DNA of 64,000 nucleotides from Prescottella sp. R16 (GTDB lineage Bacteria > Actinomycetota > Actinomycetes > Mycobacteriales > Mycobacteriaceae), in contig NZ_CP130943.1 in NCBI RefSeq assembly GCF_030656875.1, positions 2,542,001 to 2,606,000 of the forward strand, read 5' to 3'. A program made the position numbers and the translations under genes. The notes below the pieces were generated by a model. The model saw only the letters and a list, made by a program, of their open reading frames with translations. It was not told the origin of the DNA and did not search any database. Position 1 is the first letter of the stretch, and each line of letters starts with the position of its first letter. Of this stretch, positions 1 to 64,000 are shown piece after piece.

Positions 1-46
1 CCGATCGCACAACTGTTCCCGGATCGCTCACCCGCGTGCTCCCCTT

Positions 47-1465
47 CTAGTGGTCTTCCTCCCCGATCCGGTGCACGTGGATCAGGTTGGTCGAGCCTAC
101 GGTGCCGGGCGGGGATCCGGCCACGATCACGACCACATCGCCGCGGTTGTAGCGGCCGAGGGACAGCAGCGCGTGGTCGACCTGGGTGAACATCTGGTCC
201 GTCGACGCGACGGGGTCGACGAGGAACGTCTCGGTACCCCACGACAGCGACAGCTGGCTGCGGACCGACTCGAGCGGGGTGAACGCCAGCAGCGGCAGCG
301 GCGAATGCAGCCGGGCGAGGCGGCGCACCGTGTCACCGGACTGGGTGAACGCGACCAGGGCCTTCGCGTCGAGACGCTCACCGATGTCGCGGGCACCGTA
401 GGAGATGACACCGCGCTTGGTGCGCGGGACGTGCGTGAGCGGCGGCACCCGCGCCGGGTCGGTTTCGACGGCCTTCAGGATCCGCGCCATGGTCTGCACG
501 GTCTCCATCACGTACTTGCCGACCGACGTCTCCCCGGACAGCATCACGGCGTCGGCGCCGTCGAGGACCGCGTTCGCGACGTCGGACGCCTCGGCACGCG
601 TCGGACGCGAGTTCTCGATCATCGATTCGAGCATCTGCGTCGCGACGATGACCGGCTTGGCGTTCTCGCGGGCGATCTGGATGGCCCGCTTCTGCACCAG
701 CGGCACCTGTTCGAGCGGCAGTTCGACACCGAGGTCGCCGCGGGCCACCATGACGGCGTCGAACGCCAGCACCACGGCCTCGAGGTTCTCGATGGCCTCG
801 GGCTTCTCGAGCTTCGCGATCACCGGGACACGGCGGCCGACCCGGTCCATCACGTCGTGGACCAGTTCGATGTCGGCCGGCGAACGCACGAACGACAACG
901 CGATGAAGTCGACACCGAGGTGCAGCGCGAATTCGAGGTCGGCGATGTCCTTCTCGGACAGGGCCGGCACCGACACGTTCATACCGGGCAGCGAGACGCC
1001 CTTGTTGTTGGAGACCGGGCCGCCCTCGGTGACCCGGCACACCACGTCGTCGCCGTCGACGGACTCGACGACGAGACCGACCTTGCCGTCGTCGACGAGC
1101 AGCCGGTCGCCGGGCCGGGCGTCCTCGGCGAGTTGCTTGTAGGTGGTCGAGACCCGGTCGTGGGTACCGTCGCAGTCGGCGACGGTGATGCGGACCTGTT
1201 CACCGGTCTCCCACACGGTGCGTTCCTCGACGAAACGTCCGAGCCGGATCTTCGGTCCCTGCAGATCGGCGAGGATGCCCACGGCCCGGCCGGTGGCCTG
1301 CGAGGCCTCCCGGACGCGGCGGTAGTTCGCCTCGTGATCGGCGTGTTCACCGTGGCTGAAGTTCAGTCGCGCGACGTCCATTCCGCTCTCGACGAGCTCA
1401 CGGACGCGGTCGCCTGTAGCGGTCGCTGGGCCTAGAGTGCAGACAATCTTCGTGCGTCGGATCAC
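47..1465 (-). CDS. pyk: Pyruvate kinase
   Basis: Cytosolic glycolytic enzyme converting phosphoenolpyruvate and ADP to pyruvate and ATP. The 472-residue length fits the family. The N-terminus (MIRRTKIVCTLGPAT) is the classic pyruvate kinase start, followed by the substrate loop with NFSHG, the active-site lysine stretch IAKLEKPEAI and the metal/substrate signature MVARGDLGVELP. The C-terminal domain is complete and ends in TAG. The start is GTG at 1465, with GAGGA upstream on the minus strand. It lies about 70 bases downstream of gltD in the same orientation, so the two may be co-transcribed. Identification is secure. Confidence 0.97.
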   Translation of the reverse strand: MIRRTKIVCTLGPATATGDRVRELVESGMDVARLNFSHGEHADHEANYRRVREASQATGRAVGILADLQGPKIRLGRFVEERTVWETGEQVRITVADCDGTHDRVSTTYKQLAEDARPGDRLLVDDGKVGLVVESVDGDDVVCRVTEGGPVSNNKGVSLPGMNVSVPALSEKDIADLEFALHLGVDFIALSFVRSPADIELVHDVMDRVGRRVPVIAKLEKPEAIENLEAVVLAFDAVMVARGDLGVELPLEQVPLVQKRAIQIARENAKPVIVATQMLESMIENSRPTRAEASDVANAVLDGADAVMLSGETSVGKYVMETVQTMARILKAVETDPARVPPLTHVPRTKRGVISYGARDIGERLDAKALVAFTQSGDTVRRLARLHSPLPLLAFTPLESVRSQLSLSWGTETFLVDPVASTDQMFTQVDHALLSLGRYNRGDVVVIVAGSPPGTVGSTNLIHVHRIGEEDH

Positions 1466-1538
1466 GAGGCAAAGCCTAGTCCTCTCGGGAAACGAACTCT
1501 ATTCGGCGCGGCAACGGCCGGTGACGTGCAGGTGAGCA

Positions 1539-3036
1539 TCAGACGACGGTGAGCGGCAGCGTCGCGGGACGTACGGGAGCCGGAAGTTCCGAACTGCCGG
1601 TGAGATACTCGTCGACGCCGCGGGCCGCCGACCGTCCCTCGGCGATCGCCCATACCACGAGCGACGCACCCCGGTGTGCGTCGCCACACACGAACACTCC
1701 GGGAGTGTCGGTCTGCCAGTCCGATCCGCACGACAGGACCCCGCGCCGGTTGACGGTCAGGTCGAGATCGTCCAGCAGCGGCCCCCGGTCGGTGCCCTCG
1801 AAACCGATCGCGAAAAGTGCCAGATCGCACGGTAATTCGACGTCCTCCCCGACCGGGTCGAACGTGCGGCGGCCGGTGGCGTCCCGTCCCGGGCGCACCT
1901 CCGCGAGCACCATCGACCGCACGTGGCCGTCGTCGTCGCCCAGAAAACGCTGCACCGCAACCTCGTACCGGCGCACCCCGCCCTCGGCGTGCGCGGGCGT
2001 GGTGCGCAGTACCAGCGGCCACGACGGCCACGGTGACGTGGCGTCGTCGCGTTCGGACGGCAGCGGCGGACGGTAGTCGAGTTGGGTGACGGACAGGGCG
2101 CCCTGGCGGTGCGCGGTGCCCAGGCAGTCGGCGCCGGTGTCCCCGCCGCCGATGATCACGACGTGCTTGCCGCGGGCGGTGATCGGCGACGGCCCGTCGC
2201 CCTCGCATTCCCGGTTGGACGCCACGAGATGCTCCATCGCCAGGTGTACGCCGTCGAGGTCGCGGCCCTCGAGGTCGCGGTTGTCGCGGGCCCGCAGCGC
2301 ACCGGTCGCCAGGACCACCGCGTCGTACCGGGACAGCAGGGTCGGCACCGGCAGCTCGACACCGACCTCGACGTCGGGGACGAAATGTGTTCCCTCGACG
2401 CGCATCTGGGTGAGCCGCTGATCGAGCACCGTCTTCTCGAGTTTGAACGCGGGGATGCCGTAGCGGAGCAGGCCACCGAACCGGTCGTCGCGTTCGTACA
2501 CCGTCACCTCGTGCCCGACCCGGGTCAGCTGCTGCGCCGCCGCCAGCCCCGCGGGTCCCGAACCGACGACCGCGACCTGCCGGCCGGACCGGGTGACCGG
2601 CAGCACCGGCCCGACGGCACCCCGCTCCCATGCCGTGTCCGCGATGGTCTGCTCGATCCGTTTGATGGTGACGCTGCCGGTGGTGTGGGTGTCCGCCAGG
2701 GCCAGCACGCACGCCGACTCGCACGGTGCGGGACAGATCCGGCCGGTGAACTCGGGAAAATTGTTGGTGGCGTGCAGGCGTTCCGCGGCGGCGTCCCAGC
2801 GGCCACGGCGCACCAGGTCGTTCCATTCCGGGATCAGGTTGCCGAGCGGGCAGCCGGCACTCGACGAATGGCAGAACGGCACACCGCAGTCCATGCACCG
2901 CCGGGCCTGCTCGGACACCTCCCGGTCCCGCTCGTCCGGCGGTTGCGGCGCGTACACCTCCCGCCAGTCGTGGACGCGTTCGCCGACGGGACGCTTGCGC
3001 GCCTCCTTCTTGGTGACGTGCAGAAAGCCGTGTGGA

Positions 3037-3044
<8 letters not shown>
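1539..3044 (-). CDS. gltD: Glutamate synthase (NADPH) small subunit
   Basis: FAD and iron-sulfur subunit of glutamate synthase, which passes electrons from NADPH to the large subunit for ammonia assimilation. The N-terminal ferredoxin-like region has the cysteine clusters [10 protein letters not shown] and [10 protein letters not shown] first dinucleotide fold ([12 protein letters not shown]) and a second ([11 protein letters not shown]) follow, and a C-terminal FAD motif ([22 protein letters not shown]) closes the protein. The 501 residues are near the usual length. The GTG start overlaps the gltB stop by 8 bases, which indicates translational coupling with the large subunit. Confidence 0.96.
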
Positions 3045-7629
<4,585 letters not shown>

Positions 7630-7742
7630 CGGACACCTCCACACCGGAAGGTTGCCGGGCGTACACCCGGCCGGGCCAGTTTACCGCGCCCCGGCCACCG
7701 GAATCGATGACGAAACAGTCGCGGCCGCCCCCACTCGTGCAC

Positions 7743-7769
7743 CGATCCGCGACGTCCCCAGCTCCGAAT
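7743..7769 (+). promoter_or_regulatory. Candidate SigK promoter of sigK-rskA
   Basis: CGATCC at 7743-7748 (one mismatch to the mycobacterial SigK -35 CCATCC), a 15-base spacer and CCGAAT at 7764-7769 (exact -10). It lies about 24 bases upstream of the sigK ATG. It matches two more sites in the window with the same spacer, so autoregulation of sigK is inferred. Confidence 0.72.
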
Positions 7770-7792
7770 CAGGAGTGTGGAACCATTCGGGA

Positions 7793-8398
7793 ATGGACAG
7801 TCCACGCCGGACCGGCACCGGCGCCGAACACCGGGCCCCCACTCCCGCGGTGCTCGCCGAGCTGCTCGGTGCGGTCGCCGGCGGAGACCGTGACGCGTTC
7901 GCCGAGTTCTACGACCACACGAGTGCCCGGGTGTTCGGTCTCGCGGTCCGGGTCCTGCGAAACCCTGCGCTGGCCGAGGAGCTCACCCAGGAGGTGTACC
8001 TGCAGGTGTGGACGTCGACGGCGCAGCAGTACGACCCCGCCCTGGGAAGCCCGATCGGATGGCTGATGACCCTGACCCACCGCCGCAGTGTGGACCGGGT
8101 GCGCGCCGAACAGTCCGCGACGGACCGCAACCACGTGTACGGTGCGGCCCACCTCGGACGCGACCACGACACGGTGTCCGAGGAGGTCGAACAACGCCTC
8201 GACGAACAGCAGGTCGCCGACTGCCTGGGAACGCTCACCGACACGCAACGCGAGGCGATCGACCTCGCGTACTACGGCGGCCGCACCTACCGCGAGGTCG
8301 CCGACCATCTCGATCTGGCCCTGCCCACCGTCAAGTCCCGTATCCGCGACGGCCTGATCCGTCTGAAGAACTGTCTGGGGGTGAACACCGATGCCTGA
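7793..8398 (+). CDS. sigK: ECF RNA polymerase sigma factor SigK
   Basis: Extracytoplasmic-function sigma factor of about 201 residues. Region 2 (AFAEFYDHTSARVFGLAVRV, then ELTQEVYLQVW) and region 4 (LTDTQREAIDLAYYGG, then the recognition helix LALPTVKSRIRDGL) closely resemble mycobacterial SigK as I remember it. The ATG at 7793 leaves a family-typical N-terminus. A GTG 18 bases upstream overlaps the only AGGAG, so it is less likely. The end overlaps the anti-sigma gene by 8 bases. SigK-type promoters occur in front of sigK itself and of two neighbouring genes, one encoding an MPT70/MPT83-like protein, the hallmark SigK target in mycobacteria. Confidence 0.93.
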   Translation: MDSPRRTGTGAEHRAPTPAVLAELLGAVAGGDRDAFAEFYDHTSARVFGLAVRVLRNPALAEELTQEVYLQVWTSTAQQYDPALGSPIGWLMTLTHRRSVDRVRAEQSATDRNHVYGAAHLGRDHDTVSEEVEQRLDEQQVADCLGTLTDTQREAIDLAYYGGRTYREVADHLDLALPTVKSRIRDGLIRLKNCLGVNTDA

Positions 8399-9150
8399 AC
8401 GCCGCAGCGACGACGAGCAGGACCTGCTCGACCTCGCCTACCCGTTCGCACTCGGCGCCGTCTCCGACACCGAGCGGGCCGCGATCACCGGCCGCTTGGA
8501 CACGGCGACCACCGCCACGGCCGCAGAGTTCGCCCGGATCGTGTCCGGCGTCCGGGAGACGATGGCGCAGGTGTCGTCCCGGGACGCCGTCACGCCACCA
8601 CCCGAACTCCGGAGCCGGCTGCTGCGGGCGATCGACGACGAGGCCGCGCCCGCACCGGACGGCTCCCCCCGCGACGACCTCGCGGACCGGCGTGCGCACC
8701 GCCGGCGGCGACTGACCCGCGCCGTCGCCGCAGTCGCGGCCGTCCTCGTGGTCGCGGTGGGCGCCGGCGTGGTCGTGCGGCAGCTCGACCGCGCCCCGTC
8801 GGCGCCGACCGTCGAGCAGGTGCTCGCCGCCCCCGACACCCGGACGGTCACCACGGACGTCGCCGGCGGCACCATCACACTCAGCTCCTCCGCGCGGGCC
8901 GACGCCGTCGTCGTGTCGATGTCGAACGTGCCACCGCCCCCCCGAGGGGCACGTCTACCAGATGTGGTTTCTCCCCGCATCCGGCGAACCGCGTTCGGCC
9001 GGGACGATGAGCACCGACACGATGCCGCCACCCGGCGGCGAGGTGGTACCGGACCTGGACGCGGCCACCGCCGTCGCGGTCACCGTCGAACCGGGCAGCG
9101 GCTCGCCCCTGCCGACCGCGGACCCGATCGTCACGATCGCACTCACCTGA
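8391..9150 (+). pseudogene. rskA: Anti-sigma-K factor RskA, frameshifted
   Basis: Membrane anti-sigma factor expected to hold SigK inactive. The intact frame from ATG 8391 shows an N-terminal anti-sigma domain (LAYPFALGAVSDTE), a charged linker and one membrane helix at about residues 110-129. The extracytoplasmic domain starts normally, but the frame is lost after about residue 184 at a C7 tract (8937-8943). The remainder continues in the +1 frame (YQMWFLPASGEPRSAG to PIVTIALT) and ends at TGA 9150. Removing one C gives a 252-residue protein of normal architecture. Unrepaired, the frame runs into sequence antisense to the next gene, to 9515. It could be a real inactivation, a slippage switch or a homopolymer sequencing error. 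The stop overlaps the convergent oxidoreductase by 8 bases. Confidence 0.85.
8937..8943 (+). repeat. C7 homopolymer at the rskA frameshift
   Basis: Seven consecutive C follow CCACCG. Six would keep rskA in frame (VPPPPEGHVYQMW). This is the exact point where coding switches frame. Confidence 0.85.
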
Positions 9151-10708
9151 CGGTCACCGAGCGGGTGTGCCGGCCACTGGAGCCGTCCGGCACCGGTGCC
9201 GCCCGCTCCTCGGTCTGCACGACGCCGTCCCGGTCCGTGGCCCGCACCTGCAAGGTGTGGGTTCCCGGTGCCGCCTGCCATCGCCACGTCCACTGCCGCC
9301 ACGTGTCGATCGAGTACTCGGGCGCGAGAGTCGCGTCCTGCCACGGTCCGTCGTCGACGCGGACCTCGACCCGGGCGATGCCACGGTGCTGCGCCCAGGC
9401 GGTGCCCGCGACGATCGTCTCCCCTGCCGGGATCCGCGCGAACGACGCCGGCACGTCGATCCGGGACGCCGTCTTGATCGGCGCCTGCGCCGCCCATCCG
9501 CGCCGCGTCCAGTAGGCCTGGGCCCGGTCGAACCGGGTGACCTCCCAGTCCACGACCCATTTGGTGGCGGAGACGAAGCCGTACAGGCCGGGCACCACCT
9601 GGCGCACCGGGTAGCCGTGCTCGAACGGCAGCGGCTGCCCGTTCATCGTCACCGCGAGGATCGCGTCGCGGCCGTCGAGCAGCGTCGCGATCGGGGTGCC
9701 GATCGTGAATCCGTCGATGCTCGTGGACAGCAGCATGTCGGCGTCCGGCGCCACCCCGACCTCGTCGAGCAGGTCGGCGATCGGGTAGCCGATCCAGGTG
9801 GCGTTACCGACCAGGTTGCCGCCGACCTCGTTGGACACGCAGGTGAGGGTGACGGTGCGTTCGATCGGTGTCCGCGCCACCAGGTCGTCCCAGCGCAGTG
9901 TCCTCTCACGGTCCACCATGCCGTGGATGCGCAACCGCCAGTCGGCAGTGGTGAGCACGGGAACCTGCAGTGCCGTGTCGATGCGGTAGAAGTCGTCGTT
10001 CCCGGTCACGAACGGGGTGCCGCCGGGGACCGCGACGTCGGCGGCCGGCGGGACGGGGCGGGCCCGGTCCGCGGCCGCCACCGACGGGATCAGGAACGCG
10101 GCCCGGTCGCGGACCGCCCCCGCCAATGTCGCGGCGAGACGCCGGCCGGCCACTCCGGCGGCCGCTGCTCCCGCCGCAACCGTCGCCGCGAGGACCAGGA
10201 ACCGGCGCCGCGACATGCCGTCACCGGGCCGGTCCGGTTCGTCGAGCCCACGGGACCGGACGGTGAGCAGACGCAGCACCACGATCCCCACGGCAACCCC
10301 GGCGACAGTGGGCAGTACCGATGAAGCCGTGGCGCCGGGACGTGTCGCGGCGGCGTAGACACCGACCGCACCGAGTGCGAGCAGGATCGCGCTGCCGTAC
10401 GGGCGCCGGGTCCGTTCGACGACACCTGCGACGGCCGCGAACACCACGATCAGGGCGGTCGTGCCCAGGAACAGGGCGGCTTTGTCGTCGGTGCCGAACG
10501 TGGTGATCGCGAACTCCCGCGCCCATGCCGGGCTCCGGTCCACCGTCGTCGCCCCGACCGCGAGGAACGGGGACGAGGCGGCTCCGATCGGCACCGCGAC
10601 CAGTTCCCCCACGCCCAGCACCGCACCGGCAGCCAGCACGCCTGCCAGCGCACGGCCGGGAAGGGTTCGGGCCCGGCCGGACGGCTCTCGCTGCTTCTGT
10701 GTCGTCAT
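9143..10708 (-). CDS. Membrane-anchored molybdopterin-dependent oxidoreductase (sulfite-oxidase fold)
   Basis: Predicted oxidoreductase of about 521 residues with unknown substrate. The N-terminal third has four or five hydrophobic helices. An internal twin-arginine-like segment (MSRRRFLVLAAT) with a membrane helix leads into a sulfite-oxidase-type molybdopterin domain. The likely molybdenum ligand is the cysteine in TLTCVSNEVGG, and WIGYPIADLL and GYPVRQVVPG are family motifs. A C-terminal Mo-co dimerisation domain (VEVRVDDGPW, then WTWRW) completes it. The catalytic part should face outside the membrane. The ATG at 10708 lacks a Shine-Dalgarno but sits 8 bases after a SigK-type -10 box, suggesting a leaderless mRNA. 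It is divergent from the fasciclin gene. Confidence 0.88.
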   Translation of the reverse strand: MTTQKQREPSGRARTLPGRALAGVLAAGAVLGVGELVAVPIGAASSPFLAVGATTVDRSPAWAREFAITTFGTDDKAALFLGTTALIVVFAAVAGVVERTRRPYGSAILLALGAVGVYAAATRPGATASSVLPTVAGVAVGIVVLRLLTVRSRGLDEPDRPGDGMSRRRFLVLAATVAAGAAAAGVAGRRLAATLAGAVRDRAAFLIPSVAAADRARPVPPAADVAVPGGTPFVTGNDDFYRIDTALQVPVLTTADWRLRIHGMVDRERTLRWDDLVARTPIERTVTLTCVSNEVGGNLVGNATWIGYPIADLLDEVGVAPDADMLLSTSIDGFTIGTPIATLLDGRDAILAVTMNGQPLPFEHGYPVRQVVPGLYGFVSATKWVVDWEVTRFDRAQAYWTRRGWAAQAPIKTASRIDVPASFARIPAGETIVAGTAWAQHRGIARVEVRVDDGPWQDATLAPEYSIDTWRQWTWRWQAAPGTHTLQVRATDRDGVVQTEERAAPVPDGSSGRHTRSVTVR

Positions 10709-10715
10709 GTGAAAC

Positions 10716-10742
10716 GTTCGGTGCGGCACCCGGATCGGATGG
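10716..10742 (-). promoter_or_regulatory. Candidate SigK promoter of the molybdopterin oxidoreductase
   Basis: On the minus strand CCATCC (10742-10737), a 15-base spacer and CCGAAC (10721-10716). The -35 is exact and the -10 has one mismatch to CCGAAT. The predicted start of transcription falls on or next to the ATG at 10708. Confidence 0.72.
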
Positions 10743-10767
10743 GCCCCGACCCGGGTGGAGGGTTCCG

Positions 10768-10781
10768 GGAAAAATTTTTCC
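10768..10781. repeat. AT-rich perfect palindrome between divergent SigK promoters
   Basis: GGAAAAATTTTTCC, a 14-base perfect palindrome in otherwise very GC-rich DNA. It lies between the two divergent -35 boxes, 16 bases before the right one. It could be an UP-like element, a bend or a regulator site. Confidence 0.6.
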
Positions 10782-10790
10782 ACTCTCGAC

Positions 10791-10817
10791 CCATCCGCGT
10801 CGTCCCCGGCGCCGAAA
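10791..10817 (+). promoter_or_regulatory. Candidate SigK promoter of the fasciclin lipoprotein gene
   Basis: CCATCC at 10791-10796 (exact), a 15-base spacer and CCGAAA at 10812-10817 (one mismatch to CCGAAT). It leaves a leader of about 60 bases before the ATG at 10885. Confidence 0.75.
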
Positions 10818-10884
10818 GCCTGATGACACCGGGACATCAGCACCGCGCTGAACCCCACCGACCACATCGAAAGTGGGAACCACG

Positions 10885-11538
10885 ATGAACACGTACCGCA
10901 CCGCAGCCGCCGCCGGCCTCGCCGCAGTGGTGGTCCTCGGACTGTCCGCCTGTGCCTCCGACAGCGACGATTCCGCCGCGACCGACACCCCGGTGTCCTC
11001 CCAGTCCATGCAGTCGACGGCATCCGCGGCGGCCGATCCCGCCGCGGACCTGGTCGGCCCCGGATGCGCCGCGTATGCGCAGCAGGTGCCCACCGGCGCC
11101 GGTTCGGTCGAGGGCATGGCGCAGGATCCGGTCGCCGTCGCGGCGTCGAACAATCCGATGCTGACCACCCTGACGCAGGCCGTGTCCGGGCAGTTGAACC
11201 CGGACGTGAACCTGGTCGACACCCTCGACGGCGGCGAGTTCACCGTCTTCGCACCCGTGGACGCCGCCTTCGCGAAGATCGATCCGGCCACGATCGACTC
11301 CCTGAAGACGGATTCGGCGACGCTGACGAAGATCCTGACGTACCACGTGGTTCCGGGCCGGCTGGCGCCCGCCGACGTCGACGGCACGCACGCGACCGCC
11401 GAGGGTACGGTCCTGACCGTCACCGGCTCCGGGGACGATCTGAAGGTGAACGACGCCGACGTCGTGTGCGGCGGCGTGCAGACCGCGAACGCGACCGTCT
11501 ACCTGATCGATTCGGTCCTCGTGCCGCCGGCGCAGTAA
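10885..11538 (+). CDS. Fasciclin-domain lipoprotein, MPT70/MPT83 family
   Basis: Secreted, lipid-anchored protein with one fasciclin (FAS1) adhesion-type domain. From ATG 10885 there is a signal peptide with lipobox LSAC (Cys23), a low-complexity Ser/Ala/Asp linker, then the domain. Stretches such as [39 protein letters not shown] and ILTYHVVPG are nearly those of mycobacterial MPT70/MPT83, including the cysteine pair (GPGCA and DVVCGG) that forms the disulfide in MPT70. 217 residues. The lipobox makes it MPT83-like rather than the fully secreted MPT70. A GTG at 10873 is a less likely start. The SigK-type promoter upstream agrees with known control of these antigens in mycobacteria. Confidence 0.93.
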
Positions 11539-11551
11539 CACCCGGAATCTC

Positions 11552-11597
11552 CTCACCGTATCGGCCCGGCGCATGCCACCGGGGTCGATACGGTGAG
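11552..11597 (+). terminator. Inverted repeat, probable terminator after the fasciclin gene
   Basis: Perfect 12-base arms CTCACCGTATCG (11552-11563) and CGATACGGTGAG (11586-11597) around a 22-base loop, starting 13 bases after the stop. There is no T-run, so it is a weak or factor-dependent terminator, or a regulatory hairpin. Confidence 0.5.
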
Positions 11598-11698
11598 GGC
11601 CCTCGACCATACGAGGAGCGCGGTGACAATCCGAGGAGCACAGTGATACCGCAGCCACTCCGGCCTGCGATTCTCGAATGACATGAACAGGAGATCCC

Positions 11699-12274
11699 AT
11701 GACGCGTTCGATCATCGGTGCCGCGGTGGCTGCAGCGACGGCTGCCGTCCTCTGTGCGGCGCCGGCACACAGCGCCCCCCTCGAGCCGGTCGCTCAGCTC
11801 GACCTCGGCCGTTACCTCGGCACCTGGCACCAGTTGGCGGCCAACCCCGCCCCGTTCAACCTCGATTGTGCGCGCGACACCACCGCGACCTACTCCGCGG
11901 TCGACGAGCGAAACATCCGAGTCGAAAACTCGTGCACGACGTTCACCGGCGAACGCCGCGGGATCGTGGGCAACGCACGTATCAACGGTCCCGCCGCCCT
12001 GCACGTCTCGTTCCCCGGAGTGCCCTTCCAGGAGGAACAGGACGGCCCGAGCAACTATCTCGTCGCATCCGTCGCCGACGACCACTCCTGGGTCCTGGTC
12101 GGTGATCCGACCCGGCTGTCCGGCTTCGTCCTGTCCCGATCGCCGGCTGTCGACACGGCAGGCTGGCAGCAGATCCGTACGGTGGTGGAACAGCAGGGCT
12201 ACAACTCGTGCCTCATGTTCACCTCACCGAACACCGGCGGGCTCCAGGAGATCCGGCCACTGTGCACCCTCTGA
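11699..12274 (+). CDS. Secreted lipocalin family protein
   Basis: Small exported protein with a lipocalin beta-barrel, expected to bind a hydrophobic ligand outside the membrane. Residues 1-25 form a signal peptide ending AHS. The lipocalin signature around Gly41-Thr-Trp43 (GRYLGTWHQLA) follows, and a cysteine pair (NLDCARD and ENSCTTF) may form a disulfide. It lacks a lipobox cysteine, so it is probably soluble. The ATG at 11699 has AGGAG 6 bases upstream. The stop is one base from the convergent SDR gene. Lipocalins often sit beside photolyase and SDR genes, as here. 191 residues, full length. Confidence 0.87.
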   Translation: MTRSIIGAAVAAATAAVLCAAPAHSAPLEPVAQLDLGRYLGTWHQLAANPAPFNLDCARDTTATYSAVDERNIRVENSCTTFTGERRGIVGNARINGPAALHVSFPGVPFQEEQDGPSNYLVASVADDHSWVLVGDPTRLSGFVLSRSPAVDTAGWQQIRTVVEQQGYNSCLMFTSPNTGGLQEIRPLCTL

Positions 12275-12275
12275 A

Positions 12276-13760
12276 TCAGCGGTCCGACCGCGCGGCACCG
12301 GTGATGTTCGCGAGCATGCCGGTGAAGATGATTCCGTGGAACGGCAGCAACGAGTACCAGTAGAGCTGCCCGGCAATCCCTTTCGGGAAGAAGATCGCCC
12401 GTTGGCGCAGGCGTGTCGTTCCCCGTCCCCGAGACTCGAGCCGCCATTCGAGCCACGCCCCGCCCGGGGTGCGCATCTCGGCCCGCAGCCGCAGCAGATA
12501 CGGTCGGTCGATCTTCTCGACCCGCCAGAAGTCCAGGGCGTCCCCGGTATGCAGGGTGTGCGGATTGCGGCGGCCGCGGGTCAGTCCGACGCCGCCCACG
12601 ATGCGGTCCAACCAGCCGCGGATCGTCCACGCGAGGGGAAACGAGTACCACCCGTGCTCCCCACCGATTCCCTCGACGACCTGCCACACGCGTTCGATCG
12701 GAAGGTCACAGTCCCGGTACCTCTCGTCGAGATGGACGGTCTCCCCGGCCCATTCGGGGTCGGACGGCATCGGGTCCGCGGGCGCGCCGAGTGGGGACGC
12801 GTCGGCCCAGGTGGTTTCGACGTCGCCGCTCTCGATCCGGTGCAGGGCGAGCGCGACGGCCTCCCGGTATCCGGTCGTCCCGCCGGGCGGCGGCTCGACG
12901 ACCGTGTCGATGTCGTGCTCGCGGGCGACGGCGTCGGTGCTCACCGATTCGATGAGTGCACGGCCGAGCCGGGACGGGATCGGGGTGACCGCGCCGATCC
13001 ACAGGCCGGCGAGCCGCGGGGTCAGCACCGGCAGGACCAGGATCCGCCGTGGACGCAGCCCCGCGACGTCGGCGTAGATCCGCATCATGTCGCTGTACCG
13101 CAGCACGTCGGGGCCACCGATGTCGTAGGTCCGGCTGTGCGGCAGTACGGCGGTTGCGGCAGCGGTCAGGTAGTAGAGCACGTCGCGGATCGCGATCGGC
13201 TGGATGCGGTTGTCCACCCACCGCGGTGTCGTCATCACCGGGAGCCGGTCGGTCAGGTGCCGGATCATCTCGAACGACGCCGAACCCGACCCGATGACCA
13301 CCCCGGCCTGCAGTACCAGCGTCGGCACCCCGGAGTCCACGAGGATCTCGCCCACCCGGCTCCGTGATCGTAGGTGGGTCGACAGCCGGGGCGACTCCTC
13401 GTGCAGTCCACCGAGATACACGATGCGACCGACACCGGCGCGCTGCGCCGCCGCAGCGAGGTTCTCCGCGCTGCGCCGCTCCGACTCGGCGAACTCGCCG
13501 GGCCCGCCCATCGAGTGCACGAGGTAGTAGACGACGTCGATGTCACGGCACGCGGCATCCAGCGACGCGGGGTCGGTCAGGTCGCCCCGCACGACCTCGA
13601 CGTCCGACGCCCACGGCACGTCGCTGATCTTGTCGGGGTTTCGGGCCAGGGCACGCACCCGGTGACCGGCGGCGACGAGGCGCGGTGCGAGCCGGCCGCC
13701 GATGTAGCCGGTGGCCCCGGTGACGAGGATGCGCAGCGGCTCGCCGGTCCGGCCGGTCAC
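12276..13760 (-). CDS. SDR-family NAD(P)-binding protein with C-terminal DUF2867 domain
   Basis: Two-part protein of about 494 residues. The N-terminal atypical short-chain dehydrogenase fold has the nucleotide motif LVTGATGYIGG and the NmrA/YwnB-like order of motifs. The C-terminal SRPBCC-like DUF2867 region ends with WYSLLPFHGIIFTGM, a family signature. The reaction is not known. GTG at 13760 forms a GTGA overlap with the stop of the upstream epimerase gene, so the two are translationally coupled. The frame stays open upstream, but that part is the shadow of the neighbouring gene. Confidence 0.87.
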   Translation of the reverse strand: MTGRTGEPLRILVTGATGYIGGRLAPRLVAAGHRVRALARNPDKISDVPWASDVEVVRGDLTDPASLDAACRDIDVVYYLVHSMGGPGEFAESERRSAENLAAAAQRAGVGRIVYLGGLHEESPRLSTHLRSRSRVGEILVDSGVPTLVLQAGVVIGSGSASFEMIRHLTDRLPVMTTPRWVDNRIQPIAIRDVLYYLTAAATAVLPHSRTYDIGGPDVLRYSDMMRIYADVAGLRPRRILVLPVLTPRLAGLWIGAVTPIPSRLGRALIESVSTDAVAREHDIDTVVEPPPGGTTGYREAVALALHRIESGDVETTWADASPLGAPADPMPSDPEWAGETVHLDERYRDCDLPIERVWQVVEGIGGEHGWYSFPLAWTIRGWLDRIVGGVGLTRGRRNPHTLHTGDALDFWRVEKIDRPYLLRLRAEMRTPGGAWLEWRLESRGRGTTRLRQRAIFFPKGIAGQLYWYSLLPFHGIIFTGMLANITGAARSDR

Positions 13761-15121
13761 GGGATGGCCCCGAGACGGCCGAGTTGGTGCCGGAGGCAGT
13801 CGGTGAGCGCGGGACGCCGGAACCGGTGGCCGGCGTCGAGGAGCCGGCGCGGCACGACACGTTGACTCGCGAGGGCCAGTTCGCGGGCACCCTGCCGACC
13901 CAGGAGGGCACCGGGACCGAGCGCGGGCACCGGCAGCACGGCCGGCCGGCGCAGCACGTGCGCCAGTGCCCGCGTGTATTCGGCGTTCCGGACGACTCCG
14001 GGCGCAACAGCGTTGACCGGACCTGACAGCTGGGAGTCGACGAGGGCGCGGTGATAGACGTCGACCAGGTCGTCGAGGTCGATCCACGACAGCCACTGAC
14101 GTCCGCTGCCGAGCCGGCCACCGAGGCCGGCGGCGAACAGCGGCCGCTGCAGGTGCAGCACCCCACCGCGGGGCGTCTGCACGATGCCGGTGCGCACGGT
14201 CACCACCCGCAACCCGCCCTCGGCCGCCGGTGCGGTCGCGGCTTCCCAGTCGGCGACCACTCCGGCGAGGAAACCGTCACCGCGCGAAGCGGTCTCGTCG
14301 AGGACCTCGTCGCCGCGGTCGTACCCGTAGAGGCCGATCGCCGACGCCGACACGAACGTCGACGGTCCGTGTGCCGCCGCTGCGGCGCATTCGGCGAGCC
14401 GCCGCGTCGGACCGATTCTGCTGCCGCGCACCGCGGCTCGGTGCTCGTCGGTGAACCGGCCCGCGATGGACGCCCCGGCCAGGTGCACCACGGCGTCGAC
14501 CCCGTCGAGCAGGTCCGCGGCCGGCGCGTCCGGATCCCACCGGCGTTCCCCGTCGTGCCGCGGCTCCCGCCGCACCAGTCGGATCACCCGGTGGCCGCCC
14601 GTGGACAGGAAGGCGGTGAGCGCAGTGCCGACCAGCCCGGACGCCCCCGTCACCGCGACGGTCACCGGCCGCATGCCGTGGCCCCGTGCCCAGCGGTGGA
14701 CGGCGAGGTCGTCGGCGAGTTGACGGTGCCGGTATCGGAACGTCTGCCGGAGGAACCGGCCGGGGACCGGGGTGTCGACGCGGTCGGTGACACGGGTGCT
14801 CCCATCGTCGACGGCCTCGAAGTGGTGCTCGTGCCGCCACCGTCCGATCACTCGCGGCGGCAACGAACGCCACCCGTCGGCGCCGAGGGCGTCGACGAAA
14901 CACGTCGGCGGATCGTAGGCGTCGGGCCGGTGCTCGGCCACCCACCGCAGGCCGCCGGGCAGCCCGAGCACGGCCCGACCGTCCGCGAGGGACGACGCCT
15001 CGCTGATCGCGTGCATCGGCTGCCACGGCGGCAGCAACCGCTGCAGGGCACCGGGTCGGGCGTGCCAGGCGAACACCTCGTCCCGTGGCGCGTCGACGAC
15101 GCTGTCGAATCGGATTCCCAT
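13757..15121 (-). CDS. TIGR01777-type epimerase with N-terminal SRPBCC domain
   Basis: 454-residue protein. Residues 1 to about 145 form an SRPBCC/START-like ligand domain (FDSVVDAPRDEVFAWHARPGA). The rest is a sugar-nucleotide-epimerase-like SDR of the YfcH/TIGR01777 type with VAVTGASGLVGTALTAFL and the conserved SASAIGLYG and WLSWIDLDDLVDVYHRAL. The substrate is unknown. GGAGGTGG precedes the ATG at 15121. It overlaps the downstream DUF2867 gene by GTGA and may follow phr in one transcript, with a 108-base gap. Note that a second cell-surface or lipid-related ligand domain occurs in the partner gene. Confidence 0.88.
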   Translation of the reverse strand: MGIRFDSVVDAPRDEVFAWHARPGALQRLLPPWQPMHAISEASSLADGRAVLGLPGGLRWVAEHRPDAYDPPTCFVDALGADGWRSLPPRVIGRWRHEHHFEAVDDGSTRVTDRVDTPVPGRFLRQTFRYRHRQLADDLAVHRWARGHGMRPVTVAVTGASGLVGTALTAFLSTGGHRVIRLVRREPRHDGERRWDPDAPAADLLDGVDAVVHLAGASIAGRFTDEHRAAVRGSRIGPTRRLAECAAAAAHGPSTFVSASAIGLYGYDRGDEVLDETASRGDGFLAGVVADWEAATAPAAEGGLRVVTVRTGIVQTPRGGVLHLQRPLFAAGLGGRLGSGRQWLSWIDLDDLVDVYHRALVDSQLSGPVNAVAPGVVRNAEYTRALAHVLRRPAVLPVPALGPGALLGRQGARELALASQRVVPRRLLDAGHRFRRPALTDCLRHQLGRLGAIP

Positions 15122-15229
15122 CGGTTCCGGCCACCTCCACTCGATCGACGTTCGGAAGTGATTCGACGCTACGCGTGCCGCGGACGGGTCGCTGTTCGAC
15201 GCCGCGGCCCCGGAACCCGGCCCCGTCGG

Positions 15230-16573
15230 TCAGATCTCCCCGTAGCGGGCCAGGGCCTCCCGGCGTTCCTCGGCATGGTCGACGACGGGCGCCGGATAGC
15301 CCGGCGGCGGCCCGTCCGGCAGACGATGCACCTGTTTGCCGGTGACGCCCCGCAGTTCCGGCACCCAGCGGCGCACGTAGTCCCCCGTCGGGTCGAACTT
15401 CTCGCCCTGGGTGAGCGGATTGAACACCCGGAAGTAGGGTGCGGCGTCGGTGCCGCACCCGGCTGTCCACTGCCACCCGTGCTGGTTGGACGCGATGTCG
15501 CCGTCCACCAGACGGTCCATGAAGTGCCGGGCACCCCACCACCACGGCACGTGCAGATCCTTCGTCAGGAACGATGCGACGATCATCCGCACCCGGTTGT
15601 GCATCCAGCCCTCGGCCAGCAGTTGACGCATCCCGGCGTCGACGATCGGGAACCCGGTCCGCCCCTGCCGCCACGCGGCGAACGCATCCTCGGCGTCCGG
15701 TCCGGTGTCGTGACGCAGCGCGTCGAACCGCCGGTTGTAGGCGGCCCGCACGGTGTCGGGACGACGGTGCAGAACGTCGGCGTAGAAGTCGCGCCAGCAC
15801 AGTTCGCTGCGCAGTGTCGTCGCGCCGTCGTCCGAGCGGCCGCGCACGTCGTGCAGCAGCGTGCGCGGATGCACGCACCCGAACTTCAGGTAGGGCGACA
15901 TCCGGCTGGTCGCGTCGAGATCCGGGCGGTCCCGGTCGAGGTGGTAGCGGTCGAGACCGTCGACGACGAAGTCCCGCCACCGAGCCCGCGCCGCCGCCTC
16001 CCCCGCCGGAGGAAGTTCGACGCCGGTCTCCTCGTCGGCGGGCACGTCCACTCGCAGTCCGGGCACGTCCACGTCCACCCACGACACCGTCTCCCGCCCG
16101 GTGTCGGCCGGGGCCCGCCAGCCGTGGTCGAGCCACGCGCGGCGAAACGGGGTGAACACCTGGTAGGAGCCGCCGTCGGCCTTACGGACCCGCCCGGGGG
16201 CCACCGCATACGGTGACCCGGTCCGCACCAGCGGAATGTCGCCGAGCGCGGCCTCGACGGCCGCGTCCCGCCGCGCCCCGTACGGCGCGAAATCGGCGGA
16301 CACGTGCACCGCGCCGGCACCGGTCTCCCGGGCCAGGGCCGGGATCACCGTCACCGGATCCCCGCGCGCGACGATCAACCGGCCGTCCAGCTCGGCGTCG
16401 AGGCTGCGCAGACACCGCAACAGGAACGTCGAACGCGGGCCCGGCCGCAGCAACCGGTCGTCGAGGACGAACACCGCCGCCGCGGTGTCCGCCGAGTCGG
16501 CTGCCGCGAGCAACGTCGGCAGATCGTGCAGTCGCAGGTCCCGACGGAACCACACCAGATCGAGAGAGCTCAC
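15230..16573 (-). CDS. phr: Deoxyribodipyrimidine photolyase
   Basis: Light-dependent FAD enzyme that splits UV-induced cyclobutane pyrimidine dimers. 447 residues. N-terminal Rossmann antenna-binding domain (VWFRRDLRLHDLPTL). The C-terminal catalytic domain carries the class I FAD-binding signature (WTAGCGTDAAPYFRVFNP and the preceding IASNQHGWQW). The start lies 31 bases after the TM2-domain gene stop, so phr may extend the trp-lgt transcript, or the photolyase/epimerase/DUF2867 genes may form their own light- or stress-responsive set. No SigK-type box was found in front of it. Confidence 0.95.
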   Translation of the reverse strand: MSSLDLVWFRRDLRLHDLPTLLAAADSADTAAAVFVLDDRLLRPGPRSTFLLRCLRSLDAELDGRLIVARGDPVTVIPALARETGAGAVHVSADFAPYGARRDAAVEAALGDIPLVRTGSPYAVAPGRVRKADGGSYQVFTPFRRAWLDHGWRAPADTGRETVSWVDVDVPGLRVDVPADEETGVELPPAGEAAARARWRDFVVDGLDRYHLDRDRPDLDATSRMSPYLKFGCVHPRTLLHDVRGRSDDGATTLRSELCWRDFYADVLHRRPDTVRAAYNRRFDALRHDTGPDAEDAFAAWRQGRTGFPIVDAGMRQLLAEGWMHNRVRMIVASFLTKDLHVPWWWGARHFMDRLVDGDIASNQHGWQWTAGCGTDAAPYFRVFNPLTQGEKFDPTGDYVRRWVPELRGVTGKQVHRLPDGPPPGYPAPVVDHAEERREALARYGEI

Positions 16574-16604
16574 GCGTCCAGTGTGCGTGGGTCCTGCACC
16601 GCCG

Positions 16605-17267
16605 TCACGGCCGCAGCTTGCGTCCCTGCGCGTCGCGGACGGTGCCGGCGAGCATCACGATCCCGTCGATGACCGGCCACACCGCACCGAGACCGCACGT
16701 GAGCCACGTGACGAGGATCTGCGCGATCGCGACACCGGTGTGCCCGGTGTAGAAGCGGCCCGCACCGAACGCGCCGAGGAAGATCTGCAGCAGACCCGCC
16801 GCGACCTTCGTCTTGTCCGAGTAGGGCTCGCCCGTGATCGGGTCGCGGCCGAACGGCGCGGCGGCATCGGCAAACCCGTAGCCGGTCGGATACCCGCCCG
16901 CGTACGGCGGCGGCGTCGCCGGGTACGGCGGCTGCTCCGGGTACGGCGGCGGGGTCGGCTGCGGGTACTCCGGCGGGTGCTGCGAGTACTCCGGCTGCGG
17001 TGTCCCGAACACCGGCCCGGTCGGCGGCGGGTAACTCGGACCCGAACCCCAGCCGGGGCCGTTGCCCGTTCCCGAATAGGTGTCCCAGCCGGGGCCCGCA
17101 CTCTGCCCGCCCGACGGCGGCACCGACGACGTTCCGGTCGTCGACTCGGTCATGGAGGCGTCCGCGGTGGCGTCGTAGTCGAACGGCGACCCGAACTCCG
17201 GGGTCGCCGGCTGCTGCTTCCCCGGCTCCTCCGGGTCGCCGTCACCGGGTTTACTGAAGTCGATCAT
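16605..17267 (-). CDS. TM2-domain membrane protein with Pro/Gly/Tyr-rich N-terminus
   Basis: 220 residues. The first 140 or so are low-complexity (P, G, Y, Q, S) and probably disordered or surface-adhesive. They are followed by a TM2 domain: two membrane helices joined by a short turn (LLQIFLGAFGAGRFYTGH, then LVTWLTCGLGAVWPVIDG). The ATGA overlap with the lgt stop indicates coupling. Its equivalent is next to lgt in mycobacteria (Rv1615 region), but the function is unknown. Confidence 0.85.
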   Translation of the reverse strand: MIDFSKPGDGDPEEPGKQQPATPEFGSPFDYDATADASMTESTTGTSSVPPSGGQSAGPGWDTYSGTGNGPGWGSGPSYPPPTGPVFGTPQPEYSQHPPEYPQPTPPPYPEQPPYPATPPPYAGGYPTGYGFADAAAPFGRDPITGEPYSDKTKVAAGLLQIFLGAFGAGRFYTGHTGVAIAQILVTWLTCGLGAVWPVIDGIVMLAGTVRDAQGRKLRP

Positions 17268-18175
17268 GCCTTGTCCCCCTTCACGGAAACGACGTCCGGG
17301 CGGTGCGGCCGCAGATCCTCCGGCTCCTCACGCCCCTTCTTCGCGAGCACGAAGTATGCCACCGCGCACACGAACACGATCGCCGACGTGAACGAGTTGA
17401 CCCGGATACCGAGGATCTCGGTGGCATGGTCGGAACGCATCAGTTCGATCCAGAACCGGCCCGCGCAGTACCCGGCCACGTACAGTGCGAACAGCCGGCC
17501 GTGGCCGATCGCGAAACGGCGGTCGACGACCACGAGCAGGACCACGACGAGCAGGTTCCACACCAGCTCGTACAGGAACGTCGGATGGACGACCTGCTGC
17601 ACGACACCGGTGGAGACACCGTTCAACACGTCCGTGCGGCCCAGGTCGTTCACACGCTCGTAGATCTCCAGGCCCCACGGCACCGTCGTCTCGCGACCGT
17701 ACAGTTCCTGGTTGAACCAGTTGCCGAGCCGGCCGATGGCCTGTGCGAGCACGATCGCCGGGGCGATCGCGTCCCCGAGCGCGGGCAGCGGGATACCGCG
17801 GCGACGGCAACCGATCCACGCGCCGACGGCGCCGAGCGCCACGGCCCCCCAGATGCCGAGGCCGCCCTGCCAGATCTTCAGGGCGTCGACCGGGTTGCCG
17901 CCCGCACCGAAGTACGTCGAGAAGTCGGTGAGCACGTGGTAGAGCCGGCCGCCGATCAGACCGAACGGTACCGCCCAGATCGCGATGTCGAGGACGGTGC
18001 CCTTCTCGCCGCCGCGGGCCACCCACCGGCGGTCGCCCCACACGATCGCGACGACGATACCGGCGACGATGCACAGCGCGTAGGCACGCAGGGCCAGCGG
18101 CCCCACGTACCACACACCCTGTGGTGGGCTCGGAATGTAGGCGAGTAGCTCGGTCGAAGTCACCATCGAAGTCAC
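17264..18175 (-). CDS. lgt: Prolipoprotein diacylglyceryl transferase
   Basis: Polytopic membrane enzyme moving diacylglycerol from phosphatidylglycerol to the lipobox cysteine of prelipoproteins, the first step of lipoprotein maturation. About seven hydrophobic segments. The Lgt signature GRLGNWFNQELYG and the region with HPTFLYELVWN are present. 303 residues. The GTG at 18175 overlaps the trpA stop (GTGA), though ATG 18166 is an alternative. Lgt would act on the fasciclin lipoprotein encoded 6 kb away. Confidence 0.96.
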   Translation of the reverse strand: MTSMVTSTELLAYIPSPPQGVWYVGPLALRAYALCIVAGIVVAIVWGDRRWVARGGEKGTVLDIAIWAVPFGLIGGRLYHVLTDFSTYFGAGGNPVDALKIWQGGLGIWGAVALGAVGAWIGCRRRGIPLPALGDAIAPAIVLAQAIGRLGNWFNQELYGRETTVPWGLEIYERVNDLGRTDVLNGVSTGVVQQVVHPTFLYELVWNLLVVVLLVVVDRRFAIGHGRLFALYVAGYCAGRFWIELMRSDHATEILGIRVNSFTSAIVFVCAVAYFVLAKKGREEPEDLRPHRPDVVSVKGDKA

Positions 18176-18975
18176 GAGGCCACGGTAGCCGAGCGCACAC
18201 CCTTCGCGAGTTCCTCGGTGAGCGTGCGCACCGCACCCGCCCCCTGCTCGACGGCCGAGACGATCGCCGAGCCGACGATGACGGCGTCCGCGTACGACGC
18301 GATCTCCGCGGCCTGTGCACCCGAGCGCACACCGAGCCCGACGCCGACCGGAATGTCGGAGTGTGCCCGCACCCGCGCCACCAGTTCGGGGGCCATGTTC
18401 GACACCGCATCGCGGGCGCCGGTGACACCCATCGTCGATGCGGCGTAGATGAATCCGCTGCTGGCCTCGAGTGTCATCGCGAGACGCTCCTCGGTCGACG
18501 ACGGGGCGACCAGGAAGATCCGATCCAGGTGGTGTTCCTCGGACGCGGCCATCCAGTCACCGGCCTCCTCCGGGATGAGGTTCGGCGTGATCATGCCGAG
18601 GCCACCGGCGGACGCCAGATCCCGGGAGAACTTGTCGACGCCGTACTTGAGGACCGGATTCCAGTACGTCATGACGACGGCGTTGCCGCCGACGGACGCG
18701 ATCTGCTCGACGACGGTGAACACGTCCCGCAGCCGAACTCCGTTGGCCAGTGCGGTTTCCGCGGCCGTCTGGATGGTGGGGCCGTCCATCACCGGATCGG
18801 AGTACGCGACCCCGACCTCGATGATGTCGCAGCCCGCGTCGACCATCGTCTTGAACATGTCGATCGACGTCGGCACGTCCGGGTAGCCGGCGGGCAGGTA
18901 TCCCACGAGGGCGGCACGCTTCTCCTCCCGGCACTGCGCGAACGTCGGCGCCAGGCGCGAAACTCGTTGGCTCAC
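18172..18975 (-). CDS. trpA: Tryptophan synthase alpha subunit
   Basis: Cleaves indole-3-glycerol phosphate to indole, which is passed to TrpB. TIM barrel of 267 residues with the catalytic glutamate and aspartate in [16 protein letters not shown] and the phosphate-binding glycine region [11 protein letters not shown]. The GTG at 18975 forms a GTGA overlap with the trpB stop. The open frame extends upstream only as a shadow of trpB. Confidence 0.97.
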
Positions 18976-20258
18976 TTGGATGTACCTTCCTCGTCGAACA
19001 GGCCGAACCACTTGGCCGCCGTGTCCATGTCCTTGTCGCCGCGCCCCGACAGGCTCACGACGATGATCGCGCCGTCGCCGAGTTCGCGGCCCAGCTTCAG
19101 CGCGCCGGCGACGGCGTGTGCGGACTCGACGGCCGGGATGATGCCCTCGGTGCGTGACAGCAGCAGCAGTGCGTCCATCGCCTCGGTGTCGGTGATCGGC
19201 TCGTACGACGCCCGCCCGGTCTCCTTGAGGTACGCGTGCTCGGGGCCGACCCCCGGATAGTCCAGGCCCGCCGAGATCGAATGCGACTCGATGGTCTGGC
19301 CGTCCTCGTCCTGCAGCAGGTACGAGAACGCGCCCTGGAACGCGCCGTGGCTTCCGCCCGTGAACGTCGCTGCGTGCCGACCGGTTTCGACGCCGTCGCC
19401 CGCGGCCTCGTAGCCGACCAGCTTGACCGACGGATCGTCGAGGAACGCGTGGAAGATGCCGATCGCGTTGGAGCCACCGCCCACGCACGCGACGACGGCG
19501 TCGGGCAGGCGTCCGGTCATGTCCTGCACCTGGGCGCGTGCCTCGAGACCCACGACGCGCTGGAAGTCGCGGACGAGCATCGGGAACGGATGCGGTCCCG
19601 CCGCGGTGCCGAAGCAGTAGTAGGTGCGATCGGCGTTGGTGACCCAGTCGCGCAGCGCCTCGTTGATCGCGTCCTTGAGGGTGGCCGAGCCGGTGTCGAC
19701 GGACACGACCGTCGCCCCGAGCAGCCGCATGCGTGCAACGTTGAGAGCCTGCCGCGCGGTGTCGACGGCACCCATGTAGACGATGCATTCGAGGCCGAGC
19801 AGCGCACATGCGGTCGCCGTCGCGACACCGTGCTGACCGGCACCGGTCTCGGCGATGATGCGGGTCTTGCCCATCCGCTTGGCGAGCAGCACCTGCCCCA
19901 GCACATTGTTGATCTTGTGAGACCCGGTGTGGTTCAAGTCTTCCCGCTTGAGCAGGATCCGGGCGCCGCCCGCGTGCTCACGCAGTCGCGTCGCCTCGAA
20001 CACCGGCGACGGGCGTCCGGTGTAGTCCCGCTGCAGCCGGTCGAGTTCGTGCAGGAACGACTCGTCCGTGCGCGCCTTGTCGTACTCGGCGGTGACCTCC
20101 TCGATGACCGCCATGAGCGCCTCGGGGACGTGCCGCCCACCGAAGATGCCCCAATGGCCACCGGGATCGGGGTCGTGACCGGAACGCTCGGTCAGACCGG
20201 CGCTGGCGGTGGGCAGGCTCCCACCCTTCGAGACGAGGGCGTCGTTGCGTGAACTCAC
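18972..20258 (-). CDS. trpB: Tryptophan synthase beta subunit
   Basis: PLP enzyme joining indole and serine to make tryptophan. The PLP lysine is in [11 protein letters not shown], the phosphate-cup glycines in [11 protein letters not shown], and [11 protein letters not shown] is conserved. GTG at 20258 gives 428 residues. The frame is open further upstream, but the added residues (Arg-rich) are not conserved. Lies 61 bases after trpC. Confidence 0.96.
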
Positions 20259-20319
20259 TCCCCCAGTCTGCCCCAGCCGTGACGCGAACGGTCGATCGGG
20301 GCCTACTGTGGGCGTCGTC

Positions 20320-21129
20320 TCAGCGCGACGGCTTGGGGCACGACGGATGCGCACCCGCCGTCGCCAGTTCCGCGCACGCGTGCCGCGGGTCGCCGCTGGT
20401 CACCAAACCCTCGCCGACGAGGACCGCGTCCGCGCCGGCACCCGCGTACGCGAGCAGATCCGCCGGGCCGCGCACACCGGATTCGGCGATCTTCACGACG
20501 CTGCTGGGCAGGCCCGGTGCGATCTGCCCGAACGTGCTCATGTCGACCTCGAGGGTCTTGAGGTTGCGGGCGTTGACGCCGATGACACTCGCACCGGCCT
20601 CGAGCGCGCGGTCCGCCTCCTCCTCGGTGTGGACCTCGACGAGCGCGGTCATGCCGAGCGACTCGGTGCGGTCGAGCAGCGAGGTGAGGGTGTTCTGGTC
20701 GAGTGCGGCGACGATCAACAGGATCACGTCCGCACCGTGCGCACGGGCCTCGTGGATCTGGTACGGGCCGACGATGAAGTCCTTGCGCAGGATCGGGATG
20801 TCCACCGCGCGGCGGACCGCGTCGAGATCGGCGAGCGACCCGTGGAAGCGACGCTCCTCGGTGAGGACACTGATGATCCGGGCACCGCCCTCCTCGTACG
20901 CGGCGGCGAGGACCGCGGGATCCGGGATGTCCGCGAGCGCCCCCTTCGACGGGCTGGCCCGCTTCACTTCGGCGATCACGCCGACTCCGGGTGCGCGCAG
21001 CGCGGCCGCGGCATCGAGTGCGGGGGGCGCGGCAGCCGCGGCGGCCTTGACCGCAGCGAGATCCAGAACCGCTTCACGGGCAGCGACATCGGCGCGCACC
21101 CCGTCGAGAATCGAGTCGAGAACAGTCAT
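20320..21129 (-). CDS. trpC: Indole-3-glycerol phosphate synthase
   Basis: Ring closure of CdRP to indole-3-glycerol phosphate. TIM barrel of 269 residues with the family signature [13 protein letters not shown], the catalytic lysine in [13 protein letters not shown] and the phosphate site [11 protein letters not shown]. The ATG at 21129 gives [11 protein letters not shown] as in relatives. A GTG about 30 bases upstream is less likely. Phosphoribosylanthranilate isomerase (trpF) is not present, and PriA (37.3-38.0 kb) is expected to supply it. Confidence 0.97.
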
Positions 21130-21207
21130 CGAGGCCCCGAGTCCTTTCCGGCATGTCAACCGATGTGAGGAAACTCATCGGTTCATGGTTCAGGGTAGAG
21201 GCCGGGG

Positions 21208-21909
21208 TCAGCCGTCCTCCGGGCGGGTACCCGAACCCGGCGTGCCCTTGCTCACATCGGTGCTCCCCGAATCCGGATCGGGCACCGTGTCACCGTCCGT
21301 CGGATCGTCGCCCGCGTCGAGCGCGTCCCACAACATGCGCTGGGTGGGCGGCTCGTCCGTCTGCCCGTTCGTCCCGCGCCCGGCCGCCTCCCGGCGGGCC
21401 GCGGGACTGTCGTATTTGGACGAAAGCCCGCCCGTCGCAGCAGGTTTACGGACGAGCAGTACCGCAGCGACGAGCGCGAGCAGCGACCCGAGCAGCACCA
21501 GCAGCGCCGGTAGGACCGCCACGTCGGTCGCGGTCACCTGCGTCGCGACCCGCTCGAATCCCGCGATGTCCGAGGCCTGTTCGTTCGACGCACCGGACGT
21601 GAGCAACCCGATCGCGGGCACGGCGGCCACCACCGCGGCGACCGCGACGAGACCACCGACGATCCGGACGACCCAGCCGCGCACCGCGAACGCGGCAGCG
21701 ATCGCGGCGACCAGCACCAGCGCGAGCGGGGTGGTCGCGGCCGCCCACGTGCCGCCGTCGAGGGTCGTCACCCGATCCTCACCGAGGCCGTCGGACGACG
21801 TGACCGTCACCCACGTCATGCGCGACGACCCCCACAGGCACAGCGCCGCGGCCGCGAGCAGCAGCGCCGCCACTCCGGTGGCCCGGCGTCCTGCCGTGTT
21901 CGCACTCAT
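21208..21909 (-). CDS. Trp biosynthesis-associated membrane protein (TIGR02234)
   Basis: About 233 residues with four hydrophobic helices (residues about 12-32, 58-78, 85-105, 130-155) and an acidic, Gly/Thr/Asp-rich C-terminal tail that is probably disordered. Actinobacteria carry this family between trpE and trpC, but its role is unknown. The ATG at 21909 shares one base with the trpE stop (TGATG). A GTG one codon earlier is equally possible. Confidence 0.88.
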   Translation of the reverse strand: MSANTAGRRATGVAALLLAAAALCLWGSSRMTWVTVTSSDGLGEDRVTTLDGGTWAAATTPLALVLVAAIAAAFAVRGWVVRIVGGLVAVAAVVAAVPAIGLLTSGASNEQASDIAGFERVATQVTATDVAVLPALLVLLGSLLALVAAVLLVRKPAATGGLSSKYDSPAARREAAGRGTNGQTDEPPTQRMLWDALDAGDDPTDGDTVPDPDSGSTDVSKGTPGSGTRPEDG

Positions 21910-23501
21910 CACCGATCACCTCCGTGCGGTCCCGCGAAGGGCCGCAGTGTCTGCGCTGCCGCGATGGCGCTCAGGACCGCCATCGCCTTGTTACGGGCCT
22001 CGGTGTCCTCGTATTCGGGATCCGAGTCGGCGACCACCCCCGCACCGGCCTGCACATACGCTGTGCCGTCCTTGATCAAGGCGGTGCGGATCGCGATCGC
22101 GGTGTCGGCGTCCCCCGCGAAGTCGAGATAGCCGACGATGCCACCGTAGATGCCCCGGCGGGTGGGTTCGAGCTCGTCGATCAACTGCATCGCCCGCACC
22201 TTGGGCGCCCCCGAGAGGGTGCCGGCCGGGAAGCACGCGGTGACCGCGTCGAGAGCGTGCTTACCGTCGGCGAGCCGTCCGGTGACGGTCGAGACGAGAT
22301 GCATCACGTGGCTGTACCGCTCGATGTGCCGGTAGTCGTGCACCTTCACGGTGCCCGGCTCGCACACCCGGCCGAGGTCGTTGCGACCGAGGTCGACGAG
22401 CATCAGGTGCTCGGAATTCTCCTTCTCGTCGGCCAGGAGATCCTTCTCGAGCAGGATGTCGTCCTCCTCCGTCTCCCCACGCCAGCGGGTACCGGCGATC
22501 GGATGCGTCGTCGCGACCCCCTCGTGGACGGTCACCAGCGCCTCCGGGCTCGATCCGACGATCGAGAACGCCGTGTCGCCGTCACCGTCCGGAACCTGCA
22601 CCAGGTACATGTACGGGCTCGGGTTCGATGCCCGCAACATCCGGTACACGTCGATCGGTTCTGCGTCGCAATCCATTTCGAAGCGCTGCGACAACACCAC
22701 CTGGAACGCCTCACCGGCCTCGATCTCACCGATCAGGCGGCGCACGTCCGCACCGAATCCCTCGGTGGTGCGCTGCCGGTGGAACTCGGGCCGCGGCCGC
22801 GCGAACGTCGACACCGTCGACCGCGCCGGCGCCGACAATGCCTCGGTCATCCGGTCCAGTCGGGCGACGGCGTCGTCGTACGCCTCGTCGACCCGTTCGT
22901 CGGAACCGTCCCAGTTGACGGCGTTCGCGATGAGCGTGATCGCCCCCTCGTGGTGGTCGACCGCCGCGAGATCGGTGGCCAGCAGCATCACCATCTCCGG
23001 GATCTGCAGATCGTCGACGGCGTGCTCGGGCAGACGTTCGAGGCGACGGACCGCGTCGTACCCGAGGAAACCGACCATGCCACCGGTCAGCGGCGGCAGA
23101 CCGGGCAGGCGTTCACTGCGCAGCAACTCCAGGGTGCGTCCCAGCGCCGCGATCGGATCACCACCCGACGGCGCCCCCGCCGGAACATTGCCGAACCACG
23201 CCGCCTCACCGTCACGCACCGTGAGCGCCGCCGGGCTGCCCGCCCCGATGAACGACCACCGCGACCACGACCGACCGTTCTCCGCCGACTCCAGCAGGAA
23301 CGTGCCCGGCCGGCCCCCCGCCAGCTTCGAATACGCCGACAACGGAGTCTCCGCATCCGCCAGCACCTTCCGCACCACCGGCACGACCCGATGTTCGGCC
23401 GCCAACGCCCGGAACTGCTCACGGGTAGTGGTCGAATCGTCGACGACCTGCCCCTCCGTAATCGACGGAGGTGCCGGAACAGTGGTGGATTCGCCGCGCA
23501 T
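21909..23501 (-). CDS. trpE: Anthranilate synthase component I
   Basis: Chorismate to anthranilate, the first committed step to tryptophan. 530 residues. The allosteric tryptophan-binding element LLES and the partner NPSPYMYLV are present, implying feedback inhibition. The chorismate-binding domain has [19 protein letters not shown] and [15 protein letters not shown]. The glutamine amidotransferase partner (trpG) and trpD are not in the window. First gene of trpE-membrane protein-trpC-trpB-trpA-lgt. No tryptophan-rich leader peptide was seen. Confidence 0.97.
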
Positions 23502-23579
23502 GCCCCCATCATCCCAGGCGCTGCGGTGACGCTGCGCGCCCCGGGCGCCTTTTGGGCGGCACCAGCCGCACAGCAGGTG

Positions 23580-24356
23580 TCACGCCACCTGGATCGACCG
23601 CTTCGACAGTCCCGTCCAGAATCCGTCGATCACCTGGGCCGGGGCCTGTTCGGGATCGTTCGCCGCCCCGAGGGTGACGAACAGCGGCGCGAAGTGCTCG
23701 ATCGTCGGGTGTGCGTAGGGCATGCCCGGCGCCCGGCTGCGGAAGTCGATCAGCGCGTCGACGTCCCCGGCCGCGATCCGCTCCCCCGCCCACGCATCGA
23801 ACTCGGCCGACCAGCCGGGCGGGACGGCGTCGGGCGACGGGTCCCGCAGGAACGGCAGCCCGTGGGTCGTGAATCCCGATCCGACGATCAGCACACCCTG
23901 CTCGCGTAGCGGCCGCAGGCGACGCCCCAGGGCGAGCAGCCGCTGTGGGTCGAGGGTGGGCATCGAGATCTGCAGGACGGGGATGTCGGCGTCCGGATAC
24001 ATGACCGTGAGCGGCACGTACGCGCCGTGATCGAGGCCGCGGCGCCGGTCGTGGTGGACCGGTTCGTCGTCGGGCATCAGTGCGGCGACCTGCCGGGCCA
24101 GGTCGGGTGCGCCGGGTGCGGCGTAGGTGACCTCGTAGAAGCGCTGGGGAAACCCGCCGAAGTCGTACACGAGCGGGGTGCCGGTGTCGACGGCACCGAT
24201 CGTCAGCGGCGCCGACTCCCAGTGCGCGGACACGACGAGGATCGCGGTCGGCCGGGGCAGGTCGGCGGACCATCGGGCCAGTTCGTCGACCCAGGTCGCG
24301 CTGTCGACCAGGGGTGGGGCGCCGTGGCTGAGGAAGATCGCCGGCATGTCGGTCAC
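23580..24356 (-). CDS. LigB/DODA-family extradiol dioxygenase-like protein
   Basis: 258 residues, class III extradiol dioxygenase fold (YgiD/DODA type), which opens catechol-like rings with a single metal. Candidate metal histidines: His11 (FLSHGAPP), His45 (VSAHWES), His110 (LDHGAYVPL) and His165 (FTTHGLPF), with a further HPTIEHFAPL near the C-terminus. The GTG at 24356 has AGGAGG 6 bases upstream. Divergent from a MarR regulator with palindromes between them, a common arrangement for stress-sensing dioxygenases. The substrate is unknown. Confidence 0.87.
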   Translation of the reverse strand: MTDMPAIFLSHGAPPLVDSATWVDELARWSADLPRPTAILVVSAHWESAPLTIGAVDTGTPLVYDFGGFPQRFYEVTYAAPGAPDLARQVAALMPDDEPVHHDRRRGLDHGAYVPLTVMYPDADIPVLQISMPTLDPQRLLALGRRLRPLREQGVLIVGSGFTTHGLPFLRDPSPDAVPPGWSAEFDAWAGERIAAGDVDALIDFRSRAPGMPYAHPTIEHFAPLFVTLGAANDPEQAPAQVIDGFWTGLSKRSIQVA

Positions 24357-24369
24357 AGAAACCTCCTAG

Positions 24370-24402
24370 GTTGAAGCTTCAACTTATCAGGTTGTGCAAC
24401 CT
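24370..24402. promoter_or_regulatory. MarR-type operators between dioxygenase and MarR genes
   Basis: A perfect 14-base palindrome GTTGAAGCTTCAAC (24370-24383) and an inverted repeat AGGTTG-TG-CAACCT (24389-24402) lie just upstream of the dioxygenase start. They are most likely binding sites for the divergent MarR protein. Confidence 0.7.
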
Positions 24403-24465
24403 CACCCGGCCGACGTCTGTTCCCCGGCCGATCCACACCGAACCGGCATTTGACACCCTGAGACC

Positions 24466-24960
24466 ATGAGCGCGCCCGACGACACCGACACCCCCTGGCT
24501 CACGCCCGACCAGCAGGCCGCGTGGCGCACCCTGGTGGCCCTGATCACCCGACTACCGGCCGCGCTCGACACCCAGTTGCAGCGCGACGCCGGGATCACC
24601 CACTTCGAGTACTTCGTTCTCGCCGTCCTGTCGGAAGCCGACGGCCGACGACTGCGCCTGTCCGAACTCGCCGCCGACGCCAACGCCTCCCTGTCCCGGC
24701 TCTCCCACGTCGTGACCCGCCTCGAGAAACGCGGCTGGGTGCGCCGCGACACGGTGCCCGGGGTGCGGGGCGCGTTCGCGGTCCTCACCGACGACGGCAT
24801 GGCGACGGTCACGGACGCCGCACCCGGGCACGTACGCACCGTCCAGGCACTCGTGTTCGAAGGCCTGGACGGGAACCAGGTGACGCAACTGGCGGAGCTC
24901 GGTACCACCCTGATCGGTCAGCTCGACCGCGGCATCGCCGCCGGCACCGGCAAGGCCTGA
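24466..24960 (+). CDS. MarR-family transcriptional regulator
   Basis: 164-residue winged-helix repressor. The recognition helix region is LSELAADANASLSRLSHVVTRLEKRGWVRR and the wing follows (RGAFAVLTDDG). Divergent from the LigB-like dioxygenase and probably its repressor through the palindromes at 24370-24402. The ATG at 24466 has only a weak ribosome site. No cysteine is evident in the sensing helices, so control is more likely by ligand than by thiol oxidation. Confidence 0.9.
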   Translation: MSAPDDTDTPWLTPDQQAAWRTLVALITRLPAALDTQLQRDAGITHFEYFVLAVLSEADGRRLRLSELAADANASLSRLSHVVTRLEKRGWVRRDTVPGVRGAFAVLTDDGMATVTDAAPGHVRTVQALVFEGLDGNQVTQLAELGTTLIGQLDRGIAAGTGKA

Positions 24961-24971
24961 GACCGGCTCCG

Positions 24972-25013
24972 CCCAGCGGCTCGCCGCCGTGTCATCCCAG
25001 CGGCTCGCCGCCG
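24972..25013. repeat. 18-base direct repeat at the 3' end of the tautomerase gene
   Basis: CCCAGCGGCTCGCCGCCG occurs at 24972-24989 and again at 24996-25013 (period 24). The second copy encodes the last codons of the tautomerase and the first lies just beyond its stop, so it is a small local duplication. Confidence 0.7.
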
Positions 25014-25171
25014 ACACCCCAGTGTTCGCGGGGCACCTCGGTGATCGTCACCCACACCGACGACGCATTCTTCCCGGTGGCTTCGGCGTACGCCGCGGTG
25101 ACCGCGGCGATCGTGGCGCGCTTCTGCTCGGCCGTCAGGCCCGGGGTCTGGCTGATCTGAATGAGTGGCAT
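24992..25171 (-). CDS. 4-oxalocrotonate tautomerase family protein
   Basis: 59-residue protein that starts MPLIQISQTPGLTAEQKR. Proline 2, exposed after removal of Met, is the catalytic base of the family. The core TDAVTAAY-like helix and VWVTITEVPREHWGVGG match the tautomerase family, whose members isomerise enol acids by proton transfer. Convergent to MarR. Its substrate here is unknown, though it sits beside a ring-cleaving-type dioxygenase. Confidence 0.88.
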   Translation of the reverse strand: MPLIQISQTPGLTAEQKRATIAAVTAAYAEATGKNASSVWVTITEVPREHWGVGGEPLG

Positions 25172-25198
25172 GGCGGAGATTGTGCCAGTGGCCGCCGG

Positions 25199-25224
25199 GT
25201 TTCCCGGGGCGGCGGCGCGGGTAT
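25199..25224 (+). promoter_or_regulatory. SigF-type promoter
   Basis: GTTT (25199-25202), a 16-base spacer and GGGTAT (25219-25224): a perfect match to the mycobacterial SigF consensus, 31 bases before the ATG of the small membrane protein at 25256. Confidence 0.8.
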
Positions 25225-25255
25225 CCGACGAGGGTTCCTGCGGAAGGAGTCCGTC

Positions 25256-25411
25256 ATGATCGTGCTGGGTTTGATCCTGTTGCTGATCGGCTTTCTCACC
25301 GGTGTCTCGATCATCTGGACGATCGGCATCGTGCTGCTCGTGATCGGCGTGATCCTCGCCCTGATCGGTGCCACGGGCAGGGCGGTCGGTGGTCGACGGT
25401 ACTGGTATTGA
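25256..25411 (+). CDS. Small hydrophobic membrane protein (DUF6131-like)
   Basis: 51 residues: two membrane helices (about 2-18 and 20-38) and a short basic tail GRAVGGRRYWY. It has a strong AAGGAG site 6 bases before the ATG. The sequence type matches the actinobacterial DUF6131 family by memory. Function unknown. The perfect SigF promoter upstream suggests a stress-induced membrane peptide. Confidence 0.78.
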   Translation: MIVLGLILLLIGFLTGVSIIWTIGIVLLVIGVILALIGATGRAVGGRRYWY

Positions 25412-25532
25412 CGACTACTCGGACGTGTCACCCGCATACTGCCGCACGCTGCGGGCGGTTACTGCACCGAACGCCGAGTCGTGTTCGCAGCAACCGCCCG
25501 CATCGGGCTTTCGGCGGCCGTGCCCGCAGCCG

Positions 25533-25793
25533 TCACCCCACTCCGGCGACCATCAGGATCAGCCCGATCGCGACGACGGTGAAGACCACGGCGATGGCAC
25601 CGACAGCGACGGTTCCCGTCGTCGGGAAGCCCCGACCGATCTCCGGTTCGTGTCCGGCAAGGTCCGAGATACCTTCGGATTCGGGGGGTGTCGAACCGAT
25701 CGGGACCCCGCCGCCTGGCTCGAGGTCGGGGATGTGTCCCGGTTCGGGATCCGGGTTGTGTTGCGGGCCGGACTTCTGCAGTACTTCGGTCAT
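25533..25793 (-). CDS. Small membrane protein (DUF6480-like)
   Basis: 86 residues. The N-terminal acidic/proline motif region DPEPGHIPDLEPGGGVP is followed by a Gly/Pro linker and a single C-terminal membrane helix (VAVGAIAVVFTVVAIGLILMV). Resembles actinobacterial DUF6480 proteins. The ATG at 25793 has GGAGGA 4-5 bases upstream. An in-frame extension upstream to 25868 is unsupported. No clear SigF promoter in front of it. Confidence 0.72.
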   Translation of the reverse strand: MTEVLQKSGPQHNPDPEPGHIPDLEPGGGVPIGSTPPESEGISDLAGHEPEIGRGFPTTGTVAVGAIAVVFTVVAIGLILMVAGVG

Positions 25794-25918
25794 GACGTCC
25801 TCCGGAAGGTCGGGGCGGACGGGGAGTTCGAACCTCGATGCCACCGTAACGCGGTCGGGCCCGAACAATCGACCCTGTCTCGTGGGACGCTGGTGACGAC
25901 ACCCCGGTGTGTCCAGGT

Positions 25919-25944
25919 GTTTGGAATCGGCCCGGACGGGGAAT
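25919..25944 (+). promoter_or_regulatory. SigF-type promoter of rsbW-sigF
   Basis: GTTT (25919-25922), a 16-base spacer and GGGAAT (25939-25944), one mismatch from GGGTAT. It lies 64 bases before the rsbW ATG and implies SigF autoregulation. The 215 bases from 25794 to 26008 hold this promoter and no gene. Confidence 0.72.
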
Positions 25945-26008
25945 CTCTGCAGCGCGGGCAGCGACGATCGGGCGCTGCGACGGAGACGACGGAGTCCAGC
26001 GAGGAGTC

Positions 26009-26446
26009 ATGACGCGAACCTGCGCAACCACGACACGGCCGGACGAACTCGACCCGGTTCTCGAGCTTCGGGCGCCGGCGGACCCCGTGCACCTGGGCCC
26101 GCTGCGCGGGGTCGCGACGGCACTGGCCGGCCAGTGCAACATGGATCTCGACCGGCTGGCCGACCTCCGGCTCGCCGTCGACGAGACGTGCAGCACGCTG
26201 CTGCGGATCGCGCTTCCCGGCACCGACATCGTCTGCCGGTTCCGGTTGTCCCCCGACTCGTTCCGGCTCGCGGCCGCCGTCTCGGCGCCACCGGAGGAGG
26301 CGGACGCCCCGGTGGAACGGAAGTTCGGCTGGCACGTCCTGCGCACGCTCACCGACGAACTCGAGATCACCCGCGGTCCGGGAGCCGGCCCCGACCGGAC
26401 GGCCGTCACGATCGCGTTCACCATGTTCGGCGGGGACGCCGTGTGA
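26009..26446 (+). CDS. rsbW: Anti-sigma-F factor RsbW (UsfX)
   Basis: 145-residue GHKL-type ATPase-fold protein that binds SigF and keeps it from RNA polymerase. The helix DLRLAVDETCSTLLRIALP and the stretch KFGWHVLRTLTDELE correspond to mycobacterial UsfX as I remember it. The usual Asn of the ATP-binding N-box is replaced by Thr63 (E59-T-C-S-T63), so kinase activity is doubtful. ATG 26009 has GAGGAG upstream. The GTGA overlap with sigF shows coupling. A SigF-type promoter precedes the pair. Confidence 0.92.
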   Translation: MTRTCATTTRPDELDPVLELRAPADPVHLGPLRGVATALAGQCNMDLDRLADLRLAVDETCSTLLRIALPGTDIVCRFRLSPDSFRLAAAVSAPPEEADAPVERKFGWHVLRTLTDELEITRGPGAGPDRTAVTIAFTMFGGDAV

Positions 26447-27219
26447 GCCGCCGCACCGTCGACCGATCCGACGAATACAGCGACGTGTTACCGATGTTCA
26501 CGACGTTGCGTTCACTCGGGTCCGACGATCCGGCGCACGCCGAGGTGCGGCAGGCCATCATCACCCGGTGCCTGCCGCTGGCCGAGCACATCGCCCAGCG
26601 GTTCGACCGCCGCGGCGAACCGTTCGACGATCTGCTCCAGGTGGCGAGCCTGGGCCTGGTCAATGCCGTCGACCGCTTCGATGCCGACCGCGGCTGCGAG
26701 TTCCTCGCGTTCGCGGTTCCCACCATCATGGGCGAGGTGCGTCGGCACTTCCGGGACACCGGGTGGGCAGTGCGGGTTCCGCGGCGGCTCAAAGAACTCC
26801 ACCTCGAGATCACCAAGTCCGCCGCGGCCCTGTCCCAGCGGTTGGGGCGCTCGCCGACCACCCACGAGATCGCCGTCGACCTCGACGTCGCCGACGACGA
26901 CGTCGTGCAGGGCCTGCAGGCCGCGACCGGCTACCACACCCTGTCGGTCGACGCGGCCGCCGGCGGCACCGATACCGGTGCGACCCTCGCCGACGTGCTC
27001 GGGGAACGCGACGGCGACCTGGCCGGGGTCGAGGACCACGAGACGATCCGGGTACTCCTCGGGACGCTGCCGGCGCGGGAGCGCACCGTCCTGCTCCTGC
27101 GGTTCTTCGGCGACCAGACCCAGTCGCAGATCGCCGAACGCATCGGCGTCTCGCAGATGCACGTGTCCCGCATTCTGTCCGACACCCTTGCCAGGCTCCG
27201 GGAGCAGGCCGAACAGTGA
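26443..27219 (+). CDS. sigF: Alternative RNA polymerase sigma factor SigF
   Basis: 258-residue SigF/SigB/SigG-family group 3 sigma factor. Region 2 has LLQVASLGLVNAVDRFD and FLAFAVPTIMGEVRRHFRD, region 3 has WAVRVPRRLKELHLEI, and region 4 the helix-turn-helix TQSQIAERIGVSQMHVSRIL. GTG 26443 lies within the rsbW stop. At least four further SigF-type promoters nearby (25.2, 29.4, 29.9, 33.6 kb) make a local regulon likely. Role inferred from family: stationary-phase and envelope stress. Confidence 0.95.
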   Translation: MSRRTVDRSDEYSDVLPMFTTLRSLGSDDPAHAEVRQAIITRCLPLAEHIAQRFDRRGEPFDDLLQVASLGLVNAVDRFDADRGCEFLAFAVPTIMGEVRRHFRDTGWAVRVPRRLKELHLEITKSAAALSQRLGRSPTTHEIAVDLDVADDDVVQGLQAATGYHTLSVDAAAGGTDTGATLADVLGERDGDLAGVEDHETIRVLLGTLPARERTVLLLRFFGDQTQSQIAERIGVSQMHVSRILSDTLARLREQAEQ

Positions 27220-27308
27220 TCTCGCGGCCGGCCGCGGAGCGCGATGGCCTGTACAGCGGACCGGTTCGGTGTTAGGAAAGGTTGACGTGGGTCGAGCACG
27301 CAACCCGG

Positions 27309-27326
27309 CTTCGCCGCTCGGCGAAG
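27309..27326 (+). terminator. Short hairpin after sigF
   Basis: CTTCGCC-N4-GGCGAAG, a 7-base stem with a tetraloop 90 bases after the sigF stop. No T-run, so a weak terminator or a leader hairpin of the STAS gene. Confidence 0.4.
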
Positions 27327-27366
27327 ATCCTCATGCCCACTGACCTCGACGGTTCGGAGGCACGAC

Positions 27367-27795
27367 GTGTCCCACCATTTCCTCTCCACCATTCCGCGTG
27401 TCGACGACGTCTCGGACGCCCCGGACTCTTCGGGCCGGCCCGGTCGTCCGGTGTCGACGGCGGCGGTGATCGTGGAGTCCGCCCCGAACCTCGACATGAA
27501 CACCGTCGACGATTTCCGTCACGCCTACCGGGCCGCGTTCGACGCCCTCACCGAACGCGGGGTCACTGCCGGGGACGTCGTCGTCCTCGACCTGACCCAC
27601 ACCGATTTCGTCAGTGTCGACGCCGCGCGTGCGCTGGCCGAGGCACACGATCTGGCCGCGCACCGCGGCATCGAGTTCGCTCTCGTGGCGGTGACACGCG
27701 GCATCGAACGTGCCCTGACCGTCACCGGGGGCGACCGCCTCCTGCCGTGCCATCGCACCGTCGATGCGGCGATCGCCTACACGGGTGCACAGTGA
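27367..27795 (+). CDS. STAS-domain protein, putative anti-anti-sigma factor
   Basis: 142 residues: a disordered N-terminus to about residue 32, then a STAS fold (VVVLDLTHTDFVSVDAARALAEA). Typical anti-anti-sigma factors bind the RsbW-type partner and are inactivated by phosphorylation of a Ser in a DSSG-like motif. Here that motif reads S83-V-D85-A, so Asp85 takes the place of the phospho-accepting Ser, which may mimic the phosphorylated state. The start GTG has GGAGG 6 bases upstream. The end overlaps cinA (GTGA). Likely acts on the neighbouring RsbW-SigF switch, but this is not proven. Confidence 0.82.
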   Translation: MSHHFLSTIPRVDDVSDAPDSSGRPGRPVSTAAVIVESAPNLDMNTVDDFRHAYRAAFDALTERGVTAGDVVVLDLTHTDFVSVDAARALAEAHDLAAHRGIEFALVAVTRGIERALTVTGGDRLLPCHRTVDAAIAYTGAQ

Positions 27796-28235
27796 GCGAA
27801 CGTCTCGCCCACCTCGCCCAGATCACAGGACGAGCCGTGGCCACCGCGGAATCCCTTACCGGGGGCCGTATTTCGTGCCTTCTCGGCGCCTCGCCGGATT
27901 CGTCCCGATGGTTCCGGGGTGCCGTCGTCGCGTACGCCCGCGACGTCAAGTACGAACTGCTCGGTGTCCCTCCGGGGCCGGTCGTCTCGGAGGTCAGCGC
28001 GCGGGCCATGGCCGGTCGCACCGCCGAGTTGTTGGGCGCCGACACCGTGATCGCCGTGACCGGCGCCGGTGGCCCCGACCCGCAGGACGGTCAGGACCCG
28101 GGCACGGTGTGGTTCGCGCTGTACGACCGGGGGACGGTGCGTGCCGAGAAACTCGTCTTCACCGGTGAACCCGACGCCGTCGTCGAGCAGACCGTCGAGC
28201 ACGCACTGGCACTGCTGTCCGGCTGCATGGAGTGA
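27792..28235 (+). CDS. CinA-family protein (nicotinamide-nucleotide amidase-like)
   Basis: 147 residues, the C-terminal CinA/PncC domain alone. Members hydrolyse nicotinamide mononucleotide to nicotinate mononucleotide in pyridine-nucleotide recycling. Motifs: VATAESLTGGRISCLLG, FRGAVVAYARDVKYELLGV and AVTGAGGPDPQDGQDPGTVW. GTGA overlap with the STAS gene. The N-terminal molybdopterin-binding-like domain of full-length CinA is absent, as in E. coli PncC. A NAD-salvage link to nadABC at 45-48 kb is possible. Confidence 0.9.
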   Translation: MSERLAHLAQITGRAVATAESLTGGRISCLLGASPDSSRWFRGAVVAYARDVKYELLGVPPGPVVSEVSARAMAGRTAELLGADTVIAVTGAGGPDPQDGQDPGTVWFALYDRGTVRAEKLVFTGEPDAVVEQTVEHALALLSGCME

Positions 28236-28239
28236 ACCG

Positions 28240-29418
28240 TCAGGGCTCGAACAGGATCTTGACCGCGCCGTCCTGCTTCTTCTGGAACATCTCGTACGCG
28301 TGCGGGGCGTCGGCCAGCGGCAGGCGGTGCGTGGCGAACGTGTCGACACCGAGTGGGTCGTCGTCGGTGAGCAGCGGCAGGATCTCGCCCGCCCACCGCT
28401 TGACGTTCGCCTGCCCCATCCGGAGCCGGATCTGCTTGTCGAACATCGTGAACATCGGCAACGGATCGAGCGCGCCACCGTAGACGCCGACGATCGAGAC
28501 CGTGCCGCCGCGGCGGACGATCTCGATCGCCGCGTTCAGTGCCGCGAGCCGGTCGATGCCGGCGTGGGTGAACAACGGTCCGGCGATTGCGTCCGGCAAC
28601 AGGCCGGTCGCCTGCTGGACCACCCTCGAACCGGGGGAACCGTGGGCTTCCATTCCCACCGCGTCGATGACGGCGTCGGTGCCACGGCCGTCCGTGAGAT
28701 CCCGGATCGCGGCGGCGAGGTCGTCGTGCTCGCGCAGGTCGAGAACCTCGATGCCACGGTCCCGCAGCCGGGCCAGCCGCTCCGGCACCAGATCGACCCC
28801 GACCACCCGGACCCCGCGGTGGGCGGCGATACGGGCCGCCATGTCGCCGATCGGACCGAGCCCCAGGACGGTCAACGACTCGCCCTCTCGGACGTGGGCG
28901 TACTCGACGGCCTGCCACGCCGTGGGCAGGACATCGGACAGGTAGACGAACCGGTCGTCGGGCGGGCCGTCGGGCACCGCGATGTGCGTGAAGTCGGCGT
29001 GCGGAACCCGCAGGTACTCGGCTTGCGCGCCGGGTACCGCGCCGTACAGTTTCGAGTAGCCGAACAGGGCCGCCCCGGTGCCCTGCTCCCGCACCTGCGT
29101 CGTTTCGCACTGGGTCGGCATGCCCTGCCCGCACATCCAGCAGTGCCCGCACGCGATCTGGAACGGCACCACCACGCGGTCCCCGACCGCGAGTCCGTCG
29201 ATCTCGCTGCCGACCTCCTCCACGATGCCCATCGGCTCGTGCCCCAGGATGTCGCCCGGATTCATGAACGGCCCCAGTAGTTCGTACAGGTGCAGATCCG
29301 ACCCGCACAGATTGGTGGTCGTCAATCGCACGATCGCGTCGGTGGGCTGCTCGATCCGGGGGTCCGGGACGGTGTCGACGCCCACTCGACGCTTGCCCTG
29401 CCATGTCACCGCCTTCAC
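28240..29418 (-). CDS. Zinc-dependent alcohol dehydrogenase (formaldehyde dehydrogenase-like)
   Basis: 392-residue MDR-family enzyme. Catalytic zinc ligands are in CGSDLH and GHEPMG. A four-Cys-type structural zinc loop begins CGHCWMCGQGMPTQC. The coenzyme fold VLGLGPIGDMAARI and the long insert (VGMEAHGSPGSR) resemble glutathione-independent formaldehyde dehydrogenases. The GTG at 29418 has GAGGAG 6 bases upstream, and the frame extending to 29679 is unsupported. A perfect SigF-type promoter lies 34 bases upstream, so it is probably stress-induced. The substrate is not certain. Confidence 0.92.
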   Translation of the reverse strand: MKAVTWQGKRRVGVDTVPDPRIEQPTDAIVRLTTTNLCGSDLHLYELLGPFMNPGDILGHEPMGIVEEVGSEIDGLAVGDRVVVPFQIACGHCWMCGQGMPTQCETTQVREQGTGAALFGYSKLYGAVPGAQAEYLRVPHADFTHIAVPDGPPDDRFVYLSDVLPTAWQAVEYAHVREGESLTVLGLGPIGDMAARIAAHRGVRVVGVDLVPERLARLRDRGIEVLDLREHDDLAAAIRDLTDGRGTDAVIDAVGMEAHGSPGSRVVQQATGLLPDAIAGPLFTHAGIDRLAALNAAIEIVRRGGTVSIVGVYGGALDPLPMFTMFDKQIRLRMGQANVKRWAGEILPLLTDDDPLGVDTFATHRLPLADAPHAYEMFQKKQDGAVKILFEP

Positions 29419-29451
29419 AACGGTCTCCTCACAGTCGGTCGTTCCCGACGG

Positions 29452-29476
29452 ATACCCTCCGATTCCCGCCGCAAAC
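29452..29476 (-). promoter_or_regulatory. SigF-type promoter of the zinc dehydrogenase
   Basis: On the minus strand GTTT (29476-29473), a 15-base spacer and GGGTAT (29457-29452), directed at the GTG at 29418. Confidence 0.78.
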
Positions 29477-29551
29477 ACCGGTGCCGTGCAGACCGTGACC
29501 GGACGAGCGAGAATTCCGGTAGGAGAACCGAACTCGACACGGGAGGTTCGA

Positions 29552-29848
29552 ATGGACAACACACATCCCTCGCAGGATCCCCGCGATCTCGCGCACACCA
29601 CCCGGGAGCATCCCGGCGAAGCGATCGCCGATTCCCGCAACTGGCCCGGATACGCGCTGATCGGTATCGCGATCGTCACCCTCGGCCTGACCTTGGTGGC
29701 CGCCGGCTACGGTTTCGCCGGCTGGGCTTGGATAGCCGGAATCGCCTGCGCGGCAAGTCTTGTCGTCGGAACGCTGCTCGTACTGGCGGAGCATCGCCGG
29801 GTGAAGCGTCTCGACGAGGCCGGGTTGACCGACCAGCGGGGACACTGA
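29552..29848 (+). CDS. UsfY-like small membrane protein
   Basis: 98 residues. The N-terminal HTTREHPGEAIADSRNWPGY is followed by two membrane helices (about 40-58 and 62-80) and a basic C-tail (AEHRRVKRLDE). Its pattern resembles UsfY, the protein encoded beside usfX-sigF in mycobacteria, and the window holds a paralogue at 55904-56191. The start ATG has GGGAGG 6 bases upstream. No clear SigF promoter directly upstream. Function unknown. Confidence 0.68.
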   Translation: MDNTHPSQDPRDLAHTTREHPGEAIADSRNWPGYALIGIAIVTLGLTLVAAGYGFAGWAWIAGIACAASLVVGTLLVLAEHRRVKRLDEAGLTDQRGH

Positions 29849-29874
29849 CCGCGCCGCGCCGGTCCCGGTTCGGG

Positions 29875-29900
29875 GTTTGCGATCTCCCCGCCTCGGGTAT
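29875..29900 (+). promoter_or_regulatory. SigF-type promoter of the methyltransferase/CDGSH/HO-like operon
   Basis: GTTT (29875-29878), a 16-base spacer and GGGTAT (29895-29900): a perfect match, 44 bases before the first small ORF at 29945. Confidence 0.82.
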
Positions 29901-29944
29901 CCGGTCGCCGCAACTGCTCCGCACTCGGAAGGACTGTGGTGACC

Positions 29945-30040
29945 ATGGCGGACGAGAGCGAGTCGGGACCGGTGGAAGGCATCGAGGGCGTGAAGGCCGA
30001 GGCCGACGAGGCCCGCCAGCGCGCCGAGCAGGGCGACTGA
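29945..30040 (+). CDS. Very small acidic protein, 31 residues
   Basis: ATG to TGA, 31 residues rich in Glu, Ala and Gly (MADESESGPVEGIEGVKAEA to QGD) and predicted to form a charged helix. It slightly recalls the start of CsbD-like stress proteins (GPVEGIEGVK). It lies directly behind a perfect SigF promoter and 22 bases ahead of a methyltransferase. GGAAGGA precedes the start by about 12 bases, so initiation signals are moderate. It may be a real leader gene or simply leader RNA. Confidence 0.5.
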   Translation: MADESESGPVEGIEGVKAEADEARQRAEQGD

Positions 30041-30062
30041 GGACCGGGACGCGGGTCGCGCC

Positions 30063-30767
30063 ATGGTGATCAGACGACTCGAGGACGCTACCGACCGACC
30101 GGCCGTACGTGTTCCGCCCCGATTGTGGCGACTGCCGGGCGTGTACGCGCCCCAGTCGGACAGCTACCTTCTCGCGCGCACCTTGTCCTCCGAGCCGCGG
30201 GCCGTCGACGCGAGGATCCTCGACATCGGGGCGGGAACGGGACTGCTGTCCGTATACGCGGCTCTTGCCGGGGCCGCGCACGTGACGGCCGTCGACGTAC
30301 ATCGCCGGTCGCTGCTCAACACCCGGCTGAATGCGGCACTCAACCGCGTGCGGGTGCGGACCGTACACGGCGACCTCACCGAGGCGTTGCCGGGTGCCCG
30401 GTTCGACGTGGTGGTGTCCAACCCGCCCTACGTCCCGGCGCCGGACGACGTCCTTCCCCGCACGGGGCTGGGACGCTGCTGGGATGCCGGTCGGGACGGG
30501 CGCGCCTACCTGGACCGCATCTGCCGTGATGCCGCGGACCTGTTGACGCCCGGCGGAGTGCTGCTGCTGTTGCAGTCGGCCGTGTGCGGGGTGGATCGGA
30601 CCCGGGCCATGCTCGAGGCCCGGGACCTCGACGTGACGATCGCCGCCACCGCCCGCATCCCGTTCGGTCCGGTCCTCACCGAGCGGGCCGACATGCTCCG
30701 GAAGCGTGGCATGCTCGCACCGGACGCCGACCGCGAAGAACTCGTCGTGTTCCGGGCGGCATCATGA
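30063..30767 (+). CDS. Class I SAM-dependent methyltransferase (HemK2-like)
   Basis: 234 residues. SAM-binding motif I DIGAGTG at 54-60 and motif IV NPPY at 120-123, the latter typical of HemK/PrmC-type enzymes that methylate glutamine amides or nucleobase nitrogens. The N-terminal VYAPQSDSYLLARTL resembles HemK2. The substrate is unknown. The ATGA overlap with the CDGSH gene and the next GTGA overlap show a tightly coupled three-gene operon behind a SigF promoter. Confidence 0.88.
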   Translation: MVIRRLEDATDRPAVRVPPRLWRLPGVYAPQSDSYLLARTLSSEPRAVDARILDIGAGTGLLSVYAALAGAAHVTAVDVHRRSLLNTRLNAALNRVRVRTVHGDLTEALPGARFDVVVSNPPYVPAPDDVLPRTGLGRCWDAGRDGRAYLDRICRDAADLLTPGGVLLLLQSAVCGVDRTRAMLEARDLDVTIAATARIPFGPVLTERADMLRKRGMLAPDADREELVVFRAAS

Positions 30768-30994
30768 CTGCGGACCCCGACGTGATCGTCGGGACGGAGG
30801 CGTCGATCACGGTCTGCCCCGACGGCCCGCTGCTGGTGCGCGGCCCCGTCACGATCGTCGACGGGGCGGGCCGCTCGATCACCCCACCGAGCCGCATGTG
30901 CGCGCTGTGCCGGTGCGGGCGCACGTCGCGGACACCGTTCTGCGACGGCACCCACAAGAAGCGCAAGCGTGTCTCCCCGGCCGAGGCGTCGTGA
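30764..30994 (+). CDS. CDGSH iron-sulfur protein
   Basis: 76 residues. The CDGSH motif supplies Cys49, Cys51, Cys60 and His64 (CRC, then FCDGTH), which ligate a redox-active 2Fe-2S cluster as in mitoNEET-like proteins. A small N-terminal beta region (VRGPVTIVDGAG) precedes it. Coupled on both sides to the methyltransferase and the heme-oxygenase-like gene. It is a plausible electron donor to the latter, but this is inference. Confidence 0.93.
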   Translation: MTADPDVIVGTEASITVCPDGPLLVRGPVTIVDGAGRSITPPSRMCALCRCGRTSRTPFCDGTHKKRKRVSPAEAS

Positions 30995-32043
30995 CCGCGC
31001 TGCGACACCCGAGCAGGCATCCGCGCACGATCGAGCCGATGCCGGAGCCTCAGGCTCGGGGCCCGCTCAGCGCGGCCGTGCTCGATGTCGTGACCGGCCG
31101 TTCCCTCCCCCGCGAGTTCCCGGCCCCTCCCCTGCCCGACGCCCCCGACGTCCTCACGGACGACGATCTCCAGTTGACACTCACGGTGCTGTACGAACTG
31201 CATCTGGCCGGCATCGTGGGTGTCGACGCGTCCTGGGAGTGGGATCCGGCGCTCCTGGCGTTGCGCCGGCGACTCGAAGCGGTGTTCGACGGTGCACTGC
31301 ACGCACTTTCCCACTCCGCGGTCACCACCGCCCGCACCGAATTCGGCGACGATGTGGCGGCCGCCCTGTGGGACATGACCGCCCCCACCACGACGCCGGG
31401 CCTGTCCGGGTTCCTCGCGCACGACGCGGACCCGGAACAGTTCCGGGAGTTCCTCGTCCACCGCTCCCTCAACCAGCTGCGGGAAGCCGACGTGCACACG
31501 TGGGGCATCCCACGCCTGCAGGGTCCACCGAAGGCGGCCCTGGTGGAGATCCAGTCCGACGAGTACGGGGGTGGACGCTACGAGCACATGCATGCGCGGT
31601 TGTTCGCGAACACGATGCGTGCGCTCGGCCTGTCGCCGGGCTACGCCCATTATGTCGACGCGACGCCCGCCGTCACCCTGTCCTCGTTGAATGCCTTGTC
31701 GTACTTCGGTTTCCACCGCCGTCTCCTGCCCGCACTGATCGGGCACCTGTGCGCGGTGGAGACCACGTCGGCGCTGCCGGCGAAGAAGATCGCGGCGGGA
31801 CTGTCGCGGCTCGGGTACGGCTCCGATGCGACGACGTTCTTCGACGTCCACGTCGAGGCGGACTCCGCGCACGAGCAGATCGCCGTCCGGGAACTGGCGG
31901 GCGGCTTCGTCGCCGGCGCCCCGGACAGCCTCGACGGCGTCCTGTTCGGCGCCGCCACCTGCCTGGGCCTCGACGATCTGGTGGGCGAGCACATGCTCCG
32001 GTCGTGGTCCGGGAGCGAAAGCTCACTACGCCGGCCGCTGTGA
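30991..32043 (+). CDS. Iron-containing redox enzyme, heme-oxygenase-like diiron (HDO) family
   Basis: 350 residues, mostly helical, with the pattern of heme-oxygenase-like diiron oxidases. Candidate metal ligands are Glu187 and Glu191 (VEIQSDEYGGG), His201 (YEHMHA), Glu257 (CAVETTS), and His287, Asp291 and His294 (HVEADSAHEQ). Relatives in natural-product pathways oxidise amines, fatty acids or amino acids, and the substrate here is unknown. GTGA overlap with the CDGSH gene. The stop abuts the convergent F420-type gene. An in-frame ATG at codon 17 is an alternative start. Confidence 0.82.
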   Translation: MTALRHPSRHPRTIEPMPEPQARGPLSAAVLDVVTGRSLPREFPAPPLPDAPDVLTDDDLQLTLTVLYELHLAGIVGVDASWEWDPALLALRRRLEAVFDGALHALSHSAVTTARTEFGDDVAAALWDMTAPTTTPGLSGFLAHDADPEQFREFLVHRSLNQLREADVHTWGIPRLQGPPKAALVEIQSDEYGGGRYEHMHARLFANTMRALGLSPGYAHYVDATPAVTLSSLNALSYFGFHRRLLPALIGHLCAVETTSALPAKKIAAGLSRLGYGSDATTFFDVHVEADSAHEQIAVRELAGGFVAGAPDSLDGVLFGAATCLGLDDLVGEHMLRSWSGSESSLRRPL

Positions 32044-32994
32044 TCAGGAGAGGGCAGGCCGCAGCTCGTCGGTGAAGAACCGGAAGAAGCCGTCGACATC
32101 GGGACCGGCGTTCACGAGTGCCAGATGGTCGAAGCCGGCGTCGGCGTAGGTGCGGATCCGCTCGAGGTGCCGGTTCACGTCCGGCCCGTATCCGAAGCTC
32201 TCGGCGATATCGGATTCACGCACCACGGACGCGGCCGCCTCGAAGTTGACGGGATTCGGCAACTCGGCCTGCACTTTCCAGCCGGCCGCCGAGAACCTGA
32301 ACAGCTTGTGGGCGGAGGCGAGGGCCTCCTCGTCGGTCGACGCCCAGGCGAGGGACACTTCGGCGTAGCGCGGGCCGTCGCCGCCGGCCTCCCGGTACCG
32401 CGTCACGAGGTCGGGGTCCGCCTCGGTCGCGAACAGTCCGTCACCGAGTTCGGCGGCGACGGCGACCGCCGGGCCACCCGATCCGGCCACGACGATCGGC
32501 GGCAGCGGGTCGGGCAGATCGAACACGCGCGCATCCTCGAGCAGGATGTGACGGCCACGGTAGCTCCGGTACCCGCCGCCCCACAGCAGCCGGATCACCT
32601 CGATGGACTCCCGGAGCATGTCGGTGCGCGTCGACGCCGCCGGCCAGCCCCGGCCGACCACATGCTCGTTGAGCCGCTCCCCACTGCCCAATCCGAGAGT
32701 GAAGCGGCCGTCGGACAGCAGTGCCGTCGTCGCGGCGGCCTGCGCGACGATCGCCGGGTGATAGCGCAGGAACGGGCACGTCACCCCTGTCGCCAGACCC
32801 AGCGTCGACGTCTTCGCAGCGATCGACCCGAGGATCGACCACGCGAAACCCGAATGGTTCTGGTCGTGCAGCCACGGATGGAAATGATCACTGATCTCGA
32901 CGAAGTCGAAACCCGCCTGCTCCGCCAGCACCGCCTGCCGCACGATCTCGACGGGCCCGTAGCCCTCCGCGAACAGCTTGTACCCGATTCTCAC
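32044..32994 (-). CDS. LLM-class F420-dependent oxidoreductase
   Basis: 316 residues, luciferase-like TIM barrel that uses coenzyme F420 (F420-dependent glucose-6-phosphate dehydrogenase-like subgroup, TIGR03557-like). Motifs: FVEISDHFHPW, GLATGVTCP, RFTLGLGSGERLNEHVVG and VAGSGGPA. The GTG at 32994 has a GGAAGGGGA site. The stop meets that of the HDO gene end to end. Substrate unknown. Confidence 0.9.
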   Translation of the reverse strand: MRIGYKLFAEGYGPVEIVRQAVLAEQAGFDFVEISDHFHPWLHDQNHSGFAWSILGSIAAKTSTLGLATGVTCPFLRYHPAIVAQAAATTALLSDGRFTLGLGSGERLNEHVVGRGWPAASTRTDMLRESIEVIRLLWGGGYRSYRGRHILLEDARVFDLPDPLPPIVVAGSGGPAVAVAAELGDGLFATEADPDLVTRYREAGGDGPRYAEVSLAWASTDEEALASAHKLFRFSAAGWKVQAELPNPVNFEAAASVVRESDIAESFGYGPDVNRHLERIRTYADAGFDHLALVNAGPDVDGFFRFFTDELRPALS

Positions 32995-33143
32995 CGCACG
33001 TCCCCTTCCCTGGCGTCCGACGCGGAACGGGACGACAGACCGGCGGAGTTCTTCCGCAAGGCACAGACCGGATCCCGTAAGGGCGGTCGACTGGGCAAGG
33101 AGCTCCTGGCCCGCCGCCTGCCCCGATCCGTAGTGTCCCGCAC

Positions 33144-33521
33144 TCAGTGCGACGGTCGCGGGGTGGCATGCGTGCCACCCCCGAACGGATGCTTCCAGGT
33201 GCGGGACGCGGTGTCGCGAACGGCCGGTTCATCAGTGCCGACGGCGTCGACGGCGACCCGGCTGCGCTGGTCCTGGCGGCGCACGTGCCGTGCCGCCCGC
33301 CGGTTGCTGCTCGCACCCGCGACGAGCAGGCTCAGGCCGAGCATCCCTGCCGCACCGACGACGATTCCCGCGAGATACAGGGCGCCGATCGATCCGGTCA
33401 GATGCACCCCGAACACGGTGAGGTCCGTGCCCGAACCGAAGACTGCGCCACCGTTGGCGACGACACCGGCGACACCGATCGCGACAGCGGCGACGAGAAG
33501 GAGGATTCCGAGAACGATCAT
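33144..33521 (-). CDS. Small two-helix membrane protein
   Basis: 125 residues: two hydrophobic helices (about 1-24 and 46-68) separated by a Gly-rich loop, then a basic, disordered C-terminus. No known family recognised. ATG 33521 has AGGAG upstream. A perfect SigF-type promoter lies 42 bases upstream, so it is probably a stress-induced envelope protein. The region 32995-33143 on its 3' side holds no gene I can support. Confidence 0.68.
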   Translation of the reverse strand: MIVLGILLLVAAVAIGVAGVVANGGAVFGSGTDLTVFGVHLTGSIGALYLAGIVVGAAGMLGLSLLVAGASSNRRAARHVRRQDQRSRVAVDAVGTDEPAVRDTASRTWKHPFGGGTHATPRPSH

Positions 33522-33562
33522 GAGGACTCCTGGGTCGAAGCGTGCCCACTTGTCACGACGGG

Positions 33563-33588
33563 ATACCCGATTGCCGGAGCGGCGAAAC
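33563..33588 (-). promoter_or_regulatory. SigF-type promoter of the small membrane protein
   Basis: On the minus strand GTTT (33588-33585), a 16-base spacer and GGGTAT (33568-33563), a perfect match. It sits in the 79-base gap after the second sigma-factor gene, so the membrane-protein gene has its own promoter. Confidence 0.82.
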
Positions 33589-33600
33589 ACCGGTGATCCG

Positions 33601-34428
33601 TCAGGCCGCGTCGCCCTGGGACCGCCCCCGCATGCGCTGCAGCGACTGCCGCAGGATGCGGGACACCTGCATCTGGGACAAACCGACGACCTTCGCAATC
33701 TCCGACTGCGTCAGGTCGTGGAAGTATCTGAGGCCCACGATCTTCCGATCACGCGAACTCAGCTTCGACAGGAGCCACCGCAAGGTCTGGCTGCAGTCGA
33801 TCCGATCGAATCCGCTGTCCAGTTCCCCGATCCCGTCGAGGAGTGTCCGGTCCTCCGTGACCGGCCCGTCGAGCGAACTGCTGGTATAGGCCTGTCCGGC
33901 CAGTGCGGCCTCCGCCGCCCCGGCCCGGTCACATCCCACGGCGGACGCCACCTCGGCCGCGTCGGGTTCGCGGTGGAGTTCCTGCCTGATCCGGTCGGCC
34001 TCCCGTACCGACGCGAGATGCAGTTCCTGCAGCGACCGCGGCACCCGGACCGCCCACGTGTGGTCGCGGAAGTAGCGCCGCAACTCTCCGCGCATCGATG
34101 TCACGGCGTACGCCACGAAGTCGGTGCCGCGTCCGGGGTCGAACCGGTGCACTGCCGCGACCAGTGCAGTGGCCGCCACCTGTTCGAGGTCGTCGAGGGG
34201 GACTCCTCGATCCCGGTAGCGGCGCGCCACCCGGCGGGCGATCGGGAGGCAGTCCACGCAGACCGTCTCCACGCAGCGCCGGCGCCGCTCCCACTCCACC
34301 GTGGGGTCGTTGAACTCGGCTATCGCCGCCGCGAGATGTTCGCGTAACAGCACGTCGTCCCGGGACGGGGACGGGGACGAGCACGATTCGGATTCCCTGC
34401 CTTCGATCAGGCCTTCGGACAGCACCAT
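33601..34428 (-). CDS. SigF/SigB-family RNA polymerase sigma factor (second copy)
   Basis: About 275 residues. Region 2 (LEQVAATALVAAVHRFDPGRGTDF), region 3 (WAVRVPRSLQELHLASV) and region 4 (LTQSEIAKVVGLSQMQVSRILRQSL) mark a group 3 stress sigma factor related to, but distinct from, SigF at 26.4 kb. No anti-sigma gene is adjacent. ATG 34428 has AAGGTG 9 bases upstream. Two further in-frame starts (34437, 34455) are possible. A weaker SigF-like promoter lies 66 bases upstream, suggesting a sigma cascade. Confidence 0.88.
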   Translation of the reverse strand: MVLSEGLIEGRESESCSSPSPSRDDVLLREHLAAAIAEFNDPTVEWERRRRCVETVCVDCLPIARRVARRYRDRGVPLDDLEQVAATALVAAVHRFDPGRGTDFVAYAVTSMRGELRRYFRDHTWAVRVPRSLQELHLASVREADRIRQELHREPDAAEVASAVGCDRAGAAEAALAGQAYTSSSLDGPVTEDRTLLDGIGELDSGFDRIDCSQTLRWLLSKLSSRDRKIVGLRYFHDLTQSEIAKVVGLSQMQVSRILRQSLQRMRGRSQGDAA

Positions 34429-34494
34429 GGAGCACATCACCTTCGATCCCGACACCCGATCACCGGACCGGGCTACGTTCAGAGGGCCACTGCA

Positions 34495-34519
34495 ATACCG
34501 AACTCTGCCCGACGCTAAC
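34495..34519 (-). promoter_or_regulatory. Weak SigF-like promoter of the second sigma factor
   Basis: On the minus strand GTTA (34519-34516), a 15-base spacer and CGGTAT (34500-34495): one mismatch in each box to GTTT and GGGTAT. Confidence 0.42.
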
Positions 34520-34585
34520 CCGATAATCTGATCAGCGCACAGCAGATTTCCTGTATGACTCGAAGGTGAATTTAGTGAGGTCCCG

Positions 34586-35260
34586 TCAGCGCCCGGCGGC
34601 CCGTCGGACCAGATCCGACGTTACGGTCGGATCGTCCGAATCGACGACGGGGAAGCCCTCCCCCGGCGCTCCCGCCCAGTGCAACTCGACACCCGGATTG
34701 TGAACATCCGAGCCGTCCGCGAGGAAGAAGTGCGGGCTGCCCTGCACCCGGTCCCCGCGGGTCCGGTAGTCGCGCATCATCGTCGCCCGCGCCGTGCCCT
34801 CGTCGAGATTCTCGGCGAGCGCGTCGACGTCCACGTGCCGGCACGTCGCCGCGATCTCGTACAGCTCGTAGACCAGATGGATCGGCCGGCTGTCCCGGAA
34901 GAAGGCGAGCCGGATCGCCATGTCGAGTTCCTCGGCCGCCGCGAGCGACTGCAGCTTCGCCGCGTGCACGGCCTCGTTCGCAGGCAACGACGTTCCCGGC
35001 CACCACGACGGATCCTGCTGCCACGGCGTCCACCCGATGTCCGGTTCGAGTGCGCCCAGCGTCGCGAGTTCCCCGTCGACGAGAGGCTTCGGCACCGGCC
35101 GCCGATCGACGTCCTCGAGCGAGAACAGCCGGTGCTCGACACGGACCGCGTCGGTCAGTCCCGCCCGTTCCCGCTCGCGGTAGAAGCGGTGCAGTGCCAC
35201 CGTCGCCCAACCGCACACCACATCGGTGTAGAGCACCACTGTTCCGGGTTCGACGTCCAC
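34586..35260 (-). CDS. DsbA/FrnE-family thioredoxin-fold protein
   Basis: About 224 residues. The thioredoxin-fold strand VVLYTDVVCGWA keeps only one cysteine of the usual CxxC (CGWA), so it may not be a disulfide oxidase. The helical insert and the cis-Pro region GSPHFFL followed by VHNPG match FrnE-like 2-hydroxychromene isomerase/DsbA family proteins. No signal peptide, hence cytosolic. Start uncertain: GTG 35260 is chosen because it begins near the fold, while 35290 is the furthest upstream start. Follows hisI by about 80 bases. Confidence 0.78.
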   Translation of the reverse strand: MDVEPGTVVLYTDVVCGWATVALHRFYRERERAGLTDAVRVEHRLFSLEDVDRRPVPKPLVDGELATLGALEPDIGWTPWQQDPSWWPGTSLPANEAVHAAKLQSLAAAEELDMAIRLAFFRDSRPIHLVYELYEIAATCRHVDVDALAENLDEGTARATMMRDYRTRGDRVQGSPHFFLADGSDVHNPGVELHWAGAPGEGFPVVDSDDPTVTSDLVRRAAGR

Positions 35261-35341
35261 GACCGCCCACCACCCTTCGTCACACGGCACGGACCCCTTC
35301 CGGGTACCCGTCCGTGCGCGAAAGATGCATGCTCGCGGGAA

Positions 35342-35689
35342 CTACGCCTCCGGCGCGAGCAGCACGTCGGTGTCGAAGCACGTGTGCGTGCCCGTGTGGC
35401 ATGCGGCGCCCTCCTGGTCGACGATCAGCAGGACGCTGTCTCCGTCGCAGTCGAGCCGCACCTCGTGCACGTACTGGGTGTGCCCACTGGTCTCGCCCTT
35501 GACCCAGTACTGCTGCCGGGACCGCGAATAGTAGGTGCCCTTGCGGGTGGCGAGGGTGCGGGCGAGGGCCTCGTCGTCCATCCACGCGACCATGAGGACG
35601 TCGCCGGTCGACTTCTCCTGAGCGACGGCACTGAACAGTCCGGCGTCGTTGCGCTTGAGTTTCGCGGCGATCGCGGGGTCGAGACTCAT
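35342..35689 (-). CDS. hisI: Phosphoribosyl-AMP cyclohydrolase
   Basis: Third step of histidine synthesis, opening the adenine ring of PR-AMP. 115 residues; only the cyclohydrolase domain, as in other actinobacteria (HisE separate). Zinc/magnesium motifs [13 protein letters not shown] and [10 protein letters not shown] are present, and [11 protein letters not shown] is conserved. ATGA overlap with hisF. Last gene of the his operon. Confidence 0.96.
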
Positions 35690-36459
35690 CGGACCACGAT
35701 CCCTTCCGCGCGCATCGCGTTCTTGACGTCGCCGATCGTCATCTCCCCGAAATGGAAGACACTCGCCGCGAGGACCGCGTCGGCGCCGGCCTCGACAGCC
35801 GGAGCGAAGTGTTCGACGGCCCCGGCGCCGCCGCTCGCGATGACCGGCACGTGCACGGCCGCGCGGACCGCACGGATCATCGGCAGGTCGAAGCCGGCCT
35901 TGGTGCCGTCGGCGTCCATCGAGTTCAGCAGGATCTCCCCCACCCCGAGCTCGGCGCCGCGGATCGCCCACTCGACGGCGTCGATTCCGGTGCCCCGCTT
36001 GCCGCCGTGCGTGGTGACCTCCCACCCGGACGGCGTCGGCTCCTGCCCGGCGGGCACGGTGCGGGCGTCGACGGACAGCACGATGCACTGCGACCCGAAC
36101 CGCTCCGACATCTCCCGCAGCACCTCGGGGCGGGCGATGGCCGCGGTGTTGACGCTGACCTTGTCGGCACCGGCACGCAGCAGCCGGTCGACGTCGTCGA
36201 CGGTGCGGACGCCGCCGCCGACCGTCAGCGGGATGAACACCTGCTCGGCGGTGCGGGTGACGACGTCGAGCATCGTGCCGCGGTCACCACTGGACGCCGT
36301 CACATCCAGGAACGTCAGCTCGTCGGCGCCCTGCGCGTCGTACGTCGCCGCAAGTTCGACGGGATCGCCTGCGTCCCGCAGGTTTTCGAAATTGACACCC
36401 TTGACGACGCGTCCGGCGTCGACATCGAGACACGGGATCACCCGCACAGCCAGAGTCAT
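35686..36459 (-). CDS. hisF: Imidazole glycerol phosphate synthase subunit HisF
   Basis: Cyclase subunit that uses ammonia from HisH to make IGP and AICAR. TIM barrel, 257 residues, with catalytic aspartates in [14 protein letters not shown] and VLSVDARTV, and phosphate sites VGGGVRT and ASGGAGA. ATGA overlaps at both ends (impA stop and hisI start). Confidence 0.97.
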
Positions 36460-37289
36460 CGTGGTGGCCCTCCTTCAGGCCGCGTCTCCGGATCACCCAG
36501 AGCGTGAAGTAGATCGAGCAGTTCGGTGTGGACGCCGGGCGACGCCGCGAGAACGGATTTCGAACCGACGTGCCACTCGTCGCCGTGCAGATCGGTGACG
36601 ACGCCACCGGCCGCCCGCACCATCGCCACCCCGGCCGCGTTGTCCCACAGGTGGTGACCGAACACGATTGCACCGCCGAAACTTCCGGCCGCGGTGTAGG
36701 CGAGGTCGGCGCCGGTGGAGCCGCGGATCCGGATCCGGGACGACACCCGGCTCAGCTCCCCGAGCAACGCGAACCGGAACGGGCCGGGGAACCGGCCACG
36801 GCTGTCGAGGTTGAACGCCCCGAAACTGATCATCGACTCGGCGAGGGTCCGCTTCTCGAGCCGCGGCAATGCGACCCCGTTGCGGTAGACCGGGCCGCCC
36901 ACGGCGGCCGCGAACGTCTCCGCGGTCAGCGGCAGCCATGTCAACCCCAGGATCGGGACGCCGTCGCGCAGCAACGCCAGCAGCATCGCCGCCGTCGGTA
37001 GGCCCGCCGAGTAGTTGAACGTGCCGTCCACCGGATCCAGGATCCACACGTCACCCCGGTTCGGGGCCGGGCCGCCGTACTCCTCGCCGTGGACCTCGAT
37101 GCCGGTACGACGTTCGAGTTCCGCGGTGATGGTCCGCTCGAGTTCCAGATCGACTTCGGTCGCGAAGTCCTGAGGCCCCTTGCTGACGGCGCTCGGGGCG
37201 CCGAGGCCCGTGACGAACCGGCCCGCGACACCGTCGAGGACGTCGCCGGCGATCGCCAGCAACTCCTGCGGGTCGCGGGTCCGGTTCAT
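36456..37289 (-). CDS. impA: Inositol monophosphatase-family protein
   Basis: 277-residue Mg-dependent phosphatase. Metal-binding motifs [18 protein letters not shown] and [15 protein letters not shown] are intact. In mycobacteria the equivalent gene in the his operon is impA. Some relatives act as histidinol-phosphate phosphatase (HisN), so either inositol phosphate or histidinol phosphate could be the substrate. Start ATG 37289 lies 13 bases after hisA. Coupled to hisF by ATGA. Confidence 0.92.
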
Positions 37290-37302
37290 CGCGGTCGTCG
37301 TC

Positions 37303-38037
37303 CTAGCGCGAGACCGCGGCGAGGGCCTCGGGCAGGGTGAATCGTCCTGCGTAGAGCGCCTTTCCGACGATCGAGCCCTCCACACCCTCGCCGACGAGAC
37401 CGGCGATGGCCTCGAGGTCGGCGATGGTCGAGACACCACCGGACGCGACGACCGGCGCATCGGTGGCCGCGCACACGGCGCTGAGCAGTTCCAGGTTCGG
37501 GCCCGTCAGGGTGCCGTCCTTGCTGACGTCGGTGACGACGTAACGCGAGCAGCCGTCGCGGTTGAGGCGCTCGAGGACCTCCCACAGGTCGCCGCCGTCG
37601 GACACCCAGCCGCGGCCGCGCAGCCGGTAGTCGCCGTCGATCAGCTTGACGTCGAGGCCGACGGCGATGCGCTCGCCGTGCTTGGCGATGGCACGCGCAC
37701 ACCACTCGGGGTCCTCGACGGCCGCGGTGCCGAGGTTGACGCGGGCGCACCCGGTCGCCAGGGCGGCCTCGAGGGAATCGTCGTCGCGGATACCGCCGGA
37801 CAACTCGACCTTGACGTCGAGTTCGCCGACGACGGCGGCCAGCAGCTCACGGTTGGAACCGCGACCGAACGCGGCATCGAGATCGACCAGATGCACCCAC
37901 TCGGCACCGTCGTTCTGCCACGCCAGGGCGGCGTCGCGGGGCGCACCGTAACTGGTCTCGCTTCCCGCCTCTCCCTGAACGAGGCGAACAGCTTCACCGT
38001 TGGCGACATCTACAGCAGGCAAAAGGACCAGGCTCAC
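37303..38037 (-). CDS. priA: Phosphoribosyl isomerase A (bifunctional HisA/TrpF)
   Basis: 244-residue TIM barrel isomerising ProFAR in histidine synthesis. Actinobacterial PriA also performs the TrpF reaction of the tryptophan pathway, in keeping with the absence of trpF here. Catalytic aspartates in [15 protein letters not shown] and [14 protein letters not shown]; arginines in GRGSNRELL and RGRGW support dual specificity. The GTG start lies 18 bases after a small membrane-protein gene. Confidence 0.95.
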
Positions 38038-38055
38038 CGCGCCGATCCTAGTGGG

Positions 38056-38292
38056 TCACCGGTCGCCGTAGGCGCGGCGGGTCATCCGTGTCGACACCAC
38101 ACCCATCGCCGCGATCGCCGCGACGATCCCGACGAGCGCGATCACCAATCCCACGACCGGGCCGGGCGTCACGATCACGACGACGACCGCGGTCACGACG
38201 AGCACCGCGGCGCCGGTGCCCATCGTGGCGAGCGCGAGCCGCGCGATCGACAGATCCCGCTCGTCGCCGCCCCGGTCACGGTCGCGGGTCAC
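38056..38292 (-). CDS. Small membrane protein within the his operon
   Basis: 78 residues: a charged N-terminus ([13 protein letters not shown]), two membrane helices (about 22-42 and 47-65) and a basic C-tail. GTG 38292 makes a GTGA overlap with the hisH stop, so it is translated with the his genes. No family recognised. It is not part of the mycobacterial his operon as I recall it. Confidence 0.75.
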
Positions 38293-38924
38293 AGGCTGCG
38301 GACCCAGTTCTCCAGCAGCTGGGCGCCGGCGTCGCCGGACTTCTCGGGGTGGAACTGGGTGGCCGACAGAGCGCCGTTCTCGACGGCGGCGAGGTACCGG
38401 TCGCCGTGCTCCGTCCACGTCAGCTTGGGCGGGGCGAGCCGTTCGGGTTCGGGTAGTTCCCATCGGCGGACGCCGTACGAGTGCACGAAGTAGAAACGGG
38501 TGTCGGCGTCCATGCCGGCGAACAGGGTGCTGTCGGCGGGCGTCTCGACGGTGTTCCAGCCCATGACGGGCAGCACGTCGGTCTGCAGGCGTTCGACGGT
38601 GCCGGGCCATTCACCGCAGCCGTCGGCTTCCACCCCGTGCTCGACGCCGCGGTCGAACAGGATCTGCATGCCGACGCAGATCCCCAGGACGGGGCGGCCC
38701 CCGGCGAGGCGTCGGCCGATGATGCGGTCGCCGCCGACCGCCTTCAGGCCCTCCATGCATGCGGCGAACGCGCCGACACCGGGGACGAGCAAACCGTCGG
38801 CGTTCACGGCGGCGTCGAAGTCCGACGTCACCTCGACGTGGGCCCCGGTGCGGGCGAGGGCGCGCTGCGCCGAGTGCAGATTTCCGGAGCCGTAGTCGAG
38901 GAGGGCAACCTTGCGTGCGGTCAT
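38289..38924 (-). CDS. hisH: Imidazole glycerol phosphate synthase glutaminase HisH
   Basis: Class I glutamine amidotransferase that feeds ammonia to HisF. 211 residues; nucleophile cysteine in [10 protein letters not shown] and the His-Glu pair in [13 protein letters not shown] 38924 begins [15 protein letters not shown], typical. The frame open upstream overlaps the transporter and is not used. Confidence 0.97.
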
Positions 38925-38989
38925 GCGCAAAACTCTATCGGCCCCGGCAGCCGGCCCCTGCGGGCGGTTCGGGAGGTTGGTTCGGGAGG

Positions 38990-40150
38990 TTACTGCGTTC
39001 CGCTCTCGGGCGATGCCGCAGCAGCAGCCCGCGGCCACACCGCGACCGGGGTCACGGCGAGCACCACGATCGCGGCGAGCCAGAACACCGCCGGATACCC
39101 CGCCGCCCCGGCGACGAACCCGAGCGCGAGCGACCCGATGCCGGTACCGCCGTCGTACGCGATGTTCCAGGCAGCACTGGCCGCACCGACCCGCTCGGGA
39201 CCCGCAGAGTCGAGCAGCGCCAGCAGGGACTCGTTCTGGACCGCCCCGAAGGCGAGACCGAACGCCGTCGCACCCGCGATCAACCCGACGTTGCCGCCCA
39301 CGCCCGCCACCGCCCCGGCCAGAGCGGCCAGTCCCGCGGCACCGACGAGCAGCGCCGGCACGAGGGTGCGGCCCACCGCGGTCCGGTCGGCGATCACACC
39401 GGACCCGTAGCGGCCGACGAGCATGGCACCGGCCGACGCCGCCAGCGCCGCCCCGACCGGCCGGTCGGCGACCGCGATCGACAGCAGCGACGACATGCCG
39501 CCGTAGGCGGCCGACACCGCGAGCATCGCGATGCACGGAATCAGCAGCACCGAGAACGGGATGCCCTTGCGGCCCGCGGGCAGGCCCGGTGCGCGCACGG
39601 CCGGCAGCAGTGAGATCGACAGCAGCGACAGGGTCGGAATCACCGCGCCCAGCACGAACACCACCGTGGCGTGCCCCGAGTCGTACAGCGCGAGCCCGAG
39701 GGGCAGCACGATCATCTGGGCGGCCGCGATCGCGACCCCGTTGGCGCCGGTGACCCGGCCCAGGAGGTTTCGCGGTGCGAGTTCGGCGAGCAGTCCGATC
39801 CCGGCGACGGTCACCAGACCGAAACCGATGCCGCGGATCGCCGATACGGCGAGCGCGGGGACGGTGTCGGTGCTCCACACGAACACCAGGGACGGCGGGC
39901 CGAGCAGCAGACAACCGACGGCGAGTACCGCCCGGTAACCGAACCTGCGCAACAGGGCCGGCACCCGCAGCTGGGTGGCCACCGTGGCCGCCATGAAGAT
40001 CGCGGTCACGCCACCGGCCGCGGCGGCCGATCCGTCGGCGTCGGCGACGGCCCGCGGCACCACCGGCAGCAACAGCGACCAGCCGCCGAACGTCGTGGCC
40101 CCCATCAGCAGGGCGATGAGGATTCCGCGGGTCCGGAGCAGCTCCCGCAT
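38990..40150 (-). CDS. MFS transporter embedded in the his operon
   Basis: 386-residue major facilitator with about twelve hydrophobic helices and the family loops [10 protein letters not shown] and [14 protein letters not shown]. The start ATG 40150 shares one base with the stop of the preceding small membrane protein (TGATG). It lies between hisB and hisH, with 65 bases to hisH, so it is co-transcribed with histidine synthesis. An amino-acid or purine/histidine exporter role is only an inference. The cargo cannot be read from sequence. Confidence 0.9.
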
Positions 40151-40302
40151 CAGATCAACCGCAGGATTCCCGACGCTGCGGCGAGGATCGCCAGGGCCAG
40201 AAGAACGCCGGAGGCGAGCTTGTTGACCTTCCACATCGCGTAGGCGCCGCCGATCGCGAAACCTGCCGCGAGGAACAGGATGTAGAGGAAGACCGTGCTC
40301 AT
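40150..40302 (-). CDS. Small membrane protein, 50 residues
   Basis: [21 protein letters not shown] starts a two-helix hydrophobic peptide with a short polar turn (WKVNKLASG). Lies 31 bases after hisB and overlaps the MFS start by one base. Not assigned to a family; its fixed position suggests a partner of the transporter or a his-operon peptide. Confidence 0.72.
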
Positions 40303-40333
40303 GCCGTCACACCGTTCGTTCCGCAGGCTCCGC

Positions 40334-40947
40334 TCACAGCGCGCCCTTGGTGGACGGGATCCCCGTGACCCGCGGATCGGGTTCGACGGCCTCCCGCAGC
40401 GCGCGGGCGACGGCCTTGAACTCGGCCTCGGTGATGTGGTGCTGGTCGCGGCCGTACAGCACCCGCACGTGCAGTGCGATGCGCGCGTTGGACGCGATCG
40501 ACTCGAACACGTGCCGGTTGATGACGGTCGAGTACGGCACGCCCGGGTAGCCGCCGATGACGGCGTGCAGCATGTGCTCGGGTTCGCCGGTGTGCACGCA
40601 GTACGGCCGGCCGGACACGTCGACGGACGCGTGCGCGAGGGTTTCGTCCATCGGGATGAACGCGTCACCGAAGCGGCGGATGCCCTTCTTGTCGCCGAGT
40701 GCCTGCCCGAGCGCCTGCCCGAGCACGATCGCGGTGTCCTCGACGGTGTGGTGGGCGTCGATCTCGATGTCGCCCTTCGCGTGCACCGTCAGGTCGAAGC
40801 TGGCGTGCGCGCCGAGTGCGGTGAGCATGTGGTCGAAGAACGGGATCCCGGTGGAAATATCGGTCTTCCCGGTGCCGTCGAGGTTCAGCTCGACGACAAT
40901 GCTCGACTCCCGCGTCGTGCGTTCGACGCGTGCGATCCGATCACTCA

Positions 40948-40948
<1 letters not shown>
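40334..40948 (-). CDS. hisB: Imidazoleglycerol-phosphate dehydratase
   Basis: Manganese-dependent dehydration of IGP. About 204 residues, dehydratase only (no fused phosphatase, as in actinobacteria). Metal motifs [25 protein letters not shown] and a second pair in [22 protein letters not shown] sequence. ATG 40948 overlaps the hisC stop by one base. GTG 40951 is an alternative. Confidence 0.96.
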
Positions 40949-43403
<2,455 letters not shown>

Positions 43404-43575
43404 GAGAGGTCCTCTCTGGAGAACGGGGTTCGCCTCGATTATCCGTGATCGGCGCACGGCGGTCGCCTTCCGGTCCCTTCTGCGGGCCGAGCAGCGGGTG
43501 AACTGCCGCTACCCGGAAAGATACCCGCTCGGACGGGGACGTTCCCGACCGTGCCCGGCCCTGTACTGTCGCTCC

Positions 43576-44193
43576 GTGTCGTGGCAGCTCTGGTCGGCGT
43601 TCTTCGGCGCCGCCTGGGTGATCAGCCTGTCGCCGGGGGCCGGCGCGATCGCGTCGATGTCGACGGGCCTGCAGCACGGGTTCCGGCGCGGCTACTGGAA
43701 CATTCTGGGACTGCAGCTCGCGTTGCTCCTGCAGATCGCGATCGTCGCCGCCGGGGTGGGCGCACTCCTGGCCGGCTCCACCACGGCGTTCCTGGCCGTG
43801 AAATGGTTCGGCGTCGCCTATCTCGCGTATCTCGGTGTGCGGCAGTGGCGTTCGACGCCCGCCGAGATGGAGGTGGCGGCCGGGGACGGGCGGGCGTCGG
43901 CCGTGGCGCTGGTGACGCGTGCGTTCCTCGTCAATGCGAGCAACCCGAAGGCGATCGTGTTCATGCTCGCGGTGCTGCCGCAGTTCCTGGACCCGTCCGC
44001 CCCGCTGCTGCCGCAGTACGCGCTCATGGCCGCCACCATGGTGGCCGTCGACGTCGCCGTGATGACGGGCTACACCGGGCTCGCGTCCAGGCTGCTGCGC
44101 CTGCTGCGGTCCCCGCGCCAGCAGCGCGTCACGAACCGGGTGTTCGCTGCCCTGTTCTTCGTCGCCGCCGCGGCCCTCGCTGCGGCGGTGTGA
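43576..44193 (+). CDS. LysE/RhtB-family amino-acid exporter
   Basis: 205 residues, about six hydrophobic helices, with the LysE signature near the start (SPGAGAIASMSTGLQHGFRRG) and the conserved NASNPKAIVFMLAVLPQF. Exports amino acids or related metabolites. GTG 43576 begins VSWQLWSAFFG, close to where relatives start. Divergent from hisD, leaving about 170 bases for both promoters. The cargo is unknown. Confidence 0.88.
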   Translation: MSWQLWSAFFGAAWVISLSPGAGAIASMSTGLQHGFRRGYWNILGLQLALLLQIAIVAAGVGALLAGSTTAFLAVKWFGVAYLAYLGVRQWRSTPAEMEVAAGDGRASAVALVTRAFLVNASNPKAIVFMLAVLPQFLDPSAPLLPQYALMAATMVAVDVAVMTGYTGLASRLLRLLRSPRQQRVTNRVFAALFFVAAAALAAAV

Positions 44194-44211
44194 GGGCGCC
44201 CGACCCGACGG

Positions 44212-44826
44212 CTACCGCACGAACGTCGCCGCCGTCAGCGCCGCGACCTCGTCGAGCCACGCCGCCCGTTGCGCGTCGTCGGCGTCGGTGACCGGGCGCA
44301 GCACCCGGCGGACGAACACCGGATCGCCCAGATACGGGGCGAGGCAGTTCCCCCAGATCGCGGCGAGCGGATCGCCGAACACCGCGTCCTCACGCTCGGC
44401 GGTGGTGTCCGACGTGTTCACCACCAGCATCTGCCGGACCGTGACCAGACTCTCGGGCACGCCGGTCGCATCCGGGAGCCGGTACGCCACTCCGGGCACG
44501 ACAACCCGGTCCATCCAGCCCGCCAGGATCGCGGGCGGCTTGCCCCACCAGTTGGGGTGCACGACGACCAGTCCGGCGGCGTCCCGGAGTTCGGTGCGGT
44601 GACGTCCCACCACCGTGTCCGCCTCCCGGGCCAGATACGACTCGACGGACTCCCCGGTCGTGTACGCCTCCTCCGCGGACACGACCGGATCGAACCGTTC
44701 CGCGTACAGGTCGTGGAACCGCACGTCGAGGCCGGATCCGGTGAGCACCGTCCGGATCCGGTCCGCGAGCGCGTGACAGTAGCTGTCGCTCCGCGGGTGT
44801 GCGAGGAGCAACATCACATGCGACAC
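44212..44826 (-). CDS. NAD(P)H-dependent oxidoreductase (flavodoxin-like, NQO1/KefF type)
   Basis: 204 residues with flavodoxin-like fold motifs: LLLAHPRSDSYCHALADRI for the FMN/FAD phosphate and VVVHPNWWGKPPAILAGWMDRV, typical of quinone reductases. Lies 12 bases after nadC in the same direction, so probably co-transcribed with nadABC. Confidence 0.87.
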   Translation of the reverse strand: MSHVMLLLAHPRSDSYCHALADRIRTVLTGSGLDVRFHDLYAERFDPVVSAEEAYTTGESVESYLAREADTVVGRHRTELRDAAGLVVVHPNWWGKPPAILAGWMDRVVVPGVAYRLPDATGVPESLVTVRQMLVVNTSDTTAEREDAVFGDPLAAIWGNCLAPYLGDPVFVRRVLRPVTDADDAQRAAWLDEVAALTAATFVR

Positions 44827-44838
44827 CGACGGCGGCCC

Positions 44839-45702
44839 TTACATGTCCAGGCCGAGGTCGAGCACCGTCACCGAGTGGGTGAGCGCGCCGACGGCGAGGT
44901 AGTCGACGCCGGTCGCGGCGTAGTCGGCGGCCATGTCGAGCGTCAGCCCGCCGGAGGACTCGAGCTTGGTGGACGGCGAGACCGTGTCGCGCCGCTGCAC
45001 CGCGGTCTGCGTCTGCCACAGCGGAAAGTTGTCCAGCAGAACGAGTTCCGCACCCTCGGCGAGGACCGCGTCGAGCTGTTCGAGGGTGTCGACCTCCACC
45101 TCGCACTCGAGATCGGGGGCCGCGGCCTTCACCGCGCGCAGCGCCGCCACGATCGACCCGGCCGCCACGACGTGGTTGTCCTTGATCAGCGCCGCGTCAC
45201 CGAGACCCATCCGATGGTTGACGCCGCCCCCGGCCCGGACCGCGTACTTCTGCAGCCCGCGCAGCCCGGGCAGCGTCTTGCGGCTGTCCCGGATCTTGCA
45301 GTCGGTGCCGTCGACGGCGTCGACCCATGCCGCCGTCGCGGTCGCGATCCCGGACAGGTGGCACATCAGGTTGAGCATCGTGCGCTCCGCGGTGAGCAGC
45401 GCCAACGTCGGCGCCTTCACCGTGAGCACGGCGTCGCCCGGCGCGACCCGGGTGCCGTCGGCGACCCGATGGACCACCTCGTAGTTGCCGGCGCCGATCA
45501 CCTCGTCGAGCACCACCAGACCCACGTCGACACCGGCGACGGTGCCGGCGGCACGGCTGACGACGGACGCCGCGGTGACCGCGTCGGCGGGAACCGTGGC
45601 CACCGACGTGACGTCCGGGCCGTAGCGGAGGTCCTCGTCGAGCGCGGTGCGCACCAGCGCGAGCGTCTCCTGCGGATCGAGGCGGTCCTGCGTGTCGGTC
45701 AC
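44839..45702 (-). CDS. nadC: Nicotinate-nucleotide pyrophosphorylase (carboxylating)
   Basis: Converts quinolinate and PRPP to nicotinate mononucleotide. 287 residues. Motifs HLSGIATATA, TRKTLPGLR-type IRDSRKTLPGLRGLQK and VRAGGGVNHRMGLGDAALIKDNH carry the quinolinate- and PRPP-binding basic residues. The start GTG overlaps the nadB stop by 4 bases. Confidence 0.97.
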   Translation of the reverse strand: MTDTQDRLDPQETLALVRTALDEDLRYGPDVTSVATVPADAVTAASVVSRAAGTVAGVDVGLVVLDEVIGAGNYEVVHRVADGTRVAPGDAVLTVKAPTLALLTAERTMLNLMCHLSGIATATAAWVDAVDGTDCKIRDSRKTLPGLRGLQKYAVRAGGGVNHRMGLGDAALIKDNHVVAAGSIVAALRAVKAAAPDLECEVEVDTLEQLDAVLAEGAELVLLDNFPLWQTQTAVQRRDTVSPSTKLESSGGLTLDMAADYAATGVDYLAVGALTHSVTVLDLGLDM

Positions 45703-47285
45703 TGTGCTCCTATCGATAGGGGTGTGTCGACGTCGACCACCTCGAGTTCGCCGTCACGGTCGATCCGAACGGGAAGGCTGCGCCGGAACATCTCGGACGT
45801 GTCCGGGTGGTCGACGCGAGTATGACAGCCGCGGCTCTCCCTGCGCGCTGCCGCCGCCAGCACCAGTGCGGACGCCGCGACCGTGAGCGCGGTGTCCTCG
45901 AGTACCCGGCCGTTGCCGGCGGCGGTGACCGTCCCGGACCGCAGTTCACCGGCCACCGCGTCGAGGCCCGCCCCGTCGCGGACGACGGACGCGTGCGCGG
46001 TCATCAGGGACTGCAGTCGCTCGCGGGGAGCCCGCCTCCGGAACGGCAGCAGCAGATCGTCCGCCTCCACCGCGAGACTCGCCCGCTCCACCGCGGCGTG
46101 CCCGACCCGCTCCCCCACGACCAGGCCCTCGAGGAGGCTGTTGGACGCGAGCCGGTTGGCGCCGTGCAGACCGGTGCGGGCCACCTCTCCGGCCGCGAAC
46201 AGCCCCGGGATCCCGGTGCGGCCGTGGACGTCGGTGACGATCCCGCCGCACGAGTAGTGCGCGGCCGGGGCGACCGGGATCAGCTGCTGCGCCGGGTCGA
46301 TGCCCGCCTCCAGGCACGACGCGGTGACCGTCGGGAACCGGGCCGCGAACCCGGACAGGTGCCGGGCGTCGAGGTACACGTGGTCGGCCCCGGTCTCCCG
46401 CAGCCGGCGGGCGATGGCTCGGGAGACGACGTCGCGGGGCGCGAGATCACCCTGCGGGTGCACGCCCTCGGTGACCGAGCGGCCGTCGACGTCGACGAGC
46501 CGGGCACCCTCACCGCGCACGGCCTCGCTCACCAGCGGGCGCCGTCCGGTGCCGCCGGCCGCGAACAGCACCGTGGGATGGAACTGGACGAATTCGAGGT
46601 CGGCGACCGTCGCGCCCGCCTCGAGCGCGAGAGCGATACCGTCCCCGGTCGCACCCTCCGGGTTGGTGCTGCACGAGTACAGCTGGCCGAGTCCGCCGGT
46701 CGCGAGTACCACCGTCGGCGCATGGACCACCCCGAGTCCCTTGTCGGACACCACGATCACACCGGTGACGCCGTGGGCGCCGGTGGTGACGCGGGCCGCG
46801 GCGGCGCCGAACATCACCGGCATGCCGGCGGCGTTCAGGGCCCGCTGCACCTCGGCGCCGGTCGCGTCGCCACCGGCGTGCACGATCCGGCGGGTGCTGT
46901 GCCCGCCCTCGCGGGTCCGGGAGACGGCGCCGTCGGACCCGGTGTCGAACACCGCGCCCAGCGCGGTGAGCGCCGCGAACGCCTCCCGGCCGGCGGACAC
47001 GATCGATCGGACCGCTGCCTCGTCGCACAGTCCGACACCCGCGACGCACGTGTCACCGGTGTGCGAATCCACCGAGTCGGTGCGCGGATCCCCCACCACC
47101 GCGATGCCGCCCTGCGCGTACTGCGTCGCGGTGTCGGTGGGGCCGCCCTTGCTCAGCACGAGCACCTTCAGTCCCCGCTGGGCGGCGGTGCGGGCCGCGG
47201 TCAGGCCGGCGACCCCGCCGCCGACGACGACCAGGTCCGCACGGGCCTCCCACTGCACCCCGTCGTTCCCGGCCGCGGCGACCAC
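45699..47285 (-). CDS. nadB: L-aspartate oxidase
   Basis: FAD enzyme oxidising aspartate to iminoaspartate, first step of de novo NAD synthesis. 528 residues from GTG 47285. FAD motif VVVGGGVAGLTAART, then TATQYAQGGIAVV, PRDVVSRAIA and GLHGANRLASNSLLEGLVVG. The start shares one base with the nadA stop (TAGTG); the frame further upstream is a shadow of nadA. Confidence 0.97.
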   Translation of the reverse strand: MVAAAGNDGVQWEARADLVVVGGGVAGLTAARTAAQRGLKVLVLSKGGPTDTATQYAQGGIAVVGDPRTDSVDSHTGDTCVAGVGLCDEAAVRSIVSAGREAFAALTALGAVFDTGSDGAVSRTREGGHSTRRIVHAGGDATGAEVQRALNAAGMPVMFGAAAARVTTGAHGVTGVIVVSDKGLGVVHAPTVVLATGGLGQLYSCSTNPEGATGDGIALALEAGATVADLEFVQFHPTVLFAAGGTGRRPLVSEAVRGEGARLVDVDGRSVTEGVHPQGDLAPRDVVSRAIARRLRETGADHVYLDARHLSGFAARFPTVTASCLEAGIDPAQQLIPVAPAAHYSCGGIVTDVHGRTGIPGLFAAGEVARTGLHGANRLASNSLLEGLVVGERVGHAAVERASLAVEADDLLLPFRRRAPRERLQSLMTAHASVVRDGAGLDAVAGELRSGTVTAAGNGRVLEDTALTVAASALVLAAAARRESRGCHTRVDHPDTSEMFRRSLPVRIDRDGELEVVDVDTPLSIGAQ

Positions 47286-48319
47286 TACTCGCCTCCGCCC
47301 GGGTTTCCGATCTCGATCATGCGCTGCACGGACTTGCGGGCCCGATCCGCGACGTCGGGGGCGACGTGGACCTCGTCCTTGTTCTCCACCAGGCAGCGCA
47401 GCAGTGCGGCCGGGGTGATCATCTTCATGTACGGGCACGACGCGCGATCGTTGACGGCCTGGAAATCGACGTCCGGCGCGGCCTTGCGCAGCTGGTGCAG
47501 CATGCCGACCTCGGTGGCGACGAGAACCTGCTTGGCGCCGGTCTCACGGGCCGCGTCGAGCATGCCGCCGGTCGAGAGGATCTTGACCTTGTCCTCGGGC
47601 ACGAAACCCTCACCTGCGAGGTACAGAGCCGAAGTGGCGCAACCACATTCGGGGTGCACGAACAGTTCGGCGTCCGGGTGGCTCTTCGACTTGGCGGTGA
47701 GCTCGTCACCGTTGATGCCGGCGTGCACGTGGCACTCGCCCGCCCAGATGTGCATGTTCTCGCGGCCGGTGACGCGCTTGACGTGGGCGCCGAGGAACTG
47801 GTCCGGCAGGAACAGCACCTCCCGGTCCGGGTCGATCGATGCGACGACGTCGACCGCGTTCGACGACGTGCAGCAGATGTCCGTGAGGCCCTTCACCTCG
47901 GCAGTGGTGTTGACGTACGACACCACCAGCGCGTCCGGGTGCTCGGCCTTCCACTCGCGCAGCTGGTCGGCGGTGATCGAGTCGGCGAGCGAGCAGCCGG
48001 CCCGCTCGTCCGGGATCAGCACCGTCTTCTCGGGGCTGAGGATCTTGGCGGTCTCGGCCATGAAGTGCACGCCACAGAACACGATCGTGCCCTCTTCGGC
48101 CTCGGCCGCGATACGCGAGAGCGCCAGCGAGTCACCGACGTGGTCGGCGACGTCCTGGATCTCGGGCAGCTGGTAGTTGTGCGCCAGGATCGTGGCGTTG
48201 CGTTCCTTCGCCAGACGACGCACCTCGGCCGCCCACTCGGGTCCGGCCTCGACGCCGGTGTATCCACCGGGGCCGTCCTGGATCTGTTCGGTTGCACCCG
48301 CCCACACCGTCGATGTCAT
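47285..48319 (-). CDS. nadA: Quinolinate synthase
   Basis: 4Fe-4S enzyme that condenses iminoaspartate and DHAP to quinolinate. 344 residues. Conserved cysteines in [17 protein letters not shown] and [20 protein letters not shown] is family-typical. ATG 48319 has AAGGAG 6 bases upstream. First gene of nadA-nadB-nadC, divergent from the Nudix-related regulator. Confidence 0.97.
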
Positions 48320-48399
48320 GGCCACTCCTTGTTCGTGGGACTGCCCGGCAGTCCTGTTGCTCCAACCCGGGCGGGCCGGCTCGAATTTCCGAAATCGAG

Positions 48400-48422
48400 G
48401 TTTTCGACTTAGGATCGAAAAC
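48400..48422. promoter_or_regulatory. Probable NrtR/NdnR operator
   Basis: Perfect inverted repeat GTTTTCGA-N7-TCGAAAAC (arms 48400-48407 and 48415-48422), touching the regulator ATG at 48423 and about 80 bases before nadA. Size and position fit an NrtR-type operator. An imperfect partner (TCGAATTT...AAATCGA, 48381-48398) lies beside it. Confidence 0.75.
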
Positions 48423-49124
48423 ATGCCACATGGTAGCACCGTCCACGAAGTCCTCACCGCGGTGTTCCAGGTTCGCCCGGCATCGGGCGGCGTCACCGCA
48501 GGTGACGAGCTCATGGTCCTGCTGTGGCAGCGCGCACTCGACCCGCAGTCCGGAACGTGGTCGCTGCCCGGTGGAACCCTCGGCGACGACGAGGACCTGG
48601 CCACCTCCGCCCGGCGTCAGCTCGCCGAGAAGGTCGACGTCCGCGACGTCGCGCACCTCGAACAACTCTCGGTGTTCAGCGACCCGCACCGAGTGCCCGG
48701 TGACCGCCGCATCGCGTCCACCTACCTGGGACTGGTGCCGCTGCCCGCGGACCCCCAACTCCCCCCGGACACCGCCTGGCACCCCGTGTCCGCGCTGCCG
48801 CCGATGTCGTTCGACCACGGCACCGTCGTCGAGTACGCCCGCACCCGCCTGGCCGCGAAACTGTCCTACACCAACATCGCGTTCGCCCTCGCGCCGGACG
48901 AGTTCACCCTGTCAACCCTGCGCGACATCTATTGCGCCGCACTGGGATACCAGGTCGACACCACCAACCTGCAGCGCGTCCTCACCCGGCGCCGGGTCAT
49001 CACCGCCACCGGCCACACCGCCCGCTCCGGCCGTTCCGGTGGCCGGCCCGCCGCGCTCTACCGCTTCACCGACGCCCGCCTGCGCATCACCGACGAGTTC
49101 GCGGCCCTGCGTCCGCCGGGCTGA
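48423..49124 (+). CDS. Nudix-related transcriptional regulator of NAD synthesis (NrtR/NdnR)
   Basis: 233 residues: an N-terminal Nudix fold (to about 145) and a C-terminal winged helix ([15 protein letters not shown], then [12 protein letters not shown]). The Nudix box is degenerate ([20 protein letters not shown]; the catalytic REx-EE is RQxx-EK), so it probably senses an NAD-related ligand rather than hydrolysing it. Corynebacterial NdnR is a known repressor of nad genes, and the divergent position with an operator supports that role. The ATG directly follows the operator, so the mRNA may be leaderless. The 3' end overlaps a convergent TetR gene by 38 bases. Confidence 0.88.
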
Positions 49125-49665
49125 GCGCGCGGTCGACGACCTGCCCGACGAGCTCGTCCGTGTCGACGCCCGGGATCGCGAGTCCCAGCGAACCGGTCGA
49201 CGCCAGTACCGCGATGCCGTGGACACCCACCCACAGGGTCGCGGCGGACGCGTCGGCGTCGTCGACGCCGGCGCCGTTCTCGATGAGCGTCACGAGCCAC
49301 CGGAAGAGCGGGCGGGACACGTTCCGCAGTTCGGCACCCGCCCCCTCGAGCAGGTCGTGCCGGAACATGAGCGTGAACATCGCCGGACGCCGCACCGCGA
49401 AGTCGACGTAGGTGCGGGCCACCTCCGTGACGGCATGGTCGGACCGCTCGGCCGTGGCCGCGAGTTCGCCCGCGAGATCCCGCAGCCCGACGTCCGCGAT
49501 CGCTGCGAGCAGGCTGCGGTGCGTCGGAAACCAGCGGCGCGGTGCACCGTGCGAGACGCCCGCCCGGCGCGCGATCTCCCGCAATCCGATGTTCGGGTCT
49601 CCCGACTCCTCGAGCAGTTCGACGCCGGCCGTCACCAGCGCATTCCTTGTTTCTCCCGGCTGCAC
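49087..49665 (-). CDS. TetR-family transcriptional regulator
   Basis: About 192 residues. N-terminal helix-turn-helix IGLREIARRAGVSHGAPRRWFP and the following LLAAIADVGLRDL, then a C-terminal ligand-binding helical domain. GTG 49665 is chosen because it begins MQPGETRNALV, but GTG 49683 is possible. Both lie inside a tandem repeat that is probably its own operator, shared with the divergent acyltransferase gene. Ligand unknown, possibly acyl/lipid-related from context. Confidence 0.87.
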   Translation of the reverse strand: MQPGETRNALVTAGVELLEESGDPNIGLREIARRAGVSHGAPRRWFPTHRSLLAAIADVGLRDLAGELAATAERSDHAVTEVARTYVDFAVRRPAMFTLMFRHDLLEGAGAELRNVSRPLFRWLVTLIENGAGVDDADASAATLWVGVHGIAVLASTGSLGLAIPGVDTDELVGQVVDRALSPADAGPRTRR

Positions 49666-49701
49666 GTAGACAGTGTCTCCCACTTCACGTAGACAGTGTC
49701 T
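49663..49701. promoter_or_regulatory. Tandem TetR operators
   Basis: CACGTAGACAGTGTCT occurs twice (49663-49678 and 49686-49701; period 23). Each contains the palindrome AGACA-G-TGTCT. The second copy ends directly before the acyltransferase ATG (49702) and the first overlaps the TetR start, so repression of both genes is likely. Confidence 0.8.
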
Positions 49702-50373
49702 ATGCCTTCTCGATCAGACCTCTCGTACGCGCTGTGCCGATACGTCCTCATCGGACCGGCGTTGCGCCTGCTCGGACGCCCCCGCATCGTGGGCCGCGAA
49801 CACATCCCCCGCACGGGCGCGGTGATCCTGGCCGCCAACCACCTGGCCGTCTCGGACTCCTTCTATCTCGCCCTCGCCGCGCGGCGGCCGACGATGTTCC
49901 TCGCCAAAGCCGAATACTTCGAGGGCACCGGGACGATCGCGGCCGTCCGGCGACGGTTCCTGCACCTGCTCGGCCAGATTCCCGTCGACCGGCGCGGTGG
50001 CCATGCGTCCGCCGCCGCCCTGGACGCGGCCGTCGACATCGTGTCCCGAGGCGGCGCGTGGGGCATCCACCCCGAGGGCACCCGCTCACCGGACGGGCGC
50101 CTGTACCGGGGGCGCACCGGCGCGGTCCGGGTGGCGCTGGAGACCGGGACACCCCTGGTCCCCGTGGCGATCACCGGCACGGCACGACACCCTTCGGTAA
50201 CGCAGCAGCGACGCCGGGTGGTCGTTCGGATTCTTCCGCCCATGGATCTGACACTCTTCCGCGACATGGGCTCTCCCGGGGTCCGGGCCGCCACCGACAC
50301 CCTCATGCGCACGATCGGCGGCCACACCGGACAGGAACAGGTCGACGAGTACGCGAAATCGTGGACGCAGTGA
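49702..50373 (+). CDS. 1-acyl-sn-glycerol-3-phosphate acyltransferase family protein
   Basis: 223 residues, PlsC-type acyltransferase. Motif I is NHLAVSD (the usual HxxxxD with H and D spaced as NHLAVSDS), the second motif gives GIHPEGTRSPDG, and PLVPVAITG follows. It would add a fatty acyl group to lysophosphatidate or a related acceptor at the membrane. Its ATG abuts a TetR operator, so the mRNA may be leaderless and repressed. Confidence 0.9.
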   Translation: MPSRSDLSYALCRYVLIGPALRLLGRPRIVGREHIPRTGAVILAANHLAVSDSFYLALAARRPTMFLAKAEYFEGTGTIAAVRRRFLHLLGQIPVDRRGGHASAAALDAAVDIVSRGGAWGIHPEGTRSPDGRLYRGRTGAVRVALETGTPLVPVAITGTARHPSVTQQRRRVVVRILPPMDLTLFRDMGSPGVRAATDTLMRTIGGHTGQEQVDEYAKSWTQ

Positions 50374-50457
50374 TCTACGCCGCCGCATTGCGGGAGAGAC
50401 AATCGTCCTCGACGACGAGGAGGGCGGCTTCGAGTCCGACGGCTCCGTCCGATGGCT

Positions 50458-51327
50458 TCAGAAGAGGGGGACGAGCTCCTCACGGATCCAGCTCCGCAAC
50501 GGGGTCGGTGTGGTGGTGACCATCGAACGGTCCTGCTCGGGTACGAAGCCGTCTCGCAGGCCGGTGGACATCCCCAGCACCGCGTCCGCCATGGCGGGCG
50601 GCATGCCCATCCGGAGATACTGCTCGCGCATCCGCTCGTCGGCGATCCGCTCGACGCGCACCTCCCGACCGAGCTCTTCTGTGAGAATCTTCGCGACCTG
50701 AGCCCACGTCAGGTCTTCGGGGCCGTGGACGGCCTGGATGCGGCGTCCGCTCCACTCGCCGCTCAACAGGGCGAGCGCAGCCACCTCGGCGATGTCCCGC
50801 GGGGCGACCCAGCTCATCGGGGCGTCGAGGGGCAGCACCGTCCGGAGCAGCCCGGCCTTCAACGACTCCGTCTCGAACAGCAGGTTGGTGAAGAAGTAGC
50901 CGCACCGCAGGTGCGTGACGTCCGCGCCGCAGTCGTCGAGGGCGACTTCCGTTTCCGCGAGGCCGTCGATCTCCCCCGCCCCGTGCCGCTTCTCCGCACC
51001 GACACTGCTCTGGAACACGACCCGTCCGATCCGGTTCGCCTCGACGGCGGCGACGACGGACTCCGTCGCGCGGCGATAGTCGGCCAGCGGATCGGAGGAC
51101 TCGGCGGGCGGATCGACCCAGTAGACGGCGTCGACGCCGGCGGTGGCGGAGACGACCTGGCTCGGCTCGCGCGAGTCCATCGCCACCAGGTCGACGTGCT
51201 CGGCGACGGCGGCGGGAATGTTCTCCGGGTGGCGGGTGAGCAGTATCGGCCTGACGTCGGCCTGGACGAGCATCCGCGTCAGATGCCGACCCACATTGCC
51301 TCGAGGTGTCGTGACAGCGATCTTCAT
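50458..51327 (-). CDS. NmrA-like NAD(P)-binding protein
   Basis: 289 residues, SDR-related NmrA/QOR2-type fold: nucleotide-binding loop VTTPRGNVGRHLTRML, then FQSSVGAEKRHG and the substrate-side region LRCGYFFTNLL. Could be a redox-sensing or quinone/aldehyde reductase-like protein. Divergent from a WYL regulator with a perfect palindrome between them. Confidence 0.87.
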   Translation of the reverse strand: MKIAVTTPRGNVGRHLTRMLVQADVRPILLTRHPENIPAAVAEHVDLVAMDSREPSQVVSATAGVDAVYWVDPPAESSDPLADYRRATESVVAAVEANRIGRVVFQSSVGAEKRHGAGEIDGLAETEVALDDCGADVTHLRCGYFFTNLLFETESLKAGLLRTVLPLDAPMSWVAPRDIAEVAALALLSGEWSGRRIQAVHGPEDLTWAQVAKILTEELGREVRVERIADERMREQYLRMGMPPAMADAVLGMSTGLRDGFVPEQDRSMVTTTPTPLRSWIREELVPLF

Positions 51328-51365
51328 GGGGTTCCTTTCCTCGTTCGTGCTTCCACGCTAGAAGC

Positions 51366-51392
51366 AGATGCGGCCTCCTATCGGCCGCATCT
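51366..51392. promoter_or_regulatory. Palindromic operator between NmrA-like and WYL genes
   Basis: AGATGCGGCC (51366-51375) and GGCCGCATCT (51383-51392): perfect 10-base arms around 7 bases, 18 bases before the WYL regulator ATG. Likely binding site of that regulator. Confidence 0.78.
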
Positions 51393-51409
51393 CGAGCGAT
51401 CATGGATCC

Positions 51410-52144
51410 ATGGACTCGCCCTCGACACGGTCGCTGGAGCTGCTGGCGCTCCTCCAGTCGGGACGGCGCTGGACCGCCCGCGACCTCGCAGTCCGGCTAC
51501 GGGTCAGCGAGCGCACCGTGCGCCGGGACGCGATGCGTCTGCGCGACATGGGCTACGACGTCAGCTCCCGCCCAGGCCCAGGCGCTGTCTACGCGCTGCG
51601 GCCGAGCATGAAGATCCCGCCGCTGCTGCTCGGTGCGGACGAAGTCTCGACGATCGTCACGAGCCTGCTGGTCCTCGAAGCATGGCTACCCGACGACGCC
51701 ACTGCCGCGACCGCACGCACGAAGCTCGAACAGGTACTGCCCGGGAGGCTGCGGCGGCGCGCCGCCGCGGTGGCTTTGTCGACGCAGGTCCTGCGCGAGG
51801 CTCCGGCATCGGTGGACTGGGAACTCGTCGGCACGATCGCCGACGCTGTCGCGGCGGGTGCGCGCCTCGCGTTCGACTACACGGATCGGCAGGGTCGTCG
51901 TTCTCGCCGCACGGTCGAGCCCTATCGACATCTCCTGCGGCAGCAGCACTGGTATCTCGTCGCCTACGACCTCGACCGCGACGACTGGCGTCTCTTCCGA
52001 CTCGACCGGATTCAGGTCCCCGCCACCTTGCCCGGGCCACACGGGCGTCACTCCTTCCCCTGGAACTCGATTCACGACTGGCTCGCGAGCAACTTCGGCG
52101 CGAACGAGCGACGCTCGGCCGATACCTCCGGTCGGCACCCCTAG
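51410..52144 (+). CDS. YafY-type HTH regulator with WYL domain
   Basis: 244 residues. N-terminal winged helix (TARDLAVRLRVSERTVRRDAMRLRDMGYDV), linker, then a WYL ligand-sensing domain with LRQQHWYLVAYDLDRDDWRLFRLDRI. It probably controls the divergent NmrA-like gene through the palindrome at 51366-51392. ATG 51410 is preferred; an ATG at 51368 would start inside the palindrome. Confidence 0.88.
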   Translation: MDSPSTRSLELLALLQSGRRWTARDLAVRLRVSERTVRRDAMRLRDMGYDVSSRPGPGAVYALRPSMKIPPLLLGADEVSTIVTSLLVLEAWLPDDATAATARTKLEQVLPGRLRRRAAAVALSTQVLREAPASVDWELVGTIADAVAAGARLAFDYTDRQGRRSRRTVEPYRHLLRQQHWYLVAYDLDRDDWRLFRLDRIQVPATLPGPHGRHSFPWNSIHDWLASNFGANERRSADTSGRHP

Positions 52145-52323
52145 ATCGCCCCTGTCTCCCTGCGACACCGACGCACAGAAGTACCCCGGGCCTCCTCCGA
52201 TCGGATCGACGTCCGATGCCCGACTCTCCGTCGTCGGCGTGCGGGACCGCTTCCCTCTCGATATCGTCCCCAGTCCGAGTGGTGTCACCCACCACCTGCT
52301 CCGGGGAAAGCGAGACGACCACC

Positions 52324-53370
52324 GTGACGACACTGCGCGACATCGCCCGACTGCGCATCGTCGCGCAGCGGATCGCCGGGCCGGGCTTCGGAACCGCCAC
52401 CGATACGGTGCGATGGTTGACGGCCGTGCAGGCCCAGGATTTTCCCGGCGCCCGCTCCTCCGTCGCGCTGCGCTCCGGCGCGGACGGCCACGTGTCACTG
52501 CTCGACGCCCTGAACACCGGTGCCGTGGTCCGGTCGTGGCCGATGCGGGGCACGTTGCATCTCGTGGCCGCCGAGGATCTGCCGTGGATGCTCGCGCTCA
52601 CCGGGGCCCGCACCCTGTCGAGTGCCGCCGCCCGCCACCGTCGCCTCGGCATCGACGACGGCGTCGTCGAGCACGCCCGCACGGTCGCCCGCAGCGCTCT
52701 CGACGAGGGGGCCCTCGCCCAGCCGGATCTGATGCAGGCGTGGGAGGCCGCGGGCATCGCGACCGCCGACCAGCGGGGCCGGCACCTGCTGTGGACGCTC
52801 GCGCTCACCGGGGACGTGTGCCTCGGACCTGTTGCCGACGGGAAACAGCACGTCGTGCTCGTCGACCGGTGGATCCCCCGACCCCGGCGCCTCGATCCCG
52901 AGGACGCCGTCGCCGAGTGGGCGCTGCGCTACTTCCGCAGCCACGGTCCCGCGACACTCGACGATTTCGTGTGGTGGACCAAGCTGACCGTCCGGCAGGC
53001 GCGGGCCGGGTTGGCGCAGGCGAGCGAGCACCTGGATCGGATATCCGTGAACGGTGTCGACTACTACCTGGATCCGGGCACCCCGGCGCTGCTCGAACAG
53101 CATCGCGGCCGTGTCCGGGGCACGTCCCTGCTCCCCGGATTCGACGAGTTCGTGCTCGGCTACCGGGATCGCACGGCCGCGATCGACCCGGCATTCCTGG
53201 AGCGACTGTGCCCCGGCGGCAACGGCATGTTCTCACCGACGGTCGTCGACGACGGCCGGATCGTCGGAACCTGGAAGAGGGGCCGCGGCCCGGCCGTGGA
53301 GGCACGCCCGTTCACGACGTTCACGGCACGAGCGGAGAAGGCATTGCAGGTGCCTCGTCCGGTTCGGTGA
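52324..53370 (+). CDS. Winged-helix DNA-binding domain protein (HTH_42/DUF1006 family)
   Basis: 348 residues. The N-terminus IARLRIVAQRIAGPG with LTAVQAQDFPGA and RSWPMRGTLHLV is typical of the AlkZ-like HTH_42 family, some members of which are DNA glycosylases unhooking alkylated or cross-linked bases. The QxQ-type signature appears as VQAQD, consistent with AlkZ-related glycosylases. GTG 52324 is chosen because it gives the family N-terminus. The 179 bases upstream hold nothing I can assign. The 3' end overlaps the convergent DUF2567 gene by 50 bases. Confidence 0.82.
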   Translation: MTTLRDIARLRIVAQRIAGPGFGTATDTVRWLTAVQAQDFPGARSSVALRSGADGHVSLLDALNTGAVVRSWPMRGTLHLVAAEDLPWMLALTGARTLSSAAARHRRLGIDDGVVEHARTVARSALDEGALAQPDLMQAWEAAGIATADQRGRHLLWTLALTGDVCLGPVADGKQHVVLVDRWIPRPRRLDPEDAVAEWALRYFRSHGPATLDDFVWWTKLTVRQARAGLAQASEHLDRISVNGVDYYLDPGTPALLEQHRGRVRGTSLLPGFDEFVLGYRDRTAAIDPAFLERLCPGGNGMFSPTVVDDGRIVGTWKRGRGPAVEARPFTTFTARAEKALQVPRPVR

Positions 53371-53875
53371 CGCCGTCGACGTCGAGGTCGTCGTGCGGGC
53401 TCGTGCCGGCCAGCAGCAGGTAGGTCAGGGCCGCGGCCATCGGCTGCACGATCAGCACCATCGGCGTTCCGATTCCGGGCGCGAGCGCCACGATCGATCC
53501 GACGGCGGGTGCATCCGCGACCGGGAAACGCAGGGCCGTCACAGCCGAACCGGTGAGGGCCGCGGCGCCCGCAGCTGCCAGGGAGCCGGCCACCGAGGTC
53601 GCCACGGCGGCCGGGCCGCGCACCCGGCGCACACCCCACACGACCACCGCCGAGAGCACCCCGACCACCAGACCGATCCCGCAGAACAGAGCCGCGGCCA
53701 CGAAATGATGCTGCGACTCCCCGGTGAGCACCACACCCTGGTCCTCGTCGACCACCAGCATCCGCACCGACGGTACGAGCAGCGCCCACACGATGCCGGC
53801 GAGCGCCCCCGCCGCCGTGAGCATCCCGGCGATCCGAACGAGGGCACGCCGAGGGGACCGTGGGGATGTCGTCAC
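53321..53875 (-). CDS. DUF2567 membrane protein
   Basis: 184 residues, four hydrophobic helices and a short acidic C-tail. The equivalent lies two genes after bioB in mycobacteria (Rv1591 region), matching the order here. Function unknown. Its 3' end overlaps the convergent winged-helix gene by 50 bases. Confidence 0.8.
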   Translation of the reverse strand: MTTSPRSPRRALVRIAGMLTAAGALAGIVWALLVPSVRMLVVDEDQGVVLTGESQHHFVAAALFCGIGLVVGVLSAVVVWGVRRVRGPAAVATSVAGSLAAAGAAALTGSAVTALRFPVADAPAVGSIVALAPGIGTPMVLIVQPMAAALTYLLLAGTSPHDDLDVDGVTEPDEAPAMPSPLVP

Positions 53876-53903
53876 CCCGGCGACGTTACCGGCGGGTGCC
53901 CGG

Positions 53904-54116
53904 TCACCGACGTTCGGACGTCACCGAGTCGAGGACACCGTGCCGCGAACATTTCGCCCACCATCCGTCGGGGCTGACCTGGACGACCATGCGCCGGCCG
54001 CAGTCCTCGCAGAACCGGGGCGGTTCGAGCCCCAGCCGGGCGGCGTCGGGCACGGCGGCGTCGGTGGCGGGCCGGCCGGTGAACGGGTTGTAGGGTCCGG
54101 CGTCAGATCGTGGCAT
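53904..54116 (-). CDS. bsaP: Biotin synthase auxiliary protein BsaP
   Basis: 70-residue protein with two cysteine pairs, FCEDCGRRM and KCSRHG, suggesting a metal or iron-sulfur site. It sits directly after bioB, overlapping its end by 14 bases, as does Rv1590 in mycobacteria, whose product has been named an auxiliary protein for biotin synthase. ATG 54116. Confidence 0.83.
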
Positions 54117-55107
54117 TGAGGGCCTTGATGGGCATCTCGAGATCGACGAGCAGATCGAGGTCGGACTCGGCGGGCCGACCCAGGGTCGTCAGGTAATTGC
54201 CGACGATGACGGCGTTGATGCCGCCGAGCATGCCCTGCTTGGCACCCAGGTCACCGAGGGTGATCTCACGGCCACCGGCGAACCGCAGGATCGTGCGCGG
54301 CAGCGCGAGCCGGAACGCGGCCACCGCCTTGAGCGCCTCGGACGCGGGCAGCACGTCGAGGTCACCGAACGGTGTACCCGGACGCGGGTTGAAGAAGTTC
54401 AGCGGCACCTCGTCCGGTTCGAGGGCGGCGAGGTTCGCGGCGAACTCGGCGCGCTGCTCGAGCGTCTCCCCCATCCCGAGGATGCCGCCGCAGCACACCT
54501 CCATGCCGGCCTCGCGAACCATGCGCAGCGTGTCCCACCGCTCCTCCCACGTGTGGGTGGTGACGACGTTCGGGAAGTACGACTCGGCGGTCTCGAGGTT
54601 GTGGTTGTAGCGGTGCACACCCATCGCGGCGAGCTGGTTCACCTGCTCCTGCGTGAGCATGCCGAGCGAGCACGCGATCTGGATGTCGACCTCGCTGCGG
54701 ATGGCCTCGATACCGGCCGCGACCTGCGCGAGCAGCTTCTCGTCCGGGCCGCGGACGGCGGCGACGATGCAGAACTCGGTGGCCCCGGTCTTCGCCGTCT
54801 GCTTGGCGGCCTCGACGAGGCTCGGGATGTCGAGCCACGCCGACCGCACCGGCGACGTGAACAGTCCGGACTGCGAGCAGAAGTGGCAGTCCTCGGGGCA
54901 GCCGCCGGTCTTGAGGCTGATGATGCCCTCGACCTCCACCTCCGGGCCGCACCACTGCATGCGGACGTCGTGGGCGAGAGCGAGCAACTCCTCGAGCCGG
55001 TCGTCGGGCAGGCGCAGTACCTCGAGCACCTGTTCCCGGGTCAGGCCCTCACCACGGCCGTGGACCTGGTCGCGGGCGAGCTCGAGAATGTCGGGGGCCT
55101 GGGTCAC
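54103..55107 (-). CDS. bioB: Biotin synthase
   Basis: Radical SAM enzyme inserting sulfur into dethiobiotin. 334 residues from GTG 55107, which has GAGGAG 6 bases upstream. The radical SAM cluster cysteines are in [13 protein letters not shown] and the second cluster region includes [17 protein letters not shown] is preferred to an upstream start at 55134. Divergent from the TetR regulator with two BioQ-like boxes between them. bioA, bioF and bioD are not in the window. Confidence 0.97.
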
Positions 55108-55127
55108 TGCGCGCTCCTCATAAGACT

Positions 55128-55156
55128 TGAACACCGTACAAGTTGAACGTCGTTCA
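55128..55156. promoter_or_regulatory. Two BioQ-type operators
   Basis: TGAAC-ACC-GTACA (55128-55140) and TGAAC-GTC-GTTCA (55144-55156). The second is a perfect inverted repeat and the first has one mismatch. They lie 21-49 bases before the bioB start, between it and the divergent regulator. Confidence 0.75.
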
Positions 55157-55221
55157 CGTTAGAGCGGCGGTGGATTAGTGTCAAAGGACAATCCGTCAGG
55201 CGAATCGGCAGGAGCGAAACG

Positions 55222-55851
55222 GTGCAGCTACGACGCGGTGACGTCCTCGACGGCGCCATGGCGATCCTCGACGAGTACGGCCTCGCCGATCTCACGATGC
55301 GCCGCCTCGCCACATCGCTCGGCGTGCAGCCGGGCGCGCTCTACTGGCACTTCCCCAACAAGCAGACGCTGCTCGGCGCGATGGCCGACCGGATCCTCGA
55401 CGGCGTCGACGCCCCGGTGTCGTCGCAGCGGTGGGACGACGGGATCACCGAACTCGCGCACCGGCTGCGCGACGCACTGCTGGCACACCGGGACGGGGCC
55501 GAGCTGGTGGCCGCGACGTACGCGTCACGGATGACGTCGAACCTGGCGCGGGAAAGTTTCGTCGGCGCCGGCGTGCGTGCCGGACTCCCCCGCGCCCACG
55601 CCGAACTGGCCGCCTACACGCTGCTGTACTTCGTCCTGGGCCACACCGTCGACGAGCAGTCCCGCGCCCAGATGGCGGCGCTGGGCGCACTCACCCGGAC
55701 CCCGGCGTCACCGGACACCGAGACGGCCGCAGACCTCGGATCGGACGACGAACTCCTCGACGGGGACCCGCAGGTGCGGTTCGACTTCGGGCTCACATTG
55801 TTCGTCGACGGGGTGCGGGCGCGGCTCGGTGAAGAGGCGACGCGCCGCTGA
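55222..55851 (+). CDS. bioQ: TetR-family biotin regulator, BioQ-like
   Basis: 209 residues. Helix-turn-helix LTMRRLATSLGVQPGALYWHFPNKQTLLGAMADRIL, then a TetR_C-type ligand domain. Location divergent from bioB with TGAAC-N3-GTTCA boxes matches actinobacterial BioQ, a repressor of biotin genes. GTG 55222 has AGGAG 8 bases upstream. Confidence 0.85.
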   Translation: MQLRRGDVLDGAMAILDEYGLADLTMRRLATSLGVQPGALYWHFPNKQTLLGAMADRILDGVDAPVSSQRWDDGITELAHRLRDALLAHRDGAELVAATYASRMTSNLARESFVGAGVRAGLPRAHAELAAYTLLYFVLGHTVDEQSRAQMAALGALTRTPASPDTETAADLGSDDELLDGDPQVRFDFGLTLFVDGVRARLGEEATRR

Positions 55852-55903
55852 CGGCGTCCCCCGGATCGGGCACCGTGATGCCGAGCGGGACGGTGCGGCG
55901 CGG

Positions 55904-56191
55904 TCAGTGACCGAGCTGCTCGCGGAGGTGTCGGTGTTCGACGTGCTTGACGTGCGTGTGCTCGGCGACCACGAGACCGATGCCCACAGCGAAGGAGGAC
56001 ACGCACACCACGGCCGCGATCAACGCCCACCCGTTGAATCCGTAGCCGGCCGCCGCGAGGGCCATCCCCAGTGTCGCGATGCCCAGCGCGATCAGGCCGT
56101 ACCCCGGCCAGTTCATCTCGTCGTCGATCGCTTCGCCCGCATGTTCGCGGAACGTGTTCGCACGATCGATCGGTAACCGGTGCCTGCTCAT
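55904..56191 (-). CDS. UsfY-like small membrane protein (second copy)
   Basis: 95 residues, paralogue of the protein at 29552-29848: REHAGEAIDDEMNWPGYGLI followed by two membrane helices and a His-rich tail (AEHTHVKHVEHRH). Start ATG 56191 with GGAG 7 bases upstream; GTG 56203 is an alternative. The His-rich C-terminus is a difference from its paralogue and might bind metal. No SigF promoter was found upstream. Confidence 0.68.
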   Translation of the reverse strand: MSRHRLPIDRANTFREHAGEAIDDEMNWPGYGLIALGIATLGMALAAAGYGFNGWALIAAVVCVSSFAVGIGLVVAEHTHVKHVEHRHLREQLGH

Positions 56192-56300
56192 CTTCGACTC
56201 CACTTCTGCGTGACTCCAGCATGCGCGTAAACCACCCCGAACGAGTCACAACTGCATCACCGGTACGACACGTTTACCCACATGTCGACCTCCCGGCGTC

Positions 56301-57029
56301 TCATATCCGGACGCCGACCTCGGCCAGCCGCCCCCGCAACCGACGGACATGGCCGCCCGGCCAGTAGAAGCGACCACACGAGAGGCACCGCCGGAACCGG
56401 ATGTGCTCGCCGAGCACCGATTCCGGCACGTCCCCGCGGGCCGGGGTGGCGTCCGCGAGGCGCCCGTTGCAGCGGGTACATCGGGTCAGCGGCGCGGTGT
56501 GTTCCTGGAGGTGGAACCGGTCGAGGACTTCGCGGACCTGCCGGCGCGGATCGGTCTCGTGTACGAATCCGCCGTGGACGACGGCCGCGCGGCGCAGCAG
56601 TCCGACGTCACGGCTGAGCAGGGTGCGATGCTCGGTCCGCGACATCTCGACGAGGGCGTCGTCCGTGGCGTCGTTCGCGTAGGCGCAGTCGAAACCGAGC
56701 AGCCGCAGATAGCGGGCGAGGGCACCGAGGTGCACGTCGAGGACGAACCGGTCCGGTGGCGTCGACCGTAGCCGCGGCAGGCCGTCGAGCCGCTGGAAGG
56801 TCGGGTACACCGCGACCCGCTCGCCGCCGCGCAGCCGATGCTCGAAGCCGACCGCTCCGCCGTCCACCAGGATCAGATCGACCTCGGTGTGCGGCACCCC
56901 GAACGACTCGATCCGGTCCTTCACCGAGGGGGTACCGTCGAACGCGTGCACCACGGTGCGCCGCCGCAACGGCGGACGCAGGAAGTCGTTCAGCTCGCCG
57001 TAGAAACGAAAATCGCAGTGGTGGGACAT
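56301..57029 (-). CDS. Mut7-C RNase-domain protein with ubiquitin-like N-terminus
   Basis: 242 residues. The N-terminal Mut7-C ubiquitin-like part (FRFYGELNDFLRPPLRRRTVVHAFDG) precedes a PIN-fold Mut7-C RNase domain with FVLDVHLGALARYLRLLGFD and TLLSRDVGLL. A treble-clef-like zinc site follows (CTRCNGRL and CLSCGRFYWPG). Probably an RNA-binding nuclease or nuclease-like protein of unknown target. It follows the NRPS gene by 19 bases in the same orientation. Confidence 0.85.
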   Translation of the reverse strand: MSHHCDFRFYGELNDFLRPPLRRRTVVHAFDGTPSVKDRIESFGVPHTEVDLILVDGGAVGFEHRLRGGERVAVYPTFQRLDGLPRLRSTPPDRFVLDVHLGALARYLRLLGFDCAYANDATDDALVEMSRTEHRTLLSRDVGLLRRAAVVHGGFVHETDPRRQVREVLDRFHLQEHTAPLTRCTRCNGRLADATPARGDVPESVLGEHIRFRRCLSCGRFYWPGGHVRRLRGRLAEVGVRI

Positions 57030-57048
57030 GACGGCAGCTGTCCCCGCG

Positions 57049-60000
57049 CTACCCGCCCAGGCTCTGCCCGACGACGGGGCCGACGTCGGCGAGGGCGTCG
57101 GCGGTGGTGAGCCGGTTGTGGGGCCAGTCGACCGGGTACGTACGGATGTCGCCGGAAATGTATTCGCGCCAAGGGTTTTCGCCGACACCGTCCGCTGCCG
57201 CGATGTAGGTCAGGTCGCCGTCGAACACGGCCGGTCGGTAGTGGTTCGCGAGCGTGACGGTGTGCAGGTAGTCGTCGTAGATGCGGTGGACGTCGTCGTC
57301 GGACAGTTCTGCGCGCAGTCCGCGGTCGGTGCCGGCGAACTCGTCCTCGAGCATCGCGAGGGTCGGGGCGGGGGCGTCGGCGGGGACGGAGTCGGCGGTC
57401 CGGGTGTCGAGCATGATCAGGGTGTCGACGGTCTCGCCGAGTGCCCGTAGCCGCACCGCCGCCGCGTGCGCGATCGCCCCGCCCACCGAGTAGCCGAGCA
57501 GCCGGTACGGGCCGCGGGGCTGTACTCCACGGATCAGGTCGACGTACCGGGCGGCGAGGCCCTCGATCGTGTCCGCGGGTGCGCCGGCGTCGACGATGCC
57601 GGGCGACTGGATCCCGTACACGGGGGTTCCGTCGGGCAGATACGGCAGCAGCCCGCTGTAACACCAGGTGACCCCGATCGCCGGATGCACGCAGAACAGG
57701 GGCACACCGTCGCCGGAGCGCATGCGCACCAGCAGCTCCGAACCGGGCTCGGTGTCGGGCTCGGTGCGGGACGACAGCCGTGCGGCGATCGCGGCCGCGG
57801 TGGGGTCGCTCATCATCCACTGCATCGGCAGGGCCCGGCCGAGCCGTGACTGCACCTCGGCGACGACGCGGACCGCGCTGAGCGAGTTGCCGCCGAGTTC
57901 GAAGAAACTGTCGTCGACGCCGACGCGTTGCGCCCCGAGGACGTCGGCGAACACCTCGACGAGCACCCGTTCGACGTCGGTGCGCGGCGGCCGGTAGGCG
58001 ACGGTGGTGAACGCGGGGTCCGGCAGGGCGGCGCGGTCGAGTTTGCCGTTCGCGGTGAGCGGCACGTCGTCGATGATCGTGATCGCCGACGGCACCATGT
58101 ACGCCGGGAGCCGGGTGGCCGCGAACTTGCGGAGTCCGGCGGGGTCGGTCACGGAATCGGGCTCGAGCCGCACGTACGACACCAGGACGGTTTCGCCGTG
58201 GCCGACGTCGTAGCCGAGGGACACCGCGAAGTCGACGTCCGGGTGCGCGGTGAGAGCGGCGTCGACGTCGCCGGTCTCGATGCGCAGTCCGCGGATCTTG
58301 ATCTGGAAGTCGGTGCGGCCCACGTACTGCAGGCCGCGGTCGCCGGTGCGGCGCACCAGGTCCCCGGTCCGGTACATGCGGGAGCCGGGTGTCCCGAACG
58401 GGTCGGCGACGAACCGTTCCGACGTGAGGGCCGGCCGGCCGCGGTAGCCGCGGGCCAGGCACGGACCGAACAGGTACAGCTCCCCTTCCCCGCCGTCCGG
58501 GACGGGCCGCAGCCACCCGTCGAGGACGACGGCCCCGACACCGGACCGGGCGACGGGGGACCCCATCGTGATCGGCTCGCCGGGGGCGAGGGCGTCGCTG
58601 GTGGTGACACACACGGTGCATTCGGTGGGGCCGTACGCGTTGAGCAACCGGACGTGGCCCGACCAGGTGTCGACCAGGTCGGTGCCGAACATTTCCCCAC
58701 CGACTTCGGCGACTTCGGCGTCGGGTAGCGCGTCGGGGTCGAGGGTTCCGCACACGGCGGGGGTGACGAGCAGATGGGTGACGTGTTCGTCGCGGGCGAA
58801 CCGTTCGAGTTCCGCGCCGGCGTAGACGTCCGGGGGCGCCACCACGAGCGTCGCGCCGGCCGCGAACGTGAGCGTCAACTCCAGGATGGAGACGTCGAAA
58901 CTGGGCGAACACACGTGCAGGACACGGGAATCGGGGGTCATGCCCTGGTAGGGCACCTGTGCGGCGGCGAGCAGCGGCAGCCCCGTGTGGGTGACGGCGA
59001 CGCCCTTCGGTGTGCCCGTCGACCCGGACGTGTACAGCAGGTAGGCGGGGTCGTCGGTGCGGATCGGATGGGTACGGTCGCCGTCCCGGATCGGTTCGGT
59101 GGAGTATCGGTCGAGGTCGAGGGTGTCGACGGCCAGCCAGTCGAGGTCACCGGGCAGGTCGTGGCCGTCGGTGGCGGTCAGTCCGACGGCGGCACCGCAG
59201 TCCGCGAGCATGTAGCCGATGCGGCCGCTCGGCAGGCTCGGCTCGATCGGGACGGGCGCCGCCCCGGCTTTCGCAACCGCCCACGTCGCGGTCACCGAGT
59301 CCGCCGAGCGTGGGATCGCGACGGGCACGAAGTCCTCCGGGCCGACGCCGCGTTCGACGAGTGCGCGGGCCAGGCGGGTGGACCGCTCGTCGAGTTCCCG
59401 GTAGCTGACGTCGTGGCCCTGCCAGCGGAGTGCGACGGCTCCGGGGTCCCGGTCCACCGCGGTGGTGAGGACGTCCGCCCACGTCCGGGCGGGGGTCGGG
59501 CGGCTGTCTGCGACATCGATCAGCGATGCCCGCCGGTCGTCGCCCAGTGCGTCGATGCGGCCGACGAGGCTCCCGGGGTGCTCGGCGATCGCGGTGACGA
59601 TCCGGGCGAGCCGGCCGGCGACGTCGGCGGCCGTGCCGGGGTCGATCGCGTCGGGCGCATAGCGGACGAGCAGGTGCAGGTCCGGGTCCTCGACACCCAT
59701 GAGCGACAGCGGGTGGTGGGTCGAATCGTTGCCGACCACCCCGGTGACCTGCAGGCCGGTGCTCTCGGCGAGGCGGGCCGCCGCGGTCGGGTCCTGCGGA
59801 TACGACTCGAGCACCATCGCGGTGTCGAACAGGCCCGCGAACCCGGACGCCTGGGCGATCGCGGTGAGACCCAGATGTTCGTGCGGCATGAGGGCCGCGC
59901 GCTCGGCCTGCAACCGCGTCAGCAGGTCCCGGATCGGTTCGGCCGGGTCGAGCCGGACCCGGACGGGGATCGTGTTGATGAACAGTCCCACCATCGCGCC

Positions 60001-63000
60001 GGCCCCCTCGACGGACGGTGGACGTCCCGAGATCGTGGTGCCGAAGACGATGTCGTCACCGGACGTCCACTGCCCCAGCAGGATTCCCCATGCGGCCTGC
60101 AGAGCGGTGTTGAGGGTGACCCCCAGTTCGCCCGCGATACCGGTGAGGGTCCGGGCGGTGTCCGCGGACAGTGGGACGGCGGCGCTCGCGGTCGCCGACA
60201 GTTGCCGGCCGGCGGTGTGCGGCGCCACCAGCGTCGGCCCTGGAAGACCGGACAGCGCTGTCGCCCAGGCGCGTTCGGCGGCGGCGGTGTCGCGTCCGGT
60301 GAGCCACGTCAGATAGTTGCGGTAGGCGGGGACCGGGCGTTCCAGGGGGGCGCCGCCGGTGACGTACAGGTCGAACAGGTCGGCCACCAGCAGCGGCATC
60401 GACCAGCCGTCGAGGACGATGTGGTGGTTGCCGATCGCCAGCCGGTAGCGGCGGTCGTCGAGGTCCACGAGCAGGAACCGGATCAGCGGCGGGGTCCGGA
60501 GGTCGAAGTGCCGGGCCCGGTCCGCGGCCAGAACGGTGTCGGCCTCGGCGTCGGACGCCACGGCGGTGACCGTCCATTCGACGTCGACACGGCCGAGGAC
60601 GAGTTGGGCGATGGTGCCGTCGTCCCGGTTGTCGAACACGGTGCGCAAACTCGCGTGCCGGTCCACCAGGGCTCGGGCCGCGGACCGCAACCGGTGGACG
60701 TCGAGCGGTCCGGAGAAGTCGAGTACCAGTTGCACGTGGTAGGCGTCGACATCACCGTCGCCCGCGAGCAGCGCGTGGAACAGCAGCCCCTCCTGCAACG
60801 GTGTCGGCGGCCACACGTCGACGAGGTCCGGGTGGGTCGTCTGCCAGCGCTCCAGTTCGGTGTCGGTGGCGGTCACGAGGTCGAGGTCCGCGGGGGCCAG
60901 ACGGCCTCCGGCCGTGTCCGCGAACCGGGTGATCGTCTCGCGCCACAGTGCGGCGTAGGCGTGCGCGTCGGCCTCGTCGAGAACGTCTGTGGCGTACCGG
61001 ATGTCCGCGCACAGCCGGGGGCCGTCGGCGGTGTCGGCGACGTACGCGTCGACGGCGAGGGGTGCCGCTGCCGGTCCCCGGCTCGCGGCGGCGGTGCGGG
61101 GGTCGGGGCGGGCCGCGTCGAGGGCCCAGCCGCCGGACCGGTCACCGCCCAGCCGGCCGAGATAGTTGACGGCCAGGTGCGGTGACGGAAGGCCGTCGAA
61201 CACGGCCGCGGTGTCCCGGTTCAGGTGTCGCAGCAGGCCGTAGCCGATGCCGTGGTCGGGGACGGTGCGCAGCTGCCGGGCGACGACCAACGGGGCGTCG
61301 GCGTCGGCGATCCCGGTCAGGTCGAGGCGCAGCGGGAACATCGACGTGAACCAGCCGACAGTGCGGGACAGGTCGGCGCCGGGTGCCACGGTTTCCTCGC
61401 GGCCGTGGCTCTCGACGGCGACGACGACACATTCGATTCCGGTCCACCGGCGCCGCAGGGCTGCCGCGGCCGTCCCCAGCACGGCGTCGGCGGGTGTGGT
61501 GCGGCGCGGCCGGTCGAGGAGCGCACGGGTGACGTCGGCCGGGAGCTGCACCGGTATGTGCCCGGTGGGGGCGTCCGGGGCGAAGGGGATGTCGTCCTCG
61601 TCCCGGCCGATCGGGGCGAGAACGCCCGTCCAGTAGTCGAGTTCGGCGATCCGGTCGGGATCGTGGGCGAGCCGGTGCAGCTCACGCGTCCACGTCCGCA
61701 TCGACGTGCCCACCGGCGCCAGGTGCACGTCGGCACCGGATCGCGTCTGCTCGCACGCGGCGACGAGGTCACCGAGCAGGATCTGCCAGGACACGCCGTC
61801 CACGACGAGGTGGTGGGCCGCGACGGTGAGGCGCCCGGGACGGTCGGGGCCGGCGTCGCACCATGCGGCCTGCACCATCACGCCCGCATCGGGGTCGAGT
61901 CGGCCCACCGCGTCCGCCCGCTCCCGCACCGCCGTGCCCGTGACGTCGGCGTCCGGCCGGGTGCAGTCGACGCGGCGCAGACAGGTGGCCGCGTCGACCG
62001 TGCCGGGTTCCCCGACGGCGAGGTGTGTGCCGGTGCGGGTCGCCCGCAGCAGGTCGTGCCGGTCGAGGACCGCCTGCAGGGCGCGGGTGAGGACGTTGCC
62101 GGTGGTGCCGGCGGGGACGGTGACGACGACGGACTGCGCGAAGTGGTTCCACGTTCCGGGGCATCCGGCGAGCCACACCGCCAGCGGTGTCGGTGCGATG
62201 TCCCCGACACCGTCGTCGGTGGTCCCGGCGACGTCGGAGGAGACGGATGCGACGGTGGCGAGTCGTTCGACGGTGGGGTGCTCGAACACGTCCTGCGGGG
62301 TGAACACGATCCCGGCGGCGCGGGCGCGGGAGACGAGGGTGATGACGGTGATCGAGTCGCCGCCGAGGGTGAAGAACGACGTGTCCGCGGCCACCTCGGG
62401 GACTCCGAGGGTGTCGGAGAACAGTGCGGTCAGTCGCTGCTCGACGACTCCGACGGGGCCGCGGCCCTGTGCCGCGAACGCCGCGAAGTCGGGTTCCGGC
62501 AGCGCGTTCCGGTCCACCTTGCCGTTGGCGGTGACCGGCAGCTCGTCCAGGACGACGATCGCGGCGGGCACCATGTACGACGGCAGCATCTTCTCGAGGT
62601 CGTCGCGGATCGCGACGGGATCGGGTTCGGTTCCGGGCTCGGCCACGACGTATCCGATGAGTCGGTCGCCGCCGGCGGAGTCGGCGGAGTCGCGGCGGGA
62701 CGCGGCGACGGCGCGGTCGACCCCGGCGCAGTGCAGGAGCGCCGATTCGATCTCGCCGAGTTCGACGCGGAAGCCGCGGATCTGCACCTGGAAGTCGCTG
62801 CGGCCCAGGTATTCCAGCTGTCCGTGTGCCCCGCGTCGGCCCAGGTCGCCGGTGCGGTAGCGGCGTCGCCCGCCGGGGGCGGCGACGAACCGGGACGCGG
62901 TCAGTCCGGGGCGTCCCCGGTAGTCGCGGGCCAGCGCCGCACCCGACAGGTACAGCTCGCCGACGACGCCGTCCGGTACCGGGTGCAGTCGGGTGTCGAG

Positions 63001-64000
63001 GACGTCGACGTGCACTCCCGGCAGCGGCGTGCCGATCACGGACGGCGGCAGGTCGGCGAGTGTGCCGCGGGGCAGGTCGGCGCAGGTGTCGATGACGGCG
63101 GCCTCGGTGATCCCGTACATCTCGGTGACCGGGGCGGCGTCCGGGTCGGCGTCGTACCACCGTTGCACGGCCGCGAGCGCGAGTTCCTCTCCGCCGACGA
63201 GGACGTGCCGCAGCGCGAGGCCGCGGCCGGCGCCGTGGTCGACGAGCTGGTAGAACGCGGCCGGGGTCTGGTTGAGGACGGTGACCTGCTCGCGGGCCAG
63301 CAGGGTGACGAGTTCGTCCGGGGCGCGGGCGGTCTCGGGAGGCACCAGCACCATCGCGGCGCCGGTCGTGAGCGGCCCCCACACCTCCCACACCGACACG
63401 TCGAACGCGAGTGCGTGGAACACCGCCCACACGTCGTCGGCGCCGAACCCGAAACCGGTGCGCGCGTGTGCGAGCAGTCCGGTGATCGCACGGTGCGGCA
63501 CCTGCACGCCCTTGGGTCGGCCCGTGGACCCGGACGTGTAGATCACGTAGGCGATGTCGTCGGGGTGCGGCGGGGCGAGTGCGCCGGCCGCCGTGTCCGC
63601 GTCACCGTCCGGTTCGGCGAGGTCGGTGGCGGTGAGCACGCAGGTCGGGTGGGCGTCGGCGAGAACGAACTCGATGCGGTCGCGTGGTGCGGCGTCGTCG
63701 ATCGGCAGGTAGGCGGCGCCGGCGAGGACCGCCCCGACGATCGCGACGACCGTGTCCGCGCGGCGGGGCAGGACGAGGGCGACGACGCTGCCCGGGCCGA
63801 CGCCGCGCGCGGTGAGACGTCCGGCGAGGCGGTGGGCCCGCGCATCGAGTTCGGCGTAGGTGAGGCGGTCCGTACCGTCGACGACGGCCGGCGCGTCCGG
63901 GTGGGCGGCCACCGACGCGGCGAACAGGTCCGCGAGCGTGGTGTCCGGGCCGGGCGCCGGTACCCCGGTGTCGAGGGCGGCCCGCTCGACGCCGGTGAGC
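57049..64000 (-). CDS. Non-ribosomal peptide synthetase, 3' part (start beyond the window)
   Basis: The frame is open to the window edge and enters coding for a condensation-to-adenylation linker (LTGVERAAL), so the gene begins upstream. Counted from codon 63912: adenylation 1 (1-480, [20 protein letters not shown]), carrier 1 (Ser520 in LGGDS), epimerisation (571-1010; HHLVVDG at 700-706, DLSRTVGWF), condensation (1032-1460; HHIVLDG at 1163-1169), adenylation 2 (about 1480-1950), carrier 2 (Ser2010 in LGGNS), thioesterase (2059-2287; Ser2142 in GYSVGG, His2265). My hand-read substrate codes are DVWNLGMVIK (Thr/Ser-like, weak) and DVILEGAVCK (not recognised). The last two modules should add a D-residue and a final residue, then release the peptide. 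Confidence 0.95.

Follow-up and report, generated by a model that had tools for sequence, protein, structure and literature searches.

Why a methyltransferase, an iron-sulfur protein and a putative O2-activating enzyme should be encoded together behind a stress promoter is the question raised by a short operon of genome G000 (4.57 Mb), located in a 64-kb stretch of its DNA (C1:2542001-2606000, hereafter the window). An earlier note on this DNA had described three genes behind a SigF promoter, coding for a HemK2-like methyltransferase (MT), a 2Fe-2S CDGSH protein and a haem-oxygenase-like diiron oxidase/oxygenase (HDO), and both the coordinates and the family matches agree with this description. 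The promoter, a consensus box of the form GTTT-N16-GGGTAT (GTTTGCGATCTCCCCGCCTCGGGTAT, 29875-29900, + strand), was retrieved by a search for the pattern GTTT-N15-17-GGGTAT, of which the window has four copies whereas 100 shuffled versions had 0.02 on average. It is followed on the same strand by a 31-aa ORF (29945-30040), the MT gene (30063-30767), the CDGSH gene (30764-30994) and the HDO ORF (30991-32043).

The operon is flanked by two sigma factors of the SigF type, one just above the family cut-off (26443-27219, +; NCBIfam SigF, 373 for a cut-off of 372) and a second SigF-like protein (33601-34455, -), which scores 238.7, below the same cut-off of 372. Family matches identified an anti-sigma-type HATPase protein (25907-26446) and a STAS protein (27367-27795), a UsfY-like membrane protein is encoded directly upstream of the operon (29552-29848, +; NCBIfam UsfY, 70.8 bits, below the cut-off of 100), and further SigF-pattern boxes were found at 25199 (+), 29452 (-) and 33563 (-). 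Judging from this gene and promoter content, the surroundings of the operon are a SigF island. The box at 29452-29476 (-) is that of a zinc-type dehydrogenase gene (28240-29418, -), the product of which resembles glutathione-independent formaldehyde dehydrogenase with a score under the cut-off; a homologue of this gene adjoins the module in the same-genus genome G003 (locus L105) as well.

The 31-residue ORF described earlier does exist, but is better explained as a shortened gene. It has no match of its own among Pfam or NCBIfam families. At the same place in G003, between a SigF-like box and the MT gene, lies an 81-aa ORF whose product matches NCBIfam MBP-1 (microaggregate-binding protein 1) with 107.6 bits (cut-off 80) and approaches CsbD with 37.4 bits (cut-off 40), a family to which the homologue of the MBP-1 protein in genus g45 (locus L172) matches with 43.9 bits. 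The window ORF aligns with the first 16 and the last 15 residues of the 81-aa protein, some 50 inner residues being missing. On the basis of this alignment, it is an internally shortened MBP-1/CsbD-like stress protein and no new component. A role as RiPP precursor for the HDO or the MT was ruled out, since the full-length MBP-1 protein is present at this place in G003.

The HDO matches PF14518 with 176.7 bits (cut-off 28.9), and its structural model (pLDDT 95) displays the haem-oxygenase (HDO) fold. The ATGA overlap of MT and CDGSH (30764-30767) and the GTGA overlap of CDGSH and HDO (30991-30994), previously proposed to join the three genes, are both present in the DNA, but the second may be unused as a start: the conserved N-terminus of the HDO family, MPxPxxRGPLS, begins at M17, which corresponds to the ATG at 31039, and the database copy of the protein (P0001, 334 aa) begins there as well. 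The choice of start leaves the ligands unaffected. The ligands of the E-H-E-H-(D/E)-H set (E165, E191, H201, H287, D291 and H294) are invariant in the 53 rows of alignment A4, a hand-picked subset of the loci examined that omits L016/G028 by choice, L076 (stop codon) and also L058, L071 and L083. E257, also invariant, aligns with the seventh ligand of SznF (E281), and a Glu aligns at this position in HrmI too, called 3H/3C. The metal ligands which the earlier note had anticipated are thus present by sequence, in a protein modelled with an HDO fold. HrmI, SznF and RohS, all of them N-oxygenases, are the nearest relatives by sequence profile as well as by fold search, with 14-20% identity in the fold alignments. 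The HDO of the window is considered a putative diiron enzyme, probably catalysing an N-oxygenation. In the genome G028, the HDO (L119; also L016) lacks two residues including the Asp ligand, a single case for which a sequencing error is possible; in this genome, the CDGSH search at E <=1e-4 found nothing and a strong MT match is likewise missing. No fusion of HDO with CDGSH or MT was found among the 120 listed of 2468 homologues.

The 76-aa protein (CRCGRTSRTPFCDGTH) is a single-CDGSH protein of the NEET type, matching PF09360 with 62.1 bits (cut-off 29.5). Its cluster motif C-x-C-x8-C-x3-H, formed by C49, C51, C60 and H64, is invariant in the 13 rows of alignment A3 and also in A6, and the protein is predicted to carry a redox-active [2Fe-2S] cluster. 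CDGSH proteins can be involved in iron or cluster donation. G000 has another CDGSH gene outside the module (C1:544399-544563), whose product is less closely related (58 bits).

The MT belongs to the HemK2/MTQ2 family (TIGR00537, 106.2 bits, cut-off 87), the members of which methylate the Gln of a class-1 release factor, and its NPPY motif (N120-P-P-Y123), typical of enzymes methylating planar nitrogens, is invariant in 18/18 rows. The nearest solved structure to its model (pLDDT 89.3) is N6AMT1/HEMK2 (9e-16), followed among others by PrmC and the aeronamide N-methyltransferase AerE. Trm112 (PF03966) was dropped as a marker of MT, being uninformative: 39 of 41 relatives match it, with or without MT. 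In G013, MT is duplicated, the additional gene (C1:2996532-2997152), also a strong match with 304 bits, being far from the module copy.

Whether these genes belong together was addressed by their distribution. Among the best 80 of 526 loci (the named loci), actinobacterial and picked by HDO similarity alone, a CDGSH gene lies at most 1.5 kb from the HDO gene in 75 and at 1.8 kb in one; the stretch contains none in the remaining four, and in three of these (L032, L038, L088) the sequence ends less than 2 kb downstream of HDO. When 19 G-regions and the window are added to the named loci, CDGSH is found in 94 of 100 loci, within 1.5 kb of HDO in 90 of the 94, and in all orientations (HDO followed by CDGSH on the same strand, 51; convergent, 22; CDGSH followed by HDO, 11; divergent, 10). 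MT was found in 16 of the 100 loci, a count that does not include genes located outside these stretches, and was rejected as a core member in view of the 94 loci with CDGSH. It was observed in the family of the window, in a second family belonging to the same order, and on three contigs assigned to Thermoleophilia or to Actinobacteria of no further placement.

The association is also visible genome-wide. Among 41 relatives, strong matches of HDO (E <=3e-48), CDGSH (at least 67 bits) and MT (at least 190 bits) occur in 20, 19 and 15 genomes, respectively, those of CDGSH and MT in HDO genomes only (Fisher 8e-11 and 2.4e-7, kinship being ignored). Since members linked to HDO served to build the models of CDGSH and MT, these thresholds lean towards such members; weaker matches occur in HDO-lacking relatives, namely a CDGSH of 37 bits in G019 and other methyltransferases of up to 81 bits. 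G032, which has only an HDO paralogue at 1e-9 and would otherwise be the 21st HDO match, was counted as lacking HDO, and G028 is the single strong-HDO relative without CDGSH. The genes may be distant from each other: the HDO gene of G018 lies on contig C4, whereas its CDGSH and MT genes share C1; the MT gene of G037 is located on a separate contig, and those of G006 and G010 lie about 50 and 60 kb away. A survey of HDO and CDGSH in 119 genomes of the phylum retrieved HDO in 24 and a CDGSH of at least 71 bits in 18, of which 17 have HDO; the HDO genomes without such a CDGSH are G680, G719, G740, G761, G702, G696 and G710. At E <=1e-4, a CDGSH is found in 20/24 genomes with HDO versus 21/95 genomes without. 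The conserved unit is HDO plus CDGSH, MT being present in some lineages only, so the three-gene set first proposed stands for its widespread HDO-CDGSH linkage but not for MT, which is lineage-restricted. That HDO, CDGSH and MT act together is well supported by their strong co-occurrence.

Several other genes recur around the pair. A glycosyltransferase-2-like gene accompanies HDO in 30 of the best 80 of 526 loci (L031, L033, L049, L054, L067, L070 and others), in 19 of them between HDO and CDGSH, and this intermediate position is found in 20/100 loci when the whole set is considered; the one member scanned matches PF00535 with 23.9 bits (cut-off 23.3). The same-genus loci L006-L009 contain a small ORF of 79-100 aa between CDGSH and HDO, that of L006 having no match in a Pfam scan. 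Clusters of DUF4383 (14 loci), GCS2 carboxylate-amine ligase (9) and Mn-catalase (7), each identified through one member and the latter two counts including one relative each, are found in neighbourhoods such as L010, L019 and L024-L103. G771 has two HDO genes (C7:6539-7777 and C7:113156-114402), each with its own CDGSH gene about 0.1 kb off.

Control by SigF extends beyond the window. A scan reaching 250 bases upstream of module genes covered 158 regions and detected a SigF-type box in 35 with the relaxed pattern (5.7 expected) and in 7 with the strict one (1.0 expected), without counting the boxes of the window and L105, which are separated from MT by the MBP-1 gene. In five of seven Micromonospora loci (L048, L050, L052, L068, L095; the other two are L097 and L100), HDO and CDGSH are each preceded by a box of their own. 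In the genus g45 (probably Mycobacterium), of which 30 mostly large genomes were hand-picked, 28 having HDO and 20 of those being examined, HDO is convergent to MT-CDGSH in 20/20 loci, with a box before MT in 19 and before HDO in 13 (by eye, within about 150 bases). A single operon is therefore not essential; the operon reading of the earlier note describes the arrangement in the window but not that of the g45 loci. SigF control is not universal either, since in seven same-genus loci (L106-L112) the 250 bases preceding the module are devoid of a box in sense orientation.

Published data on M. smegmatis support SigF control of the equivalent genes, as assigned by order and promoters. Table 1 of PMC4694148 reports that deletion of sigF strongly lowers the expression of MSMEG_1769 (UsfY), 1770, 1771 ("methylase, putative"), 1772 and 1773, with log2 values of -3.3 to -6.4, and the UsfY gene precedes the equivalent genes there too. 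Boxes of MSMEG_1770, 1771 and 1773 are printed in PMC5445863, the appendix table of which lists MSMEG_1770, the neighbour of the methylase gene, with its own SigF box. Because the exact 32-base promoter of MSMEG_1773 was found in 0/401 genomes of the family and 0/297 g45 genomes, the assignment rests on locus L172 of G480, which has the order UsfY, CsbD-like, MT, CDGSH, HDO. Its boxes are identical to those printed for 1773, 1771 and 1770 at 20/25, 19/25 and 21/26 bases, and the distances from box to start codon, 13 and 31 bases (by eye), compare with 11 and 29 in print. Given these matches in gene order, boxes and leader lengths, MSMEG_1771, 1772 and 1773 are very likely MT, CDGSH and HDO. 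As far as sequence can tell, the module is real and broadly conserved, with stress control in the window and in many relatives.

The function that we favour, with a probability of about 0.5, is that of a SigF stress module in which HDO would perform O2 chemistry, likely at nitrogen, CDGSH would be its electron donor and MT would methylate the same substrate or product. SigF would switch on HDO, CDGSH and MT in the stress phase; HDO would bind a diiron centre, activate O2 and thereby oxidise a small molecule, a nitrogen atom being the most likely site of attack. The diferric centre would need re-reduction after each turnover, for which the neighbouring CDGSH [2Fe-2S] protein would be the dedicated electron carrier, and MT, where present, would N-methylate the substrate or product, the outcome being a protective stress-phase metabolite or modification. 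The diiron site, the electron transfer, the N-oxygenation, the shared substrate of MT and the product are what we infer. SznF, UndA and BesC require a reducing agent for multiple turnovers according to PMC11363339, and in streptozotocin synthesis a methylation step precedes N-oxygenation, since an arginine methyltransferase feeds SznF (PMC11705231). The CDGSH protein is a natural candidate donor, its gene being adjacent to that of HDO in most loci of this branch, and the glycosyltransferase-like gene found between HDO and CDGSH points to an organic product. A possible but tentative extension is that a large branch of actinobacterial HDO N-oxygenases relies on CDGSH proteins as dedicated electron donors and that the pair, joined by an N-methyltransferase in mycobacteria and rhodococci, contributes to the SigF general stress response by producing a protective metabolite that is both N-oxidised and N-methylated.

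Two serious rivals, each rather unlikely, assign other roles to the same proteins. CDGSH could be a maturation or repair factor supplying iron, or a cluster-derived iron pair, rather than electrons to a labile HDO site. The HDO-CDGSH linkage fits this role as well as electron transfer, and the Asp-less HDO of G028 (L119) occurs in a genome devoid of CDGSH at the threshold given above, but PMC11363339 and PMC13185094 report that free reductants or mediators suffice for the in vitro turnover of other HDOs, a dedicated partner being dispensable. Alternatively, HDO could be a protective oxidase using up O2, peroxide or free iron with electrons fed by CDGSH and no dedicated organic product. Such oxidant defence would resemble that of Acinetobacter DtpC, an HDO co-transcribed with katE which limits H2O2 in dried cells and requires its HDO ligands, oxidant consumption being one option among others considered in PMC13232832; catalases in the M. 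smegmatis SigF list (PMC4694148) and the Mn-catalase-type cluster near seven loci, one member of which was identified by Pfam, point in the same direction, whereas the linked MT and the glycosyltransferase-like gene (20/100 loci) suggest an organic substrate.

It is improbable that HDO modifies a protein, either itself, like CADD, or another, with MT acting as a protein methyltransferase, although the MT family is named for such enzymes and AerE, which N-methylates a peptide, is among the structural matches of the MT model. Mere co-residence in a SigF stress island could be suspected from the UsfY-like, MBP-1 and SigF stress genes around the window copy and from the DUF4383, GCS2 and Mn-catalase-type genes recurring near other loci; it is very improbable in view of the genome-wide nesting of strong matches, even when unlinked, the occurrence of all orientations and the separate HDO and CDGSH boxes in five of seven Micromonospora loci.

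A widespread HDO under SigF control and paired with a CDGSH protein would provide a defined partner for a bacterial CDGSH protein and would connect O2-activating diiron chemistry with stress survival in actinobacteria. The module is directly testable in M. smegmatis, since the strong SigF dependence of the equivalent genes has been published (PMC4694148). Among the publications listed in literature searches, titles and abstract starts revealed none on the combination of HDO and CDGSH, and the term CDGSH is absent from the HDO review PMC13108848, which counts about a dozen functionally validated HDOs, mostly from natural-product pathways. The families of the partners and the HDO fold are known.

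The known systems each share part of these characteristics. HrmI, SznF and RohS resemble the window HDO in their metal ligands and in the fold across most of the protein, including the N-terminal part for HrmI, but they are enzymes of biosynthetic clusters and not SigF stress genes, SznF has a cupin domain, and no CDGSH partner is described for any of them in the sources consulted. MboA and MboB (mangotoxin) associate an HDO with a partner bearing a 2Fe-2S cluster and are possibly the first dedicated pair of HDO and redox partner according to PMC13185094; MboB is however a flavin and Fe2S2 NAD(P)H reductase, whereas the 76-aa CDGSH protein has no flavin domain. DtpC of Acinetobacter baumannii, compared here by its description, ties an HDO to oxidative stress and survival, but its partner gene is katE and the term CDGSH does not occur in the main text of PMC13232832. 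N6AMT1/HEMK2 (MTQ2), the nearest solved relative of MT, shares with it NPPY and the following GR region but was solved with TRMT112, whereas G021 has MT and no Trm112 match. MSMEG_1769-1773 resemble L172 in their succession of UsfY, small protein, methylase and two further genes and in their SigF boxes; they are annotated just as methylase or hypothetical, and HDO is convergent in the g45 loci. Finally, the C-x-C-x8-C-x3-H cluster motif is common to NEET/CDGSH proteins (bacterial 3tbm, human CISD3 and mitoNEET), from which the type found in the window differs by being encoded beside an HDO, at many loci under SigF-type boxes.
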